From: Methanosarcina acetivorans C2A
GTDB taxonomy: Archaea > Halobacteriota > Methanosarcinia > Methanosarcinales > Methanosarcinaceae
Length of the DNA stretch: 64,000 nt
NCBI RefSeq assembly: GCF_000007345.1
Contig: NC_003552.1
Span: forward strand, 3,596,001 to 3,660,000
Direction of reading: 5' to 3'
In this document: positions 1 through 64,000 of the stretch, piece by piece
How positions within the stretch are numbered: position 1 is the stretch's first letter
How the letters are laid out: every line of letters starts with the position of its first letter
Made by a program: the position numbers and the translations under genes
The notes under the pieces: generated by a model
The model's input: the letters and a program-made list of their open reading frames with translations, nothing else
What the model was told of the DNA's origin: nothing
Database searches by the model: none

Positions 1-344
1 GCCTTTTCCGGGTCTTTGAAAAGAGAAAGGGCAGCTACTATCAAAATAAGGTCAAAACTCTGTCTTTTGAAAGGCAGGAACTCGGCAACTCCAAGCACGA
101 CTTGCATACCTCTTTTTTCTGCTATCTTTGCCATTGATCCTGCAGGTTCAAGCCCATACCTTATCCCGAGGGGAACTGCAAACCTGCCAGTTCCAGCCCC
201 GATTTCAAGGGTTTTAAGAATTCCCGGATTTTCCGGGATGAACGTTTTCAGGGCAAGAAGTTCGGATTCGTATGCAGGTTTATATTTTTCATACCAAGCA
301 TCGTATTTTTCTGCATATCTTTCGAAGGCTTCCCAGGATTTTAT
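1..344 (-). CDS. SAM-dependent methyltransferase (partial, runs off left edge)
   Basis: Reading the minus strand from about 344 to the window edge gives a continuous protein beginning KSWEAFERYAEKYDAWYEKY and containing the class I methyltransferase motif I (LEIGAGTGRF), a motif II-like acidic stretch and a post-motif LPFKRQSFDLI. It would transfer a methyl group from SAM to an unknown acceptor. No ATG, GTG or TTG lies in frame ahead of this conserved start. Instead GAGAGGG (351-357) is followed after 6 nt by ATA at 344-342. An IS end starts at 367, only 10 bp beyond that Shine-Dalgarno, so the original promoter has probably been displaced. Family assignment is firm; substrate unknown; expression doubtful. 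Confidence 0.7.
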   Translation of the reverse strand, partial: MKSWEAFERYAEKYDAWYEKYKPAYESELLALKTFIPENPGILKTLEIGAGTGRFAVPLGIRYGLEPAGSMAKIAEKRGMQVVLGVAEFLPFKRQSFDLILIVAALSLFKDPEK

Positions 345-366
345 TAAAATCCCTCTCGATGAATTT

Positions 367-390
367 TGTTTTATCCCAAAATTAGTTCGC
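367..390 (+). repeat. Isolated terminal repeat of the 62.9-kb IS type
   Basis: TGTTTTATCCC plus AAATTA and TTCGC here match the left terminal repeat of the complete IS at 62934 at about 22 of 24 positions. The element would extend rightwards, but no transposase and no opposite end were found before the next gene. It is read as a solo end or decayed copy lying just upstream of the partial methyltransferase. Confidence 0.55.
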
Positions 391-810
391 TTTTTTAATT
401 TCTTTTGCTGTAGTTATATATCATATACATGCGACTCACTGTTTACTTCAACTTCGAATTTGCTTTATTTTACATGATCACTCCACAATATCAGAATGGA
501 ATTGAAATTTACTCAATGTTCTACATTTTGCTCCATCTGCTGCGGTATCATGTATTGAACATTCAAACCGATTTGAATCTGCGAAATAATTTCAGGATAC
601 AATATAAAAAGTATAAAATAAAGACATAATCGGGATGAAGGAGTTACTCCTCAATCCCGTCTCTTTTCGTGCTGGTCGAGTTATTTGATTGCGGTCTCTA
701 TGAAACCAGGCTTTATGTCAACTCCTTTTTGTTGATTCGTAAGTAATTGTTTTTGTTTAGTTTGCAGATGTCTCTTAGTCTGTAGATCCCTCCGATTCCA
801 CTGTAGATAT
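391..810. other. Intergenic, AT-rich, one strong hairpin
   Basis: No convincing gene. Open frames here are AT-rich, lack a ribosome binding site and have no family resemblance. The only clear structure is the hairpin at 631-659. Confidence 0.5.
631..659. terminator. Double-arm hairpin
   Basis: CGGGAT pairs with ATCCCG and, inside it, AGGAGT pairs with ACTCCT around a single T, with a 2-nt mismatch between the arms. It lies downstream of the beta-helix gene that ends at 811 on the minus strand, so it may act as a terminator or be part of a small repeat. No U-tract follows on either strand. Confidence 0.35.
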
Positions 811-2853
811 TTACATTTGGTCATCCATGGATTCCGTTTGGTTATCTGTGGATATTTCCGTTTGGTTATCCGTAGACTCCGTTTGGTTATCCATAGACTC
901 CGTTTGGTTATCCAGAGATTCCGTTTGGTTATCCAGAGATTCCGTTTGGTTATCCAGAGATTCCGTTTGGTTGTCTGTTACATCTACAGGAGTTGTGGGT
1001 TGCCCTGGTATAGAGGCAGTTACAAGCGGGAGGTAATCCGTATAGCCACTGGTTCCGATATTGTACACTCCGTCTGCAATGCCGTCTCCATCCGCATCCG
1101 TTGCAGTCTGGGAAAAGCCGGTACCATCAGGTTTTGCCCAGAGGTTTCCTCCTATGTAGGGTCCACCCGCAATATTCGTACCTGCGGTTTTTGTTGTGTT
1201 CCAGACATTTCCAAAGCTTCCAGGTTTAATATTTGCGTTAACGTTGTTGTTCAGGTAGTTATTAAACACTGTATTGTTGTTGCTTGTAGAAGTCATATAA
1301 AGGCCTGAAACACCGTTTGAAACAATATTATTGCCTGAAATCGTATTATCACTGGAAGTGCTCAGGTGGATGCCCCGGTTGCTGTTGGAAGCGTCATTTT
1401 CCGAGATGTTGTTTTCTGAGGAGTAAGTCAGCAGTATTGCGTATTCGCTGTTGTCCAGAACAGTATTGTTCAAAAGCGTGTTCCTGTTTGATTTTGTAAG
1501 GAAAACTCCCCTATTATTGCCGGAAGCTTCGTTGCTATTTAAGTTATTGTTACTCGAATCTCCGAGGTAGATCCCGTAAGCGCGATTATAGCTTGCTAAG
1601 TTGCCGGTCAGGTCATTATAATTGCTTGAGTTTTCCAGGACAATGCCATGATCCTCGCTTTCACTCACATCGTTGTTCGAGAGGACATTCCATCCCGAGC
1701 GCAGCAGGTAAGCTCCGTACCTGTTTTTCACAGCATTGTTGTTTAAAAGCGTATTGTAATTGGAATCCTCCAGGTTAAGTCCTCTTCCTCCGTTCTGCAT
1801 AGTGTTATTAAGAACGGTACTGTTGCTGGAAAAAGCCAGGTCTATTCCAATTGTGTTGTTCGCCAGTATGTTCTCGCTTACATTACAGTTAGTAGAGTTC
1901 AGGAATGAAATTCCGGAGTAGAAATTATCCGAAACCGAATTTTCTAAGACATCGTTGTTTCCTGCAGATGTGATCTGAATACCTCTTCCATTATTTGAAG
2001 CCAGATTCCCCGATAGCATACTTTCCCTTGTCCTTAACAGGAAAATACCTCTACTGTTGTTTAATGCTGTGTTGTTTACCAGGTTGTTACTACTGGAATC
2101 CTTCAGATAGATGCCATAGATTATATTGGAATCTGCCGTATTGCCGGTCAGGTTGCAGTTACTTGAACTCGCAAGGTAAATACCATAATCTCCATTTGAA
2201 CTTACAATGTTGTTTTCAAGGCTGGTGTTACTGGAGCTTTCCAGGACAATACCGTGGTCGGCGCTCATACTTATTGTGTTATCCGAGAGCGTATTCCCTT
2301 CAGAGACAAGCAAATATATTCCAAACCTCTGATTCGAAATTGTGTTTCCTGAAGCCCTGTTATAGTTTGATCTCTCGATATTAATTGCTCTCTTACCATC
2401 TACTGCCGTATTGTTGAGTATAAGGTTATAATTTGACTGTTTAAGGTATATTCCCAGGGTGTCATTTGCTAACCTGTTATTTTCGATGATACAGTTGCCG
2501 GACCTTACAAGGTAAACCCCTGCACGGTCTGTTCCGGCACCATTAATGCCGAACCCTGTAATTGTTACGTTATTTGCTTCGACATAAAATACATCCTCAG
2601 ATTGACTGTTCGCTATAATTGTAGTATCTTCGGGGTTCCCGGAAGCTGACCTTATTATCAGGTCCCCAGTTGTTATCCTGAGATTATCAGTATAACTTCC
2701 GGGACTCACGACAACCTCATCCCCCGGAACAGTATTATTAACTGCGTCCTGTATTGATTCTCCTGGCTGGACAATAATCTCAGTTGCAGTTCCTATACCC
2801 GAGCTTAACATAAAGACGAGTAAGGCTAAAAATAGAGCGATAAACCTTTGTAT
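811..2853 (-). CDS. Secreted right-handed beta-helix (NosD/PbH1) surface protein
   Basis: The protein has a hydrophobic signal segment ending at about GIGTATE, then PGESIQDAVNN, the start typical of NosD/CASH proteins. About 550 residues of short N-rich beta-helix rungs follow (repeats of the type N-N-S/T-x-x-G-I-Y-L). A GGNLWAKPDGTGFSQT segment closes the helix, and seven-residue DNQTES(L/M/T) repeats form the tail. It is presumably exported and surface-exposed; its ligand is unknown. A TTG at 2871 is in frame but has no Shine-Dalgarno. GGGGG at 2860-2864 lies inside that reading and sits 6 nt before ATA at 2853, which is used here as the start. The tail lacks an obvious anchor. Confidence 0.85.
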   Translation of the reverse strand: MQRFIALFLALLVFMLSSGIGTATEIIVQPGESIQDAVNNTVPGDEVVVSPGSYTDNLRITTGDLIIRSASGNPEDTTIIANSQSEDVFYVEANNVTITGFGINGAGTDRAGVYLVRSGNCIIENNRLANDTLGIYLKQSNYNLILNNTAVDGKRAINIERSNYNRASGNTISNQRFGIYLLVSEGNTLSDNTISMSADHGIVLESSSNTSLENNIVSSNGDYGIYLASSSNCNLTGNTADSNIIYGIYLKDSSSNNLVNNTALNNSRGIFLLRTRESMLSGNLASNNGRGIQITSAGNNDVLENSVSDNFYSGISFLNSTNCNVSENILANNTIGIDLAFSSNSTVLNNTMQNGGRGLNLEDSNYNTLLNNNAVKNRYGAYLLRSGWNVLSNNDVSESEDHGIVLENSSNYNDLTGNLASYNRAYGIYLGDSSNNNLNSNEASGNNRGVFLTKSNRNTLLNNTVLDNSEYAILLTYSSENNISENDASNSNRGIHLSTSSDNTISGNNIVSNGVSGLYMTSTSNNNTVFNNYLNNNVNANIKPGSFGNVWNTTKTAGTNIAGGPYIGGNLWAKPDGTGFSQTATDADGDGIADGVYNIGTSGYTDYLPLVTASIPGQPTTPVDVTDNQTESLDNQTESLDNQTESLDNQTESMDNQTESTDNQTEISTDNQTESMDDQM
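829..980 (-). repeat. 21-bp in-frame repeats coding for DNQTES(L)
   Basis: Several nearly identical 21-bp units at the 3' end of the beta-helix gene encode a seven-residue Asn/Gln/Thr/Glu/Ser repeat with potential N-glycosylation sequons (NQT). Copy number probably varies between strains by slippage. Confidence 0.8.
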
Positions 2854-2871
2854 ATAAATCCCCCACGCCAA

Positions 2872-3183
2872 TATTTTTATTAGTTTAATTTATATTCCAC
2901 AACATAAAATAAACATGCAATAATATAAATCTATTAGAAAATAACATCAGAATAATACCCGTAAAAGTACGCGGAGAAGAGTGTCAATACCAATCCGTTG
3001 GGCCAAACTCAAGAATATGAGTTAAAAAGTAAGAAGAAAGCAATTCAGGAAAAAGAATAAAGCAGAAAGAAAAAGAAAAACAAAAGGAAAGAAGAAAAAC
3101 AAAAGGAAAGCAGGATGAAGGTATCAAACCTCCCCCATTTCTTTTCTGAACTTAAAATCATATTCTTGTCTTTAATCTACGGC
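2872..3183. other. Intergenic between two beta-helix genes
   Basis: AT-rich with polypurine runs (repeated aaagaaaaacaaaagg around 3060-3105). It must contain the promoter of the gene ending at 811. No further gene seen. Confidence 0.5.
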
Positions 3184-6006
3184 TTATTTCTTCTTATACA
3201 GGAATAATGTAAGCAGACCAGCCACACCATAAAGCATCTCAAAGCCTGGCATGCCCATACCTTCTTCCTGTTCAGTTTCTTGCTCAACTTCCGATCCTGT
3301 GTCCCCCGTGTTCTCTTCAGAGTTTTCAGACTCATCTTCTGACTGTATTTCAGCTGCAGTTTCTTCCTGAGAGGCGCTTGCCTTACCTGTTATTGCAAAG
3401 GAAGAGAAACCTGGGGTTTCGGCTGTGAAATACAGGTATTTGTTATCTTCCCCTGACAGACTGGCTGGCAGCTGCTCCCAGGTTTTGTTGCTGTATCTGT
3501 TCAGGATAATGGAAGACTGGTCGATCTTTTCATCCTGGACCCAGGCCTTTTCAACCTTGAAACCGATTACAGGGTTTTCGATGTTCTTTGAGGTTGCATA
3601 CCCGCTGTTTCCAACCCAGATGTTAAAGAACTTATAGACCTTATCCGAAGGCGTTCCTGAGACAAGGGTAGATTGATTTTTTAACTGCTCAGCAATGGTT
3701 GTGGTTTTACCTGCGGTCTTCTTTGCATCAAAGCCCACATATACAACACAGGTTGCATTCTTCGCAAAATTAAACTTTATAGCCTTGTCGTTCGTGATGA
3801 AGACCTGGGAAAGTTCCTTTACTTCAACGTTACTTGAAGCTTCGGGAGATCCCCCTCCACCGCCACCACCACTGCTTCCACCACTGCTCTTCTTTTCCAC
3901 AGTTATTGTGGTAGTTTTTATATCCGTGCCGTTTGCATTGATTGCGGTCAGTTTAGCTGTGTAAGTCCCTCTGGAAGTGTATGTGTAAGAGAAGCTTGTC
4001 TCATTCGAGTCCTCGACTCCGTCACCATTAATGTCCCAGCTCCTTCCTGTTGCATTCTGTGAAGTGTCAGTAAAGAGGACTGTAAGGGGATAATAACCGC
4101 CGGTCTTATCCACTGTGAAATTTGCTACGGGAAGAATTTCAGTTTCATTATCTTCATCTCCTCCCTCTTCCAGCACGGTTATAACCGCAGTTTTTGAATC
4201 CGTGCCGTTCGGGTTGCTTACTGTCAGGTTAACAGTATAGCTTCCTACCATTGAATAAGAATGGATTGGATTCTGCTCACTTGAATTGTTCCCATCTCCA
4301 AAGTCCCAGCTCCTTCCTGTTGCATCCTCTGAAAGGTCGGTAAACTGGACTGCAAGAGGCGCATATCCGCTGCTAACGTTGGTACTGAAGTTTGCAACAG
4401 GAACTACAGGTGGAGCAACAGCTACAAGCGGGAAGCGGTCTATAACGTTTTCTGTGGTAAATTCTTTAATAACACCATCCTCATCTGTAATACCGTCCCC
4501 ATCTGTGTCACCGTAAATTTGAGAGTGTCCGCTTCCATCAGGTTTTCCCCAGAAGTTTCCTCCAATGTATGGCCCGCCAGCAATACTTGTGCCTGCAGTC
4601 TTGGTTATGTACCAGGTGTTTGAAGGATTTTTTATCCTTGCATTGTTTTTGCTATTAAAGTAGTTGTCAAAAATTAGGTTATCATTACTGGCGGCACACA
4701 TACCGATACTGAAGTTAATGCACGAGGTTATGATATTGCTTGAGATATCGTTGCTATCAGAAGAGTTCAAATAAATTCCAAAGCTGTTTTTAGAAGCCGT
4801 ATTTCTTGAAAGGTTATTGTTGTTGGAAAGTGAGAGTGCTATCCCCTCTTTGGTAGTATCCGAGAGCGTATTGTTAGAAATAGTGATCCCACTTGAACTA
4901 AGGACGTTGATGCCTTTCTCACCGCTCGAAACTACATTATCGAGCAGGAAATTATTGCTGGAATTCACCAGGTAGAACCCATAATGAGTGTTAGAATTTA
5001 CAGTGTTGCCGATGAGTTTGTTATTATTGCCAGCGTTTTCAAGCATAATCCCACTCCCAGTGTTTGAATTCACAATATTGCCTGAAAGTGTATTTTCACT
5101 GGCAGAGGACTGTAGATATATTCCTTTGCTGTTTTGAGATGCATTGTTAATGCTCAGGTAATTGTTGTTGGAATTTGCAAGCCAGATGCCATTACCATTG
5201 TTCAACCTGACAGTATTGTTGATAAGGTTGTTGCCGCTACCGGCATTGTCCAGAATTATGCCGCTCATTAAATTCGAATTTACCTGGTTGTCTGAAAGTG
5301 TGTTTGTACTGGACTTTAAGGTCAGGTAAATGCCTCTGTTATTTCCAGAAGCACTATTGCTTGTAAGGTTGTTGTTGTCGGAATACCGCATGGCGATTCC
5401 ATAGTCGCCTTTTGAAACTGTATTTCTTTGAAGATCATTGTTGTGAGAATTATTCAGGAAAATGTTATGAGTGCTCGAACCCAGGATGTCATTAGAAACC
5501 GTGTTGTCCGAAATTAGATTCCCTGAAGAAAATACCAAGTTGATTCCATTGGTATTGTTGTACATCTTATTGCTTTCCAGCTTGGTATTATTTGAATTTG
5601 ACAGATAGATACCGAAAAGCAGGTTTGAATATACCACATTATTTTCTAAAATGCTGTCTTTTGAATTTTCCAGAACTATACCGTGGAGTCCTCCAGAAAC
5701 AGTAAGTCCCTGAATTGTTACGTGATCCACATTCTGTATTTTGATCACGTATGTAGACGAGTTGTCCGCAACAATTTTCGTGTCCTCAGGCTCCCCGGAA
5801 GATCTGATTTCCAGGTCATCTTTGTTTATGAAGATGTTTTCAGTATAAGTTCCGGGTGCGACGATAATTTCATCACCTGGATCCGCACTGTCCACTGCAT
5901 TCTGTATTGAAAACGTAGAATTAGCATGAATTACATCCGCTGCCCCTACAAAAGAGTTTAGGGTGAGTATGAGAGTAGTTAGTAGTAAAATCCTTAATAT
6001 GTTTAT
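3184..6006 (-). CDS. Beta-helix/double-PKD surface protein with PGF-pre-PGF domain and PGF-CTERM-like tail
   Basis: Order: signal segment (NILRILLLTTLILTL), PbH1 beta-helix rungs, GGNFWGKPDGSGHSQ closing segment, two PKD domains (each with a SWDFGDG or SWDINGDG core and HSY/YTSRGTYT strands), a GGGGGGG linker, a PGF-pre-PGF-type domain, an acidic stalk, then MPGF followed by a hydrophobic helix and KKK. The last part matches tripartite PGF-CTERM signals that archaeosortase A processes. The first in-frame GTG (5895) cuts the protein inside the conserved SIQNAVDSADPGDE start and removes the signal peptide. Upstream codons stay open to 6012 but hold no ATG, GTG or TTG. GGAGGG at 6013-6018 is 6 nt before ATA at 6006, taken here as the start. 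Confidence 0.85.
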   Translation of the reverse strand: MNILRILLLTTLILTLNSFVGAADVIHANSTFSIQNAVDSADPGDEIIVAPGTYTENIFINKDDLEIRSSGEPEDTKIVADNSSTYVIKIQNVDHVTIQGLTVSGGLHGIVLENSKDSILENNVVYSNLLFGIYLSNSNNTKLESNKMYNNTNGINLVFSSGNLISDNTVSNDILGSSTHNIFLNNSHNNDLQRNTVSKGDYGIAMRYSDNNNLTSNSASGNNRGIYLTLKSSTNTLSDNQVNSNLMSGIILDNAGSGNNLINNTVRLNNGNGIWLANSNNNYLSINNASQNSKGIYLQSSASENTLSGNIVNSNTGSGIMLENAGNNNKLIGNTVNSNTHYGFYLVNSSNNFLLDNVVSSGEKGINVLSSSGITISNNTLSDTTKEGIALSLSNNNNLSRNTASKNSFGIYLNSSDSNDISSNIITSCINFSIGMCAASNDNLIFDNYFNSKNNARIKNPSNTWYITKTAGTSIAGGPYIGGNFWGKPDGSGHSQIYGDTDGDGITDEDGVIKEFTTENVIDRFPLVAVAPPVVPVANFSTNVSSGYAPLAVQFTDLSEDATGRSWDFGDGNNSSEQNPIHSYSMVGSYTVNLTVSNPNGTDSKTAVITVLEEGGDEDNETEILPVANFTVDKTGGYYPLTVLFTDTSQNATGRSWDINGDGVEDSNETSFSYTYTSRGTYTAKLTAINANGTDIKTTTITVEKKSSGGSSGGGGGGGSPEASSNVEVKELSQVFITNDKAIKFNFAKNATCVVYVGFDAKKTAGKTTTIAEQLKNQSTLVSGTPSDKVYKFFNIWVGNSGYATSKNIENPVIGFKVEKAWVQDEKIDQSSIILNRYSNKTWEQLPASLSGEDNKYLYFTAETPGFSSFAITGKASASQEETAAEIQSEDESENSEENTGDTGSEVEQETEQEEGMGMPGFEMLYGVAGLLTLFLYKKK

Positions 6007-6079
6007 TCGTATCCCTCCCTCTACAAGTCAAGGAAATTTGTAATGATACTTCCTCCAATTAATTAGAAATTAACAACGT

Positions 6080-6095
6080 GTACATATAAATGTAC
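6080..6095 (-). promoter_or_regulatory. TATA box within a palindrome, upstream of the PKD/beta-helix gene
   Basis: GTACAT-ATAA-ATGTAC is a perfect 6-bp inverted repeat. On the minus strand it contains TTTATATG, a plausible archaeal TATA element about 75-85 nt before the proposed start. A dyad covering a TATA box suggests a repressor site; this is inference. Confidence 0.45.
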
Positions 6096-6739
6096 TGGTT
6101 CTATTTAATATTTTTCAAAAGTAATATTTCCAGCAAAATCCGGACAAATAATAACTATGTTTATTGAAATTTATTTTATATCATTTTTACCAAAATTAGC
6201 TTAGTTTCCAGTTTTACTCTAATAAAATTTAGATTTATTATGCCATTAGAGCACTATTCTTCTTATTTTGTCTAGTCAAAATCCATTTCGTTTCAGTTGT
6301 ATAACATTTTATATATATAGATAGTATTTTTCAAACAATAGGATCAATTTTTCCTTGGGAATATAATTATTTTAATGTCAGAGAGAAAAATTAATATATT
6401 AACACTGTTTACCCCGGAAAAAGTGATATCTTCTCTAAAATATAACCTCAGAACAGCGTGCATAATCCGGAAATTAGAAATGCAAAAAATAAAAGAGAAG
6501 AAACAAAAGTTAAGAAAAAACACTGGAAGGAAAAATACTCAAAAGACAAAGGAACTGAGGAGGGAATGGACATATAAAAATGGGAGAAAAAAATGGGAGA
6601 AAAAAACCCATCATTCCTGTCCGAAGAATCTTTTATCCTTAAACGAATCGGACATCCTTAAATAAATCGGACCTGTCAAAAAATCTCAATTCCCGGATAG
6701 TAAACTGATTCCTTCTCCCAATACTCGTTTTCCTGGATT
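6096..6739. other. Intergenic, AT-rich
   Basis: Very AT-rich with a TATATATAGATAG tract near 6312. A Lys-rich open frame at 6375-6665 (plus) was considered and not accepted. Nothing else recognised. Confidence 0.5.
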
Positions 6740-8380
6740 TCAATATGAGGTTTCCTGTTTTGTCCTTCTATTGTATTCTTTATATTCATCCGCTTTTTTA
6801 TCCTGAAGGTAGACGTATTCGTACTCGGGATAATTGAGCCTTCTTCTGTACTCTTCTCTGGCTTCAGCCTGGCAGCGGTCACAGGCGTAAATTGGGACCG
6901 AAACCCCGAATATTCTGGTATCGTTTATGCTCCTGTGAGCCTGGGAGTCTATGGTCACATAACCCTGGCAGTCAGGGCACATCCTGACAGTTTCCTCCTG
7001 GAATTCCTGTATCATATCGGTGTCGTAGAAGATCTGTTTTTTCCGACGGTAGAAGTCTCCGTGTTTTGCCACCTCCGCCGCTACAAGCCTATCCCTGTTT
7101 TTCCAGTTTTCAAGCTGGGTTGCAACAACTTCTTCCAGGACCCGCCTGTCCCTTGCAGCCTGGACAAACATTCCGGGCTTGAAGTCAGGTTCCTTTACAC
7201 AGGAATAGTCAAGCCCGGCCATAGCAAGAATTATTCCTGTATTCACATAGGGCAGCGCGCTCTGGATAGCATAGCCTCCTTCAAGCACTGCCATGTCAGG
7301 GGCAAGTTTCTCATTCAATTTTGCATAGCCCTGTGTGGAAAAGCGCATGTTTGCAAGCGGGTCTGTATAATGGTTGTCCTGCCCTGCAGAATTGAGGACG
7401 AGTTCGGGCTTAAAGTCTCTGAGAATGGGCAGCACCAGGGTATCGAGTACATAGTGGATGCCCTCATCAGGTGTCCCGGGAGGTAGAGGAATATTGATTG
7501 TCCTTCCAAGGGCTTTAGGGCCTCCCAATTCATATGTGAAACCCGACCCCGGAAATATCGTCCTTCCGTCCTGGTGGAAGGAGATAAAAAGCACGTCAGG
7601 GTCGTTGTAAAAAATCTCCTGCGTCCCGTCCCCGTGGTGGACATCCGTGTCCACGATTGCGATTCTGCGGATTCCATACTTCTTTCTCAGGTACTCGACA
7701 AGGATTGCTTCATTATTGATATTGCAAAAGCCGCGGTTTCCATGGGATACTGCCATTGCATGGTGCCCTGGAGGGCGGACAAGGGCAAAAGCATTTTTTA
7801 CTTCTTCCCGCATGAGCGCATCAGCAAGGACCAGGCAGCTGCCTGATGCAATCAGGTGAGGGGTTGTAGCCTGGGCTTTTATATCAGGAACACAGAAATG
7901 CACCCTTGCAATGTCCCTGAAAGCTGCAAGGCGGGGCTTGTACTCCGCAATTTGCGGGAGATCCATAAGTCCTTCTTCAAAGATCTGATCCCGCGTATAG
8001 AGGAGACGTTCCTCTCTTTCCGGATGGGTTGGAGAAATTGCCCAGTCAAAAGCCGGGAAGAAAATAAGGCCTGTCTTTTTTGCTCCTGACCGGTCTGCCG
8101 GAACCATGGGCTTATTTTCCTGTTCTTTCTCAGGCTCAATCTTCAATTCGTTTTCAGATTTTATTTTTGATTTGTCTTTCGTTTCTTTTTCCGGTTCATT
8201 TTCCAGTTCATTATTCAATAAATCTTCAGATTTATGCTCTGAAGTTTTTGTTTTCATCGCAGCTTCCTCTACTCTATCAGGCTTAATGGTCTCTTCTTTT
8301 AGTTCTTTTTTCTCTGTCCCGGCATTTTTTTCTGCTCCGCCTTTGAGGGCATCCTTAATTCTTCCAAGCCCGAGTTTCAT
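6740..8380 (-). CDS. Histone deacetylase/acetylpolyamine amidohydrolase family protein
   Basis: About 100 N-terminal residues are a Lys/Glu-rich, low-complexity linker. A full arginase-fold deacetylase domain follows: RPPGHHAM with the catalytic His pair, then DTDVHHGDGT with zinc-ligand Asp and His, SFHQDGRTIFPGSG, and NSAGQDNHYTDP with the third ligand Asp. The C-terminus adds two CxxC pairs (CPDC, CDRC) that may bind another metal. Such enzymes remove acetyl or acyl groups from lysines or polyamines; here the substrate is unknown. ATG at 8380 follows GGAGGG, so it is preferred over the ATG at 8398. It overlaps the upstream gene's stop as ATGA, indicating translational coupling. Confidence 0.88.
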   Translation of the reverse strand: MKLGLGRIKDALKGGAEKNAGTEKKELKEETIKPDRVEEAAMKTKTSEHKSEDLLNNELENEPEKETKDKSKIKSENELKIEPEKEQENKPMVPADRSGAKKTGLIFFPAFDWAISPTHPEREERLLYTRDQIFEEGLMDLPQIAEYKPRLAAFRDIARVHFCVPDIKAQATTPHLIASGSCLVLADALMREEVKNAFALVRPPGHHAMAVSHGNRGFCNINNEAILVEYLRKKYGIRRIAIVDTDVHHGDGTQEIFYNDPDVLFISFHQDGRTIFPGSGFTYELGGPKALGRTINIPLPPGTPDEGIHYVLDTLVLPILRDFKPELVLNSAGQDNHYTDPLANMRFSTQGYAKLNEKLAPDMAVLEGGYAIQSALPYVNTGIILAMAGLDYSCVKEPDFKPGMFVQAARDRRVLEEVVATQLENWKNRDRLVAAEVAKHGDFYRRKKQIFYDTDMIQEFQEETVRMCPDCQGYVTIDSQAHRSINDTRIFGVSVPIYACDRCQAEAREEYRRRLNYPEYEYVYLQDKKADEYKEYNRRTKQETSY

Positions 8381-10083
8381 ACTTTTTCCCTCCTCCATTC
8401 GGGGATCAGGCCTGCCGGGATCTGCATACTCACATCAAAAAGCCGCCCTGCAGTAAACCAGCCCTCAACCACGTTAAAGACCTCACTGTTCGAAATTTCG
8501 GCTTCGTCTGCATACTCCGAAATCCCAAACCTTTTTGCGCGGTCTCTGAGAAGTTCTTTTGCAAGGGCTTCAGCTTCCTCTGAGCGCATTTTATTGAAAT
8601 TCCCAATATCCGTTGAGTTAAGGCTTACGATCTCTCCATCTTCTGCTACCGAATAGACCTTCAGCTGTGTATCGATGCGCAGGTTAAGGGTAAGTGTGGG
8701 CCTTGCAACAGCTGCCCCTATGGCATTTCCTACTTCCGAATGTCTGGGAATAATCGGTTTTGCGTTCAGCTTTTCCGCGACTGCTGAAATCAAGCCTTTT
8801 GCACCTCCTCCGATTCCTACCACATTTTCAGGCCTTTCTTTTTTCTTCTGCAGAACTTCCCAGATCCTGTAAGCAGGTTCCTGTTCCCATTCGAGAAACA
8901 TTTCCCTGACGGCTTTTTCAATCATCCCTGCAGTTATGTCCACTATAAGGGAAGCGGTTTCAGTCCCAGGTTTTCCGAGGCTGGAGGCGACAGATGCAAT
9001 AGCCTCTTTTGCACGTTCCGGGTCTCCTACCTCAACAAGCCCGAGCACTCTCAGGGCATCCGTAGGGGTTGGCTCCTTTCCTCCCATGCAGTAAGCAGGA
9101 CCTGCCCTTTCCGGGCCAATGGTTATTTTGGTCCCGCGATCTGTTTCCCTGACCCTTACAATGCTGTCTCCTCCTACCGCTATCGAACGGACGGCAAAAG
9201 CCCGGACATGGGTCAGGAAGTTGCCGAGTTTTGCGCCTTTGGACGCGACAAGCGGTTTTCCCGAAAGTATAAGGGCAAGGTCGGTCGTGGTTCCGCCTAT
9301 ATCCACCACAACAGATGTATGCCCCTCAGGAGTAAGGGCAAGAGCTCCAATCGTACTTGCTGCAGGCCCCGAAAAAATAGTTTCCACAGGGAACTCTATG
9401 GATTTTTCAATAGGGAGAGTCCCCCCATCCGCCTTAAGGATGTATACAGGAGCCCTGATTTTCCTTTCCTCAAGGGCTTTTTTGATCTCTGCAACAAACT
9501 CCCGGTAGCGCTCCCCTGTTGCAGAAGCCAGCATGGAAGTTGCAATCCTTCTCGGAAAGTTTAGCTTCCCCGAAACCTTATGCCCGAGCTCTACTTTGCA
9601 GCCTGGATGCATTTCCCTGAGGATTTCTTTTATCCTGAATTCATGAGCAGGGTTTCTCTGCCCGAACTTGCTTACCACGGCAACTCTGGAAAATCCCTGT
9701 TCCATGATTCGGCTCACCGTTTCCCGAACATCATCTTCGTCAAGATGTTGGATTTCCCTTCCCCTGTAATCCATAGCCCCTTTAAGGTAGAAACTATCCG
9801 GAAAAATATAACTTTCAGGGTTAACCCCCGGACCCGGAATGAGCAACAGAGCCACGCGGTCAGTTTTGCCCTCTGCAATAAGATTTGTGATTACTGTTGT
9901 ACTGAAAACCACCCTTTCGAGCTCTTCAGGGGAAACTCCTCTACTGACATCATCAAGAGCCCTGAGCAGAGACTTCAGCAGGTTCCCCCGCTCGGTTGAA
10001 ACTTTGGCTGTACTGTATACTTCTCCGTTCCGGATAAGCACCGCATCCGTGGTGGTGCCTCCTACATCAATTCCTATAAGCAT
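8377..10083 (-). CDS. hyuA: Hydantoinase/oxoprolinase (HyuA) family ATPase
   Basis: The protein opens with the ASKHA phosphate-binding motif IGIDVGGTTTDAVLI and has a second nucleotide motif VVDIGGTTTDLALI near residue 265, with GIGGGAKGLISAVAE further on. At 568 residues it matches the shorter HyuA-type hydantoinase/oxoprolinase subunit rather than full 5-oxoprolinase. Members open cyclic amide rings using ATP, but the substrate of the methanogen group is not established. No HyuB partner is adjacent. Its stop overlaps the start of the deacetylase-like gene, so the two are co-translated. Confidence 0.85.
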   Translation of the reverse strand: MLIGIDVGGTTTDAVLIRNGEVYSTAKVSTERGNLLKSLLRALDDVSRGVSPEELERVVFSTTVITNLIAEGKTDRVALLLIPGPGVNPESYIFPDSFYLKGAMDYRGREIQHLDEDDVRETVSRIMEQGFSRVAVVSKFGQRNPAHEFRIKEILREMHPGCKVELGHKVSGKLNFPRRIATSMLASATGERYREFVAEIKKALEERKIRAPVYILKADGGTLPIEKSIEFPVETIFSGPAASTIGALALTPEGHTSVVVDIGGTTTDLALILSGKPLVASKGAKLGNFLTHVRAFAVRSIAVGGDSIVRVRETDRGTKITIGPERAGPAYCMGGKEPTPTDALRVLGLVEVGDPERAKEAIASVASSLGKPGTETASLIVDITAGMIEKAVREMFLEWEQEPAYRIWEVLQKKKERPENVVGIGGGAKGLISAVAEKLNAKPIIPRHSEVGNAIGAAVARPTLTLNLRIDTQLKVYSVAEDGEIVSLNSTDIGNFNKMRSEEAEALAKELLRDRAKRFGISEYADEAEISNSEVFNVVEGWFTAGRLFDVSMQIPAGLIPEWRREKV

Positions 10084-10415
10084 TCACAATTCGCCTATCC
10101 TCACATGAATGAATTCATCTTTCAATTTTTTTCGTACTTTTTTGGTATTTGTAGCTGGATTTAATTTATATCCAGTTTCAAATGAGTTTGACATAGAAAT
10201 AATTGTGTGCTCTGTTTCGACTAATGCGCCGGTACTCCGCACATAACTCCGCCCGGGCAGTCAAGCATCCGCTTTTACGCCTGCAGGACGGGATCTTATT
10301 AACCAGAGGGTATTTATTAACCATCTGGCAAAGAAGAAAAAGACTCGAAAAAGAGTGATTCTCGATACTATTTAATTCTGTCCTATTTGTGCCCTTGACG
10401 GTTTTAACAGCTTTT
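10084..10415. other. Intergenic between histidine kinase and hyuA
   Basis: No gene accepted. It should contain the terminator of the kinase gene and the promoter of the neighbouring minus-strand operon's upstream edge is at 10084. TTTAATTTATATCC near 10160 resembles a TATA element for hyuA on the minus strand. Confidence 0.4.
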
Positions 10416-13073
10416 TCAGCTCTTCCCCGGAAGGCCCTTATCATCGAACCTGATAATAAATTTTGTTTCTCCCCCTTTCTCAAGCTCAATCGTCCCATCG
10501 AGTTGTTCAACAAGGGCATTTACGAGTTGCAGGCCAAGGGTTTCTGGGTTTTTAAAATCGATATTTTCAGGGAAACGTCCCCCGTTATCCGAATAAACCA
10601 GTGTAAAGCTGGAATGCACCACTGAGCCTGTGTTCTGGCCTCTGCCGGATGTGCTACAGAGTTCCAGAACTTCAGGTTGTCTGTAAAGAGAGATCCTTAT
10701 CTCCCCCTCGGCACTTTTGAGGAACGCATATTTAAGGGAGTTTGAGAAAAGTTCGTTAATTATGATCCCGAGGGGAATTGCCGTATCGATTCCAAGGAAC
10801 ACATTGTCAACATCAAGGAAAAAACGGACTTTCTCGTTTCCGACCTTGTAAGAGTAAAGGAGTTCGGAAGTCAGTTTCCTGAGATATGCTGCAAAATCTA
10901 TATTTGTCGTGTCCTCGGACTTATGAAGCTCCTCATGGATTATGGACATGGAGATGACGCGGTTTTCGCTTTCTCTGAAGGCTTCAATAACATCTTTGTC
11001 TTTGAACTTATCAGCCTGAAGGCTGAGCAGGGACGAAACTATCTGAAGGTTATTCTTGATCCGATGGTGAATTTCCCTCATGCCGATAGCTTCGACTTTT
11101 GCAAGGGTTTCCTCGGCTTTTTTCTTCTGAGTAATATCATAAGCATAGCCCTGGATAAATTCGTTTTCTCCTGACGCGTCACAGGTGTTGTGAATTAACT
11201 CATGAACCCACCTTACAGTTCCGTCTTTCCGCCTCAGCCTGTACTCATTCTCCACAATAGAGTTCGGGGAACAATTCATTTTTCCCCGGTTGATATCGAG
11301 AATTTGCCTGTCTTCGGGATCGATGAGCTCACCCAAACTTATTCTGCCGGAGATGAAGTCTTCTTCTGCGTATCCGGTTATTTCCTCAACAGCGCCTTCC
11401 AGAAAGAGAGGGACAAAATCTCTGTCCATCTTAAATGAGATTCCTTTAAAGTTCTGTAAGAATGAACGGTAGAGCTCTTCGCTTTCCTTCAGTTTTTCCG
11501 AGGAAAGTTTGATTTCAGTAATGTCTTTCATCACCCCGAGGGCTTTGCATACGCAGCCTTCTTCATTCCTCAGATATACCCCTTTGTTTTCCACGAAAAA
11601 GTAGCTTCCATCTTTCCGCCGAAACCTGAATTCTTCATTGAACTTTTCTCCTGTGTTCCAGCACTTCTTAAATTCCTGCTGCACTCTTCTGCGCTCTTCG
11701 GGGTGAATGTGATCGAGCCAGTCATAGTAAGTAAAATCCTGCATCTCATTGTAGCTGTAACCTGTGAGTTCCGTGACCGCCCCTGCCCATTCACCATGTC
11801 CGTCCTGCAGGTCAAATTCGTATATCAGCTGTCCTGTCTGCTCGGTAGCCAGCCTGTACCTCTCTTCGCTTTTTACCAGGTTCTCTTCGGTACGTTTGCG
11901 TCCGGTTATATCAAGCATTACTCCTACAAGTCCTCCCACAGTCCCATTAAGGTTCCTGTATACGGCTTTGTTGAAAAGGAACTGCCGGATAATCCCGTCA
12001 GAGCACATAACTTTTGACTCATAAATTTGGCTTCCTCCTCTCTGGAGGAGCTGCCGGTCCACTCTCCTGTAGGCGCTTCCAAGCTCCTGGGGAATCGCTT
12101 CGGAAAGTTCATCTGTAGAGCACCCGGTCACCTCCTCTTTTGGGATCCCGAGAATCATCCTCGCAAAGAGTTCGTTGCACCCGCGGTAGACCCCTCCTTT
12201 GTCCGTATAAAATACAGGAGCAGGAATAGTATCAAGCAGCGTTTCAAGAAAATGTATTTTATCTCGGAGCGTACCTTCTACCCTATCTCTTTCTATGGTT
12301 AACGAAATCAGGAATGCAACATCATTCAAAAAATAAGTTTCTTCTTTTGTAAATTTCTCTTTCTTTGTGCTGTGAACTGCCAGCACTCCATAAGGATTTT
12401 CGATGCTTCCGATCAGGACACTTATTCCTGTCTTGATTCTGTTATACTCCTTGAGTCCCATTCCTTCAATTGAGTCTTTTCTATTTAAATCTTCTATCAG
12501 GAGAGGTTTTTTTGAAAGCACTGTGTACCCGGCAACCGAAGCCGTGTCTCTTTTAATAACTCTGCCTATATCTTCGATCTTCCATCCAATCCCCGTTTCG
12601 AACAAAAAGTTTCCATCAGGCAAAAGTTTCAAAATCTTGCAATATTCTACATCAAGCGTAGTAGCAATCAGGGTTAAGGAGTTGTCCATCAGGGTCCGGA
12701 GGTCCGGGGTTTTGAGAGCCAGTTCGGCAATCTGGGCAAGGGTTTCGCGGTGCCTGTCTATACAATTCAATTTTTTTTCTGCCTGTTTAGAAAAAGTGAC
12801 ATCCAGTGCGTGGAGAGTTATATATTTCCCGTCAGCAGAAGGGATTAAAGTGGCTGAATATGTTTTTTCACCTACATCAAGTTCCACGAATTCTGGCTTC
12901 TTCTTGAGGGTTGCTTTCCGAACAGTTTTTTGGATTTTTACGGGAACTTTTTCTCCGACCTCGCTTTTCCATGTTTCAAGCAACAATTTTCCTGCTTTAT
13001 TAGCGTAGAGAATTACTCCCTCTTTTTCTATTCTCAGGATCGGGCTGGGGCTGTTTAAAAGTAATTCTTCCAT
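10416..13073 (-). CDS. PAS/GAF multisensor signal-transduction histidine kinase
   Basis: Order: PAS (1-95), GAF (about 115-275), then three PAS domains with PAC-like ends (about 285-395, 405-525, 530-650). A HisKA_2-type dimerisation region (REIHHRIKNNLQ, His near 669) and a HATPase domain (NELFSNSLKYAF near 773, SDNGG near 830, LGLQLVNALVEQL) follow. No transmembrane segment is seen, so the sensor is cytoplasmic. No response regulator is adjacent. The ATG at 13073 has a poor Shine-Dalgarno. The frame stays open upstream through VIERKCEAEESW, a typical pre-PAS linker, to ATA at 13115-13113, which lies 7 nt after GGGGG (13123-13127). Confidence 0.88.
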   Translation of the reverse strand: MEELLLNSPSPILRIEKEGVILYANKAGKLLLETWKSEVGEKVPVKIQKTVRKATLKKKPEFVELDVGEKTYSATLIPSADGKYITLHALDVTFSKQAEKKLNCIDRHRETLAQIAELALKTPDLRTLMDNSLTLIATTLDVEYCKILKLLPDGNFLFETGIGWKIEDIGRVIKRDTASVAGYTVLSKKPLLIEDLNRKDSIEGMGLKEYNRIKTGISVLIGSIENPYGVLAVHSTKKEKFTKEETYFLNDVAFLISLTIERDRVEGTLRDKIHFLETLLDTIPAPVFYTDKGGVYRGCNELFARMILGIPKEEVTGCSTDELSEAIPQELGSAYRRVDRQLLQRGGSQIYESKVMCSDGIIRQFLFNKAVYRNLNGTVGGLVGVMLDITGRKRTEENLVKSEERYRLATEQTGQLIYEFDLQDGHGEWAGAVTELTGYSYNEMQDFTYYDWLDHIHPEERRRVQQEFKKCWNTGEKFNEEFRFRRKDGSYFFVENKGVYLRNEEGCVCKALGVMKDITEIKLSSEKLKESEELYRSFLQNFKGISFKMDRDFVPLFLEGAVEEITGYAEEDFISGRISLGELIDPEDRQILDINRGKMNCSPNSIVENEYRLRRKDGTVRWVHELIHNTCDASGENEFIQGYAYDITQKKKAEETLAKVEAIGMREIHHRIKNNLQIVSSLLSLQADKFKDKDVIEAFRESENRVISMSIIHEELHKSEDTTNIDFAAYLRKLTSELLYSYKVGNEKVRFFLDVDNVFLGIDTAIPLGIIINELFSNSLKYAFLKSAEGEIRISLYRQPEVLELCSTSGRGQNTGSVVHSSFTLVYSDNGGRFPENIDFKNPETLGLQLVNALVEQLDGTIELEKGGETKFIIRFDDKGLPGKS

Positions 13074-13115
13074 CCAGCTTTCTTCGGCTTCGCATTTTCT
13101 CTCAATAACGTTTAT

Positions 13116-13518
13116 GCTATAACCCCCGCCTTTAGGTGCCTGGGCTTAAGTGCCTGCTCTGCTTTTACTTAGCCGTCCCCAATGTTAAGAGTATTCAGTC
13201 AGAACTCCGGGTTTCCGAAATTCGTTTTTATAGAATCCTTCCGGTAGTCACATGTATGATAAGGTTATTGACATATTAATATTTTGGAAATTACTCTAAA
13301 GAAAATTGAATAAGTTAGGGTGAGGTATGACGCCATTCACAATTTTTTCCCGAACATGAATGTATAAAAAGGCCTGTTATTAAGGATATGCAATACTGGC
13401 AGAAATCTACAACAGTTCCCCAGAACGCATATGAAAATGCGATTACTGCCACATGAAAAAAATAAATATAACTTTACTTTTTGTTTAAGAGAATGTCTTT
13501 ATGGAGGATTTTGGCCTT
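13116..13518. other. Intergenic between divergent genes
   Basis: Separates the minus-strand kinase from a plus-strand small gene. Contains AT-rich tracts that could hold both promoters; nothing else recognised. Confidence 0.4.
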
Positions 13519-13704
13519 ATGGAGAACTTTAACCAGCTCAAAAGAAAACTTGATGCGATGAGTGTACCGGAGCTTTATGAGTATGTAAGAGTAAAATATC
13601 CTGAAAATGAGGAACTTGCACTCGGATCCAAAAAGATAATTATCAGGAAGATCCTGAACTTTGAAAGAAACCTTCTGAATGAACTGGAAACAGCCGGACA
13701 GTAA
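13519..13704 (+). CDS. Small conserved-looking protein, unknown function
   Basis: About 61 residues, charged and helical (MENFNQLKRKLDAMSVPELYEYV...). It could be a small regulator or adaptor but matches no family I recognise. ATG at 13519 is 11 nt after GGAGG (13503-13507); the ATG at 13501 precedes that site and is less likely. Codon use is normal for the window. It is convergent with the rubredoxin. Confidence 0.55.
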   Translation: MENFNQLKRKLDAMSVPELYEYVRVKYPENEELALGSKKIIIRKILNFERNLLNELETAGQ

Positions 13705-13753
13705 GGTTTATGCGCTTACGTATAAACTTCTTTTGAATGTCCTGCGCCTTTTA

Positions 13754-13790
13754 AACATCACACTTAAACATCACACTTAAACATCACACT
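13754..13790. repeat. 13-bp triplicate
   Basis: AAACATCACACTT occurs three times in tandem and overlaps the end of the rubredoxin gene (stop at 13786-13784). The last copy supplies the rubredoxin stop codon. Confidence 0.8.
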
Positions 13791-13936
13791 TTTTCAAACA
13801 TTTCCCTGAAAGCTCCGCATCTAGGGCATCTCCAGGATTTTGGAAGCTCTTCAAATTTGGTATCAGGAGCTATGGACTGTGAAGAATCACCGGGGTCCGG
13901 GTTGTAAAGGTATCCGCAGTTGCGGCATCGGTACGT
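13784..13936 (-). CDS. Rubredoxin
   Basis: A 50-residue frame reads YRCRNCGYLYNPDPGD, then APDTKFEELPKSW, then CPRCGAF, ending MFEKV. Both CxxCG iron-binding knuckles, the GYxY, the D-P-G-D turn and the W-x-C-P-x-C-G block are intact. Rubredoxin carries single electrons on one iron and in anaerobes often feeds peroxide- or oxygen-reducing enzymes. The frame is short and was easy to miss because it has no ATG, GTG or TTG. A TGA lies two codons upstream, and ACG at 13936-13934 sits 5 nt after AGGTGA (13942-13947). It is either initiated at ACG or silenced by a start-codon mutation. Confidence 0.85.
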   Translation of the reverse strand, partial: TYRCRNCGYLYNPDPGDSSQSIAPDTKFEELPKSWRCPRCGAFREMFEKV

Positions 13937-14118
13937 TCAAATCACCTGCCTGTCTCATTACATGTATTTGTTTACATGTATTTGTTTAATACTTATATTC
14001 ATTAAATTCTGAACTATTCGTTAATTTCTGAACTATTCGTTAATTTCTAAACGATTCGTTAATTTCTAAACGTCTCATTTGTTTCTTTTTTTGCCTCTCC
14101 ATACCTGTTTTTCGGGTC

Positions 14119-15368
14119 TCAGATCCAGCCTCTGAGCTGCATGGCTTCAACAACCCTGCCAACAGCAAGCGTATAGGCAGCCTGCCGCATTCCAGCATTG
14201 TTCTTTGCCGCAAATTCATACACGGAATGATATGCTTCTTTCATCTTTTTTTCCAGACGGATTTCGATTTCCTCCTCTTCCTATTGTATGTTGGACTCGT
14301 TCTGCACCATTTCAAAATAAGAAACAATGACCCCTCCCCCGTTGCAAAGGATATCGGGAATTATGTGGACCCCGTTTGAACGAAGGATTTCTTCTGCTTC
14401 CCTTGTCGTGGGGCCGTTAGCCATTTCTGCAAGAATTTTCGGTCTGACTCTGTTCGCGTTCTCTTTATTTATTACATTTTCAAGGGCAGCCGGGATAAGG
14501 ATATCTACATCGAGTTCCAGCAACTCTTTATTGGTGAGATTTTCCGCTCCCGGATAGTCCAGTACAGAACTCTTGGAATGCTTGTATCCGGAAACATCTT
14601 CGGAGTCAAGCCCACTTTCTAAGTAGATAGCCCCTTTGCTGTCACTTACAGCCACAACCCTGCAACCAAAAAGTTTCTCGGAAAGGTATGCCGCATGGTA
14701 TCCCACGTTCCCGAATCCCTGGACTGCAACCGTTGCGTCTTTAAGCTCCATGCCCTGTTTTTTTGCAGCTTCCCTTATCGCATATAAGCCACTCTTAGCT
14801 GTTGCATCAAACCTTCCCGCAGAACCTCCGAGACTTGTAGGTTTGCCTGTAATGGCACCAAAGACGTTTTTTCCTGCGAGTTTCGAGTACTCGTCCATCA
14901 TCCAGGCCATAATCTGCGGGTTTGTATACATATCCGGAGCAGGTATGTCCCTATCAGGGCCTATGATCTGGTAAATCCTGCGGATGTATGCCCTGCTCAG
15001 GCGTTCCAGCTCCCGGTGTGTGAGCTCTTTTGGGGAGCAGACAACTCCTCCTTTTGCCCCTCCAGAGGCAGCTTATGGAGGGCACATTTCCAGGTCATCA
15101 GGGCTTCAAGGGCCCGGATAGTCTCCATTGTTTCATCCGGATGAAAACGTATTCCACCTTTGGCAGGTCCCAGGGCTTCGTTGTACTGAACCCTGAATCC
15201 TTTGAAAACCTTTATGGAACCGTCATCCATACGGATGGGCAGGGAGACATAGAGCTCTCTCATAGGCATTTTCAGGAAAGATTCCATATCAGAAGTGAGC
15301 CTGAGGCCTGCAGAACACGTGCAAAGGTGCTGTTTTACGTCATCAAGAAGTTTGGAACCGGAACTCAC
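14119..15368 (-). pseudogene. gdhA: Glutamate dehydrogenase, broken by -1 frameshift and in-frame UAG
   Basis: The N-terminal part carries GPAKGGIRFHP and [10 protein letters not shown]. At about 15060-15065 one base is missing from the codons for the conserved LGGAKGG, moving the frame. The second part continues with SRAYIRRIY...[30 protein letters not shown] and VQGFGNVG (NAD(P)-binding) to [13 protein letters not shown]. There UAG (14283-14281) replaces the usual Trp. After it the frame stays intact for 53 codons with family sequence ending LRGWI and TGA at 14119. The enzyme would interconvert glutamate and 2-oxoglutarate. Two lesions argue for a pseudogene, although UAG alone could be read as pyrrolysine. 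A hairpin (AACCCCTT/AAGGGGGT, 15371-15394) covers the Shine-Dalgarno of the GTG start. Confidence 0.88.
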
Positions 15369-15383
15369 AGTTACCCCCTTCAA

Positions 15384-15766
15384 TATAAGGGGTTCCCGGA
15401 ATTTATAGTCCTTATCCCTAATTTGATAGATTCTGCTAATTAATACAGTATTTTCTTACACAAAACACATTGCATTGACACACTACATTTCAGTAAATTA
15501 AAAAATGTCCAAAAATCATAAGATGAAAGACAAAACTTTGAATTGTATTAAGAAAACAGAAACATTAAGCCCATTTCAACATTATAAAATGTGTGCTTCT
15601 GTCAAATTTGGGCCTTATAGTAAAAAAATCAAAATCTTAAGCCGGGACTTTGGGCCAGGATTTCAGATCAAGATTTTGAAGTAAGACTTTAAATAGAATT
15701 TTAAGCCAGGATTTTAAAAATAGGAATAGGCCCGGATATTGAAATTACACGCGGATACCACTTCCT
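15384..15766. other. Intergenic
   Basis: AT-rich; short degenerate repeats of the form AAGnnnnGACTTTnnnnnAGGATTTT lie between 15630 and 15720. No gene seen. Confidence 0.4.
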
Positions 15767-17050
15767 TTAAAAAAGCGTCTTTAAAAATGTCCCGAAGGCT
15801 TTCACGAGCCTGAGGGAGTTTCCTGAAAACATCAGCTTCCTCACAAGAACGGAGGGGTGGTCCATGTCCCCATACTCCGTGATCGTATTCAGAATGGAGG
15901 GGGTATTTAACGAGCCTATGAGTTCGTTCAACTGGTTGTCTTCCAGCTTTCCCATGTAATCATGGATTTTCATGCCTATTTCGAGCTCTTTTTCAAGGCC
16001 CTTCCGCCAGAGCCGGTCGTATTCTGAGAGCCTTCGGGCAGAGTTGTCTCCCTCAAGGGCTGCTTCAGCTGCAATTTTTCCGGCAATTTTTGCTGCAAAA
16101 GCTCCTGTATATACCCCGCCTGCGGACGTGGGTTTAGCTTGCCCTGCGGCATCTCCTGCAAGCAGTATTCCGTCAGAAAAGGTTCTTCCCTGGGGACCAA
16201 CGGGAATCCCTCCAACCACGAAATCAAGCATACCGTCCGAATACCTTGCTTTTATGTGCGGGTTTGAACAGAGGAGTTTTTCAAGATAGAAAAGCGGAGA
16301 GCTTCCTCCAGGCCCGCTTTTGCCGGCAAGTCCCGAATCAAGTGCAAGCCCGATTCGAGAGACTTTTTCGTTAAGAGGGACGGTCCAGGCAAAGAAACCG
16401 GGGGCTGAAGAGCCGGGAAACAGTTCTACAAAATCGCTGTCATCCGAGGTATATGGGGCTTCTATCTGAATTCCGGGGAGTATGCGCGCAGGCTTTCCAA
16501 GGCCTGCATGACTGGCTATCCGGCTTTTTACCCCGTCTGCCCCGATAACTACGGACGTGGATATGGTTTCGGGCTTTCCGTTCCTGAGTACTTTGAGCTT
16601 TACAGGGGAATTCTTTTTGTTTCCGTTTTCTTTTCCATTTCCATTTCTTTTTGTCCCGGTTTCGGCATCAAAATTCTCTTTCTCGAGCCCTACGGCCCTT
16701 GTTTTCAGGGATAGCTCAACGCCTTCTTCCACAGCCATTACTGCAAGGGTACGGTCAAAGTTTTTCCGGGAAATAACGTACGCCTTTGTCTTCTTTCCAT
16801 CAATAGGCAGGCACTGCCCGTCAGGTGCATGCACAAAAGCCCCGCGCACGGAGTTGAACACGAATTCGTCCGAGGGCCTGAGTTCGCACTCTTCCACGGC
16901 TCTTGTGCTCAGAAGCCCTGTACAACCTACAGGAGACCCTATTGAGGAGTGCTCTTCGAGCAGGAGGACCTTTGCCCCATTCATTGCTGCATAGCGGGCG
17001 GCTGTTGAGCCCACAGGTCCGGCTCCTACCACAACAACATCATACTTCAT
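15767..17050 (-). CDS. Geranylgeranyl-reductase family FAD-dependent oxidoreductase
   Basis: The N-terminal Rossmann motif VVVGAGPVGSTAARYAA binds FAD; PVGCTGLLS and the later GDAAGQAKPTSAGGVYTGAFAAK are family signatures. These enzymes saturate geranylgeranyl chains of archaeal ether lipids or of other isoprenoids. Length (427) is close to the usual 390-450. An insertion of Lys/Asn/Gly near residues 130-145 is low-complexity and probably a surface loop. Methanosarcina genomes carry several paralogues, so the exact substrate is uncertain. The ATG is preceded by AAGG. Confidence 0.88.
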   Translation of the reverse strand: MKYDVVVVGAGPVGSTAARYAAMNGAKVLLLEEHSSIGSPVGCTGLLSTRAVEECELRPSDEFVFNSVRGAFVHAPDGQCLPIDGKKTKAYVISRKNFDRTLAVMAVEEGVELSLKTRAVGLEKENFDAETGTKRNGNGKENGNKKNSPVKLKVLRNGKPETISTSVVIGADGVKSRIASHAGLGKPARILPGIQIEAPYTSDDSDFVELFPGSSAPGFFAWTVPLNEKVSRIGLALDSGLAGKSGPGGSSPLFYLEKLLCSNPHIKARYSDGMLDFVVGGIPVGPQGRTFSDGILLAGDAAGQAKPTSAGGVYTGAFAAKIAGKIAAEAALEGDNSARRLSEYDRLWRKGLEKELEIGMKIHDYMGKLEDNQLNELIGSLNTPSILNTITEYGDMDHPSVLVRKLMFSGNSLRLVKAFGTFLKTLF

Positions 17051-17379
17051 GCCTTATCACGTTCGAATAACAGGTTTACCTTTGCGAGAGGTTTTAATTT
17101 TCTCATGATGTTTAACTTTTCGAAAGGAAGCTTAAACTCAGTCTCAGAAAGTTTAATATATTTATGATTCATATACATAATTTAAATAACAATTAAAATA
17201 TAAGTTATTAGTCATATTACAGCATTTAGTCATATTCATAGTTCTGGTCATGTTAATAAGATTTAAGTTCTATTGAAATGGACTTTTGAAAGTATTATAT
17301 GTTTTTCCTTATCGGATCTTTCCTTTCCTTCAAAATATTGATATATCGATAAACGCATCCTTGCTGAAAACTAAACGAT
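17051..17379. other. Divergent promoter region
   Basis: AT-rich spacer between the GGR-family gene and the PAPS-reductase-like gene. Repeated AGTCATATT motifs near 17210-17250. Presumably contains two promoters; no gene. Confidence 0.4.
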
Positions 17380-19683
17380 ATGATACTTAACCATTTCTTC
17401 GAATCACCGGTCAGGGCTTCCATGCAGCAGAAAAAAGAAAAATACCAGACTTCCAATTCACAAAAACAAAAAAGAAACGGTTCGAACAGAAAGGGGCAGC
17501 AGCCCAGGGAAAAAAGGGCAGAACACAAAGTACGGGATTTCAAAGAAAAAGTATCTCCCGGAAGGAATGCCTCTCACAAAAGGAGCTCAGGCCCTGAAAA
17601 ACGTTCTGATATGGCTTTTTCAAAGAAAAAACCTTATACACGTTTCGAGTATGAAGATGACTATATTTACTGGTGCAGGAAGTGCAACCTGCCTCTCACA
17701 GGGGAAGAGTGCGGGGGTTGTGGTGGGAAAGGCGAAATACTTCATCTTACCCAGCCGGCAGATGTCAGGCTCTGTTCTCCCTACGAACGGGAAGTCCTGA
17801 CAGAGCAGCTACTTTCAGCCTTCGGCTGCGACCCTCTGGGAGACCGACTTGTGCTCCTTAACAAAATCCCCGGAGAAGACAAAACCGACGAGGTTCTTGT
17901 AGACGGCTTCATTTTCGGCGTGCTCCGTTTTGAACTTTCGGAAATGGACTACAGCTTTGAACCTTCCCTTCAGGGGGCAAAGATCCTCCTCAAGTCGGCT
18001 GAAGGCAGAAAAGTCAAGCTCAAGAAGACAAACCGGCACCTTAACGGAAAAAACGTGGAAGCAGGGCTTATAGAATCTTTTGCCGGAAACATTAAAGCAG
18101 GGGATTTTGTCCTCGTGACTGCGGGCAACCTGAGCGGGTACGGAGTTTCTTACATTGATGGCACGGATTTTGCAGCCCGGAACCCGGAAAAGCCCGGAAC
18201 CTCATCAGGGACCGGAGTACAACCTGAAGTTCGAGTGAAGGCCGAGCCCGCACCCTCACCCGAAACCGGCACAAAAATCCTCAGGGTCAGAAAGGTTGAC
18301 AACAGTGAAGTATTCCTGCACCCCAAAACCCCGGATTTGAGGGTATGCATAGAAGCTAACAAAAAACATCTGCAGGCCCTGGGAAAAAATGCCATCAATA
18401 CCATCCGGGGGATTGTTTCCAGAAATGAGTACCGGGAGTTACCTGTATATGTATCTTTCAGCGGGGGAAAAGATAGCCTTGTTGTGCTCGACCTTACAAG
18501 AGCTGCCCTCAAGCAGAGGGAGTTTAAGGCTTTTTTCCTGAACACGGGGATCGAATTTCCGGAGACTGTGAAGTTTGCCCGGGACTTATGCCGCGAAATG
18601 AAAGTCCCGCTTGAAGAAATGAGTTCAGGCTCAGCTTTCTGGGAGCAGGTAGAAAAGTTCGGGCCTCCTGCAAAGGATTTCCGCTGGTGCTGCAAGGTCT
18701 GCAAGCTGGCTTCGGCAGGAGACCTGGAAACAGGAAAAGGCGCATGTGCCCTGCCAGGAGAGGAGGGCAGGCAGAAAAATGGGAACACAATTGCCTACCT
18801 GACAATAGATGGCAAGCGAAAGCATGAATCATTTTCCAGGGCAAGGATTGCGGCAAGTGAGACAAACCCCTTTGTCCCGGCGCAGCTCAATATCTTTCCT
18901 ATCCGGGACTGGCGGGCGTTGGAGGTCTGGCTCTATATCCACTGGCGGGGACTATCCTACAACCCGCTCTACGACCAGGGCTTTGAGAGAGTGGGGTGCT
19001 GGCTCTGCCCTTCTGCCCTTGCTGCCGAATATTCGCGGGTAAAAGTGCTGCACCCTGAGATGCATGCCCGGTGGAATACTTTCCTGCTCGAGTGGGCAAA
19101 AAAGCGCAGGCTTTCGGAAAAGTTTGTGGAACACGGGTTCTGGCGCTGGAAAGAACTGCCTCCGAAAATGTTGAAGCTGGCAGAGGAACTTGGAATCTCG
19201 GTTCTTGCGGAAGAAAAGGCCGAAACCTTTGAAATTGAGGTTGTGGGAGGAATTTCCCCCTGCAAAGCAGGAGGCTTTTCTGTTGAGGCAGGAGTTAAGG
19301 GCATCAGGGAAAAAGAAGCTGCGGATTTCATTAACATGCTTGGAAAGACTGTTTATGCGGAAGAGCTGGGCATGCTACTTGTCAGAACCAAAAACGGGAC
19401 CGTGAAGTTTTTCTCAAACGGAAATCTACTCGTAAGTTCGGAAACAAAGGAAAAAGCAGTCAACCTCTTTAAAGAGACTGCAAAACAGTTCGTAAGGCTT
19501 TCCCGCTGCACAGGCTGCGGAATCTGTGAAAAAGCCTGTCCGGTCGATGCGATCACAATTAAGGAAGGAAAGCCTCATGTAAGTGAGGCCTGTATTAGGT
19601 GTGGAAAATGCACGGATTCCTGTGTGGTAACCAGGTATTTTGAAAAAATTGTTCCAGGGCTGGATGAAAAACTAAAGGTTTGA
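17380..19683 (+). CDS. PAPS-reductase-like protein with zinc ribbon, PUA-like domain and 2[4Fe-4S] ferredoxin
   Basis: A basic low-complexity N-terminus (about 1-80) is followed by a zinc ribbon (CRKC...CGGCGGKG near 105-125), a PUA-like domain to about 275, and a PP-loop ATPase/reductase domain with SFSGGKDSL near 359-366. Cys-rich WCCKVCK and GCWLCP segments come next, and finally two C-x2-C-x2-C-x3-C clusters (CTGCGICEKAC, CIRCGKCTDSC). The PP-loop adenylates a substrate, and the ferredoxin part suggests electron delivery. A role in sulfur assimilation or tRNA/cofactor thiolation is plausible; assimilatory PAPS reduction is not shown. The start is uncertain: ATG at 17380 has no clear Shine-Dalgarno, and later Mets (for example residue 77) are possible. 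Confidence 0.8.
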   Translation: MILNHFFESPVRASMQQKKEKYQTSNSQKQKRNGSNRKGQQPREKRAEHKVRDFKEKVSPGRNASHKRSSGPEKRSDMAFSKKKPYTRFEYEDDYIYWCRKCNLPLTGEECGGCGGKGEILHLTQPADVRLCSPYEREVLTEQLLSAFGCDPLGDRLVLLNKIPGEDKTDEVLVDGFIFGVLRFELSEMDYSFEPSLQGAKILLKSAEGRKVKLKKTNRHLNGKNVEAGLIESFAGNIKAGDFVLVTAGNLSGYGVSYIDGTDFAARNPEKPGTSSGTGVQPEVRVKAEPAPSPETGTKILRVRKVDNSEVFLHPKTPDLRVCIEANKKHLQALGKNAINTIRGIVSRNEYRELPVYVSFSGGKDSLVVLDLTRAALKQREFKAFFLNTGIEFPETVKFARDLCREMKVPLEEMSSGSAFWEQVEKFGPPAKDFRWCCKVCKLASAGDLETGKGACALPGEEGRQKNGNTIAYLTIDGKRKHESFSRARIAASETNPFVPAQLNIFPIRDWRALEVWLYIHWRGLSYNPLYDQGFERVGCWLCPSALAAEYSRVKVLHPEMHARWNTFLLEWAKKRRLSEKFVEHGFWRWKELPPKMLKLAEELGISVLAEEKAETFEIEVVGGISPCKAGGFSVEAGVKGIREKEAADFINMLGKTVYAEELGMLLVRTKNGTVKFFSNGNLLVSSETKEKAVNLFKETAKQFVRLSRCTGCGICEKACPVDAITIKEGKPHVSEACIRCGKCTDSCVVTRYFEKIVPGLDEKLKV

Positions 19684-20021
19684 ACGGAACTGACCACTCC
19701 GGCGCGCTTGAACCCCCCGGTTTTAAGCTATCAATAAGCAATTTTCAACCCTGCGGAAAAACTCGGTATCATAAACCTACGGATTACTGTAGAGTAAACA
19801 CCGGATGTGGCTATTAAAAAATAGAGAGGTTTAAAATTGAACCAGAATTTCTAAATTTATGAATCTCATCAGAATTCTATGAAATTTTTAAATAGTTCCT
19901 AATTATATTTTCATATTATAGTTGAAATCTTACCATGCCTTTTCAGGTCAAACATCTGGGAACTTCACGACAATACCTGATTATCCTGTAATTCACCTGA
20001 TCGGGCTCTCAATAAACTAAC

Positions 20022-20070
20022 TAAACTTTACAATAATGAATTACCTGGTTTACAATAATGAATTACCTGG
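20022..20070. repeat. 22-bp direct duplication
   Basis: TTTACAATAATGAATTACCTGG occurs twice almost back to back, immediately before the longer 22-bp array. Confidence 0.75.
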
Positions 20071-20086
20071 GCTTCCAAGCAACTGA

Positions 20087-20205
20087 TTGAATTACTAACT
20101 CGACTAACTTGAATTACTAACTCGACTAACTTGAATTACTAACTTGACTAACTTGAATTACTAACTTGAATTACTAACTTGACTAACTTGAATTACTAAA
20201 TTAAG
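20087..20205. repeat. 22-bp tandem array (TTGAATTACTAACTCGACTAAC)
   Basis: Five to six units, TTGAATTACTAAC plus T(C/T)GACTAAC, with one unit shortened to 13 bp and drift of CTCGAC to CTTGAC. Located 60-180 bp upstream of the AI-2E transporter gene. The family differs from the 17-bp arrays elsewhere in the window. Confidence 0.85.
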
Positions 20206-20265
20206 TCATTAAATTGAATTCCTAGCTGAATTACTATCATATATTTATCATAACGGAACTGAAAA

Positions 20266-21384
20266 ATGCGATTTAATTACCCACCTGACGGAGTAAGCCA
20301 GCTTATTGCCAGCCGCTGGAAAATCGGCGTAGCTCTTGCATTAGCTGTGCTTCTATTCTTTGCTTTCCTTGTCCTGCTGCCCCTGGCAGACGGAATCGTG
20401 CTCGGAATAGTCTTTGCTTATATTGCCAGGCCTATCCAAGTGAAATTTGGAAAATACAGGAAAATTGGAGCTCTGATAGCCAGCCTTTTTATTTTTATCC
20501 CCATAGTATTCATTGTAGGAGCCGGAGTTGTTGAGATCCTGAACCAGATCTCCTGGATTTTTGAAAACCAGACTTCAGTAATGAGCGGGATTTTAGATTT
20601 TATACATGGACTGGAAATTCCTTCTACTTACGTTGAAAGAATAAATAATGCTATATGGAACCTTTTTACCTCCCTGCTCCCTGCAGTAGGGAGTGTAGGC
20701 TTGATCTCATATGCCCAGAGCATAGGCCTTTTTGTTATTAATTTCATAGTTTCGATTTTCTTCTGTTATTTCCTGCTTGCCGATGGGGACAGGCTTTACT
20801 GTGCTTTTATTGGCATGATACCTTCAGATTATCAGAACATTGTGAACCGTTATGCTTCTCATCTGGACCTTATCCTGAAGGGAGTTTTCATAGGCAACGC
20901 CTACTCTGCCCTCATAGTGAGCGTGACTTCGGTTTTCGTTTTTCGTGCTTTCGGATTTTCCCATGTCCTGGCTCTTGCGACCCTAGTCTTCATAGCATCG
21001 GTAATCCCTCTTTTTGCCGGGTATATGGTACTCGTTCCCATGGCCTTGTTCCGTTATTTCGAACAGGGATTTCAAAGTGCAGCACTTTTTTTTGTGGTCT
21101 CGTCCCTTGTAATTTACGGACCTCCCGAACTGATCCTCAGGCCTTTCCTGACCAGCCTGAAGTCAAAGATCCACCCGATGCTCCTCATGCTCGCCTTCCT
21201 GGGAGGGGCTTTTGTGGGAGGAATTGCAGGTTTTTTTGCAGCCCCCATTCTGCTGGGAGCCCTCGTTGCAGCTTATAGGGTTTATCAGGAGCAGATCCAT
21301 CCCGAACTGGTAGCTCAGGCTGACGTCTACCTCAAAGATCCGGCAAAAGCCTGCAGGACTGATGAGAAAAATAGCTTTCAATGA
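20266..21384 (+). CDS. AI-2E/DUF20 family transporter
   Basis: A 372-residue membrane protein with two N-terminal helices (VALALAVLLFFAFLVLLPLADGIV), a helix-loop region and about five further C-terminal helices. PPELILRPFL and LGGAFVGGIAGFFAAPILLG match the family's conserved C-terminal block. Members are permeases linked to autoinducer export, Na+/H+ antiport or small-molecule efflux; nothing here identifies the substrate. GGAACTGAAAA precedes the ATG. It is monocistronic by context. Confidence 0.85.
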   Translation: MRFNYPPDGVSQLIASRWKIGVALALAVLLFFAFLVLLPLADGIVLGIVFAYIARPIQVKFGKYRKIGALIASLFIFIPIVFIVGAGVVEILNQISWIFENQTSVMSGILDFIHGLEIPSTYVERINNAIWNLFTSLLPAVGSVGLISYAQSIGLFVINFIVSIFFCYFLLADGDRLYCAFIGMIPSDYQNIVNRYASHLDLILKGVFIGNAYSALIVSVTSVFVFRAFGFSHVLALATLVFIASVIPLFAGYMVLVPMALFRYFEQGFQSAALFFVVSSLVIYGPPELILRPFLTSLKSKIHPMLLMLAFLGGAFVGGIAGFFAAPILLGALVAAYRVYQEQIHPELVAQADVYLKDPAKACRTDEKNSFQ

Positions 21385-21628
21385 GGCGAAAGGGATTGCT
21401 TTATATCATTGCAGGATGTTAGGACTGTCATATATTCTTCCTTACATCCTATAATCAAGATCTACTGACGGGTACAGGCCTCAAACGATCCTTCAATCAG
21501 GTCAAGTATTAAGTCGCAATACCAGGTCGCAGTCTTAATACCAGACCGTAATACTGTTTGATCCCTGTTTGATTAAGAACCGAAGTGAATTCGGAACCCA
21601 TACTGGCTTAGAAAACACAGGTGATAGA

Positions 21629-23536
21629 ATGCAGTTATTGCTCATTCACTCTGATTATATTGAATACGAAACCAAAAAACAAACTCCAGTTGCTGAAAAA
21701 ATAGAAGAGTCCTTAAAGTCAGGCAGGCTAGAAGAAGCCCTCACCGCTTTTACGGCTGTGGAAAGCGTGGACGAAGCCAACCCGGAAGAAGCCATAGAAA
21801 AAGCTGTTTCTGAAATCGAAAAGGTTGCAGCCCAGGTCAAAACAAACCGCATAATGCTTTATCCCTACGCTCACCTGAGTTCTGACCTCTCCTCTCCGAA
21901 AGTTGCAGTACAGGTCTTAAAAGGCATTGAAGCAGCTCTTTCTGGCAAATACGAGGTCAAAAGAGCTCCGTTTGGCTGGTACAAAGCTTTTACCGTGAGC
22001 TGCAAGGGCCATCCCCTTTCCGAACTTTCCCGGAGCATCCACCCCGAGGGTACGGCAAAAGCGGCAGTCAAACCTGAGGCAGCCGGAGAAAAAGAAGAAG
22101 TCGTTTCCGAAGCCCTGAAGGCCGAAGGTACTGCCAGGTCTTACTGGCGCATCCTTACCCCGGACGGGGAACTCCACGAAGTTGAGACCTTTGACCTCAC
22201 CCCCTACCCCAAACTTCAGCAGTTTGTAAATTATGAAATCTCCAAGAGCAGGGCGGTTGAACGAGCCCCTCCCCATGTTGAGCTCATGCGGAGACTTGAA
22301 CTTGCAGACTACGAGCCAGGGTCCGACTCGGGGAACATGCGCTATTACCCCAAGGGAAGGCTTGTTAAGTCTCTTCTTGAAAACTACGTGCTTGATGTCG
22401 CAACCGAGTTCGGGGCAATGGAAGTCGAAACTCCCCTGATGTACGACATGAACCACCCGACCCTCAAGAAATACCTTGATAGGTTCCCTGCAAGGCAGTA
22501 TTCTATCGAATCGGACAAACGGCAGATGTTCCTTCGCTTTGCAGCCTGTTTCGGGCAGTTCCTTATGAACCATGACATGACGATCTCCTACAAGAATCTG
22601 CCTCTCAGGATGATCGAAATGACCCGTTACAGTTTCAGAAAAGAACAGCGAGGGGAACTTGTAGGCTTGAGGAGACTCAGGGCTTTTACCATGCCGGATA
22701 TGCACACCCTTTGCGAGGACATGAACCAGGCTGTAAGCCAGTTCAAGGAACAGTACGACCTCTGCATCGATGTGCTTGAAAACGTGGGAATTCATATTGA
22801 CGATTATGAGGTTGCCATCCGTTTCACCAGGGACTTTTACGAGTCGAATAAAGAGCTTGTAGTCAACATGGCAAAAACCGTAAACAAGCCCGTGCTTGTG
22901 GAGATGTGGGACACTCGCTTTTTCTACTTCGTACTCAAATTCGAGTTTAACTTCGTAGATGCCCTTGCCAAGGCAAGCGCCCTTTCCACGGTCCAGATCG
23001 ATGTGGAAAATGCCGAAAGGTACGATATCTCCTATGTGAACGCTGATGGCAAACTGGAAAGGCCGATCGTTCTCCACTGCTCGCCGAGCGGGGCAATCGA
23101 ACGTTGTATCTATGCCCTTCTTGAAAAAGCTGCAATGGAAACCGAAGAAGGAAAAGTCCCTATGCTGCCTGTCTGGCTTTCACCTACCCAGGTCCGGATT
23201 GTGCCGATTTCCGAAAAACACCTTGCTTTTGCCGAAGAGGTTTCAAAGAAACTGGATTGCAGGGTCGATATCGACGACCGCGACCTGTCCATAGGAAAGA
23301 AGGTAAGGGAAGCGGGCAGGGAATGGGTGCCGTATGTCGTGGTTATCGGAGATAAGGAAATGGAGGAAGGTACGATTAATGTAACCGTCCGGGCTGAGTC
23401 CGAACAGAATAAGCCTTCAAAAGTACAGATAACTCCTGAAGAACTCAATGCGCGCATCAGAGGCGAAATAGCTGGCAAACCTTACAGAAAACTGCCCCTT
23501 GCAAAGTATCTTTCCGCAAGGCCAAAATTCTTCTAA
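21629..23536 (+). CDS. thrS: Threonyl-tRNA synthetase (archaeal type)
   Basis: The N-terminal 140 residues ([16 protein letters not shown]...) are the archaeal D-aminoacyl-deacylase-like editing domain that clears Ser-tRNA(Thr). The class II core follows, with motif 2 around [24 protein letters not shown], and then the anticodon-binding domain ([13 protein letters not shown]). Total 635 residues is normal. ATG at 21629 follows GGTGATAGA and begins the conserved editing domain, so the in-frame extension to 21569 is not used. The gene attaches threonine to tRNA(Thr) and is essential. Confidence 0.95.
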
Positions 23537-23708
23537 GTTATTATACCGATTATCGGAGAGGGCCAGAGGAGATATAAACTTCTTATTTGCCCTTTCCCTT
23601 TGACTTTTTGGCATAACATATATATTGACGTAATTCTTATTATGAAAAGGGATTCCTTTTAAATAAAAGCAGTTCCAGGTTTATTCTTTTCCGCTACTGA
23701 GTTGAGAG

Positions 23709-23894
23709 ATGCCGCTTGAAGTTTCCTGGACTGAAATTTTTTACAGGTTGTTTGTAAGTTACGGGGAGTTACTTCTTATAATGCTTACAGTTGCATGCAG
23801 TAGCCTGTTGCATGGACTATGCCGCTTTCCCAAAAACCTCTTTGAAAGGTACTTTCTGGTTTTTGAGATGGCATTAAAGAATTTATATAGTTAA
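23709..23894 (+). CDS. Possible small hydrophobic protein
   Basis: A 61-residue frame with one likely membrane helix (ELLLIMLTVACSSLLHGL). TTGAGAG lies directly before the ATG. No recognised family; its end overlaps the helicase promoter. Could be spurious. Confidence 0.25.
   Translation: MPLEVSWTEIFYRLFVSYGELLLIMLTVACSSLLHGLCRFPKNLFERYFLVFEMALKNLYS
23881..23890 (+). promoter_or_regulatory. TATA box of the helicase gene
   Basis: ATTTATATAG centred about 30 nt before the ATG at 23916. Archaeal transcription starts about 25 nt after the box, so the mRNA would be nearly leaderless, and indeed no Shine-Dalgarno is visible. Confidence 0.55.
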
Positions 23895-23915
23895 AAGTTT
23901 AAGGACCGCGTACTG

Positions 23916-26117
23916 ATGACAATTTCAAATGAAGCCGTAGCCGATATGGAAACCGTCGAGCTCGAGCCCTTGAGGGAAGATAAGAAGAAAATCTTTGAAG
24001 ATATACTGAAGTATTTTGAAACCCATCAGAGAGGCTACATCAAGGTTCCTACGGGCTGGGGCAAGACTTTTCTTTCGAAGCATATAATGAAAAAATATTA
24101 TGATGACGGAAAACTCGTGCTTTTCCTGGTCTCTAAAAATAACCCTCTTCTTAGTCAGACATATTATGACAGGAAGAAAAACCAGCCTCTTTTTCCCAAT
24201 AGCGCTCTTCTCTCTTCTGAACATAAAGAAGATAGAAAAGAGCTTGCTAAAACGTTGAAAGCCCTTGGAAAGGGAAAAGGAAAAGGTTTTGTGCTTTTTG
24301 CTTCCTTGCAGACAGTGCTTGGAAAGCAGGGAGCTGAAATCAAAAACCTGATTCTTGAACATACCGACCTTGCAATCGTGGACGAGATCCATAATTTCAT
24401 CAACAACAGGGGAAACGATTTCCTCAATGAGTTAGGAGAGCGGACAAAAATCCTGGGCATGACTGCAACTCCGTTCCAGGGCGTGGTCGGAAATGTCAAA
24501 TTCGTGGACGAGATCGCCGGGGATATGCGCGAGGTTTACGCAAAGACATTGCCTGAGTGTATCCTGGACGAAGAACTCGCCCCCCTTAAGTATACGATTG
24601 CCGAAAGTTCGGAAGATATCTTTGAGATCTTTGACTTTGAAAAAGGGCTGGACGAACTTGATAAGCAGGACCTTTTCCTTGACTGCAGCACCGCAGATAA
24701 GTTAAAAAAAGTAGTCCGCAGAACCCAGCTCGCAAAAGATGTCTACGATTCGATGGTAAAGCGGAAGAATGCAAAGACCCTCGTCTTCTGCGCCCCTGTC
24801 CGGAAGCGTGTCTACGGAGCCGGAGCCGATAGAGAGGAAATTAACGCTTTCCATGCCAAACTTACAGCCTCGGTTTTCAACGGGGAAATCTCTGCTTCGA
24901 AGCTGGGAAAAGACTCTGACCCTGTTTTACCCCTCGATTTTGACAATTACACTCCAGATGGGAAGTTCAGAGATGCTGCTTTCATAACCTCCGAACTGCC
25001 CAAGGACGAACAGAGTGCTCTGCTTGCAGCATTCAGGGACACAAAAAAGCCGCCCTATGTTCTGTGCACGGTCGGGATGCTGATCGAAGGCTTCGACTTT
25101 CCGGGCCTTGAGACCCTCATCCTGCTGCGCCCGACCCTAAGCATGCGGCTCTTTGAACAGCAGGTGGGAAGGGTTACAAGGCTTTCTCCGGTTTCCGGGA
25201 AGGGGAAGGGACACATCTTTGAGATCTCGGACAGCATCGATTCCCTCTATCAGCGTTTCGGAGAAGGGGTTTTCAACGGGGAAAAGGTTGATCAGGTGCA
25301 GATGCTCCAGCCTGAAATCCGCCTCGAAGAACTTTTCTCCGAGGGAGACGCAGCCCTGGCAATTGAGGAAGGAAAAATCGAAATCAGCAAGGTAGACCTC
25401 AGCAATTTAAAGAAAGGAAGGGGGAAAGGAAGGGGAAGAAAGAATGCACAGGCAGTAGAAGTTCCTGTCCGACTCCCCCCAACCGCCCTCAGGGCAAAAT
25501 ATTTCTCGCGTCTTCTTGCCATCACTGAGGAAAAGGACGTCGGCGCCTTTGAACGGGAAAAACGGGAGCTTATGAGGGGAGCCCTGAGATTCAGGGTCCG
25601 GGAACTGAGAGATGCCGAAGAGCTCTCCACACTCTGTGACCAGGTAAATAAACTCAAGAGGGAAGCTTACGAAGACCGCAGGCTAGGAGATGTTTCAAGG
25701 CAGCACAAGCCCAAGGTCTTCGGAGAGGTCGAATGGCTCCTTAAACTTCAGGCCCTAAATTCCCTAAAGTATGCCGGAGATCGAATCTCTATGCCCGAGA
25801 AAAACAAAATTTTAAAAACTCTGGGATTTGAACCTGATATGAGGAAGATAGATAGCCACAGGCTTAAATGCTTGAAAATAGGTTCTGCCCAGAAGACCAT
25901 CCCCGACCTCGTTAAGGTTCTCGGCTTTGTAAGCCGCCTCTCATCTTCCGAAACCTACCAGTTCCTTGACAAAAAGAAAAAAGATCAATGGAAAAGAGAG
26001 TTTCTCCCTGCGGTCTACTGGGGCTTCTGCTTTATTGACGCTTCCCCGGAACTGAAGGAGCTTTTCGAATCCACGGAATGGGACAGGCGGGTCAAAAATA
26101 TAATCCGACAAAAATAA
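23916..26117 (+). CDS. Superfamily II DNA/RNA helicase (XPB/restriction-type)
   Basis: Motif I is VPTGWGKTF (near residue 42-50), motif II VDEIH rather than DEAD/DEAH, motif III MTATPFQG, and motif VI QQVGRVTR. Together they form the two RecA lobes seen in RAD25/XPB and type III restriction-like helicases. About 300 extra C-terminal residues include a basic KKGRGKGRGRKNAQ linker and a helical region of unknown function. It uses ATP to translocate on or open nucleic acid; no methylase or nuclease partner is adjacent. Probably a stand-alone repair or RNA helicase. Confidence 0.85.
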   Translation: MTISNEAVADMETVELEPLREDKKKIFEDILKYFETHQRGYIKVPTGWGKTFLSKHIMKKYYDDGKLVLFLVSKNNPLLSQTYYDRKKNQPLFPNSALLSSEHKEDRKELAKTLKALGKGKGKGFVLFASLQTVLGKQGAEIKNLILEHTDLAIVDEIHNFINNRGNDFLNELGERTKILGMTATPFQGVVGNVKFVDEIAGDMREVYAKTLPECILDEELAPLKYTIAESSEDIFEIFDFEKGLDELDKQDLFLDCSTADKLKKVVRRTQLAKDVYDSMVKRKNAKTLVFCAPVRKRVYGAGADREEINAFHAKLTASVFNGEISASKLGKDSDPVLPLDFDNYTPDGKFRDAAFITSELPKDEQSALLAAFRDTKKPPYVLCTVGMLIEGFDFPGLETLILLRPTLSMRLFEQQVGRVTRLSPVSGKGKGHIFEISDSIDSLYQRFGEGVFNGEKVDQVQMLQPEIRLEELFSEGDAALAIEEGKIEISKVDLSNLKKGRGKGRGRKNAQAVEVPVRLPPTALRAKYFSRLLAITEEKDVGAFEREKRELMRGALRFRVRELRDAEELSTLCDQVNKLKREAYEDRRLGDVSRQHKPKVFGEVEWLLKLQALNSLKYAGDRISMPEKNKILKTLGFEPDMRKIDSHRLKCLKIGSAQKTIPDLVKVLGFVSRLSSSETYQFLDKKKKDQWKREFLPAVYWGFCFIDASPELKELFESTEWDRRVKNIIRQK

Positions 26118-26188
26118 TATGATGACTCTTGATCAATCGGTTTATATTATTTGACCCCGGAAACCGTTTTTTAATCTACAGGTAATAG

Positions 26189-26225
26189 GTGCCTCCGCCA
26201 GCTTGTCTGGCGCCCCTTCCCAAAA
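26189..26225. repeat. Dispersed CCGCCAG/CTGGCG hairpin repeat, copy 1
   Basis: CCTCCGCCAGCTTGTCTGGCGCC: the arms CGCCAG and CTGGCG surround CTTGT. Followed by CCCTTCCCAAAAAGAAG and then CAGATTTGAAT, both shared with the copy at 39011. Confidence 0.75.
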
Positions 26226-26341
26226 AGAAGAAAATACAGATTTGAATAAAAAACAAGACCGAAATTTAAGTTCATTTGACCTGTTTGCTTATCTTTTTCA
26301 CTCAAAAGCGTTTCAGAAGCTTTTACTTGCTGGCATGTTGT

Positions 26342-26470
26342 TTCTATTTTTCTTTACTTTCTCTTTTTTATTCATTTTTGTCTTTTCTATTTTTCTTTAC
26401 TTTCTCTTTTTTACTCATTTTTGTCTTTTCTATTTTTCTTTACTTTCTCTTTTTTATTCATTTTTGTCTT
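26342..26470. repeat. 43-bp perfect-period triplicate
   Basis: Three contiguous 43-bp units, pyrimidine-rich, starting TTCTATTTTTCTTTAC and ending TTTTTGTCTT, at 26342, 26385 and 26428, with one base difference in the middle unit. Highly Y-rich on the plus strand. Confidence 0.92.
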
Positions 26471-26636
26471 CTTGGGAAAGGCCGCTCTCCTGCGTCGAGC
26501 GGGAAAGAGCGACACAATACAGCGAATAAGGTTGTAACGGTCAAGATAATTCTTCCTTTCCAAAATCTTACCGGTCAGAAAGTAAATACTAAAAAGTACT
26601 TTCGTCTTCCTAAAGTTTATTTTTTATTCTGTAATA

Positions 26637-26675
26637 GGAGCCTCCGCCAACCCGTCTGACGGCCCTGCCCAGAAA
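26637..26675. repeat. Dispersed hairpin repeat, copy 2
   Basis: CCTCCGCCAACCCGTCTGACGG keeps the arm pattern with compensatory-looking changes (GCCA/TGAC), then CCCTGCCCAGAAAGCGGAAG. It is oriented like copies 1 and 3. Confidence 0.65.
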
Positions 26676-26784
26676 GCGGAAGAGATTAAGACAGCAGCAA
26701 AATGATTGGTGAATTTCGAAATCTGTATATAATTAACCAGATAGAGTTAAACAGAAGAAATTATGAAAAAAATAGGTTGAAGTT

Positions 26785-27759
26785 ATGTTAAAATTAAAAT
26801 ATTTATTTTTTAATAAGAATCTGGCAGTGGACGGAATTAGAAGATGGAAAACTGAGATGAACAATGTAGAGGAATTACTCCCATATTTTAGGATTTCATC
26901 GAATGCAATCTATCCCTTTCTGAATAATGATAAGATTTGCTTCCTGCGTTTGGCACCTGTTGAAGAAAAAATAAAAGATAATGAATATGGAGAAATAGAG
27001 TTTATTCAATATTTGAGAGAACATAATTTCTCTGCATTAACACCATTGCCTTCACTGAACGGTCAACTGATTGAAATTATCAAAACTGAGTGGGGGACGT
27101 ATTTTGCAAGCGTATTTGAAAGAGTAGAAGGAGTTCCGATAGAAGATACAGACTTAAATGACAATATCATTTTTGTATATGGCAAGACACTGGGAACTTT
27201 GCACAGGCTGGCTTCAGATTTCAGACCATCCGTAAAAAAGTGGACTTATGAAGATGTGCTGGAATGGATAGAAAAAGAACTTGGTTTATATGGTGCACAG
27301 ACTGCCGCGATGAATGAATACATAGAAGTGAAAAACCTTCTTGAAACACTTCCGAAAAACAAGAAAAATTTTGGATTAGTACATTACGATTTTGAACCGG
27401 ATAATATTTTTTATGATGTAGAAACTGAGACATGTAACGTTATTGATTTTGAAGATGGGATATATCACTGGTTTGCTCTGGATATAGAGCAGGTATTCGA
27501 TTCATTAGCAGAATTCATGGATGAGGAAAGAGTTGCTGTAGCCAGAAAAATGTTTTTGAATGGTTATTGTACAGAGTTTGAGATCTCAAGTGATATGTTA
27601 GCACTTTTACCTGTGTTCAGAAGATTTATTGATTTGTATAGCTATACAAGAATCATGCATTCCACAAGCGAGATACTGGATAACGAGCCGGATTGGTTGA
27701 ATAAAATCAAAGAAAAGCTAAATTGGAAGAAGAATAGTATTTTAGCAAAATGGAGCTGA
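26785..27759 (+). CDS. APH-type phosphotransferase
   Basis: The 324-residue protein has the aminoglycoside-phosphotransferase/choline-kinase fold. LVHYDFEPDNIFYD is the Brenner-like catalytic loop (H-x-D-x4-N) and VIDFEDG the metal-binding DxD-like motif; GTYFASVFERVEGVPI forms the hinge. Such kinases phosphorylate small alcohols, antibiotics or sugars. The gene is clearly more AT-rich than its neighbours and sits between repeats, which suggests transfer, perhaps from Firmicutes. The substrate is unknown. Confidence 0.8.
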   Translation: MLKLKYLFFNKNLAVDGIRRWKTEMNNVEELLPYFRISSNAIYPFLNNDKICFLRLAPVEEKIKDNEYGEIEFIQYLREHNFSALTPLPSLNGQLIEIIKTEWGTYFASVFERVEGVPIEDTDLNDNIIFVYGKTLGTLHRLASDFRPSVKKWTYEDVLEWIEKELGLYGAQTAAMNEYIEVKNLLETLPKNKKNFGLVHYDFEPDNIFYDVETETCNVIDFEDGIYHWFALDIEQVFDSLAEFMDEERVAVARKMFLNGYCTEFEISSDMLALLPVFRRFIDLYSYTRIMHSTSEILDNEPDWLNKIKEKLNWKKNSILAKWS

Positions 27760-27873
27760 TTATTTCTACCTCATTAATTATTTGATATTTTGAGGACAAA
27801 ATATAATAATGACATTAAAGAGAGGAAGCTAAAAGTCTTCTCGGAATAAGGAAAAAAAGAGAGGACTATATAA

Positions 27874-28821
27874 ATGTGGAAATTTGTACCATGTAGAATG
27901 ACGTCTTTTCTTAATATTTCATGTGAAACGGGAAGTGAAAAAGCACATGAATACTTAATTCCCTGTTACATAATTGGAATAACTGCGATTGTCTGCGCAG
28001 CAACTCTGGTTTTAATCGTTTTTCTCGGACCCGTTGGCCAGGGAATAATTCAATATAGAACCTCTCAATCCGGCATATGGCAGACCTCCGAGCAGGACCT
28101 TGCAAATCTGGCACTGATTGCGCCGATACTGCTAATTGGCGGAATTTTATGTCTGGCCGGAAAGACCGGCTCGAAATACCTCTTGATACTTACACCGATA
28201 ACATTAATGTATACAGGGCTTTCCGTGGAGATTGGGCAGGAATGGAGCAATTCGGCCTACAGCGGCAATGTTGAGAGTTACTGGTGGCTTTTTGGAATAC
28301 TTGTTATAGGCGGACTTATCCTGCTTTTGGGTAGCCTATCCATGTTTACCGAAACAGATGCCCCTGACTTCAAACCAGGAGGTCTGCGAATCTACGTGGG
28401 CCTAATGACCGTATTCTTCCTGCTCTTTGCAGTGATGTGGATATCTCAAATCCAACAGGTTACATCTACTGGAGACCTTCCCGATGGCTCATACAAAGAG
28501 GCTCCAACTGTCTTCTGGGTCATCAGGTATCTTGACCTCGGAATAAGTATTCCCTTAGGTTTCCTTGCGCTATTCCTGATGCTTTCAAAACCAAAAAAGG
28601 CATATTCGCTACTGCTCCTGTTCTTCGGGTTCTTCATTACCACCGGAACTGCTGTAGATATGATGGCCATAGTTCAGGTCCTGAACGGGGATACGGAGAC
28701 AGCAAAAGAAGGACTCGTTATATTTCCCATACTCACAGCTTTTTCCTATGGAGGTCTCCTCTATCTTATTAAAGATAAAATTCGTCGAAGTGTAGTCAGA
28801 AGCTCAGATAACCAGAACTGA
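27874..28821 (+). CDS. Multi-pass membrane protein, unknown function
   Basis: About eight hydrophobic helices spread over 315 residues (for example IIGITAIVCAATLVLIVFLGPVG, LALIAPILLIGGILCLAG, IYVGLMTVFFLLFAVMW). Short soluble loops, no catalytic motif recognised. AGAGAGGAC lies before the ATG. It could be a sensor or transporter; I recognise no family. Confidence 0.7.
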   Translation: MWKFVPCRMTSFLNISCETGSEKAHEYLIPCYIIGITAIVCAATLVLIVFLGPVGQGIIQYRTSQSGIWQTSEQDLANLALIAPILLIGGILCLAGKTGSKYLLILTPITLMYTGLSVEIGQEWSNSAYSGNVESYWWLFGILVIGGLILLLGSLSMFTETDAPDFKPGGLRIYVGLMTVFFLLFAVMWISQIQQVTSTGDLPDGSYKEAPTVFWVIRYLDLGISIPLGFLALFLMLSKPKKAYSLLLLFFGFFITTGTAVDMMAIVQVLNGDTETAKEGLVIFPILTAFSYGGLLYLIKDKIRRSVVRSSDNQN

Positions 28822-28921
28822 CTATATCGGACTAACCTCTATTGCGGTACGGAATCGAGAAAAAAGATTCAATCGTTTAAGCCCTGTAATTTGATATCCA
28901 CTTAATCTTTTTCTGTTATTT

Positions 28922-29482
28922 TTACTGGTCTTTAATATATTCAAAGGTCCAGATCGGAGTCCCTTTTACTTCTCCCTTTTCAAGGTGTTCCAGCTCATGA
29001 GCTGCGCTATATGCCGGAGTGCCTTTCAGTAATATCTTTTTTTTGTTCAGTTCCCTGATTCGGATCTCCTTCAGGCCAGGATTTACCTCTGCAAGTAGCA
29101 TCCTTTTTGCCCGGAGGGTTATGCGGTAAGGGCGTTCGACCAGTTCTCTTTCTTTTCTTTCCCCGCATTTCTCCAGCCTGAAGATTACTCCTTCCCCTTT
29201 TATGATTTCGGGATTGATAAAAAGATATATCTTTTCCAGTGTATAGCCGGCTCTGTTTTCCTCATCATAATAGGTGATTACGTCCTTTACTGCAATGCTT
29301 TTTGCCTCTTCGGTGGCGTAACTCCACGAGCCTCCCGCTTTCAGTGAAAGTAGAAAAGGAAGAAACAGATCTCCCTGGATTCCAAAGCTGGAAATCAGAT
29401 TTTTTTCAAGGGCTGAAAATCTGAAGATTGCCCGAATTTCTTCAGCATCCATATTTGCATCTTCTCCATTATCCATATTCAC
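28922..29482 (-). CDS. Hypothetical protein
   Basis: About 186 residues, mixed alpha/beta, no signal peptide or membrane segment. A recurring RLEKCGERKERELVERPYRITLRAKRMLL segment is basic; the C-terminus reads AAHELEHLEKGEVKGTPIWTF. AGGAG is 5 nt before GTG at 29482, preferred to the codons ahead of it. Divergent from tetR with a 190-bp spacer, so tetR's operators might influence it too. No family recognised. Confidence 0.65.
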   Translation of the reverse strand: MNMDNGEDANMDAEEIRAIFRFSALEKNLISSFGIQGDLFLPFLLSLKAGGSWSYATEEAKSIAVKDVITYYDEENRAGYTLEKIYLFINPEIIKGEGVIFRLEKCGERKERELVERPYRITLRAKRMLLAEVNPGLKEIRIRELNKKKILLKGTPAYSAAHELEHLEKGEVKGTPIWTFEYIKDQ

Positions 29483-29587
29483 CATCACTCCTAAGAGGGT
29501 GAATCTCGAAGCCTATTTAATGTTTCTTTCTTGCTGAAAAATGTCGAAATTTTCTATTGAAGCTCTGCATTTTGACAGAATACAAAT

Positions 29588-29653
29588 GTTTATATCCAAT
29601 TCTAACTAAAAGTTATAATTGTAACTATTAGTTAGTAAAATAACTCCTAGTTA
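29588..29653 (+). promoter_or_regulatory. TATA box and three-site TetR operator array
   Basis: TTTATATC at 29589-29596 is a TATA element. It is followed by three copies of the palindrome TAACT-N3-AGTTA at 29603-29615, 29622-29634 and 29641-29653, spaced exactly 19 bp apart (about two helical turns, same face). The centres are AAA, ATT and CCT, while all 30 arm bases are perfect. Transcription should start about 29615-29620, inside the array, so a bound dimer would block initiation. Upstream of a tetR gene this is almost certainly its own operator. Confidence 0.9.
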
Positions 29654-29672
29654 GTTTTTCTCGGTGATAGAA

Positions 29673-30353
29673 GTGTCTATGAAAGAAATAAGGGAGCAGG
29701 AAAAAGAGCAGAGACGCAATTATATTCTTGACGCGGCGGAAAAATTGTTTTTCTCCAGGGGTTATGATGGCGTTTCAATGGACGATATCGCAAACGAGGT
29801 AGAATTCAACAAAGCGACACTTTATCTTTATTTTAAGAATAAAGAGTCGCTTTTTTTCACTGTTGTCCTGCGCGGAAAAAGAATCCTGAATTCCATGGTT
29901 GAAGAAGGTATTAAAAATTGCAAAACAAGCATCGAGGTCCTGGACACGATTGGAAAAGAGTACTTTTAGTTCATAGGTGAGTACCCCGATTATAGTCGGA
30001 TGTACTCATATTTCCATTCGGGAAGGTTCAACCTGGAAGATAGCGAAGATATGGATGAGGTTGCAAAGGAGATTCTCAAGCTGGACCATGATATAATCGC
30101 AATAACGCGCAACGCGATAAAGTCGGGAATCGATGAAGGCTTGATCCGGAGCGATGTCGACCCTGTCGAAATGACCGTTTTCTTGAACCTGATTGCCAAA
30201 GGTCTTACAGAAATGAGTCCCAGATTTAAGAAAGTACTGGAGAAACGGGGAATTACTCAACATCAGTTTTTCGCAGACGCCGCTGATTTCATGCACCACA
30301 TGCTCATGAACCCGGACAGGTGGATAAAAACTAAAAGTGATGTGTCTGATTGA
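29673..30353 (+). CDS. TetR-family regulator with in-frame UAG
   Basis: The N-terminus is a standard TetR helix-turn-helix: RRNYILDAAEKLFFSRGYDGVSMDDIANEVEFNKATLYLYFKNKE-type signature. At 29967-29969 the frame meets UAG right after KEYF. It continues without a break for 128 codons with typical ligand-domain sequence (FIGEYPDYSRMYSYF... to DRWIKTKSDVSD) and TGA at 30353. Family members usually have a charged residue at the UAG position. Options are pyrrolysine readthrough, a truncated 100-residue DNA-binding form, or recent inactivation. GTG at 29673 lies 5 nt after GGTGAT. The operator array is immediately upstream and two methyltransferases downstream. Confidence 0.85.
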
Positions 30354-30392
30354 ACTTATTTTTAATGGAAATTTTCACAGGACGGACCATAA

Positions 30393-31313
30393 ATGCAAGA
30401 ACCAACAAACTTCACAGCTTCAGGTGAAGTAACCATGAAAAGAAAAGGACCCAGCAATATGGCTGAGAGAATCGCGCTTATCAGAGCAGGTGAATCGAGA
30501 AAGCCTGAAGATGAACGCATCTGTTACGATCCCTATGCCATCCGCTTCATCAGCCCGGAAATACTGGAATTTGCGGCCCGTAATCCGGAAAAGTACAAAG
30601 CAGAAATTGAACGGCTGGAGCAGCTCTTTCCCGGATTGGCGAACTCGGCAGTTGCCAGGGTCAGGTATTTCGACGACGTTGTAAAAGCGTCTGCTGATGA
30701 TGGTCTCGAGCAGCTGGTAATCCTGGGTGCAGGTTATGACACCCGTGCCTATCGGATTGAGGGGCTGAAAAACATCAAAGTTTTCGAAGTGGACCACCCT
30801 GACACCCAGCGTGTGAAAATAGAGAAGGTCAGGGAGGTCTTCGGTTCTCTCCCAGGTCACGTCACATACGTTCCTCTCGATCTGGAGTTTGATAAACTCG
30901 GCCAGCAGCTAACAGAGTGCGGATATGACAGATCCCGAAAGACCCTTTTTGTCATGGAAGGGCTGGTAATGTACCTCCGGCCCGAGACAATGGATGAGAT
31001 ATTGTCTTTTATCGCGCATAATTCTGGTAAAGGAAGTGCCGTTATTTTCGACTACGGAGTTTTCAGATCTTCAGATGCCGGAGAGACTGCACCGGAAGCG
31101 GGCAAAAACATCCGAAATTTCACTAAAAAACGGGGGGAACCCCTTAAATTCCTAATCAGAGACGGAGAAGTCGAAACATTCCTTTCCGAAAGGGGATTTT
31201 CCAGAATCCAGAACATGACCAGCAAGGACTATAAAAAGGCATATTTTTGCGGAAAAAACGAGGGCCGGGTAGTTAGCAGCTTGATCTCGTTTGCCTATGC
31301 GCTGGTCAGGTAA
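30393..31313 (+). CDS. LCMT-type (TIGR00027-like) SAM methyltransferase, copy 1
   Basis: Typical leucine-carboxyl-methyltransferase-like protein: RVRYFDDVV, then motif I VILGAGYDTRAYRIEGL, acidic motif II VFEVDHPDTQRVK, and LFVMEGLVMYL. About 306 residues, normal for the family. Members O-methylate small-molecule or peptide carboxylates; the substrate here is unknown. It begins 40 bp after tetR's stop and so probably shares the operator-controlled transcript. It is about 60% similar by eye to the next gene, indicating tandem duplication. Confidence 0.88.
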   Translation: MQEPTNFTASGEVTMKRKGPSNMAERIALIRAGESRKPEDERICYDPYAIRFISPEILEFAARNPEKYKAEIERLEQLFPGLANSAVARVRYFDDVVKASADDGLEQLVILGAGYDTRAYRIEGLKNIKVFEVDHPDTQRVKIEKVREVFGSLPGHVTYVPLDLEFDKLGQQLTECGYDRSRKTLFVMEGLVMYLRPETMDEILSFIAHNSGKGSAVIFDYGVFRSSDAGETAPEAGKNIRNFTKKRGEPLKFLIRDGEVETFLSERGFSRIQNMTSKDYKKAYFCGKNEGRVVSSLISFAYALVR

Positions 31314-31383
31314 ATCAAAAACAACCGAATCAAAAACAACCTTAAATCTTTCTGAAATTTATGTGAGAAGAGGTGAGCATGCA

Positions 31384-32304
31384 ATGCAAGAACCGGAAAT
31401 TTCCACGACTTCAAATGAAACGCACACAAAGAGAAAAGGACCCAGTAAAATGGCTGAGGGAATTACCCTCCACCGAGTCGATGAATCAAATAAGTCCGAA
31501 GAAGAACGGATATTTTATGATCCGTATGCCGTTCATTTTGTTAACCCTGCGATTCTGGAATATGCAGCAAAATATCCCGAACAGGCAAAAGCAGCAGTGG
31601 AGCAGATGGAGCGTCTTTTCCCGGGTCTCGGCAATTCTATTCGGGACAGAGTCAGATACTTTGACGATTTTGTCAGGGCAGCAGTCGATGAAGGGCTTCG
31701 TCAACTGGTCGTCCTTGGCGCGGGATATGATACCAGGGCGTACAGGATTGAAGGGCTGAAAGGGAAAGTCAGGGTTTTCGAAGTGGACCACCCGGATACT
31801 CAGAGTGTAAAAATCGAAAAGGTCGAAGAAATCTTTGGTTCCCTGCCGGACCACGTTATCTATGTGCCGGTTGATTTCGAAACCGACAACTTTGGCGAAA
31901 AGCTTGCTGCGCAGGGATACGACAGGTCGCTGAAAACTCTTTTCCTTCTGGAAGGGCTCATTATGTATATCTCTCCCGAGGCCATTGATGAGACGTTATC
32001 CTTTATCGCAAAAAATTCGGAGAAGGGCAGTGCTATCCTGTTTGATTACTACCCTGAGTCCGTTGTTGACGGGACATGCGAACTGGAAGCGGGGAAAAAC
32101 ATCCGGAATTATACGAAACAACAGGGAGAACCCCTTCAGTTCGGGATCAGGGAAGGAATGGTCGAGGCTTTTCTTGGTGAAAGGGGATTTTCCGGAGTTC
32201 AGAACGTGACTGCTGAGGAGTACAGGAAAATGTACTTCCATGGGATAAATAAAGATAGGGAAGTATGCGATCTTTTATTCTTTGCTCACGCAGTGATCGA
32301 ATAA
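31384..32304 (+). CDS. LCMT-type SAM methyltransferase, copy 2
   Basis: Paralogue of the preceding gene with the same layout: RVRYFDDFV, VVLGAGYDTRAYRIEGL, VFEVDHPDTQSVK, LFLLEGLIMYI. ATG at 31384 is 6 nt after GAGGTGA and its first residues (MQEPE) match copy 1 (MQEPT), so the longer frame from 31291 is rejected. A direct repeat AATCAAAAACAACC occurs twice in the 70-bp gap. Retention of motif I in both copies suggests both are active. Confidence 0.88.
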   Translation: MQEPEISTTSNETHTKRKGPSKMAEGITLHRVDESNKSEEERIFYDPYAVHFVNPAILEYAAKYPEQAKAAVEQMERLFPGLGNSIRDRVRYFDDFVRAAVDEGLRQLVVLGAGYDTRAYRIEGLKGKVRVFEVDHPDTQSVKIEKVEEIFGSLPDHVIYVPVDFETDNFGEKLAAQGYDRSLKTLFLLEGLIMYISPEAIDETLSFIAKNSEKGSAILFDYYPESVVDGTCELEAGKNIRNYTKQQGEPLQFGIREGMVEAFLGERGFSGVQNVTAEEYRKMYFHGINKDREVCDLLFFAHAVIE

Positions 32305-32737
32305 ATTGAACATTTTCAAGCATTTAGCATCGTCGATGGCGGTATCTTCTGTACCATAACGATATCTGGTGATCGTACTGGCATGAGTAAACTTAATGGC
32401 CGGGTTGAGGAGCGTTTAAAATAATTTTCAAGATTATGAGCTATTTGTACGGAAGGATGAAAGGTCCTAGAAAAGATAGAAGAATATGCCAGATGCCATA
32501 GTATAACGATTATAAAGCCGGAGGTCATGGAAAAAGTGGGGGCTAATAAATGTTGACTTCGCCACTGTGCTCCGCTAAAAGGGTCTGATGCAACCCTTAT
32601 TTTGGCAAAAATCGGTCAATGAAGGAAAAAGCCGGGAAGATTGGATTGAGCACCCTTCAGATAAAAGCTGTAGAATCTCTTAAAGAGGAAGGCCAGATCA
32701 CTAATGAAGAATAGTTCGAAGGTTGGCGGGGACAGAC
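32305..32737 (+). pseudogene. Decayed coding remnants, unknown gene(s)
   Basis: Short in-frame pieces remain: GGIFCTITISGDRTGMSKLNGR followed by a stop (about 32338-32424, ACT-domain-like in feel), and EKIEEYARCHSITIIKPEVMEKVG (about 32471-32556). The piece 32619-32714 reads MKEKAGKIGLSTLQIKAVES to a UAG, and reading through gives FEGWRGQT and TGA at 32741. That TGA overlaps the next gene's ATG as ATGA, as expected for a real upstream gene end. No family identified. Confidence 0.45.
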
Positions 32738-33501
32738 ATGACATTCGAAAAGTTTATTCAAAAACTGGACTCCGGGAGATGGCTTAACTATGTCAGAGAT
32801 TAATTTAAATCCAGGGCTTTTACGTATGCAGATAACGCATTGGTTCAAAAGTCAGTTTCCGAAGTTATTCTGAACTTATTGTCAATTCAACCGGGAAAGA
32901 TGTCCTTGATATAGGCGGTGTGCCAGGTCACATCACAAAAAACTCGCACATATTACAGAAGGAACTGTGATGGGCATCGATATTTCTCAAGGTATGATAG
33001 AGCAAGCAGTAAGCTCCAATCAAGGATTTCTTAGTTTAAGATATTCTGTCATGGATGCTGAAAATTTAGAGCTACCTATTAACTTTGACGTTATTGTTTG
33101 TAATTCGAGTTTCCAGTGGTTTCAAAAACCAGAAAAGGTGTTAATGCGTTGTTTTAATGTGCTTAGGCAGGGGGGAGAATCGGAGTACAGGCTCCCGATA
33201 CCTAGTTGTATTGTCCGAACTTTGTTGCAGCGAGAGAGAAAATCCGTACGCATCCGTTTACACGAGAGATTTTTAAATACATTGAAAGTTCACAGCGTTT
33301 CTTCGAAAGCAAAGAGGAATACGAACAGCTATTCAGTAGTTACGGATTTGATATTATGTATAGCGAACTTCGGGATGAATCAAACCTCTTCTCTTTTGAA
33401 CAGGCGTATAAGATTTATCAATCAGAGCCGAAAATGGTTATTTGAATCAGTCTTATTACACCGTAACTTTTACAGGCGACTATATAAATTCCATTAGTTA
33501 G
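32738..33501 (+). pseudogene. BioC-like SAM methyltransferase, multiply disrupted
   Basis: Pieces in order are MTFEKFIQKLDSGRWLNYVRD, TAA, FKSRAFTYADNALVQKSVSEV, then after a frameshift DVLDIGGVPGHITKKLAHITEG (motif I), MGIDISQGMIEQAVSSN, VIVCNSSFQWFQKPEKVL, another shift, REIFKYIESSQRFFESKEEY, and after a third shift NGYLNQSYYTVTFTGDYINS. This matches malonyl-ACP O-methyltransferase/BioC-type proteins. One in-frame stop and at least three frameshifts make it dead. Confidence 0.85.
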
Positions 33502-33583
33502 TTGAAGAGGTTATTGATGGACAATCAGATGACTCAGGCATGATTTATTTAAAATTCAAAAAAATCTATATAATAGCTAAAAG

Positions 33584-33728
33584 GCAATGAATGTTAAAAA
33601 GCAATGAATGTTAAAAAGCAATGAATGTTAAAAAGCAATGAATGTTAAAAAGCAATGAACGCTAAAGACAATGAATGCTAAAAAGCAATGAATGCTAAAG
33701 ACAATGAACTCTAAAGACAATGAAAGTT
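33584..33728. repeat. 17-bp tandem array (GCAATGAATGTTAAAAA)
   Basis: About nine units, the first four identical and 17 bp, later ones 16-17 bp with ACAATGAA/CTAAAG variants. It abuts the 3' end of the following minus-strand methyltransferase (stop at 33729). Confidence 0.9.
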
Positions 33729-34406
33729 TCAGCAAATATTCAGCATCGTATTTCCGCCCCGTTGGAACTCGTATGCCACCTTTACTTCCTCCACATCCCG
33801 CTTTTCCTCCCTTAAGAAATCAATAACAGTATCAACATATGTCGATCGGCTGGCGTTTACGTCCAGCAGCGGAAATATTCGGACTTCATTCGAAACCCTG
33901 CACAACTCCTCAAGCGCCCTCAGGTGAAACTCCAGCGACAGGTTATCCGTATAGAGGAACAGGAAATGCGAGCAAAGTGCCAGATCGAATTCTTTGTTAC
34001 CAAAAGGCAGTGAAGGCAGTTCACCCGGTATGTATCTCTTCTGCATCATTCCTTTTGGGAAATCTTTCAGAAATTTTTCCATAGCCGACATCCTGACCCT
34101 TCCGAGCTCCTCAACTGAGCCGATTTCTTGCCAGACGAACTGATCCCGATTTTTCCTTGTCTGGTCAATTATATCGTCATAGGTTTCACTGATTTTCTGC
34201 ATGATCCGGTCAGCGCTGAAATAATAGATCGGGTCGACAGATATGATATTTCCACCTCGCTCTGTAAGCTCTACGTTGAAGCTTGCCGGACCGTCCCCAC
34301 AGCCCAGAATCTTTCGCTTTAGGTCGGCAGGGGTCAGGCTAAACATCCTCACATACTCGTCGAAAGACCTGCCCCAGGGCTTGATGCCATGATATTCAAT
34401 TGTCAT
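33729..34406 (-). CDS. SAM-dependent methyltransferase-like protein
   Basis: The 225-residue protein starts MTIEYHGIKPWGRSFDEY, then KILGCGDGPASFNVEL (motif I), ISVDPIYYF, and LPFGNKEFDLALCSHFLFLY (motif IV-like) and LRALEELCRVSNEVRIFPLL. The substrate is unknown. A longer frame to 34514 crosses the promoter and the IS110 gene's end and is rejected. TTTATATAT (34441-34449) lies 35-43 nt upstream and direct GTACAC repeats sit between it and the start, so the transcript is nearly leaderless. Confidence 0.78.
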   Translation of the reverse strand: MTIEYHGIKPWGRSFDEYVRMFSLTPADLKRKILGCGDGPASFNVELTERGGNIISVDPIYYFSADRIMQKISETYDDIIDQTRKNRDQFVWQEIGSVEELGRVRMSAMEKFLKDFPKGMMQKRYIPGELPSLPFGNKEFDLALCSHFLFLYTDNLSLEFHLRALEELCRVSNEVRIFPLLDVNASRSTYVDTVIDFLREEKRDVEEVKVAYEFQRGGNTMLNIC

Positions 34407-34482
34407 AATGTGTACCATATAGCACATAAGTGTACAACAAATATATAAATTATTAGCATGAAAGTATATGAGGAGATCTTCC

Positions 34483-35727
34483 TCACGTACTCTCTTTTTC
34501 GTCATTTCTCGCAATTACGTATATTTCACTCATTATTTTGATCCTTTCATCAACTGAGAACATCTCAGTCTCAACTATCTTTCTCTTTTGAATTTCTCCC
34601 TTTTTATATCCAGTTTCATCTTCATACATCTCCTCTTTTGTAATCAAATGCCAGATAATTGTTGCAATTTTTCTTGCTAGGGCGATAATCGCCTTTGAAT
34701 GTCCAATCGACTTCTTTTTTCTGTTGAAAAATTCTTTTAACCTGCTATTTTTCGTTCTTGCTGCTGCCTGGGCAATCTGTGTTAGGATCCACCTTGCTTC
34801 CTTAGATCCTCTCTTAGTGATTCTACCGTTATGGTATTTATCCGCTGATTGGTACACCTTCGGAACTAGGCCAAGCCATGAAGCAAGCTTATCTCCTGAA
34901 GAAAAATCTTTGAAATCGCCTATTTCAGCAGTAAGAGTTGCTGCTCCAAGTTCTCCTATTCCTGGAACAGACATTAAAATTTCCATTTCTTGCTTATGAT
35001 TTTTATAAGCATAATTGAAAATTTCTTTTTCCAAAATTTTGATTTCATTGTCAAGATGCTTTATGATATCCAAACAGATTTGAAGCCTGAATGCAGTATC
35101 TTGAGAGATTTCTCTGTCCAGAATTTCCCTTATCTGCTTACTTTTCTTACGAACATTTGGAGAAAGGTTTGCAATAATCTGGTCAACGCTTTTACCTGAA
35201 CAAATTCCTGATAGAATTGCTCTACCACTCTTACCAAAAATATCTGTTAGCACATTCTTCAGACTAAACATTTCAGGTGCGAGTATGGCGTGAGCTTCAT
35301 TTTTTATATCTGTTCTTTTTTGTACAAGGTTATGGCGAAGCCGAATACATGAACGAAATGTTCTATGGTTTTTTGGGAAAACTCTTGATGGTTGAACCAT
35401 ATTATTCAATGCAAGTTGTGCGATGAATTCGGAATCGATCTTATCTGTTTTTTTGTGTGTAAACGCCTTCATATCTCGGGCATTTCCAACTATAACAGGT
35501 AGATGTTTTATCAACGCATCATAAATCGGAACCCAAAAGTCACTCGTTGATTCACAGGCAACAACGTCACAGTTCTCTGAGATAACCCAGTTTTTAAAAG
35601 CTAATATTTCGTCAGGGGTTCTATAGAAATGTTGTTGCTGTTTTTCACCAGATCTACTGAGGATTGTAGCAATGAAAAAGAGTTTGTGAATGTCTAAACC
35701 ACAAGCTTTGTTTATAACCTCAACCAA
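34483..35727 (-). CDS. IS110-family transposase
   Basis: N-terminal RuvC-like DEDD domain (GLDIHKLFFIATI, CESTSDFW, DKIDSEFIAQLA) and C-terminal Tnp_IS116/IS110 domain (LMSVPGIGELGAATLTAEIGD, LASWLGLVPKV, SKEARWILTQIA). At 414 residues it is full length. TTG at 35727 follows GGTGAT. IS110 recombinases use an RNA from the element's noncoding end to choose donor and target; see the adjacent candidate. The element sits next to the methyltransferase promoter. Exact ends were not determined. Confidence 0.92.
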   Translation of the reverse strand: MVEVINKACGLDIHKLFFIATILSRSGEKQQQHFYRTPDEILAFKNWVISENCDVVACESTSDFWVPIYDALIKHLPVIVGNARDMKAFTHKKTDKIDSEFIAQLALNNMVQPSRVFPKNHRTFRSCIRLRHNLVQKRTDIKNEAHAILAPEMFSLKNVLTDIFGKSGRAILSGICSGKSVDQIIANLSPNVRKKSKQIREILDREISQDTAFRLQICLDIIKHLDNEIKILEKEIFNYAYKNHKQEMEILMSVPGIGELGAATLTAEIGDFKDFSSGDKLASWLGLVPKVYQSADKYHNGRITKRGSKEARWILTQIAQAAARTKNSRLKEFFNRKKKSIGHSKAIIALARKIATIIWHLITKEEMYEDETGYKKGEIQKRKIVETEMFSVDERIKIMSEIYVIARNDEKEST

Positions 35728-35880
35728 TTTAGATCACCAAATTAGATCACCAAATTAATTTGGGCAGTAGAATTGCCTCAAAGGCCAATTTAGCATCCGT
35801 GATCAAAGTCACATTTGAGCCTTCGATGGCAATTCACTGGTTAGTTTTATCACGGCTTCGAAGAACCAAAATAAGTACAA
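35728..35880 (-). ncRNA. Candidate bridge/seeker RNA of the IS110 element
   Basis: The noncoding stretch 5' of the transposase is the usual place of the IS110 guide RNA. It contains a 7-bp stem CCGTGAT (35797-35803)/ATCACGG (35849-35855) enclosing a small GCC-TTCGAT-GGC hairpin, and outside it GGCA/TGCC (35763-35777). Two tandem copies of AATTTGGTGATCT precede the start codon. Position is known from the family; the RNA itself is inference. Confidence 0.4.
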
Positions 35881-36436
35881 CCTTACTGCCAAAGAGAATG
35901 ATGAGGTTGATCGATAAAAAGGGAAGGAAAAAAAACTACTTTCATTTCTTTGTGCATGTTATTCGAAGAATTTCATATGCGTTTTATTTAATTAGTGAAA
36001 GGAAATATGACATGAAGAAAGTACCTTACTGCAAAATACAGATAACCTGTTCATTTGTACATTGAGAATTAATGATCAAACAAATACCTAAATTTCCAAA
36101 CTCTGGTACGAAAAAGACCTGTTAGTTCACCTGTTAGTTCTTTAATCGTTTTTTCACTTAATGGTTTTTTTTGCTTTATGGGATAACTTCTTAAAAATAG
36201 GGATTGAAAAATGCATTAAAAAATGCTTATGATTGGTTTGACAGGGCCATTACTACCTGAAATTGAAAACTGCCTGTTCATGACCGCTCGAACCGAATCA
36301 TTTTCCTTTATTTTTTAATGTGTAATGAATATCGGGAGTATGGAATAGGAATGTATGTAACCGGGTTTTAAACAGGCCGGAAAATAATGCACTGAAAAAT
36401 TATACCATTGCACCCATTCCGTACACCTTTTTCCGG
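35881..36436. other. Intergenic right of IS110
   Basis: Contains the outer end of the IS somewhere before about 35960 and AT-rich sequence with repeated CTGTTAGTTC (36118-36144). No gene accepted. Confidence 0.4.
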
Positions 36437-37543
36437 TTATTCGTCATCCAGTGTCAGCAGGAAGGCAACAATTGCCCTTTCTTCCGAATCGTTCAGACCC
36501 AGGTCGCCCATTTCTTCAGTATTAACATTCGCGGCAACTTCAGGCTCTGGCCATCCTTCTGATGCTACATCCCTCGTATTATAGAAGTGGACAATGTCTT
36601 CGAGATTGGTGAAGTATCCATTATGTGTGTAAGGAGCTGTCTTTCCTATGTTTCGGAGAGTGGGGACTTTCATTTTTCCCTCTTCACCTTCTGGATCGGT
36701 TATCTCGGTACGACCGCTTCCTCCCAGTCCAAGGTCTACGTATGCACTCCTTAGAGGGTTATATACTCTTGGTATGCTATAAAATGGGTTATCAGGGTTT
36801 TTGGGCACACCCAGATTGTCATAAGTGAAGTCCGTAAATATCGGTTCACTTCCACTACTTATATGGCATCCTGAACACAGGGCTTTTCCATTAAATAATT
36901 CGAGTCCCAGTTTCTCTTCATCTGATAGAGTATACTCTCCTTCAAGATACTCATCATACCTGGAACTGAATGTATTTACTTCTTCAGAACTTTCATAAAC
37001 TGCAATCGCATCAGCTGCATAATCGAAAGCCACATCTACATTGTTCAGGGAACATGGTCCGTAGACTTCTTCAAAAAGATCTGCATAGTCCGATCTTCGG
37101 ATACTCATAACCACGGTCCTTTTATTCGGGTTGTGCATTTCCAGAGGGTTCAGGAGAGGGCCTTTCGCCTGCTCTGTCAGGTTATCCGCCCTGCCGTCCC
37201 AGAACTGCCCTCCATAATAGATTATCTGGCCGCTGTCATCATAAGTGTAGCTGAAATTTGGACTATAAGTTGCATATGCAGCACTTGGTGCGTTTCTGTT
37301 CCCGAACAGTATTGGTATTACACCCTGTGAAACAGGAATGTCCTGATCAGGGTCAGTAAAACCAAAATCAGGATCGTGGCAACTTGCACAGGACTGTCCT
37401 CTGGGCATTGATAAGCTTTCATCAAAGAATAGAAGCTTCCCTAGTTCCTCTTTTTGACTCAGCTGAACTTCTTCTGCTGAGGCAGTTACAGCCAGCGCTG
37501 TCAAAAATAAAATTGAAATTAGTGTTGTTGTCCCAATTCGCAT
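36437..37543 (-). CDS. Di-haem cytochrome c peroxidase family protein, paralogue 1
   Basis: Signal peptide MRIGTTTLISILFLTALAVTASA is followed by two c-type haem sites, CASCH (residues 52-56) and CSGCH (about 213-217). Family blocks include FGFTDP, RNAPSAAYA, FWDGRADNLTEQAKGPLLNP, MHNP, TFTDFTYDNLGVPKNP-type and KVPTLRNIGKTAPYTHNGYFTNLEDIVHFYNTRD. The enzyme would reduce hydrogen peroxide, or catalyse a MauG-type oxidation, outside the membrane. The ATG is 19 nt from GGGGGA. An upstream in-frame CTG or TTA is better placed, as in paralogue 2 where TTG is used. Confidence 0.9.
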   Translation of the reverse strand: MRIGTTTLISILFLTALAVTASAEEVQLSQKEELGKLLFFDESLSMPRGQSCASCHDPDFGFTDPDQDIPVSQGVIPILFGNRNAPSAAYATYSPNFSYTYDDSGQIIYYGGQFWDGRADNLTEQAKGPLLNPLEMHNPNKRTVVMSIRRSDYADLFEEVYGPCSLNNVDVAFDYAADAIAVYESSEEVNTFSSRYDEYLEGEYTLSDEEKLGLELFNGKALCSGCHISSGSEPIFTDFTYDNLGVPKNPDNPFYSIPRVYNPLRSAYVDLGLGGSGRTEITDPEGEEGKMKVPTLRNIGKTAPYTHNGYFTNLEDIVHFYNTRDVASEGWPEPEVAANVNTEEMGDLGLNDSEERAIVAFLLTLDDE

Positions 37544-38107
37544 TATCTTAATCAGTAAAAAATCCCCCTTTATTTCTCAGAAATTTCCTGAAGAACAGGC
37601 TTTGAAAGAGGATTTACTATCTCTGATTATGTTAAGTGTTTCCTAGAATTGTTTCCCCGCTGCGGGCATATCACTTTCTTTATGCTCACTGGTTACGGAC
37701 TATATTAACTTCATGACATAGCTAAAATTAAGGAGATATCGACAATCCTCAAACTCCTTCACTCTTCAGGACAGATCTCATACAGTCATTACACCATAAG
37801 AAATCTACAATAGATATCATATCTACCTTATATAATAGTATCGAAAATTTTAAGATAAGTTGAGCTCTCGAACTTTAGCTTAAAAATAGAGTATTTTTGA
37901 ATAGTGTATTTTTGAGGGATAATATAATAATTCGTTTTTTAATAATTTGTTTTTCAATAATTTGTTTTTTATATATATGTTGAAATTTTCAATGGCGTTA
38001 AAAGTTCAATTGAGACAAAAAAATATGTCCAATTTAAAAATTTGAATTAAAAAAAGTTTTTTGGATCGGTTATGATATATATTACCGAGTCCTTATAAAA
38101 TATAGGA

Positions 38108-38135
38108 GATTGAGAGTAAGGGTTTCCTCTCAATC
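38108..38135. terminator. 9-bp stem hairpin
   Basis: GATTGAGAG (38108-38116) pairs perfectly with CTCTCAATC (38127-38135) around a 10-nt loop. It is followed at once by the second hairpin. Role unknown. Confidence 0.4.
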
Positions 38136-38150
38136 CAGGGTTGGATCGCA

Positions 38151-38186
38151 GGTAGGGATCTCGAGAATAGGGACTCGACCCCTACC
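38151..38186. other. Two-tier stem hairpin
   Basis: GGTAGGG pairs with CCCTACC and, inside, TCGAG with CTCGA. Together with the hairpin 15 bp upstream it may form a small structured RNA. Confidence 0.35.
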
Positions 38187-38483
38187 ATCTACTTCTAAAC
38201 TACAATTTAATATAAACCATAATTTAATATTATGATTTTTTGTTAAATTCATATTCTCGCTAAATTCTTTAAATTCGTTTACTTCTAAAGGAATTTTTAT
38301 GAAGACTTGCTCTTTTTTATAATGTTTTTATTTTAAATAAACCTTATGATCGTTCCTAAATTTCTGATTTTTTTTCATTAGTAAGCCGGCAGGCTGCGGA
38401 ACATCCTATCCCTTCAGTTACGTTCCGCTGAGCATCTGCCCTAATAAAAACTTGAAAAAAAGCATACTATAGAAAGAGATTAA

Positions 38484-38533
38484 AGAACGGCAAAATAAAG
38501 CTGGAGAGGTGATGAATTTGGTTTTGCCGTTCT
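38484..38533. promoter_or_regulatory. 12-bp perfect inverted repeat over a Shine-Dalgarno
   Basis: AGAACGGCAAAA and TTTTGCCGTTCT flank a 26-nt loop containing GGAGAGGTGATG. The ribosome binding site and start of the 17-codon ORF lie in the loop. Confidence 0.5.
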
Positions 38534-38565
38534 ACATTAATTACGACTTTCCGCAACTATTTTAA
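38512..38565 (+). CDS. Possible 17-residue leader-like peptide
   Basis: MNLVLPFYINYDFPQLF then TAA, with GGAGAGG just before the ATG. Too short for a family call; may be the start of a lost gene or a leader peptide. Confidence 0.25.
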   Translation: MNLVLPFYINYDFPQLF

Positions 38566-39009
38566 TGTTTCCTTTAGTCCTGTTACCACCAGAAAGATTA
38601 AAGACAAAAGAAAAAATATCGAAATTTTCCATTTTAACGGTCCGATCCCGTTATATAGAACAGACAGGAAATCCAGAGAGCAACAGAGAAAATCAAATGC
38701 CAATGTTTTTCAAATCAGGAGGACTTCTTTTCTGTTCATAGTCCTTTTCCCAAAATCACAGCATTTGGATAGATACTTAAATCACAATAAATTACGGTCC
38801 CTGATTAATCGATTGATATTATCCGAATATCCGAAACCGGAATCTTTTGTTTTTTCCCTTCCGTTGCAGAGTTCAAGTCTCTTCTTCAAAGCAAAAAAGT
38901 AACAGACGAATTCATATTCTTCATCAAAAAACACTGAAATCGGAACAGTTTTCCCTTTGCGAGAAGAATACTTCCCTAATCCCGGGAAACGAACATAAAT
39001 TTACAAATA

Positions 39010-39420
39010 AATATAAGCGTCTCCGCCAGCCTGTCTGGCGGCCCTTCATAAAAAAGAAAAAAATGCAGATTTGAATGAAAAATAAGACTGAAATTTCTGC
39101 CGGTTCGACCGCTATACTCTTTTTAAGCTCAAAAGTGTCTCCAGTATTTTTTAATTTCCCTTTTTCTCTTCATTTTCTTCTTTTTTGCAGGAAAGATCGC
39201 TCTCCTGCATCTCTTTATTTTATCATTTTTTTAAGTCAGTCCTCTTTAAGATAGCTCATTTTTTCCCACAAATAGTCTGCTTGAGCGAAGCGAAACAGAC
39301 AGCGTACTGCAGAGCCGCAACTCTGCTGACGCAACTCTGCTGACGCAGCTCTGCTGGCGCAACTCCAACGGGACAGGAACGACCCCGATATAGCGAATAT
39401 GGTTGAACGGGTTAGAGCAA
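39010..39420. repeat. Dispersed repeat element, copy 3
   Basis: Begins with CCGCCAGCCTGTCTGGCGG, a perfect CCGCCAG/CTGGCGG hairpin. It shares CAGATTTGAAT, GAC(T/C)GAAATTT, the CTCTCCTGC block and a final TAGCGAATA(A/T)GGTTG with 26190-26540, so the two are homologous along about 350-400 bp. Contains a 14-bp triplicate (GCAACTCTGCTGAC, 39317-39358). Noncoding mobile or REP-like element. Confidence 0.7.
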
Positions 39421-39640
39421 TAAGTAAAGAGTCAACCTGATTGAAACTTGCCATCTAAAAAGCAAATTAGAGACCCGCCATTAAAAAAATAAGAAGTAGT
39501 CTAAAAAAGAGTATTTACAGGCGGATTTATCTTCTTTATCCGCCTGCTTATTGGTGAAATAATTTACTTTTACAGAAGTATTTTCCTTCACGTACACCTT
39601 ATTTTACCTTTTTACCTTTTTACCTCTTTACCTCTTTACC

Positions 39641-41083
39641 TCATACCTTATACTCTCTTGCCCATGCTGCCCCGGCTTCGAGCATCTGCTGGTTAAACTC
39701 AATAACTTTGGGTTTGCCTGTGAAGTTTTCGGCAAGGGCTTCTTTGAAGGCTTCTTCTTCAAGGCCGGTTGCGTTCAGGCCCAGAAGGACTCCGAGCATG
39801 AAGGAGTTTGCGGCTCTCTCATCACCTGCTTCTTTTGCTTTTTCGGTTGCAGGGACTGCAATTGCGTTTACGCCTGCAGGGGTCTCGGCTTCGCCGATTG
39901 TAGAGTCGTAGAGGATGAAGCCTCCTTCTTTTACTGCCCCTTCGAATCTCTCGAGGGAGGGACGGTTCATGGCTATAAGGATATCTGGGGTGTAGACCGT
40001 AGGCGAGCCTATAGCCTGACCTGAAATCACGACCGAGCAGTTTGAGGTTCCGCCGCGCTGTTCCGGGCCGTAAGACGGGAACCAGGAAGCATTGAGGTTT
40101 GCTTTGACTCCTGCCTGGGCAAGGATAAGGCCCATGCTCAGGACACCCTGTCCTCCGAAACCTGCAATCTTGGTCTGGATCGGAGCAAAGTCAGTCCTTG
40201 AGGGTTTTTCTCCGGTTTCCGCTTCAATTCCGTAAAGCTTTTCAAGGGACTCAGTTGTAAAGTCACTGATCCCGCGGTGAAGGGGTTCGGCAGATTCGAA
40301 ATTGTCCCTGAAGTTCCTGAGCGGGAATTCCTTTTCCATCTGCTCGTTAATGAACTGGATAGCCTGCTCTGCATCCATCCTAAGGTTGGTCGGGCAGGCT
40401 GCAAGGACTTCCACAAAAGCATAGCCCTTGCCATCACGCTGGACTTCGAGCGCCTTTCGAACGGCTTTTCGGGCTTTTCGGATATGAGAGATATCGGAAA
40501 CCGAGACTCTTTCGATAAAAATCGGAGCCTTCAGGTTGTCCAGAAGCTCACACATGTGGAGCGGGTAGCCTGCAAAGCGGGGGTCGCGACCTTCAGGGGT
40601 TGTGGTTGTCTTTTCCCCGATAAGGGTTGTTGGAGCCATCTGTCCGCCGGTCATGCCGTATACGGTGTTATTTACGAAAAAAACTGCAAGCTTTTCTCCT
40701 CTGTTTGCCGCCTGCAGCGTCTCGTTCAGGCCGATCGAAGCAAGGTCTCCGTCGCCCTGGTAGGAGATAACTACAGCGTTTTCTTCAGCCCTTGAGACAC
40801 CTGTTCCAACAGCAGGAGCCCGGCCGTGGGCAACCTGGATATTGCCTGTGTCAAAGTAATAATAAGCAAAAACTGCACATCCCACAGGGCTGATCATAAC
40901 CGTCCTGTCCTGGATTCCGAGGTCGTCAATTGCCTCGGCAATGAGCTTGTGCAAAACCCCATGTCCGCAGCCAGGACAATAGTGGGTGGCTGTTGGAGCT
41001 GCACCTCCTTTGCGCGGGTATTCCGAGTACAGGGCTTTTGGCTTTTTGATAACCTTTTCTCCGTCAATAATTTCTGCTGCCAT
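39641..41083 (-). CDS. 2-oxoacid:ferredoxin oxidoreductase, fused beta-gamma subunit
   Basis: Residues 1-290 form the TPP-binding beta subunit ([28 protein letters not shown]). From about 305 a gamma domain follows ([31 protein letters not shown]). The complex oxidatively decarboxylates a 2-oxoacid to acyl-CoA and passes electrons to ferredoxin, or runs in reverse. With the alpha and ferredoxin genes and the branched-acyl-type synthetase upstream, a 2-oxoisovalerate (VOR) role is favoured over 2-oxoglutarate; this is inference. Alpha stop and the first ATG (41089) overlap as ATGA; ATG at 41083 has the better GGGAGG spacing. Confidence 0.9.
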
Positions 41084-41085
41084 TT

Positions 41086-42141
41086 TCATGCCTCCCCTGC
41101 TACCTTTCTGATTTTGTCCATGATCTGGTCAAGGGTGATCAGGTTGCCTCCCATGCGGTTTACCAGTTCCACGGGCTGTGAGCAGTCGATTGCAAGCCTG
41201 ATGTCATCTATCATCTGCCCGTTGCTCATCTCCACGGAGATGAAAGAAGCTTCCTTATCTGCAAGGGCTTTCAACTGCGCCTCCGGGAATGGGAAAAGAG
41301 TCTTTGGCCTGAAGAGCCCCACCTTTATGCCTTCCTTTCTGGCAAGGTCTACAGCTGACCTGCAGATCCTGCTGCTTATGCCGTAAGAGACAAGCACGAT
41401 TGAGGCATCGTCGGTCATGTATTCTTCGTAGTCAACCTCATTTTGCTTTATCAGCTCGTATTTTGCCTGCAGTTTCTCGTTGAACTGCCCGAGTTCGTTG
41501 AAGTCAAGGAAGATAGAGGTTATCAGGTTAGGCCTGGTTTCGGCTGTACCGTTGACTGCCCAGCTTGCATCGATTTCAGGAGTAAGGGCTTTTTTCGGAA
41601 ACTCAAGGGACTCAATCATCTGCCCGAGCACTCCGTCAGCAAGCACGATTGCAGGGTTCCTGTACTTGAAGGCCAGCTCAAAAGCCTTCATGGTAAAGTC
41701 ACACATCTCCTGCACGGAGTTGGGGGCAAGTACGATATTTTTATAATTCCCGTGCCCTCCACCTTTTACTACCTGGTTATAATCACCCTGTTCAGGTCCG
41801 ATGTTCCCTAGTCCAGGGCCTGCCCTCATTATATCGACAAGCACACAAGGAAGCTCTGCGCCTGCAAGATAAGAGATCCCTTCCTGCATCAGGCTAATTC
41901 CTGGGCCTGAGGAGGACGTCATTACCCTGTGCCCGGCTGATGCCCCCCCGAAGACCATGTTAATTGCAGCCTCCTCTGACTCGGCCTGCACGAATTTCCT
42001 TCCTATCATGGGAAAGTATTTGGATGCATCATGCAGAATTTCGCTTGCCGGAGTAATGGGATATCCAAAGAAACAGTCACATCCGGCATAAAGTGCGCCA
42101 ACGACTATTGCGGAGTTGCCTTTTACGAGTTGTGTTGCCAT
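41086..42141 (-). CDS. 2-oxoacid:ferredoxin oxidoreductase alpha subunit
   Basis: The 351-residue protein has the PorA/KorA/VorB-type pyrimidine domain ([65 protein letters not shown]). AAGGAGGGAAAAAG before the ATG is an excellent Shine-Dalgarno. It lies between the ferredoxin and beta-gamma genes, all minus strand and tightly spaced, giving one transcript. Confidence 0.92.
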
Positions 42142-42163
42142 CTTTTTCCCTCCTTATCCTGCC

Positions 42164-42412
42164 TTAGTCGGCTTCCTCCTTTTTCAGGGGAATATGGATT
42201 TCCAGTGCAAGGGGTTCAGGACAGGTATAGTAGCAGCTCGCACAGCCTGAACAGCCTTCTCCTTTATACTCTACGTAGTGGTAACCCCTGGCGTTCAGGT
42301 TATCACTCATGAAAAGCACATCCTTCGGGCAGGCAAGAAGGCAGCGCCCACAAGCCTTGCACTCCAGAATGTTGATAACAGGGTACGGTTCTTTTTCATC
42401 ATTTTTTGCCAT
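42164..42412 (-). CDS. 2[4Fe-4S] ferredoxin subunit of the oxidoreductase
   Basis: 82 residues with two clusters, [12 protein letters not shown] and [12 protein letters not shown], as in the delta subunits of oxoacid oxidoreductases. It relays electrons from the TPP enzyme to free ferredoxin. GAGGATTCTAT precedes the ATG. First gene of the three-gene unit. Confidence 0.92.
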
Positions 42413-42777
42413 ATAGAATCCTCACGCTATTCTTCCAGTCCCTGTTTTTCTCCAGCCGGTATTATGGCAGACAGGAGAGCCTATCATTTTTAAGGGGCTT
42501 TCTGAATTATGATCTTCTTGAATCTCTTCTATTCTTGAATTAGAGTATCGTCCTGAATTACAGCATCATTTTAAAAGTAAATCTAGTTATCTCTTCCTTA
42601 AGCAAACTTTTCAGGAAAAGTTTAAAGTACTTATTTCTTTTCTTTCTTTTCCTTTTTCTGATTTGATCAGGATTCCCTCCTTACACGGAGGAAAAAGGAA
42701 AAACTGCAGTTCTGTCATTCAGTCCTCTTTAACAAAAACTACAGTTAGAACTACAAATTAGCCCTCTGGAGCGAAGC
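42413..42777. other. Promoter-bearing spacer between synthetase and oxidoreductase
   Basis: AT- and Y-rich. On the minus strand an AAGTACTTTAAAC tract near 42625 could be a promoter for the oxidoreductase operon, so the synthetase may be separately transcribed. Confidence 0.4.
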
Positions 42778-44451
42778 TCATTGGCTCTGGTCCTTGTCAC
42801 GGATTTCGACCCTGCGGATTTTTCCGCTGATGGTTTTCGGTAGTTCGGGAACGAATTCAATAATCCTGGGATACTTGTAAGGAGCCGTGACATTTTTCAC
42901 ATGATCCTGGAGCTCGTTTTTAAGGGAGTCACTCGGCGTATAATCCTTTGTAAGTACAATGGTCGCCTTAATGACCTGACCTCTGACAGGGTCGGGGACT
43001 CCCGTGATAGCACACTCAAGCACAGCCGGGTGCTGGATAAGAGCGCTTTCCACTTCAAAGGGCCCGACCTTGTATCCTGAGGTCTTGATTATATCGTCAG
43101 CCCTTCCCACAAACCAGAGATAACCGTCTTCATCCATCCAGGCCATATCTCCGGTATGGTAGTAGCCGTCGTGCCAGGTCTCCTCTGTCCTTTCAGGATC
43201 CTTTCCATAGTGGACAAAAAGTCCCACAGGTTTTCCTTCCATTGTGTTGATGACGATTTCCCCTTCTTCTCCGACCTCGCAGAGCCTGCCATCCCTGTCC
43301 ATGAGCTCGATCTTATATCCAGGGGTGGGTTTTCCGATAGATCCGGGCTTGGGTTCCATCCAGGGGAAGGTCGCAATCGTAACAACGGTCTCGGTTTGCC
43401 CGAAACCTTCCATAAGTTTGATTCCGGTAAACTCAAGGAAGCGGTTAAAGACTTCAGGGTTGAGGGGTTCGCCTGCAACAACCGCATATTTCAGAGTGCT
43501 GAAATTATAATGGGAGAGGTCTTCTTTGATCAGGAAACGATAGATCGTGGGTGGAGCACAGAAAGTCGTAACTCCATACTTGGAGGCCTTTTCAAGCATA
43601 TTTTTGGCTTCAAACCTGTCATAGTCATAGACAAAGACCGCACAACCAGCTATCCACTGCCCGTAGAGCTTGCCCCAGACACATTTACCCCATCCGCTGT
43701 CTGCAACGGTGTAGTGCAGCCCGTCGTCTTCCACATTCTGCCAGTATTTTGCGGTCAGGATATGGCCGAGTGGATAGGTGTTGTCGTGCTCTACCATTTT
43801 CGGGAAACCGGCGGTTCCGGAGGAGAAGTAGACCAGACAGATGTCTTCGTTCTTTGTTGAAACCTCGCCTGTCGGACGCTCGAAAATCGGGGAACTTTCC
43901 TCAAGTTCCTTTCTGAAATCAATCCAGCCTTCCAGGACATCTCCTCCTACCTTGGCTTTCTTGAGAGGGATATCCCCGCATTCGGCATGGGCTTCATCTA
44001 CCTGTTCCGGAACATCGTCTTCGGCGATGCAGACAATCATCTTCAACCCGGCTTTTTCGATTCTGTATACTATATCCCGGGTTTTCAGCATGTGGGTTGC
44101 AGGCACGGCTATTGCTCCGAGCTTGTGTAGCCCCAGCATGCAGTACCAGAAATCATAGCGGCTCTTTAAGGTAAGCATTACATAGTCGCCTTTGCCTATG
44201 CCGTGCTTTACAAAGAAATTTGCAGCTTTATCGCTGTAGTACTTGAGATCTTTGAAAGTGAAGATTTTCTCATTCCCGTAATCGTCACACCAGATCATGG
44301 CAAGCTTTTCAGGAGAATCTCTTGCATAGACATCGACCACATCATAGGCAAAGTTGAAGTTTTCAGGGACCAGGATTTTGAAGTTTTCCTGGAAATCCTC
44401 GTAGGATTCGAAATCGGTTTTGGAAACAAATTGGCTCAGCAAGGAAGTCAT
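42778..44451 (-). CDS. AMP-forming acyl-CoA synthetase (medium/branched chain type)
   Basis: ANL-family enzyme: [15 protein letters not shown] (P-loop), [47 protein letters not shown] and the C-terminal catalytic KTISGKIRR lysine motif. It makes acyl-CoA from an acid, ATP and CoA. Its length and surroundings match the Methanosarcina acetivorans enzyme known to favour 2-methylbutyrate and related branched acids. Together with the oxidoreductase it would interconvert branched acids, acyl-CoAs and 2-oxoacids for amino acid synthesis. ATG at 44451 follows GGGTG; the frame's GTG at 44460 is an alternative. Confidence 0.9.
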
Positions 44452-44598
44452 TCTGGACACCCGTTTTAATTAATTTTCTCATTTCTATAGTCGTCAGGAT
44501 TCGGGAGGCTGCATTTAGATTTCAAAAAAATTTCAAGATTTTTCCCTTCATGTTGAAATTCTGCAGATCTTGCAAAGTGTTCAGAGCTGTGTAATATG

Positions 44599-44801
44599 GT
44601 TGCATTTTGAGTACGGTTGCATTTTGAGTACGGTTGCATTTTGAGTACGGCTGCATTTTGAGTACGGTTGCATTTTGAGTACGGTTGCATTTTGAGTACG
44701 GTTGCATTTTGAGTACGGTTGCATTTTGAGTACGGTTGCATTTTGAGTACGGTTGCATTTTGAGTACGGTTGCATTTTGAGTACGGTTGCATTATGGTAC
44801 A
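44599..44801. repeat. 17-bp tandem array (GGTTGCATTTTGAGTAC), 11 copies
   Basis: Eleven contiguous units from 44599 to 44785, nearly all identical (one GGCTGC), then a diverged twelfth. Fills the 340-bp gap between the regulator's stop and the synthetase's start, upstream of the latter. On the minus strand each unit contains ATGCAACC, so it yields spurious repetitive frames. Confidence 0.95.
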
Positions 44802-44802
44802 G

Positions 44803-45357
44803 TTACATTATAACGGCCAGGAAACTTGCGGGTTCTTCACCCAGAGCCTCCATAGCGTGTTCATAGTTGGAATCGAAATAAATAGAGTCCCCTTCATTGA
44901 GAATGATCTCATTATGGTGGATGTAGACCTTCAGGCTTCCCTCAAGCACATAATTGAATTCTTGTCCCGGATGGGAGTTGGTTTCAGGTTTTGTTTCCTG
45001 AAGTTTGGGCTCGACCGTAACAATGAAGAACTCAGCTTTTTTGTGGATGAACTTTTCAGCCAGATTCTGGTATTTGTACTGTCTTCTCCTCTCGACACTT
45101 ACCCCTTTTCCGTTTCTTGTGACGGTAAAAATATTCATCCGAGGCTCTTCTCCTGTCAGAAGAGTAGCCATGTCTACCTGCAACCTGTGTGCAATTTCAA
45201 AAAGTATGCTTGCCGGAATGTCCTCTGTTCCGCTTTCGTATTTCTCGTAGGTCTCAGGTGAGACCTGAAGATACTCTGCCATTTTTTCGACAGAGATTTC
45301 CGACAGTTCCCGCAGTTCACGGACTCGGGCTGCAATTTCTTTTATTTTTTCCTGCAT
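44803..45357 (-). CDS. XRE-type HTH regulator with C-terminal cupin
   Basis: An N-terminal helix-turn-helix ([32 protein letters not shown]) is followed by a cupin_2 barrel ([42 protein letters not shown]). Such proteins sense a small molecule through the cupin and control adjacent metabolic genes. It lies directly upstream of the acyl-CoA synthetase on the same strand, so it probably controls that cluster. Confidence 0.9.
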
Positions 45358-46235
45358 AATGAAATCTTCTCCGGCTGGATTTTTTAAGAAACCTAACTTG
45401 AATATTTACATAAAAACCTTTGCGCTCTACCCAGGCTTACCTGAACCTGTAGGAAGAAAATTCTTCCAGAACCATTGAAAATTATCATTAATATACATTA
45501 CCATTTGTCACTAAAGTTCAAGGACTCTGGATTCTTTTTGATTGGACGGAAAACAGTTTATGTTCACCCAATAAATAATTATGAAATCATAAACCCCGAT
45601 GTGAAAACATCAACCACGAAGGAAACTTTGATCATGGGACAATAAATCCATAAAGCCCAATAGCCTACGCAACCATACCCATCCAATTCGCAGCCTAGAA
45701 CGTAGTAGTTTACAATACATTAGCCTAGCAATGCAGTAGTTTGTAATACAATAACCTAAGCATGTAGCAATTTACAGCAGACTGGCTTACCAACACAGTA
45801 GTTCACAATATAATAATCTAAGAATGTAATAGTTTACAATACATTAGCCTAATAATACAGCAACATAACAATATAATAGCCCAGTATGTAGCTTATACAA
45901 TCTGTATCATAACAAACATGTAGGTTATATAACCTGTAGCCTAATAATTCAGTAATCTGTCAAATCCTTTAATCTATATAGCTTTTAAGCCCAATAACTA
46001 TGTAGTTATATAACCTGTAGCCTGGACAGTCCTGAAACTATACAGATATATAGCAGAAAAAACAGATTCTTCATTTCACATTTTATTGATTACTATTTTT
46101 TATCCTATTTGATTATTTATTCTGTTTAATATTTTATTCATTTTAATTTTAATTTCTTTTTTCCAATATTTCTTTAAACCAATAATTTTATATCCTTTCC
46201 TTATAAAAACTTGATAAGTAAATTCCCGGATAATC
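45358..46235. other. Gene-free region with degenerate repeats
   Basis: No gene. From about 45660 to 46035 loosely repeated words (TAGCCTA, CAGTAGTTTACAATA, TATATAACCTGTAGCC) recur every 19-40 bp. TTTATATCC at 46187-46195 is a likely TATA box for the following gene. Confidence 0.6.
45660..46035. repeat. Degenerate repeats around TAGCCTAA/CAGTAGTTTACAATA
   Basis: At least eight imperfect copies of TAGCCTA-(A/G)-nn-ATG-TAG and TAGTTTACAATACA motifs, with two near-identical ATATAACCTGTAGCCT stretches (about 45923 and 46004). Looks like an old, drifted tandem array. Confidence 0.6.
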
Positions 46236-48041
46236 GTGGGGTATAAAATGGCACAAACACAAACTTTCAGACGAACCTGCTTTTTACTGGCAATTTTTAT
46301 TTTGATTTCAGTTTCAGGGATTGGAACAGCGTCAGAATTTCGTGTTTGGCCGGGACAATCTATCCAAGATGCCGTAGATTCAGCGTCTCCTGGAGATATC
46401 ATCCTTGTAGAGTCCGGAGAATTTAACGAAAGTATCCGCGTTAACAAGGAAAATTTAACTATTGAGTCAGCCTCCGGAAACCCCGATGATATATTTATTG
46501 CGGGAGATACTCCCATAAGTTACGTTTTTGAAGTTGTTGCCAACGATGTAAAGATAAACTTTTTTTCAATAACTGATGGCCGATGTGGAATTTTTCTGAA
46601 CAATGTTGAAAACTGCGTGATAAACGGCAACAAAATTTCAAATCAGGAAGCAGGGATCTACCTGCTCAACTCCAGAAATAACCTGTTAACCAATAATATG
46701 GTATATTCAAACGAAGATTGCGGGCTCAAACTGCTGGCTTCTTCGGAGAACATAATATACGGCAACTACTTCGACAACGTAGAAAATGCCAGGGATAATA
46801 GATTTAATGTGTGGAATAATAGCAAAGGCAACTACTGGAGTGATTATGGAGGGACGGATGAAAACGGAGACGGGATCGGAGATACTCCATATGCCATCAA
46901 CCCTGAAGTCGGAAGTATGGACTACAGACCTTTAATAGAGTACAGTCAGGAAGCTCCGATACTTCCTAAAGCCCTTTTCACTTCAGATGTGACCGAAGGC
47001 TATGCTCCCCTCGTAGTCAGGTTCAAGGATTTTTCCGAAGATGCTGCCTCAAGACTCTGGGACTTTGGAGATGGGAATTTCTCAAGTTATCCGAATCCGC
47101 AGCACACTTATTTAAATGAAGGAACTTATGTTGTCTCCCTTACTGTCAGCAACGAAAACGGAAGTGACTCGGCATCGGTAACGGTATATGTTCGGGATGC
47201 TTCCGAACTGGCCGGCCCCATGCTTCCGAAAGCCCAATTCATTTATAATACAACAAGCGGACATATCCCTCTTGTTATAAAATTTGTTGATATTTCCGAG
47301 AATGCAGATTGCGTTACCTGGTACTTCGGGGATGGTAAGACTTCCTGTTGCCCCGAACCCGAGCATACCTTCTGCTGTCCCGGGAGTTACACAGTCTCCC
47401 TTGCAGCTATAAATGAAAATGGAACCTCTTCGGCATCTATAGTCGTAAACGTCCTGCCTGCCGAAAGTGTGGAAAGTTCGGAGGATACGGAAAACTCTGC
47501 AAACACAGGGAGTGGTTCTGATAAAAATAATGCATGTAATATCGTTAACGAAACAGATGCGGATGCATCAGAAAAAGCAGGGGACCCTGAACTTATCACA
47601 AGGTCGGAAAACACAGATAGTCTCGGAAATTCTATTATAGAATATGCCAGCGATACTACAGATAAATTTGCTGATGCTGAGAATAGTATTAATGCAGAAG
47701 CAACTGAAAACTCCGAATCAGATTCTAACGGCGGAGGCGAGGGAACAGGAACTGCCAGAATTATCCACAGGGAAGAACTCGAAGCCATAAAAGATTCCGT
47801 TATCTCCACTGCCAGCTCTAATATTCTTAAGGAAACTGAACGGGCTCTGGAAAATGAAACACTCAAGGTTCAGAAAAATGTAGAAGATTTTGTTGACGAT
47901 TCCTTACCAGAATCCGTAGGAGACTCTTTACCTGAGATGGAGCAGAGAATCGCCCCCTGGATTCCTTCCTTCCTCGGACTTGCCGGAGTAATCTTCATTG
48001 TTTCTGTAATGAAAAGAGGCAGAAGAAGAAGACAAAAGTGA
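46236..48041 (+). CDS. Beta-helix/double-PKD membrane-anchored surface protein
   Basis: Signal segment to SGIGTASE, PGQSIQDAVDSASPGD start, a short PbH1 region, GDGIGDTPYAIN closing segment, and two PKD domains (SRLWDFGDGNFS; VTWYFGDGKTSCCPEPEH). A long Ser/Glu/Asp stalk precedes the C-terminal helix (FLGLAGVIFIVSVM) and KRGRRRRQK. The second PKD has two extra CC pairs, unusual for a surface protein. Start ATG is 6 nt after GTGGGG, the same arrangement the two paralogues at 2.8 and 6 kb show but with ATA. Confidence 0.9.
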   Translation: MGYKMAQTQTFRRTCFLLAIFILISVSGIGTASEFRVWPGQSIQDAVDSASPGDIILVESGEFNESIRVNKENLTIESASGNPDDIFIAGDTPISYVFEVVANDVKINFFSITDGRCGIFLNNVENCVINGNKISNQEAGIYLLNSRNNLLTNNMVYSNEDCGLKLLASSENIIYGNYFDNVENARDNRFNVWNNSKGNYWSDYGGTDENGDGIGDTPYAINPEVGSMDYRPLIEYSQEAPILPKALFTSDVTEGYAPLVVRFKDFSEDAASRLWDFGDGNFSSYPNPQHTYLNEGTYVVSLTVSNENGSDSASVTVYVRDASELAGPMLPKAQFIYNTTSGHIPLVIKFVDISENADCVTWYFGDGKTSCCPEPEHTFCCPGSYTVSLAAINENGTSSASIVVNVLPAESVESSEDTENSANTGSGSDKNNACNIVNETDADASEKAGDPELITRSENTDSLGNSIIEYASDTTDKFADAENSINAEATENSESDSNGGGEGTGTARIIHREELEAIKDSVISTASSNILKETERALENETLKVQKNVEDFVDDSLPESVGDSLPEMEQRIAPWIPSFLGLAGVIFIVSVMKRGRRRRQK

Positions 48042-48083
48042 TATCCCTTAGAAGTGATATCACCTGAGAAAAGAATAGCATTT

Positions 48084-48899
48084 TCAACAGCAACCCACGA
48101 TCAGGGCAACATAGTTATCTTCATGGTTTTTGATTTCTTCATGCGTGGCATTTTTTAACCACTTTTTTCCCCCGTGAACAGCGTGATCCCCGCAAATGAA
48201 GAAAATGGTCCCTTTTTCGGCATTCCGAAAGATTGCTTCAAGGTTTTCATCTATGTCCTTTGCGGCTTTTTTCATTTCTTTCCAGGTCTCTGCCCTGTGG
48301 GAGTAACGGTCAAGGGTCCTGAGATGCACAGCCAGGATATCGGGTTTTTCCCTGAGGGACTGCAATGCATATTCCGTTATTCGGCTGTCATAGTCAAGGA
48401 TATCTTCGGAGTTAGGGACCCCGTAAAAGTCCTTTATTCTGCCCCTGAAACTCTCGGCTCCTTCGGTCTCGATCACAGCCGCAACGTTCATCCCTGCCCT
48501 GTAAGCCCATTCCATGATGCTTCTGAGCTTCGGGTTATCAGAATTTTTTGCAGTCTCAATGTATATGTCCGCGGTCGAGTAAATGTGATGCTCCTCAGGA
48601 AGGTATCCCGTGAAGATTGAGGCGATTGCAGGAGATGTGATGTTTGCCGGGGACCTGCACTTAAACAGGAGCCCTTTTTCGGCAAATTCATGCAGGTTTT
48701 TCATTACCGGAGAGAGGTACCGGTAAAGCGAATATCCAAGGCTGTCAACTACTATAATTACTGCCCTCTTGCAAATTCTCTCGCTCGCATAATTTTCGAC
48801 TTCAGGAATCGGCCTTCCCGAAGGCGGAACCATAGGAATTTTCAGCAATCTCGAGATTGTAGGTGCAATGTCAATGGTACTGCATTCCAGAACTTTCAT
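48084..48899 (-). CDS. Alkaline-phosphatase-superfamily (phosphodiesterase-like) protein
   Basis: IIVVDSLGYSLYRYL carries the metal-binding Asp; NITSPAIASIFTG supplies the nucleophile Ser/Thr region; VHLRTLDRYSHRAE and ICGDHAVHGGKKW provide further metal-ligand His/Asp. About 271 residues, so a compact version of type I phosphodiesterase/sulfatase folds. It lacks a signal peptide and is probably cytoplasmic. Substrate unknown. Confidence 0.75.
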   Translation of the reverse strand: MKVLECSTIDIAPTISRLLKIPMVPPSGRPIPEVENYASERICKRAVIIVVDSLGYSLYRYLSPVMKNLHEFAEKGLLFKCRSPANITSPAIASIFTGYLPEEHHIYSTADIYIETAKNSDNPKLRSIMEWAYRAGMNVAAVIETEGAESFRGRIKDFYGVPNSEDILDYDSRITEYALQSLREKPDILAVHLRTLDRYSHRAETWKEMKKAAKDIDENLEAIFRNAEKGTIFFICGDHAVHGGKKWLKNATHEEIKNHEDNYVALIVGCC

Positions 48900-49350
48900 G
48901 TATCTTCTCTATATGATATGGCATGACATTTATACTCATTTTCTGAACTGCTTCCCGAGTTTCGCTTCGGGACAGAAAAATCTATGATTTTTCTTGTAGT
49001 TGCGATGTAATCGCAACAGCCCGTGGTTCTTTTCGCTTCGCTCAAGAGGACTAACTTATGGGTTAGGAATTGAGCTTCGCTCAAGCAGACTAATTTGCAG
49101 GTAAAATCAGAAGTTGAGTTCAAGAGGACTACTTTATGGATTAGAGCAGCAGGATTCACTTAGACGGACTTATTAAGATTTCTCTAACCTGCACAACCGT
49201 ATTCACGATACAGAGCCGCTCCATTCGGGTTGAAAAACTGTTTTCGGGACAAATGAAGCATTTTCAGATACTGGAAAATAATATCAATCTGTAACAAAGA
49301 ATATGAAAACACTCTGAATAGAAGGGAAAGAAGTTTGAGATGGGAATAAA
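48900..49350. other. Intergenic with hairpins and degenerate direct repeats
   Basis: Contains TTCGCTTCGCTCAAG-A/C-GGACTAAC-type units recurring at about 49030, 49075, 49120 and 49160, and hairpins TTGCGATgtaATCGCAA (48999-49015) and CCCGAGTTTCGCTTCGGG. The unit resembles the GAGCGAAGCGAAACAGAC stretch at 39 kb. No gene. Confidence 0.55.
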
Positions 49351-50034
49351 ATGAGCACAACGACTAAAGAGCTTTCTGAAGAACCTGCTGGGGAAGACCT
49401 TTCTTCTGAAGAATATCCTGAAGAGGAATCGCCGGGAGAAGAATTCTCCGAACTAATAAAATATACAGTTCCGGGCTATATTTTAGGACTTCTTGCAGGA
49501 ATTTTTCTGGATATTCAGGGTTACCAGCGGAGCGCTGCAGGGCAGTGGCTTGTCAGGACTCTTGCAGGTGAAGGAGAAAGCATTTTTGAGGGAATCTTCT
49601 CCATCCGTCAGAGACTCCGAAAAGCTGAAGGAAGCATGGCAGAAGCTTACGGCTGGGGAAAATTATTCGGGATTGCCATCCCCTGGATAATTGACTTTGG
49701 GAGCAGGCTTGCAGGGGTAGATGTTTACGGAATTGAAGGCTTTTATATTCCGTATTTCTATGCCCTCAGCGACCAGATAGGAGCCAATATTTCAGGCATT
49801 CTCTTCCTCAAACGTACCGAAGGGTCATGGAAAGCGGGCTTTTCCAGATATTTCCGCCATCCGGTAATGCTTGCAAGTCTTTTTGTAATCATAATTGTCC
49901 CCATAGGACTGCTTGGAGCAAGAATTATGGGGTTCAGCCCGACAACCCAGACCTTCACAGCCCTTGAGACCATTGCTGCAAATCTCTGCTGGGTCCCGCC
50001 CCTTGTTGGGTGGTTGAACGAGAAGTACCGCTGA
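49351..50034 (+). CDS. Membrane protein, unknown function
   Basis: An acidic N-terminus (about 45 residues) precedes four to five hydrophobic segments ([50 protein letters not shown]). No family recognised. GAGATGGG lies before the ATG. Confidence 0.6.
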
Positions 50035-50064
50035 ATTTCAAGCAAAAACAGCAGTAGTGACCAT

Positions 50065-50119
50065 AAGATATATATCGCATTATCACCACATATGTAGTAT
50101 AACCACTACATATGGTGGG
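50065..50119 (+). promoter_or_regulatory. Promoter with overlapping dyad operator
   Basis: AGATATATATCGC (about 50067-50079) resembles a TATA box. The dyad ACCACATATGTAGT (50085-50098) / ACTACATATGGTGG (50105-50118) follows where transcription should start. The downstream winged-helix regulator at 51181 is the obvious candidate binder; inference. Confidence 0.6.
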
Positions 50120-50185
50120 AATGTCTACCTACAGGGTAAATGTAAACAAAAACGTGAACAACAAGCAAAAATCGAAGGTGAAAAA

Positions 50186-50662
50186 ATGAAGAAAGGTATA
50201 ACCGCAATTCTCCTGGCCATACTGCTGATAGGTGCTTTCGGGGCAGCAGTTGTCAGTGCAGTTGCTTCGGATGATACTGGAGCAACCTACGGACCCGGGT
50301 TCATGCACAGATGGGCTGCTAGATATACGGACTCAGGGTATGGCAATTACGCTGCTTGCCCTTACTACAGCGCAGATGGAACCGTAGAGCTTGAAGTTGA
50401 AAACATAGATGAGGCTCTTGAAATCGCACAGGATGAAATTGATGAAGATATCACCGAAGACGACATATACCAGTTGAACCGCTGGTGGATTGTCTCTTAT
50501 GAGGATGAAGACGGAGTCTACACGCAGGCAAGAATCGACGCGGTCACCGGTGAAGTATATACCGGGTACGATGTTCCGGCAGGGTATCAGACAGGCGGTA
50601 GGTTTGGCCGAGGAGCCGGATACGCTCGTGGCTTCGGATACTGCATGGAGTATGGCAACTAA
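50186..50662 (+). CDS. Secreted PepSY-like protein
   Basis: Signal peptide MKKGITAILLAILLIGAFGAAVVSAVA. The mature part has VENIDEALEIAQDEIDEDI and DGVYTQARIDAVTGEVY, a PepSY-like pattern, and a Gly/Tyr/Arg-rich end. GAAGGTGAAAAA sits before ATG at 50186; the longer frame from 50057 crosses the promoter and is rejected. Probably a small extracytoplasmic protein expressed under the dyad operator. Confidence 0.75.
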   Translation: MKKGITAILLAILLIGAFGAAVVSAVASDDTGATYGPGFMHRWAARYTDSGYGNYAACPYYSADGTVELEVENIDEALEIAQDEIDEDITEDDIYQLNRWWIVSYEDEDGVYTQARIDAVTGEVYTGYDVPAGYQTGGRFGRGAGYARGFGYCMEYGN

Positions 50663-50895
50663 TTCCGACTATAACCCATCCTCCCATCCTCTTTTTATTT
50701 GTTTTAATTCTTCAGATTGATATTACAGTTTTATTCTTATGTTTTATTCTTAATAGATCCCCCTATACCGGGTATTTTTTATATTTATGGTTGAAATCAG
50801 TATCTAAGGAAAAATAAGAAAAAACGGGACAAAAAAACTGCAAAACAAGAAAAAAGATAAAGAAGGAAAGTCTGACTCTTTTCGAGGTGTATATT

Positions 50896-51111
50896 TTGAA
50901 CGGTATGGGTTATGGCATGTATGGTTCGGTATGGGGTTTCTTACTGAATATCCTCATCATCCTTATCATAGTGGGGGCTGTGGTGATGCTTCTGAACAGG
51001 TCAGGGTACTCAGCAGCCCCGGGTAATGAAAGGCTTGTGAAAATCGAAAAGGATATTGAAGATATAAAGAAAACGGTGGAAGAAATAAAGTCCAAACTGG
51101 AAGAAATCTAA
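50896..51111 (+). CDS. Small membrane protein with cytoplasmic coiled coil
   Basis: One transmembrane helix (SVWGFLLNILIILIIVGAVVMLL) followed by a heptad-patterned charged tail (VKIEKDIEDIKKTVEEIKSKLEEI). TTG at 50896 follows GAGGTG at a suitable distance; GTG at 50887 is the frame's first start. Function unknown; probably part of the same unit as its neighbours. Confidence 0.65.
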   Translation: MNGMGYGMYGSVWGFLLNILIILIIVGAVVMLLNRSGYSAAPGNERLVKIEKDIEDIKKTVEEIKSKLEEI

Positions 51112-51180
51112 ACGTTAATACGGGAAGAGAAATTAAGGAATGTTTCAGGTCCTTACTCCTAAAATACGAAGGTATACCGG

Positions 51181-51474
51181 ATGACAAAATCACTTCAACA
51201 GATTGTGGATATAGGCGAGGCCCTGTCCCACCCGATCCGTTTAAAGCTTCTTTACCTGCTGGCCGAAAGGGAGAGGTATGTGTACGAGCTTGCCAAGGAT
51301 CTGGAACTCTCAAGGCAGGTGGTTAACCTGCACTTGAAGCGCCTTGAAAAAGCCGGATTTGTTGAGAGTGACCTGCGGCTCGAAGATGATGACATGCGGG
51401 CCAAGAAATTCTATCGATTAAAAGAGTTTGATGTCTCCCTTGGCATGGAAGACCTGGATAAGATTTTCGGATAA
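51181..51474 (+). CDS. ArsR-like winged-helix regulator
   Basis: 97 residues with the classic SHPIRLKLLYLLAERERYVYELAKDLELSRQVVNLHLKRLEKAGFV-type helix-turn-helix and wing. No metal-binding Cys pair is visible. It begins 70 bp after the coiled-coil gene; a GGTATACC palindrome lies directly before the ATG. Likely regulates the 50-51 kb genes. Confidence 0.85.
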   Translation: MTKSLQQIVDIGEALSHPIRLKLLYLLAERERYVYELAKDLELSRQVVNLHLKRLEKAGFVESDLRLEDDDMRAKKFYRLKEFDVSLGMEDLDKIFG

Positions 51475-51633
51475 TTGGTTTTTGAATGATTGGCTTGCAG
51501 GAATCGGGTTTTTGACCCCACGGTTCCCGGCACGGAACACAGATATTTTTTCATTTTGTTGTGGAGCTGTGTCCGAAAGAAGCTGAAAGAGGATTGAAGC
51601 TTACTATTCTTCAAACGTGACCTCCAACTTCAA

Positions 51634-51841
51634 ACGAATTCTCATTGGTCATCGGTTAAGGAATTTTCTTGCCTGAAAGCTATCGATTTTGCACCAAAAG
51701 GCTGTCTTAAATTTTGGCTTTATTACATGAAATCGATACCCAATTCCAGTCCACAACGCATTAAAATTATTTGCAACTGTTGTGAGAATGGAGGCAATTT
51801 ATCACGATTCCTCACTTAACCGAAGACGCATGAACGAATTC
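51634..51841. mobile_element. MITE-like element with terminal inverted repeats
   Basis: AATTC...ATCGGTTAAG at 51637-51660 mirrors CTTAACCGAAGA...GAATT at 51815-51840. The 9-bp direct repeat ACGAATTCT is present at both ends (51634 and 51834). About 205 bp, no coding capacity. Confidence 0.65.
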
Positions 51842-51857
51842 TTTAAACTCTTGCAGG

Positions 51858-52808
51858 TCACTCGAGGATTTCCTCGTTTTCCACTCTCCAGGCCGGCTCG
51901 TTTATTGCAAGGAAGGTAAGGTTCACGCTGCCGATATTATGGGTTGACTGGGTTGCATTTGCAGGGATGTATACCATCTGCCCGGGCCTGAGGTCGACAG
52001 GCAGGTCTTCGATGTAGATCACTCCTTCTCCTTCAAGGAGGTAGTGGATTTCAGGGTTTTTCATCCTGTGAGGCGCAAGAGCTTCTCCAGGCGCGAGGAT
52101 AGTGTGGGCGATGCTGTAATTGAGATACACATCCCTATCATACAGATCCGGGTGAAAGAGATTGGTAATGTAAATGTTTCCTTCCCGGCTGAAGTGCTCA
52201 CATTCGTCAAGGTTTTTTGTCAGGATGTAGTCATCGGCATAGAACCCTGAGCCCACAAGGCAGTCCTCGCCGTTCAGCGAAACGCCCTTGATGAATGTGT
52301 ATTTAAGGGAAGGTTCGTTTTCTCCGGGTTTTGGCCAGTAGTATGAAACCCAGCCTTCTCCTCCGTCACTGAGAGCTGTCTCTATGAAGAGCTTACCAAT
52401 AGGCTTTCCCATGAAGTCCTGAAGCTCGCTCATGTTTTCTCCTTCCCCGCTCAAGTCAGGAGGATATACTAGGCGTGTACCGTCTGTTTTCCAGACGAAA
52501 ACGTAAAAATCATCTATGAACCACTCACTCTCAGGCTGCCTGAATTCAGGGAAGGATTCTTCTCCCGTTTCTTCGATAAGGGCAGCAGCAGCCTGGACCT
52601 TAGAAGTGATGTTTTCTTTCTGAAGCAGAACTTCACTCGGAGCATCCCGGAGGTTTCCTACCTGTTCTTCGGCAGCTGCCCCGCTTACATCCTCAGCCAG
52701 CGAGTTGTTCTCATCATTTGCTGCAGATTTCTCTGAAACGCATCCTGCAGATACCAGTACACAGACAAGTAAAAAAAGAACAAAACTTATTTTTTTTAGC
52801 GGATTCAT
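51858..52808 (-). CDS. Lipoprotein with Cache-like sensor and cupin domains
   Basis: Lipobox VSAGC at residues 19-23 marks a lipoprotein. The first domain (about 60-195) is Cache-like (FIDDFYVFVWKTDGTRLVYPPDL, GWVSYYWPKPG, YTFIKGV, VGSGFYADD); the second (225-310) is a cupin (PHRMKNPEIHYLLEGEGVIYIEDLPVDLRPGQMVYIPANATQSTHNIG). Cache binds small ligands outside cells; the cupin's H/E ligands suggest metal. The pairing as a lipoprotein is unusual. AGGTG before the ATG. Confidence 0.85.
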   Translation of the reverse strand: MNPLKKISFVLFLLVCVLVSAGCVSEKSAANDENNSLAEDVSGAAAEEQVGNLRDAPSEVLLQKENITSKVQAAAALIEETGEESFPEFRQPESEWFIDDFYVFVWKTDGTRLVYPPDLSGEGENMSELQDFMGKPIGKLFIETALSDGGEGWVSYYWPKPGENEPSLKYTFIKGVSLNGEDCLVGSGFYADDYILTKNLDECEHFSREGNIYITNLFHPDLYDRDVYLNYSIAHTILAPGEALAPHRMKNPEIHYLLEGEGVIYIEDLPVDLRPGQMVYIPANATQSTHNIGSVNLTFLAINEPAWRVENEEILE

Positions 52809-53116
52809 GGGTACACCTTTTTAAGAACTGAAATCACTAACAGTTCAACAGTTTGACTTTTTTCATATATAAAAGTTAAGTGAAACGGTTTAGTTGCGTA
52901 TTCCAGGAATTCAAAAAAATTAGCTTTCCGAAGCTGCCTGTCCGTAACTCCTTAGTATTTCTTAGAAATAGGATAAAATATTAAAATCCGTATGTTCTCC
53001 CTTCCGAACCTCATACTATTTAACACCCCAGATCCCTGAAGCCTTCAAATCTCTATATTAAAATAATTTTTAAATAGGCATATATCATAGGATGTGCAGA
53101 TATTAATGGGGTTATT
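52809..53116. other. Divergent promoter region
   Basis: Between lipoprotein and nicotianamine-synthase-like genes. TTTTTAAATAG at 53068-53078 resembles a TATA element for the latter. Nothing else. Confidence 0.4.
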
Positions 53117-53974
53117 ATGTCAATCGAAGTTAGTGAGGAACTCGAGCTTTCGCCAGAGTACATTGTTGAAGAAATTCTCGGTCTGTATCGGGATATCAGG
53201 AAACTGTCCGATGAAGAAATCCTTTACGGGACCTCGGACCTAAACAGAGAACTTTTTCAGAAACTGGACTCCCTGATTAACCTGGAAATTGAAGATGGTA
53301 TTGCATGGAATATCCTTCAAAAGAAAGAACTGGAGCCTGTATTTGCCGAGATCAGCAGGTTCAGGAACCTCTACACCGTGAAACTCGAAACCGATCACGC
53401 AAACGAAATCCTTGTGAGTGACTCACCCTGGGCTGTCCTGGAAAACTTTCCCTTTTACGGGAATTATCTCAAACTGGTTCGCACGGAATATGAAGGCCTC
53501 GAGCTTTCCCTGGGGGACAGGGTTTTCTTCCTAGGAAGCGGTCCGCTTCCCCTGACCCTGATCGTCTTTTTCCAGCAGCATGGAGTGAAAAGCACGGGGA
53601 TCGAACAGGACCCCACCCGGGCAAACCTGTCAAAAAAAGTGCTGGAAAAGCTCGGGCTTTCCGAAGTTATCACAATAATTAACGGAAATCATTTTTCACT
53701 GAATGGGGAAGGCTTTGCGCTGAGTCCGGATGCAGGGATTAAAGCCCTGATGATAGCAGCCCAGGCTGAACCCAAGAAAGAGATTTTCGAGTACCTTCTG
53801 GCGGTCATGCCTGCAAAAAGCAGGATTTCTTGCAGGATTTACGAAAAAGGGTTACGCAGGATGCTGAATGGGGACTGCCTTTTTGACCTTCCTGAGGGTT
53901 TTGAGGAGCAGGCAAGAGTAGACCCCGAACCTCCGGTCTACAATACTGTTGTTTTCCTTGAGAAAAAAAGATAA
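53117..53974 (+). CDS. Nicotianamine-synthase family protein
   Basis: 285 residues. The N-terminal helical domain is followed by FFLGSGPLPLTLIVF, the family's SAM-binding motif, then STGIEQDPTRANLSKKVLEKLG and a C-terminal PVYNTVVFLEK. Archaeal homologues make thermonicotianamine-like metal chelators from SAM-derived aminopropyl groups; nickel or iron handling is a reasonable guess in a methanogen. GGGGTTATT precedes the ATG. A decayed second copy lies at 55872. Confidence 0.88.
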   Translation: MSIEVSEELELSPEYIVEEILGLYRDIRKLSDEEILYGTSDLNRELFQKLDSLINLEIEDGIAWNILQKKELEPVFAEISRFRNLYTVKLETDHANEILVSDSPWAVLENFPFYGNYLKLVRTEYEGLELSLGDRVFFLGSGPLPLTLIVFFQQHGVKSTGIEQDPTRANLSKKVLEKLGLSEVITIINGNHFSLNGEGFALSPDAGIKALMIAAQAEPKKEIFEYLLAVMPAKSRISCRIYEKGLRRMLNGDCLFDLPEGFEEQARVDPEPPVYNTVVFLEKKR

Positions 53975-54329
53975 AAGCTTTAGCAGCCTGTGCTTTTTAC
54001 ACTTTTAGTTTTTTGCATATTGTTTTCTGAACTTTTTTAACAAAACCTGTGCTAAAAATGACACCAGATTTTTATTTTTATATGCTCGTTTTTCAATAAT
54101 ATTCTGAAGACAATAACGTTTGTTTTTTCTTTGGATAATATCTCATATTATATATTTTAAATCATACTACAGGAATGTTTTTATTAATACAGTCCATATA
54201 TAATGTACAAATTTCGCAAAAGTATCTTGTGGAATTCTTTGCCGGGGATGATGGTTGGTGGCGTCTTTACTCAACGGTTTGCATCATCTGATTTTTCCGG
54301 GATAAACCAGAATAACAAGGGGGATTTGT
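53975..54329. other. Intergenic
   Basis: AT-rich (TATATATTTTAAATC near 54150 may be a TATA box). An overlapping frame at 54203 was rejected as the shadow of the peroxidase start. Confidence 0.4.
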
Positions 54330-55535
54330 TTGACAAAAATAAAGCTATGGACACTTTTATTGGTTCTGCTCCTGACAGTTCTTGTTGGGTCAGCTTCTGC
54401 AGAATTAATTGGCGAGGAACAGCTTGGGAAAAAAATATTTTTTGACAAGATTTCAGATCCTGACAGCATGTCCTGTGCCGACTGTCATTCTCCGCAATAC
54501 GGATTTACCGGACCTATCGCCGGTATTAACATCAAAGGTTCCGTATATCGCGGTGCTGTGCCTCAGCGCTTTGGAAACCGTAAACCGCCAAGTGCTGCGT
54601 ATGCCACTTTGAGCCCGATTTTCCATTATGATGAGGATGAAGGACTGTTTGTAGGAGGGAATTTCTGGGACGGAAGAGCCACAGGTGAAATGCTTGGAAA
54701 TCCCGCCGCAGACCAGGCTATGGGTCCGTTTCTGAATCCGGTGGAACAGAACAATCCGAGTAAGGAAGCTGTCCTGGAACAGATAGCCACATCAAGATAT
54801 GCCGGGCTCTGGGAAAGTGTCTGGGGTGAACCTATAAGCTATGCGACCCCAGAAGAGATAGATATTAATTATAATAGGACTGCTCTGGCTATTGCAGCTT
54901 ATGAGAATTCGAGTGAGGTAAACCAGTTTTCTTCCAAATATGACGCCTATCAGGATGGTATTGTCGAGTTAACAGAGGAAGAAGAATGGGGCCTTGAACT
55001 GTTTAACGGTAAAGCCATGTGTAGTGCGTGTCATCCAAGTGAATCCGGTCCCTATAGCGATTATCCGTTATTCACGGATTTCACCTACGATAACCTTGGT
55101 ATTCCCAAGAACCCGGATAATCCTTTCTACGATATGGATACGGTCTACCTTGATGACGGCTCTCCGATCAACCCTGACGGAGAGAACTGGGTTGACCCGG
55201 GGCTTGGAGGTTTCCTGGCAACAGTGCCGGAATGGGAAGACCTTGCCGATGAGAATAAGGGCAAACATAAAGTCCCAACACTGAGGAACGTAAACCAGCA
55301 GCCTGGGAATGTTTTCCCCAAAGCATACGGGCATAACGGATACTTCAAGAGCCTGGAAGACATTGTCCACTTCTATAATACTAGGGATGTAGCATCAGAA
55401 GGATGGCCAGAGCCTGAAGTTCCAGAAAATGTAAATACTGACGAAATGGGCGACCTAGGTCTGAACGATTCGGAAGAAAAGGCGATTGTTGCTTTCCTGA
55501 AAACTCTCTCGGACGGCTACTACGTCCCTGAATAA
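54330..55535 (+). CDS. Di-haem cytochrome c peroxidase family protein, paralogue 2
   Basis: Signal peptide MTKIKLWTLLLVLLLTVLVGSASA, haem sites CADCH (49-53) and CSACH (about 230-234), NRKPPSAAYATLSP, FWDGRATGEMLG, QAMGPFLNPVEQNNP and the C-terminal YGHNGYFKSLEDIVHFYNTRDVASEGWPEPEVPENVN block almost identical to paralogue 1. TTG start is 6 nt after GGGGG. Exported, probably peroxide-reducing, and flanked by intact and decayed nicotianamine-synthase genes. Confidence 0.92.
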   Translation: MTKIKLWTLLLVLLLTVLVGSASAELIGEEQLGKKIFFDKISDPDSMSCADCHSPQYGFTGPIAGINIKGSVYRGAVPQRFGNRKPPSAAYATLSPIFHYDEDEGLFVGGNFWDGRATGEMLGNPAADQAMGPFLNPVEQNNPSKEAVLEQIATSRYAGLWESVWGEPISYATPEEIDINYNRTALAIAAYENSSEVNQFSSKYDAYQDGIVELTEEEEWGLELFNGKAMCSACHPSESGPYSDYPLFTDFTYDNLGIPKNPDNPFYDMDTVYLDDGSPINPDGENWVDPGLGGFLATVPEWEDLADENKGKHKVPTLRNVNQQPGNVFPKAYGHNGYFKSLEDIVHFYNTRDVASEGWPEPEVPENVNTDEMGDLGLNDSEEKAIVAFLKTLSDGYYVPE

Positions 55536-55599
55536 CCGAATCTCGAACGTGCACGCTTATCATAAATGCGTGCACTTAATTTTTTTGGGGCTTGATGGA

Positions 55600-55862
55600 A
55601 AAAAATCAAATTGCATGCGGCCACTCCACCTTAAAAGGATGGGGTATACTTCGGGCCGCTCGTCCGGTTACTCGGAAATAATTCACAGAGTCCTTTAACG
55701 AGGTTTCCTCGATCCAAGTTATTGAAACTCTGCTATCGAATCCCCATCCGATTTTTGATCATTTCACAAAGAAACAACAATTTAGATATTTAAATCAAAA
55801 ACAAAAAGAGGCGAGGATTCACTTCATCCCCGACCTGAAAGACGGGATATTCGTGACTCTCT
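55600..55862. mobile_element. Noncoding IS remnant, possibly IS200/IS605-type end
   Basis: Contains TCCCCGACCTGAAAGACGGGATATTC (about 55828-55853), whose CCCCG-n-CGGG(A) hairpin resembles subterminal hairpins of IS200/IS605 elements, and another GGGCCGCTCGTCCGGTTACTC tract at 55652. No transposase piece. Family assignment is a guess. Confidence 0.35.
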
Positions 55863-55871
55863 CTAAAAAAT

Positions 55872-56066
55872 GAAATTCTTGATTATCTCTTGAAATTAGC
55901 ACCTGCAGGGTGCAGGATTTCTTACGGAATTTATGAGAAAGGCCTGATGAAACTGCTAAATAGAGATTTTCTGCTTAGTTTTCCTGAAGGCTTCAGGGAG
56001 CAGAGAATCCAGCCCGGACCTCCTGCCTACAATACAGTTGTATTTCTGGAAAAGAAGAATTTCTGA
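55872..56066 (+). pseudogene. C-terminal fragment of a second nicotianamine synthase
   Basis: EILDYLLKLAPAGCRISYGIYEKGLMKLL to PPAYNTVVFLEKKNF aligns closely with the last 65 residues of the gene at 53117 (EIFEYLLAVMPAKSRISCRIYEKG...). The rest is gone, replaced by IS-like sequence upstream. Confidence 0.85.
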
Positions 56067-56117
56067 AAAAAAAGAGTAATTGCTCCAGGTTTCTGGAGCA
56101 TTACAGGAGTTGTTCTG

Positions 56118-58103
56118 TTACCTGGAACGGGTACAGACATTAACTATAGAACTTTTCATAACTGTACAGTTTTTATTGCTTACAGTCAGGTTAACCCTGT
56201 AGTTCCCAGGTTTTTTGTAAACGTGCAGAGGGTTCTGCTTAGTTGAATTTGTCCCGTCTCCAAAGGTCCAGTACCATTTAGTCGCATCTTTTGATAAGTC
56301 CGTAAACTTCACTACATAAACGGGCTTGCTGGTGAACTTTGCAACAGGACATTTTGGTACTGAAGGGCACGTAGGACATGGACACGTAGGACATGGTGGT
56401 TTTGGTACTGGAATAACACACACACATTGTCCAGAGGAAGGAACAGGAGTGCTCTTTGCAGGCACCGTTGATATAACATTGTTGTTTATCGTGTTAATTA
56501 TAGTGACTGTGTTGCTGTTAAGGTTAGTCACATATGCTTCTTTTCCTATTACTGAAATTCCAGCAGGATATTCTCCAACGTTAATTGTGCCTATAATGTT
56601 GTTGTTTATCGTGTTAATTACGGTAACGGTGTTGCTGTTAGCGTTACAAACATATGCCTTTTCTCCTGCAACTGCAATTCCAGTAGGATATTCTCCAACA
56701 TTAATTGTGCCTATAATGTTGTTGTTTATCGTGTTAATTACAGTGACAGTGTTGCTGTTAGCATTAGTCACATATGCCTTTTCTCCTGCGACTGCAATTC
56801 CAGCAGGACGCTCTCCAACATTAATCGTGCCTATAACGTTGTTGTTTATCGTGTTGATTACGGTGACTGTGTTGCTGTTAACATTCGTGACAAATGCCTT
56901 TTCTCCTGCGACTGCAATTCCAGCAGGACGCTCTCCAACATTAATTGTGCCTATAACGTTGTTGTTTATTGTGTTAATCACAGTGACTGTGTTGCTGTTA
57001 ACATTCGTGACATATGCCTTTCCTCCTGCAAATGCAATTCCGGAAGGATATTCTCCAACATTTATTGTGGCTGTAACATTATTGTTTATTGTGTTAATTA
57101 CAGAGACAGTGTTGTTGTTAATGTTGGTTACATACGCATATGTTCCATTGACTGCAATTCCTCCAGTGTCGGGGCCCACATTCAATGTGGTTGTATTATT
57201 TGTCTCTTCGTTAACGATAGTGAAAGTACCGTTAGTTTCGATTGCTGGTGATATGATGTCTGGTGTCGTAAAATTCTCTGGTACTGTTATATTTTCATCT
57301 GGTACTGTTACATTATCCTCTGAAACTGTTACATTATCTTCAGGTACTGTTACGTTCTCCTCTGGCACTGTTACATTTTCCTCAGGTGCTGTTACATTTT
57401 CCACAGGTGCTGTTACATTTTCCTCAGGTACTGTTACATTTTCCTCAGGTACTGTTACATTTTCTTCAGGTACTGTTACATTTTCCTCTGGTACCGTTAT
57501 GTTCTCCTCAGGTACCGTTATGTTCTCCTCTGGTACTGTTATGTTCTCCTCTGGTACTGTTATGTTCTCCTCTGGTACCGTTATGTTCTCCTCAGGTACC
57601 GTTATGTTCTCCTCAGGTACCGTTATGTTCTCCTCAGGTACCGTTATGTTCTCCTCTGGTACTGTTATGTTCTCCTCTGGTACTGTTATGTTCTCCTCTG
57701 GTACCGTTATGTTCTCCTCAGGTACTGTTTCTGTTTCGGCAGGTTCTGATGGTTCTGTTTCCGTTTCAGTGGGCTCTTCTAATGGCTCTTCCAATGGTTC
57801 TGTTTCTGTTTCGGCAGGTTCTGATGGTTCTGTTTCCGTTTCAGTGGGCTCTTCTAATGGCTCTTCCAATGGTTCTGTTTCTGTTTCGGCAGGTTCTGAT
57901 GGTTCTGTTTCCGTTTCAGTGGGCTCTTCTAATGGCTCTTCTAATGGTTCTGTCTCTGTTTCGGCCGGCTCTGGTGTTACTGTTTCTGTTTCATTAGACC
58001 CTGTCTGTGCGCTTACCGACGCAGCCGTTATTGATATTAAAAAAAAAGTCACTGTGAAAATACTTAATATCTTGTGTATTCGGTCAAATTTTTGTTTCCC
58101 CAT
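56118..58103 (-). CDS. Surface protein: low-complexity repeats, YVTN beta-propeller, PKD
   Basis: After a signal segment (ILSIFTVTFFLISITAASVSA) come TETEPSEPAE-type repeats, about twenty copies of the heptapeptide VPEENIT, six YVTN-type blade repeats of 42 residues (GTINVGEYPAGIAVAGEKAYVTN), a Cys/Pro-rich spacer (CPTCPCPTCPSVPKCP) and a PKD domain (WYWTFGDGTNSTKQNP). Each heptapeptide has an NIT or NVT sequon. Probably an S-layer-associated adhesin. ATG at 58103 is about 9 nt after GGAG, better than the frame's ATG at 58109. Confidence 0.9.
   Translation of the reverse strand: MGKQKFDRIHKILSIFTVTFFLISITAASVSAQTGSNETETVTPEPAETETEPLEEPLEEPTETETEPSEPAETETEPLEEPLEEPTETETEPSEPAETETEPLEEPLEEPTETETEPSEPAETETVPEENITVPEENITVPEENITVPEENITVPEENITVPEENITVPEENITVPEENITVPEENITVPEENITVPEENITVPEENVTVPEENVTVPEENVTVPEENVTAPVENVTAPEENVTVPEENVTVPEDNVTVSEDNVTVPDENITVPENFTTPDIISPAIETNGTFTIVNEETNNTTTLNVGPDTGGIAVNGTYAYVTNINNNTVSVINTINNNVTATINVGEYPSGIAFAGGKAYVTNVNSNTVTVINTINNNVIGTINVGERPAGIAVAGEKAFVTNVNSNTVTVINTINNNVIGTINVGERPAGIAVAGEKAYVTNANSNTVTVINTINNNIIGTINVGEYPTGIAVAGEKAYVCNANSNTVTVINTINNNIIGTINVGEYPAGISVIGKEAYVTNLNSNTVTIINTINNNVISTVPAKSTPVPSSGQCVCVIPVPKPPCPTCPCPTCPSVPKCPVAKFTSKPVYVVKFTDLSKDATKWYWTFGDGTNSTKQNPLHVYKKPGNYRVNLTVSNKNCTVMKSSIVNVCTRSR
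57310..57720 (-). repeat. 21-bp repeats coding for VPEENIT
   Basis: About twenty 21-bp units in frame in the surface protein gene. Runs of identical units alternate with near-identical synonymous ones (TCCTCTGGTAC and TCCTCAGGTAC), showing recent unequal exchange. Confidence 0.9.
57725..57970 (-). repeat. Larger in-frame repeats (ETEPSEPAETETEPLEEPLE)
   Basis: Three long units of about 75 bp encode the TETEPSEPAETETEPLEEPLEEP block just after the signal peptide. Confidence 0.85.
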
Positions 58104-58789
58104 TTGCATACACTCCAGATTTTTCTAAGTTTGATACAATTTTAAACTGGTTCTTTGACACTCCCGTCCGACAGATTCACTACATAAATATTTTTTACAA
58201 CTCGTCACCCATACCAACTTTCAAAAATTATTGCTAAAGTTCAATACAATTAGTATGGCCGTTTGAAAGTGTTTTTTCAAATTGCATCAGAAAAAGATTA
58301 TATCGATATGATATAATAATTAGAGAAATATAAATAAGGATATTATAATAATAAAAGCTTTGAAGTCAATCGCCCAGCCTCTGTAAATATATATCAAGAA
58401 CATATTTTTATAACGTATTTCAAGACCTTAAAAAAGGATCAACAAAACATAATCTAGTAACCGAACGTAATAAGAGACTGGAAGTTCATATTGTCTTGAA
58501 TAAAATGTATTTGGTAAACCTAAAGATTGATTTTATAACTTCATACATCTTATGGAAGCTCGTCTTTTTTTTATCAAGAATGCTATGTCTTACTTAACTT
58601 TGATACTTATAATACATTATTTAGATTAAGAAAAAGTGAAAGTAGTTTTTGTGATTTTGGTCAGTAGTTTTCAACTACCACTTAACTTTTACTTAAACAA
58701 TTATATTTAAGACTGAATATGGAAAAGTAGCACAAATTGGAAAAAATATGCTGCAGTCAAGCTCCTGGAAAAAAAGAAAACTTGAGGAA
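58104..58789. other. Intergenic, AT-rich
   Basis: Upstream region of the surface protein. Several possible TATA tracts; ATATCGATATGATATAAT around 58298 is dyad-like. No gene. Confidence 0.5.
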
Positions 58790-58960
58790 TGAAACCAGAT
58801 CAATTTCTGATCTACGGACATGCCCATTATCCCACCCAACATCCGCGTGAACCATTAAATAAAAAAGTTGCCAATACAGGCATCTGGGGTTTTGGGGAAG
58901 ATAAAAAACTTTGTTACGTAGAAATTAAGGATGATAAAGTCTACAACATGTATTTTTAAA
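58790..58960 (+). pseudogene. Metallophosphoesterase C-terminal fragment
   Basis: 56 codons reading MKPDQFLIYGHAHYPTQHPREPLNKKVANTGIWGFGEDKKL to a TAA. The YGHAHYP...VANTGIW pattern is the final metal-ligand motif (GHTH-x-P...N-G/P) of calcineurin-like phosphoesterases; the rest of the gene is missing. GAGGA lies before its ATG. Confidence 0.65.
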
Positions 58961-59318
58961 TCAAATTCAATAACAAGAGGCCCACTTTTTTTTGGGCTTA
59001 TCCCAAAACTCAAAATCTGCTCTCAGGATCTTGAATCTGAAATGTCAATAGCGTCACAGATAATGAAAATAATTCTGAAATTTTGACCGATGCAGGGATA
59101 AAATATGTTTTGGGATGAGCTCATGGATAAATGACAGACCCTCAGAAAAGGAGATATCGTAACTACAATCTCATCTTCTCTGAACCAGAATCAAAACAGG
59201 TTTTTAATGAGAAGATGAGATACTAACAGGGGGAATGTAACAGGAAAATAAATTCACGAGGGGTACAAGAAATCTGAAGTTTATCGGGTATTTGGGTAGA
59301 ACTACTGGGGTAGAACTT
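58961..59318. other. Decayed region
   Basis: Degenerate sequence with no frame longer than 60 codons and no recognisable fragment; AACTACTGGGGTAGAAC repeated weakly near 59295. Confidence 0.4.
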
Positions 59319-59552
59319 ATGAGAGGCATTGGAAATTCGAAATTTGTCGGCTTACTGGTGTTTCTAGTGGTCATTTTGAGGGTCATGCTCGCAGCCTCTG
59401 GTTGTATTGAGACTCCTGATTCAGGCAACAAATCGGATTCAGTCAATGAGTCGGCCACATACTGGCCTACTGAAGGCTGGCGAACAGCAACTCCGGAACA
59501 ACAGGGGTTAGACTCGGAAAAAACTGAGAAAATGCAGAAGCTGAAAGGTTAA
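59319..59552 (+). pseudogene. Truncated lipoprotein, N-terminus of a beta-lactamase-like serine hydrolase
   Basis: Signal peptide with LAASGC lipobox, then WPTEGWRTATPEQQGLDSEKTEKM, which resembles the start of beta-lactamase/serine-hydrolase domains (W..S.PEEQG(M/L)DS.K). The frame ends 15 codons later; no SxxK region remains. Confidence 0.6.
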
Positions 59553-60076
59553 GTCTCATTCGCCTGCCACAGACAGCTGAGTGGGCAATCGCCCTGTTTT
59601 CTATGTGAAAGAAAAATAATGATGTTCAATACTTAGAAAACAGGAAAAATTTTCGGTCGTGTTCCAAGTTATTGAATGGGAATTCTAAACGTTAATAGTT
59701 CTCTTAAACTCCATATATGATCAGTTATTCCTTCTGCCATTGCTGGAGTTCTTTGAAACCATTTTCTATTTTCCGAGTTTATTTTAATAGAGACTTATGA
59801 GTTTTATAAAGTTATACCATGCTTGGAATAAATCAAAAGCTTAAAGATTTTCTTTATGAGTCTTTTTAATTTTTTCTGGTTTTTCTTCAATTTCAAGACA
59901 ACCACAAAATTTCATCCCAATTTGAGCAAATCAATTAACTCATTTAAAAATGTTGATTCATTTACACAAGCATTCACCAAAATTTTCCAAATTGTGGAAC
60001 TATTTTTGTGGGAATTTCCGACAGCTACAGCTATAAGCCATCAAGTTTAAGAACTAATTATTCTCCAATTCTAGCA
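59553..60076. other. Intergenic left of a transposase
   Basis: AT-rich; presumably contains the left end of the IS. An F-rich frame at 59856 is not credible. Confidence 0.4.
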
Positions 60077-61363
60077 TTATCCATATTGGAATCTTGCTCT
60101 CATTAAAGGTGAGAAACCTTTCCATTTTCCAGTGCTGAAACACCGTTTGTTGAAAAAAGTAAATAGATTGTAACAAAAATTAGTTAGTCCATTATCGGTT
60201 TTGAATGACCTTACTTTGTCTACTATATCACATATCAAAGAAAATATTTGTTCCATTGTATTATCTGTCTCAGGTGTAAAACCTTTTTTCAAGAAGCTCA
60301 CATTCTTGCTGAAAATCTCTTCGGCATAAGAAATCGCTTTATGAGACGCTTCAGAAAGTTCAAGATCAGAGTTAAATTCTCGTATCTTCTGAATATGCGC
60401 AACAGCACTGATAACCGTATCAGAAAGTATCAATTGAGATATCTCATTGTAGGTAATCTTATCGTTATCTGGAATCTCTTCAATAGAACTGAATTCCTCA
60501 TAATACCTCTTACTAACGTTTTTTAATTGATGAAACACACAAAAAGAATGAGTCACTTCAGGAAAGACCATTTTTACGGCTCCAATGATCGCTTTATCCT
60601 CATCAGAAACAATCTTTTTGATTTTATCTTCAGGAAATCGGTTCTTTATTCGTATAAAAAGAGGCATCAGAGCCTCAATTGTTGGTAACCTCTCAGTTAC
60701 TTCAAAATCTAAAATGACCTTCTCTTTGGTAGCAACAACGTAAACAGATTTATATCGCATTTTTTTCCATTCTTTCTTTGTGAGTTTCGTTCCAATAAAT
60801 TCTTCAAGCTTTTTTTTCCATCCATTCTTGATCCAATTCCCATCAACATACAATGTTTCTTCAAAGCTAACTCCTTGGTTCAAAAGTTCTTGCTTTGAAA
60901 GTTTTGCTAGTTTCTGTTCATATAACCACAATGAAGTGGGACAAGGAGCTCTTCCACAGACATTTATTACTCCTTCTGTATATGTTTCCCCAATTCGCCG
61001 AGAATTGTGCAGACTGCATCGTCCATCGTATCTGACATTTATTTGTGTATCATAATATTCAGAACTGTAATTTGCAGAACCCTGAACACCAATAACCTGA
61101 TCATGATAATGTTTCTTACAAGTGGGACAAAGCCAGTATGTAACATTGAGAGATATAGTGCCGTAACGTGATATAATAAAACGAGTGTGATGAGAGTTAA
61201 CATGTAATTTACTTCCACAACTATCACACTGAGTAGGGGAGAATATAGAGAACATAGGATAGTATCGATTTTCAACCAAAACTTTTGGCAAAGGAATTAT
61301 TATTTTGCCGTCAACTATTGTTTTTATCATTGATTTATCTATTGCAATGTTTCCTTTTCCCAT
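60077..61363 (-). CDS. MULE/IS256-like DDE transposase
   Basis: 428 residues. N-terminal zinc-finger-like pairs CDSCGSK and CPTCKKH, then a DDE core with YVDGNWIK (first Asp), KIVSDEDKAIIGAVKMVFP (second Asp), THSFCVFHQLKN (the CxxH-type MULE signature) and a later Glu (TDNTMEQIF). Lies alone; terminal inverted repeats were not found by eye, so element limits are open. Intact, therefore possibly active. Confidence 0.8.
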   Translation of the reverse strand: MGKGNIAIDKSMIKTIVDGKIIIPLPKVLVENRYYPMFSIFSPTQCDSCGSKLHVNSHHTRFIISRYGTISLNVTYWLCPTCKKHYHDQVIGVQGSANYSSEYYDTQINVRYDGRCSLHNSRRIGETYTEGVINVCGRAPCPTSLWLYEQKLAKLSKQELLNQGVSFEETLYVDGNWIKNGWKKKLEEFIGTKLTKKEWKKMRYKSVYVVATKEKVILDFEVTERLPTIEALMPLFIRIKNRFPEDKIKKIVSDEDKAIIGAVKMVFPEVTHSFCVFHQLKNVSKRYYEEFSSIEEIPDNDKITYNEISQLILSDTVISAVAHIQKIREFNSDLELSEASHKAISYAEEIFSKNVSFLKKGFTPETDNTMEQIFSLICDIVDKVRSFKTDNGLTNFCYNLFTFFNKRCFSTGKWKGFSPLMRARFQYG

Positions 61364-61749
61364 AAATAGAAAAAATATATCAATATAATTAAAATTTTAT
61401 TGTTTTGCACGATATAGAGGGAAAACGAAAAACCAGAAAATAATAAAAAGTCTCTTCTTTATTGATGGTTAATATTTCGTGTACATGAATTATTGGTCAA
61501 TTCTGAGAAACGTAGACAGTCTGCAAATTTATCCCCAGTTTAAAGAAAGTCTCATTTAACGGCTTTCAGTAATTAATGTACGCGGCCAGATTTTCATTTA
61601 ATTTAAAATTTCACTTCATCAGTGCCAGGAAAAAAGAGTAAAATTGAAGCAGATTCCGAAAAACCCCGGATTTTTATTGATAGGTTACATGCTACTTACA
61701 TGCTGGATCTACGGGGATTTTCGGAATTTCCAATTGTATTTTATCAGGC
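61364..61749. other. Intergenic
   Basis: AT-rich, contains the right end of the transposase element somewhere near 61400. No gene; frames over 61644-61889 are antisense to the Cys/Asp-rich protein. Confidence 0.4.
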
Positions 61750-62106
61750 TTACTCGAGACAGGACCCATCTTGATCGCGGTCTCTGGCTCTGTCCTGGGT
61801 CTGATCTTTATCCTGATCCCGATCCTGGGTCTGGTCACAATCGCCAGTGCAGGTGGAAACCTCACTGGATTGACAGGATCCGTCTCTAAGGCGGTCCTGG
61901 GTCTGGTCACAGTCGCCTATGCAGGTGGAAACCGCGCTGGATTGACAGGATCCGTCTCTAAGGCGATCCTGATCCGGGTCCTTGATCTGGTCCCTGTCCC
62001 TGAGCTGATCCGCTGCAGAGGCTCCTGTTGCGAGCAGAGCTAACAGCATCAAGAAAATAAAACCGGATGCTACGATCTTTTTAGTTGGCTTTATCTTGAA
62101 ATCCAT
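61750..62106 (-). CDS. Small secreted Asp/Gln/Cys-rich repeat protein
   Basis: 118 residues: signal peptide ending LLATGASAA, then repeats of (D)RLRDGSCQSS-VSTC-GDCDQTQ (two near-identical 25-residue units) and QDRDQDKDQ tails. The Cys and Asp could bind metal such as Ca2+. GAGGAGG 7 nt before the ATG is strong, so the gene looks real. No known family. Confidence 0.75.
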   Translation of the reverse strand: MDFKIKPTKKIVASGFIFLMLLALLATGASAADQLRDRDQIKDPDQDRLRDGSCQSSAVSTCIGDCDQTQDRLRDGSCQSSEVSTCTGDCDQTQDRDQDKDQTQDRARDRDQDGSCLE

Positions 62107-62442
62107 ATATTTTCCTCCTCATTTTTACTTTGATACGAGAATACTCGTAATCAAAAAATTATAGAGTGTGTAAAAATATAAAGATTCTTATAATAAAGAT
62201 CCAAAAAAAAGTGAATAAAAAAGGTTTAAAGCTTGATCATACTTTAATTTCTGCCATAAAACGTTATAACACTCTAAATTCAAAATTAACGTAGATCGTG
62301 CTATATACTCTCCAGATCCGATAGTGGTGTCATCTACCATTGCAGGGTTGATATTTTTGAATAAAAAGCATTGATCCGGCTAGAAATCCCAAATCTGCTT
62401 CCGAAAACCAGAATTAGCGATCTCGAGTCGTTTTTAGTCTCC
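62107..62442. other. Promoter region
   Basis: AT-rich upstream region of the Cys/Asp-rich protein with TATAAAGATTCTTATAATAAAG near 62178. Nothing else. Confidence 0.4.
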
Positions 62443-62933
62443 TCAGGGCATCCGTTCAAGTCTGGGTCTGCCATCTTCAATCACTACGTAGGTCAGGCTG
62501 TCAATCATGTCCCCGCAGTCAAAGAGTTTACCGTCATCTCCTACCGGCTCATGGGTATGCCCCATAATCAGGTAATCCAGCCCTTCTTTGTTGACGAATT
62601 CTCTTGCTTTCTCATGGATCTTCTCAATACGCTGGCGGTAATTTTTGCCCTCAATTTTTAATTCAAAAGGAGTTTTAATTAATTTTTGATACAGGTAAGG
62701 AAACTTATCCACAAGCCAGCCGTACAGCCAGTGCCCGAACATCTGCTGTAAATCAAAGCGCCAGCCGTGACAATAGTAAATGTTGTTTGAAACAAAACTA
62801 TCGGTAACCAGTACGGGAATTTTTACTTTTTTCCACAGCTTATAATCATGGTTTCCCCAGACGATCGTGGTGGGAACGACCTCTGCTACCGAAAGTAACG
62901 CTTCATAAGTACTTTTCATAGGTTCCGTGCTTT
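62443..62933 (-). pseudogene. Calcineurin-like metallophosphoesterase, split by an IS
   Basis: WGNHDYKLW is the second metal-binding motif, YYCHGWRFD the next, and IMGHTHEPV the final one. Reading across the IS target duplication in frame, the 5' part resumes at 63963-64000 as ...RCPIETIESTEP before MKSTYEALL, and continues beyond the window. Removing the element plus one duplication restores one open frame, so the insertion is recent. Confidence 0.9.
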
Positions 62934-63962
62934 TGTTTTATCCCGAAATTATTTCGCGCTAAATATGTCGGTTGTAATCCCTTATCTTTTGTGAAACTTA
63001 ATGGAAAAAAGATACGTTGGATCATTGCTCAAAAATCGAAAGGTGAATCTACCTCGACGATAGCTGAGATCCAGGGGATCTCAGCCCGTCGAGTTCAGCA
63101 GATCTACAAAGAATACGTTGAAACTGGTCAGCTTCCTCAAGTTGGCATTAATCTTGGAAGACCAAAGAACCCCTTATCCTCCTCTGATAAGGAATTGATT
63201 GACCAAACTTACTCTGATTATAAGTTTGGAGCCTGTTACCTTGAGATTCTCATCGAAGGCAAATATAATCGTAAGATATCTCATAACAGAATCCATAACT
63301 ATCTACTTAGCATGGACCTTGCCAAGGAAAACCGAAAAAAGAAACAGAGAAGAAAATGGTGTAGATACGAACGCGAACACAGCATGTCTGCTGCACACAT
63401 CGATTGGCATGAGAATCCCCTGTTAGGACTGCAAGTCTGTGCCATTCTTGATGATTCATCAAGAATGATAATTGCAGGTGGAGAGTACGTTCATTGCAAC
63501 ACGGAGAACACCATTAAAGTGATTGATGAACTTGTTAAAGAGTACTGGGACATATACCCTTTAAGAGAGCTCATTATGGATCATGGAAGTGAATTCGGAG
63601 CTCACAGGATTAATAAGGATGGTTCATGGGATAGTGACTTTAAAAGATGCATTGAAGAACTTGGAATCAAACCAATACTTGCAAGGGTAAGACATCCTCA
63701 GACAAACGGAAAAATAGAGAAATGGTTCGATACATATCAAAGGTTTAGAGGAGAGTTTGAATCATTTGAAGAATTCGTACAGTGGTATAACAAGAGGCCT
63801 CATGGAGCTTTGAAACTTGAACAGTTAGAATCGCCACAGGAAGCATTCTGGAATAGATTACCAGTTGAGGCAAAGTTCAGAATAGGAGTGAGATTGTTTG
63901 GGTGGTGAAAACATGGACAAGAGGAAAAAAGTTTCAAAGCGAAATTATTTCAGGACAAAACA
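62934..63962 (+). mobile_element. Complete 1029-bp insertion sequence with 15-bp target duplication
   Basis: Left end TGTTTTATCCCGAAAT and right end (inverted) TGTTTTGTCCTGAAAT are imperfect terminal repeats of about 25 bp. TAGGTTCCGTGCTTT flanks both sides (62919-62933 and 63963-63977). One transposase gene fills it. Confidence 0.92.
62991..63908 (+). CDS. Integrase-type (IS481/IS3-like) DDE transposase
   Basis: 305 residues: a helix-turn-helix start (STSTIAEIQGISARRVQQIYKEY), a second helical region, then the rve core with HIDWHENPLLG (first Asp), LIMDHGSEFGAH (second Asp) and RHPQTNGKIEKWFDTY (Glu). A single frame without IS3-style frameshifting fits IS481-like elements. GTG start at 62991. 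Confidence 0.9.
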   Translation: MKLNGKKIRWIIAQKSKGESTSTIAEIQGISARRVQQIYKEYVETGQLPQVGINLGRPKNPLSSSDKELIDQTYSDYKFGACYLEILIEGKYNRKISHNRIHNYLLSMDLAKENRKKKQRRKWCRYEREHSMSAAHIDWHENPLLGLQVCAILDDSSRMIIAGGEYVHCNTENTIKVIDELVKEYWDIYPLRELIMDHGSEFGAHRINKDGSWDSDFKRCIEELGIKPILARVRHPQTNGKIEKWFDTYQRFRGEFESFEEFVQWYNKRPHGALKLEQLESPQEAFWNRLPVEAKFRIGVRLFGW

Positions 63963-64000
63963 TAGGTTCCGTGCTTTCGATAGTTTCAATGGGACAGCGC

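Follow-up and report, generated by a model that had tools for sequence, protein, structure and literature searches.

A TetR-family gene interrupted by an in-frame TAG

The window, a stretch of 64,000 nucleotides from Methanosarcina acetivorans C2A (NC_003552.1, positions 3,596,001 to 3,660,000), carries on its plus strand a TetR-family gene that reads from a GTG at 29673 to a TGA at 30351-30353 and contains a lone in-frame TAG at 29967-29969. The TAG is preceded by 98 codons and followed by 127 sense codons and the TGA, in agreement with the preliminary description, which had reported a UAG splitting a TetR gene with the correct coordinates and codon count. The gene, its promoter region and the two genes behind it are listed below, where G004 denotes a second Methanosarcina genome whose gene has the same TAG, and G026 and G021 denote genomes with a sister pair of genes that have a sense codon instead.

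29589-29597, plus strand: TATA-box-like TTTATATCC, putatively assigned from sequence
29604-29615, plus strand: predicted operator site 1, AACTAAAAGTTA, a palindrome; 19-bp arrays also in G004, G026 and G021
29623-29634, plus strand: predicted operator site 2, AACTATTAGTTA, of the palindrome array
29642-29653, plus strand: predicted operator site 3, AACTCCTAGTTA, of the palindrome array
29663-29668, plus strand: ribosome-binding site GGTGAT, 4 nt 5′ of the GTG at 29673, conserved in G004 and G026
29673-30353, plus strand: TetR-family regulator gene read through the TAG, 226 residues (ORF, domain, alignment, structure model)
29724-29858, plus strand: TetR_N DNA-binding domain, residues 18-62 (PF00440, E 1.2e-17)
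29967-29969, plus strand: in-frame TAG, codon 99, within predicted helix 86-103 (sequence and structure model)
29970-30350, plus strand: part after the TAG, 127 sense codons, ligand and dimerisation helices (alignment, codon model, structure model)
30000-30002, plus strand: internal ATG, codon 110, possible restart site, common to G004 and missing from close sense relatives
30393-31313, plus strand: SAM-dependent methyltransferase 1 (TIGR00027, PF04072)
31384-32304, plus strand: SAM-dependent methyltransferase 2 (TIGR00027, PF04072), start set by similarity to methyltransferase 1, scan from 31372

A run of 127 open codons arises by chance with p ~5.5e-4 in random sequence of the same composition, and the three other long ORFs of the window that end in TAG stay open for just 19, 37 and 53 codons beyond their stops. 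The N-terminus contains the TetR_N helix-turn-helix (PF00440, 63.8 bits against a cut-off of 24), and the part after the TAG aligns over its full length with uninterrupted TetR relatives. An AlphaFold2 model of the read-through protein, in which Lys took the place of pyrrolysine at residue 99, gave a full TetR fold (pLDDT 89.7) with an all-helical C-terminal ligand and dimerisation domain, and its best structural matches were solved TetR-family regulators. The earlier statement that normal ligand-domain sequence lies downstream was thus borne out by both alignment and model. According to the model, a stop at residue 98 would keep the DNA-binding domain and drop every later helix. Residue 99 is probably solvent-exposed in helix 86-103, since this position is occupied by E, D, K or Q across relatives. 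Identity as a pyrrolysine-containing methylamine methyltransferase was ruled out, because domain and fold both make the protein a TetR regulator.

Conservation and origin of the TAG codon

Relatives were sought in the genus (31 genomes) and in the order (186 genomes, at E 1e-25 or better), and 23 of the 186 genomes had them. In both searches, TAG at codon 99 was confined to the window and G004, whose protein is 81% identical. The presence of TAG at the equivalent codon of this second species, combined with the full-length alignment, is a stronger sign than ORF length. Codon 99 is GAA, GAG or GAT (Glu or Asp) in the closest sense relatives and encodes Lys or Gln in those further removed; this is the outcome of the alignment of close homologues that the preliminary description had suggested. 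A scan of named genomes, with records of or near M. acetivorans omitted, returned one close sense relative, L045, on a contig identical to that of G026.

In a nucleotide tree built with codon 99 excluded, the two TAG genes were grouped with 100% support (96 and 98% for the two halves of the gene), so one origin of the TAG is the simplest reading. Judging from the codons of the sense relatives, the ancestral change was probably GAG to TAG. Independent gain in the two species was considered and judged unlikely, as the coding regions of the TAG genes group together. The region upstream of the gene (window 28973-29570) matches G021 (75-80%) and not G004, unlike the TetR gene and the methyltransferases, which match G004 better than G021; this mismatch of affinities suggests cassette exchange or rearrangement.

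Capacity for pyrrolysine decoding

The M. acetivorans genome has pylS, with its C-terminal domain at 186303-187019 (422.8 bits), and near it a tRNA-Pyl with anticodon CTA (L037 7852-7923), so that, of the pyl genes that the preliminary description had proposed to look for, pylS and the tRNA gene are in place. G004, the second TAG carrier, likewise has pylS. The earlier proposal of pyrrolysine readthrough is supported as far as decoding is concerned: pylS and tRNA-Pyl, a TAG in a second pylS-bearing species and the constraint downstream of it (see below) all fit this reading. With a reporter into which an amber codon was introduced, apparent UAG readthrough was 20-30% with no special context and no PYLIS, and PYLIS is not essential for UAG decoding (PMC2933860). 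Readthrough at that level without special context means that a dedicated sensor is not required. When the sequence just 3′ of the UAG was tested for a PYLIS-like stem-loop, the predicted folds differed between the two TAG genes, with fold z values of -1.6 and -3.3, compared with -1.0 to +0.9 in sense relatives (mononucleotide shuffles).

Predicted operator array and downstream methyltransferases

The interval from the TATA-like box to the start codon holds three AACT-NNNN-AGTTA-like palindromes, spaced exactly 19 bp apart; in G004, G026 and G021, two or three similar sites with 19-bp spacing lie ahead of the relatives' genes. No second copy of the 13-bp palindrome TAACTANTAGTTA (29622-29634) exists in the genome. 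The exact tandem pattern occurs once in the whole M. acetivorans genome, at the TetR gene's own promoter, and in G004 it occurs solely at the TetR gene; an array with one mismatch was located at 3455312, close to a TetR paralogue cluster. Based on this arrangement, we predict the palindrome array to be an autoregulatory operator. TetR-family regulators bind palindromes of this general kind, in many cases within their own promoters. A link to the methylamine regulon, sought through the operator pattern in the genomes of the window and G004, was not found. Elsewhere in the window, a second array, with sites at 14012, 14031 and 14050, likewise has a spacing of exactly 19 bp; its three 12-mers are nearly identical (AACTATTCGTTA twice and AACGATTCGTTA) and lie close to a rubredoxin-like sequence of the minus strand. 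G003:C1:3162794-3162900 contains tandem units of AACTTCCAGATA with a period of 19 bp.

The pair of methyltransferase genes downstream of the TetR gene is syntenic in G004, and a methyltransferase of the same TIGR00027/PF04072 type also lies downstream of the TetR paralogue at L038 7715-8362. Between the two TAG-bearing loci, dS was 0.39-0.42 for the TetR gene, 0.39 for methyltransferase 1 and 0.20 for methyltransferase 2; the equality of the first two values indicates that the gene diverged along with its operon.

The TAG could act as a switch on pyrrolysine status, in which the share of full-length repressor tracks the supply of Pyl-tRNA, so that the methyltransferases are repressed under abundant pyrrolysine and derepressed once pyrrolysine runs short. 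The retention of the TAG in two species at dS of about 0.4, though one mutation restores a sense codon, speaks for such a switch, as does the loss of the later helices that truncation would cause. However, the full operator is found solely at the gene's own promoter, the two SAM-dependent methyltransferases are unrelated to methylamine methyltransferases and neither they nor the TetR gene is a methylamine or pyl gene, operator and methyltransferases are arranged similarly in sense relatives, which lack the TAG, and autoregulation would blunt such a signal. We consider a switch of this kind unlikely, and it is quite unlikely that the frequency of reading UAG as pyrrolysine sets the active dose of the repressor, with availability of the 22nd amino acid acting as a signal to an unrelated methyltransferase operon. 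The coupling to pyrrolysine or methylamine status that had been suggested earlier was not supported, given a full operator restricted to the gene's own promoter, unrelated operon genes and the lack of a TAG in every other relative found.

Selective constraint after the TAG

Pairwise dN/dS of the two TAG genes was 0.16 before the TAG and 0.31 after it (bootstrap 0.16-0.59 for the latter). In a branch codon model written for this analysis, with the two TAG branches as foreground, omega before the TAG was 0.23 (p = 1.6e-4 against 1), with a background of 0.09, and omega after the TAG was 0.46 (p = 0.014 against 1), with a background of 0.20. Since omega exceeds its background in both halves, constraint appears to be relaxed about twofold throughout, with no additional loss past the TAG. 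The sense sister pair of G026 and G021 showed no comparable relaxation, and its dN over codons 100-187 was 0.085, compared with 0.161 in the TAG pair. A simple neutral simulation of the constraint after the TAG gave P = 0.024. Thus, the part after the TAG is under purifying selection, by a test of moderate strength.

Constraint on the TAG branches continues past codon 110 (omega 0.42, p = 0.01), as it would if UAG terminated translation and a restart at the ATG at 30000, 30 nt further on, yielded separate DNA-binding and ligand-binding polypeptides; the presence of this ATG in just the two TAG genes, among close relatives, points the same way. Against such a split gene, there is no conserved ribosome-binding site (an AGGTGA ends 19 nt upstream of the ATG in the window, and none is present in G004), and the break falls inside predicted helix 86-103, so that the two halves would need to assemble. 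A restart at this ATG therefore seems improbable. That UAG only terminates and the remainder is a recent pseudogene remnant would agree with the twofold relaxation on the TAG branches and with the interrupted TetR paralogues of M. acetivorans, but is very unlikely, because the TAG is older than the split from G004 and yet there is no second stop and no indel until the last codons, omega past the TAG is below 1, 69% of neutral simulations with an equal number of changes gain another stop, and a true pseudogene paralogue has a frameshift and mixed stops. This paralogue, G000:C1:3452060-3452690 (L038 12060-12696), is a real pseudogene, in which a frameshift is accompanied by both a TAG and a TGA, in contrast to the lone clean TAG of the gene studied here. 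Another shortened TetR gene, at G000:C1:422095-422319 (L125), seems to go on in another reading frame, which indicates a frameshift and not UAG.

Proposed explanation

We favor, with a probability of roughly two in three, the explanation that UAG is decoded as pyrrolysine and that readthrough is tolerated and possibly buffered. An acidic codon 99, probably GAG, would have mutated to TAG on one occasion, before the second Methanosarcina split off. In some translation events, tRNA-Pyl would decode the UAG as pyrrolysine to give a full-length, dimerising repressor; in others, termination would leave a fragment of 98 residues, which would retain the DNA-binding domain but not the subsequent helices and would probably be inactive. 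The full-length repressor is expected to bind the three palindromes in its own promoter, and by doing so would control itself and the two downstream SAM-dependent methyltransferases. Negative autoregulation of this kind may buffer incomplete readthrough and might thereby account for tolerance of the TAG. Two points count against this explanation: only two species carry the TAG, and constraint on their branches is relaxed about twofold on either side of it. Overall, the data suggest a tolerated substitution and not a dedicated pyrrolysine or methylamine switch.

Relation to known amber-containing genes

The candidate is not new, having been annotated as amber-containing in M. acetivorans and published. 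Fujita et al. 2007 (PMC1914089) list the TetR gene MA2902 of M. acetivorans as annotated amber-containing, with M. barkeri as the second species, and the TetR cluster appears again in a prediction paper from 2013 (PMC3639795); our literature search found no newer work on this gene beyond these two papers. MA2902 is very probably the gene studied here, since our searches found a single full-length TetR relative of the family with a lone TAG in the genome. The published pair agrees with ours in TetR family, in-frame TAG and two-species cluster. Those papers dealt with conservation and coding signal only; the present analysis contributes the operator, the operon, the ancestral codon, a tree and a structure model.

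The methylamine methyltransferases MtmB, MtbB and MttB likewise have an in-frame UAG in Methanosarcina and share tRNA-Pyl and PylS with the TetR gene. In those enzymes, however, pyrrolysine is considered a catalytic residue and is encoded by a conserved amber codon, in contrast to the E, D, K or Q of TetR relatives. Another parallel is the Methanosarcina tRNAHis guanylyltransferase, in which Heinemann et al. reportedly found pyrrolysine in 2009 that was dispensable there and was explained by neutral evolution. In both cases, pyrrolysine would be present in a protein that can do without it, although it was physically observed in the guanylyltransferase, whereas in the TetR protein, a repressor, we infer it.

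The gene is among the few credible candidates for pyrrolysine outside methylamine metabolism. As a repressor that looks dispensable, it would offer a clean test of how a stop codon with sense capacity spreads into ordinary genes, and, given the operator and operon described above, expression of the methyltransferases would provide a direct readout of any regulatory effect of amber decoding. Should the codon prove to be just tolerated, the gene would be a second example of the neutral entry of pyrrolysine.

What the first reader, a model, noticed from the sequence alone, without database searches (positions are those of the whole stretch)
35728..35880. Candidate IS110 bridge RNA
The noncoding 5' end of the IS110 gene has a 7-bp closing stem, inner hairpins and a 13-bp direct repeat. 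IS110 recombinases are guided by such RNAs, and archaeal examples are few.
Basis: partly seen in the sequence, partly recalled or inferred. Interest (0 to 1): 0.55.

Follow-up and report, generated by a model that had tools for sequence, protein, structure and literature searches.

The report
Archaeal jumping gene's guide RNA
The stretch in front of this methane-making archaeon's jumping gene appears to encode a small guide RNA whose loops match the element's own end and the places it jumps to, and related genomes carry many tiny gene-less copies of the element that probably hitch a ride on that guide.

Summary
The finding is real. The IS (34453-35985, minus strand) has four near-identical copies in this genome. 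A 137-nt noncoding stretch (35759-35895) before the transposase gene folds at z -4.75, with compensatory changes in its closing stem. Two arms behave as target and donor loops. Over 39 insertions with 13 guide types, the true site averages rank 0.088 among local AA sites with its own guide, against 0.327 with swapped and 0.298 with shuffled guides. A donor-loop base agrees with the right end in 21 of 23 elements.

It differs from IS621: the target-guide order is that of IS1111 seekRNAs (top-strand match first), yet the RNA lies upstream of the gene as in IS110, and the core is AA. The 13-bp repeat lies outside the RNA; the suggested target 34460-34480 lies inside the element.

Elsewhere, 65-92-bp elements made of both IS ends fused, without gene or RNA, give up to 144 model matches per genome. 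They look like miniature elements moved in trans; their sites fit resident guides clearly in two of five genomes tested, weakly in one, not in two. All functional steps are inferred from sequence.

The parts
34453..35985 (-). Whole insertion sequence, from RE with core (34453) to LE with core (35985)
   Evidence: Ends shared by 4 near-identical copies with unrelated flanks
34483..35727 (-). DEDD/Transposase_20 recombinase gene, 414 aa, TTG start; candidate catalytic residues D12, E59, D95, D98, S294
   Evidence: Pfam and NCBIfam IS110 matches; S294 set against the IS621 catalytic serine by eye in the alignment; numbering from motif positions
35759..35895 (-). Bridge RNA, 137 nt (boundaries inferred from conservation and fold)
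   Evidence: Fold z -4.75; covariation; model R2 matches in 32 of 111 family genomes
35884..35890 (-). 5' arm of the closing stem, pairs with 35763-35769
35763..35769 (-). 3' arm of the closing stem
35839..35882 (-). Target-binding arm
35868..35878 (-). Target guide, 5' side: antisense of right flank plus core (pairs with top strand)
35844..35853 (-). Target guide, 3' side: sense of left flank (5 nt), core AA, then AAC equal to the LE start
35770..35835 (-). Donor-binding arm
35788..35797 (-). Donor guide, 3' side: GATGCTAAAT, matches RE end ATGCTAA
   Evidence: varying base agrees with RE in 21 of 23 elements
35810..35817 (-). Proposed donor guide, 5' side: CAAATGTG, partly complementary to LE (AUGUG against CATAT/CACAT)
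   Evidence: inspection only; weak
35937..35985 (-). Left end: the ~50 nt also found in the mini-elements
34453..34466 (-). Right end TACTTTCATGCT plus core AA
34453..34454 (-). Core AA at the right junction
   Evidence: exact core position inferred, A-run
35984..35985 (-). Core AA at the left junction
   Evidence: exact core position inferred, A-run
35971..35979 (-). Subterminal repeat CATATGAAA, inverted partner TTTCATG at 34457-34463
   Evidence: inspection

Best explanation
The 5' noncoding region of this Methanosarcina IS encodes a bridge (seeker) RNA of about 137 nt. [quoted passage not shown] Its second arm reads the element's own ends: the 3' side matches the right end ATGCNAA. The DEDD recombinase uses this RNA to join the circular element's RE-LE junction to AT-rich chromosomal sites. 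The same RNP probably moves fused-end mini-elements in trans. Shown here by sequence: the structure, the guide-target match, the donor-base agreement, the guide order. Inferred: transcription, RNP formation, catalysis, the circular form, the donor 5' guide, mobility in trans.
For: Own-guide mean rank 0.088 over 39 insertions (mean of the 13 guide-type means 0.145), swapped guides 0.327 (lowest of 200 draws 0.236), shuffled 0.298 (lowest of 200 draws 0.159). Donor base against RE base 21 of 23; shuffled mean 10.8, highest of 20,000 shuffles 19. Structure: 16 both-sided cells against 7.4 shuffled (0 of 500 as high), covariation score 0.114 against 0.087 (0 of 500). Fold z -4.75. R2 matches in 32 of 111 family genomes and 6 of 14 genera. 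Reading the same guides with IS621-like polarity gives 0.374. The IS621 copy printed shows the published opposite order.
Against: Target matches are partial (commonly 2-4 of 5 left and 5-7 of 9 right), and one guide type (GTACC, L035) fails outright (rank 0.962). The AA register and the one-base shift were chosen after seeing the first family's sites, though controls had the same freedom. Guides and sites are both A-rich; swapped guides also score below 0.5. The donor base disagrees in 2 of 23 elements (L033, L105_989), and rows are related by descent (L112 and L113 share one bRNA). Pairs with both-sided change (4) are not far above shuffles (2.6; 33 of 500), further pair types (14 against 13.3; 192 of 500) not at all, and the outermost closing pair is broken in 6 of 19. 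The structure was derived from the alignment it was tested on. No Rfam bridge-RNA match. No expression data.
Confidence: 0.88

Rival explanations
1. The structured region is only a 5' leader of the transposase mRNA (translation or transcription control), with no guide role.
For: It lies directly upstream of the TTG start; stable hairpins there could control translation.
Against: Loop sequences differ between families and track the insertion flanks. The donor-loop base tracks the RE base.
Confidence: 0.07
2. The element is a standard IS621-like IS110 with 5'-side left guide and 3'-side right guide.
For: RNA in a long LE and a short RE, as in the IS110 group.
Against: Guides read in that polarity give mean rank 0.374 against 0.088; the core is AA, not CT.
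Confidence: 0.04
3. The 65-92-bp dispersed repeats are not mobile elements of this IS but an older REP-like repeat, either captured by the IS as its ends or used by it as a target.
For: Repeats occur in a genome without any IS protein or bRNA match (G012: 10 model matches). Sites fit resident guides no better than shuffled guides in G029 (177 of 200 shuffled sets as good) and G003 (42 of 200), and only weakly in G000 (19 of 200). An IS1111 inserted in a MITE is on record (passage of PMC10969869).
Against: They carry both IS ends in register, including the varying GCNAA end. The four IS copies share a private variant (ACATGC) in the left end that none of the 15 mini-elements aligned has, with unrelated flanks: the ends travel with the IS. 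Sites fit resident guides in G008 and G009 (0 of 200 each). Four head-to-tail tandems, all in G029, run from one element's RE-AA into the next LE.
Confidence: 0.25

Closest known systems
IS621 bridge RNA (IS110 group; Durrant 2024 PMC11208160, one section and passages; Hiraizumi 2024 PMC11208158, passages)
   Same: DEDD plus serine recombinase, RNA upstream of the gene in a long LE, separate target and donor loops with split guides and shared core.
   Different: Guide order reversed (5' side reads right target top strand), AA core instead of CT, a closing stem around both arms, shorter RNA (137 nt inferred; IS621 numbering runs to 177), distant protein (phmmer E 4e-9).
IS1111-group seekRNA (ISEc11, ISPa11, ISKpn4; Siddiquee 2024 PMC11187229, abstract and passages)
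   Same: Top-strand match lies 5' of the bottom-strand match; subterminal inverted repeats may be present.
   Different: There the noncoding region is usually downstream of the gene; here it is upstream. The protein tree does not put this IS with IS5075/IS4321 (weak backbone).
Prokaryotic MITEs (review PMC10969869, passages only)
   Same: Short, multicopy, gene-less, carrying the ends of an autonomous IS, with a hairpin.
   Different: Here the presumed mobiliser is an RNA-guided recombinase, so site choice would come from a guide RNA supplied in trans.

Membership tests
IS110 family (DEDD recombinases) | DEDD_Tnp_IS110 and Transposase_20 domains | tested here: met
   Pfam 64.7 and 97.4 bits, above cut-offs; NF033542 271.3 bits, cut-off 140
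IS110 family (DEDD recombinases) | Catalytic D-E-D-D and serine | tested here: inconclusive
   Motifs at D12, E59, D95, D98, S294; serine region aligned to IS621 at i-E 6.4e-8, but the RuvC-part alignment has only 2.1 bits
IS110 group | Long LE holding the RNA upstream of the gene, short RE | tested here: met
   LE 258 nt, RE about 30 nt
IS110 group | Guide order: bottom-strand (left) match 5', top-strand (right) match 3' | tested here: not met
   Rank 0.374 in this polarity against 0.088 in the opposite one
IS110 group | CT core (IS621 and relatives) | tested here: not met
   AA at both junctions in the rows printed
IS1111 group | Guide order: top-strand match 5' of bottom-strand match | tested here: met
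   order as described in passages of PMC11187229
IS1111 group | Noncoding region downstream of the gene | tested here: not met
   RNA upstream of the gene in the intact elements printed
IS1111 group | Subterminal inverted repeats of 7-17 bp | tested here: inconclusive
   CATATGAAA/TTTCATG, 7 bp with a 2-nt insert in the window copy
IS1111 group | Recombinase clusters with IS1111 proteins | tested here: inconclusive
   Methanosarcinaceae clade outside the starred clade that holds IS5075/IS4321; backbone support 61/77
Bridge RNA | Target loop matches insertion flanks | tested here: met
Bridge RNA | Donor loop matches both element ends | tested here: inconclusive
   RE side 21 of 23; LE side by inspection only, partial
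Bridge RNA | RNA bound by the recombinase and required for recombination | not testable with these tools
   needs biochemistry
MITE of this IS | IS ends, no gene, multicopy | tested here: met
   150 distinct elements extracted, 65-92 bp; 1 to 144 model matches, IS left ends included, in 29 of 30 genus genomes, none in one
MITE of this IS | Moved in trans by the IS recombinase | tested here: inconclusive
   Guide match at sites in G008 and G009, weak in G000, none in G003 and G029

The most novel reading that the evidence does not exclude
Methanosarcinaceae carry a third architecture of RNA-guided recombinase: IS110 gene layout with IS1111 guide order and an AA core. Its RNP mobilises, in trans, whole populations of 65-92-bp RNA-less mini-elements (up to 144 model matches per genome), plus ~230-bp elements that keep only the target-loop half of the RNA and a ~500-bp element that keeps the RNA but not the gene. 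This would be a natural system in which guide RNA, enzyme and mobile DNA are separate players.
Probability: 0.55. Interest if true: 0.78.

Novelty: new variant of a known kind. Interest (0 to 1): 0.62.

Why it matters
In the elements that Siddiquee et al. studied (four IS1111, one IS110), guide order went together with RNA position; this lineage separates them, so it could show what sets the order. Naturally separate donors (mini-elements), guides and enzyme would be a natural test of trans mobilisation by bridge RNAs, bear on specificity and minimal donor size, and explain an abundant repeat in Methanosarcina genomes.

Tried and rejected
Rejected: the 13-bp direct repeat as part of the RNA (outside it, lineage-specific). 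Rejected: 34460-34480 as target (inside the RE). Rejected: IS621-like guide polarity. Rfam gave no bridge-RNA match (in one search only a sub-threshold SNORD47 at E 2.8). A sigma-70 promoter and terminator scan of 35700-36000 found none and says little for an archaeon. The first hairpin count on mini-elements placed the 5' arm by a first rather than best match and was replaced. The empty-site search is weak: the flank on the methyltransferase side matches up to or just past the junction in ten other genomes, but the far flank only in the window's own genome apart from a ~98-nt match in G010; the seven loci I aligned (L378-L384) lack the IS, and the few bases matched past the junction could be chance. 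The protein tree has too weak a backbone to assign a group. Mini-element sites do not fit resident guides in G029 and G003, and the window genome's own main guide ranks only fourth of 13. Rows dropped before counts: for the 39 insertions, six loci that were second copies of places already held (L115-L120), L034 and L047 (ends not found), and loci whose protein match did not begin near the start; from alignment A5 (19 rows), L033 with its ~90-nt insert, duplicates and places without recognisable ends (not tallied). Mini-element flanks were tested for five genomes only; G023, with the most matches, gave one extracted element. Literature, seen as listings unless said otherwise: 'bridge RNA'+'non-autonomous'+'IS110' 0 papers; two of 'bridge RNA','IS110','target-binding loop' 24; 'IS110'+'MITE'+'archaea' 18; 'Methanosarcina acetivorans'+'insertion sequence'+'IS110' 2; 'seekRNA'+'IS1111' 6; 'Methanosarcina'+'miniature inverted-repeat' 2; three of 'IS110','IS1111','MITE','nonautonomous' 4, of which I saw passages of one; 'IS110'+'Methanosarcina'+'transposase'+'repeat' 6; 'bridge RNA'+'archaeal'+'IS110' from 2024 4. 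I make no claim of absence from print beyond these searches; ISfinder, preprints and supplementary files could not be searched, so an earlier prediction of this RNA there is not excluded.

Full report
WHAT IS THERE. The window lies in a 5,751,492-bp single-contig genome; the size is that of Methanosarcina acetivorans C2A (recalled, not looked up). The ORF at 34483-35727 on the minus strand matches DEDD_Tnp_IS110 and Transposase_20 and NCBIfam NF033542, the IS110 family RNA-guided transposase. Four copies at 98-100% protein identity, one diverged broken copy (71-73%) and one end fragment are in the genome. Comparing copies with unrelated flanks gives the ends: in gene orientation the left end starts AAAACGCATATGAAATTC and the right end stops ...ACTTTCATGCTAA, window 34453-35985. 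The left noncoding end is 258 nt and the right about 30 nt.

THE RNA. Relatives from Methanosarcina and other Methanosarcinaceae share a segment ahead of the gene, 135-137 nt long in the 19 aligned. The window copy (35759-35895) folds at -48.2 kcal/mol, z -4.75, 0 of 200 shuffles as good. In the alignment of 19 (A5; L033, with a ~90-nt insert, was left out), 96.6% of cells pair, both-sided changes occur in 16 cells against 7.4 in shuffles (0 of 500 as high), and slid structures pair in 28-44% of cells. The structure was derived from this same alignment, which favours it on cells paired. The clearest compensation is in the closing stem: one pair is G-C in 9, A-U in 8, G-U in 1, unpaired in 1. 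The outermost pair has 4 both-sided changes but is broken in 6 of 19; the count of pairs with both-sided change (4 against 2.6; 33 of 500) and of further pair types (14 against 13.3; 192 of 500) is unremarkable. A covariance model (R2) matches 32 of 111 genomes of the family, 6 of 14 genera.

TARGET LOOP. Inside the first arm, the 11 nt of the 5' side read as the antisense of the right insertion flank plus core; the 10 nt of the 3' side read as five nt of the left flank, the core AA, and AAC, which equals the start of the left end. I scored each true site against all other AA sites within 300 nt on either side, allowing a one-base shift for true and control sites alike. Over 39 insertions with 13 guide types the mean rank is 0.088 (0.5 expected by chance; left side 0.205, right side 0.147). 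Guides swapped between families give 0.327 (lowest of 200 draws 0.236) and shuffled guides 0.298 (lowest of 200 draws 0.159). The mean of the 13 guide-type means is 0.145; one type fails (L035, 0.962). The shift and the register were chosen after looking at the first family, and matches are partial, so site choice is loose or sites have decayed.

DONOR LOOP. The 3' side of the second arm reads GATGCNAA and the right end ATGCNAA. N agrees in 21 of 23 elements, with C, T and A all represented (shuffled mean 10.8, highest of 20,000 shuffles 19); L033 and one element of L105 disagree (bases read by hand). The rows are related and not independent. The 5' side (AUGUG) is partly complementary to the left end (CACAT/CATAT) by inspection only; I count it as unproven.

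ORDER OF GUIDES. Durrant et al. (PMC11208160; section 6 in full and passages) put the bottom-strand match on the 5' side of each IS621 loop. The abstract and passages of Siddiquee et al. (PMC11187229) state that the top-strand match comes first in IS1111 and second in IS110 type elements, and that the noncoding region is usually downstream in IS1111 and upstream in IS110 type elements. Here the top-strand match comes first but the RNA is upstream. Reading the guides the IS621 way gives mean rank 0.374. The IS621 copy printed shows the published order by eye (ATCGGGCCT in the RNA, ATCAGGCCT in the left flank). The recombinase tree of 16 proteins keeps the five Methanosarcinaceae proteins apart from the clade that holds IS5075 and IS4321, but its backbone is weak (61/77), so I do not assign a group.

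MINI-ELEMENTS. The first ~50 nt of the left end match many short places in the genome. These are not lone ends: each of the 14 loci inspected (L007-L020) held a left end running within 66-77 bp into a right end (15 elements). A model of them (R1) has 64 matches at E 0.01 or better in this genome, five of which are left ends of IS copies, and matches in 29 of 30 genus genomes, up to 144 (G023) and 124 (G029), IS left ends included. I extracted 150 distinct elements of 65-92 bp, 142 of them from five genomes. Their ATGAAAGT/ACTTTCAT stem is fully paired in 114 of 150, with G-C replaced by A-T at one pair in 17; the model favours this hairpin, so this leans towards pairing. Four head-to-tail tandems, all in G029, run from RE-AA directly into the next LE. 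Site preference against resident guides, best guide per element, compared with 200 shuffled sets: G008 0.110 (0 as good, 22 elements), G009 0.069 (0, 9 elements), G000 0.219 (19, 43 elements), G003 0.298 (42, 15 elements), G029 0.161 (177, 53 elements). With single guides, the resident one ranks first of 13 in G003 and, for one of its two guides, in G009, second in G008 and fourth in G000. So trans mobilisation is likely but not shown; in G029 and G003 the data do not support current guides as the cause.

OTHER NON-AUTONOMOUS FORMS. In G004 two 232-bp units stand head to tail (L352), each with a left end, the target-loop half of the RNA and a right end, the donor arm mostly deleted; L355 and L363 are similar and L351 looks like a degraded one. 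L343 has a complete RNA with a ~90-nt insert in the target arm's apical loop and a right end 129 nt further on, too close for a gene.

EMPTY SITE. A search with the joined flanks found the methyltransferase-side flank up to or just past the junction in ten other genomes, but not the far flank, apart from a ~98-nt match in G010; the seven loci aligned (L378-L384) lack the IS there. This fits insertion upstream of that gene but does not fix the junction to the base.

VERDICT. A real bridge RNA by sequence evidence, a new variant in guide order and core, with a large population of probably dependent mini-elements.

Noticed in passing
window 29967-30066 +: Rfam PYLIS_4 (RF02511, pyrrolysine insertion sequence) at 126.9 bits.
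   Followed up: no
window 33729-34453 -: The IS sits a few tens of bases upstream of the likely start of a conserved, methyltransferase-like gene; that flank is found in other Methanosarcina genomes, and the seven loci aligned lack the IS. The gene's name is my reading; Pfam gave no match.
   Followed up: partly
window 30393-31313 and 31291-32304 +: Two adjacent, similar ORFs with methyltransferase-like motifs (recalled, not searched), near the PYLIS match.
   Followed up: no
L352:1601-1969 -: Two tandem 232-bp units carrying only the target-loop half of the bridge RNA between IS ends.
   Followed up: partly
L343:1394-1622 + and L033:2252-2478 +: Bridge RNAs with a ~90-nt insert in the apical loop of the target arm; the L343 element has no room for a transposase gene.
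   Followed up: partly
G023 and G029: 144 and 124 mini-element model matches per genome, while no full-length transposase match of these two genomes is among the rows listed (a capped list).
   Followed up: partly
G012: Ten mini-element matches in a genome with no transposase or bridge-RNA match: relics or an independent repeat.
   Followed up: no
L347, L349, L351, L352, L355, L363, L034, L047: Elements whose left end starts T-AAAC have target-loop 3' sides ending in TAAA(C/T) instead of AAAAC, as a handshake guide would predict; L354 is an exception (inspection).
   Followed up: partly
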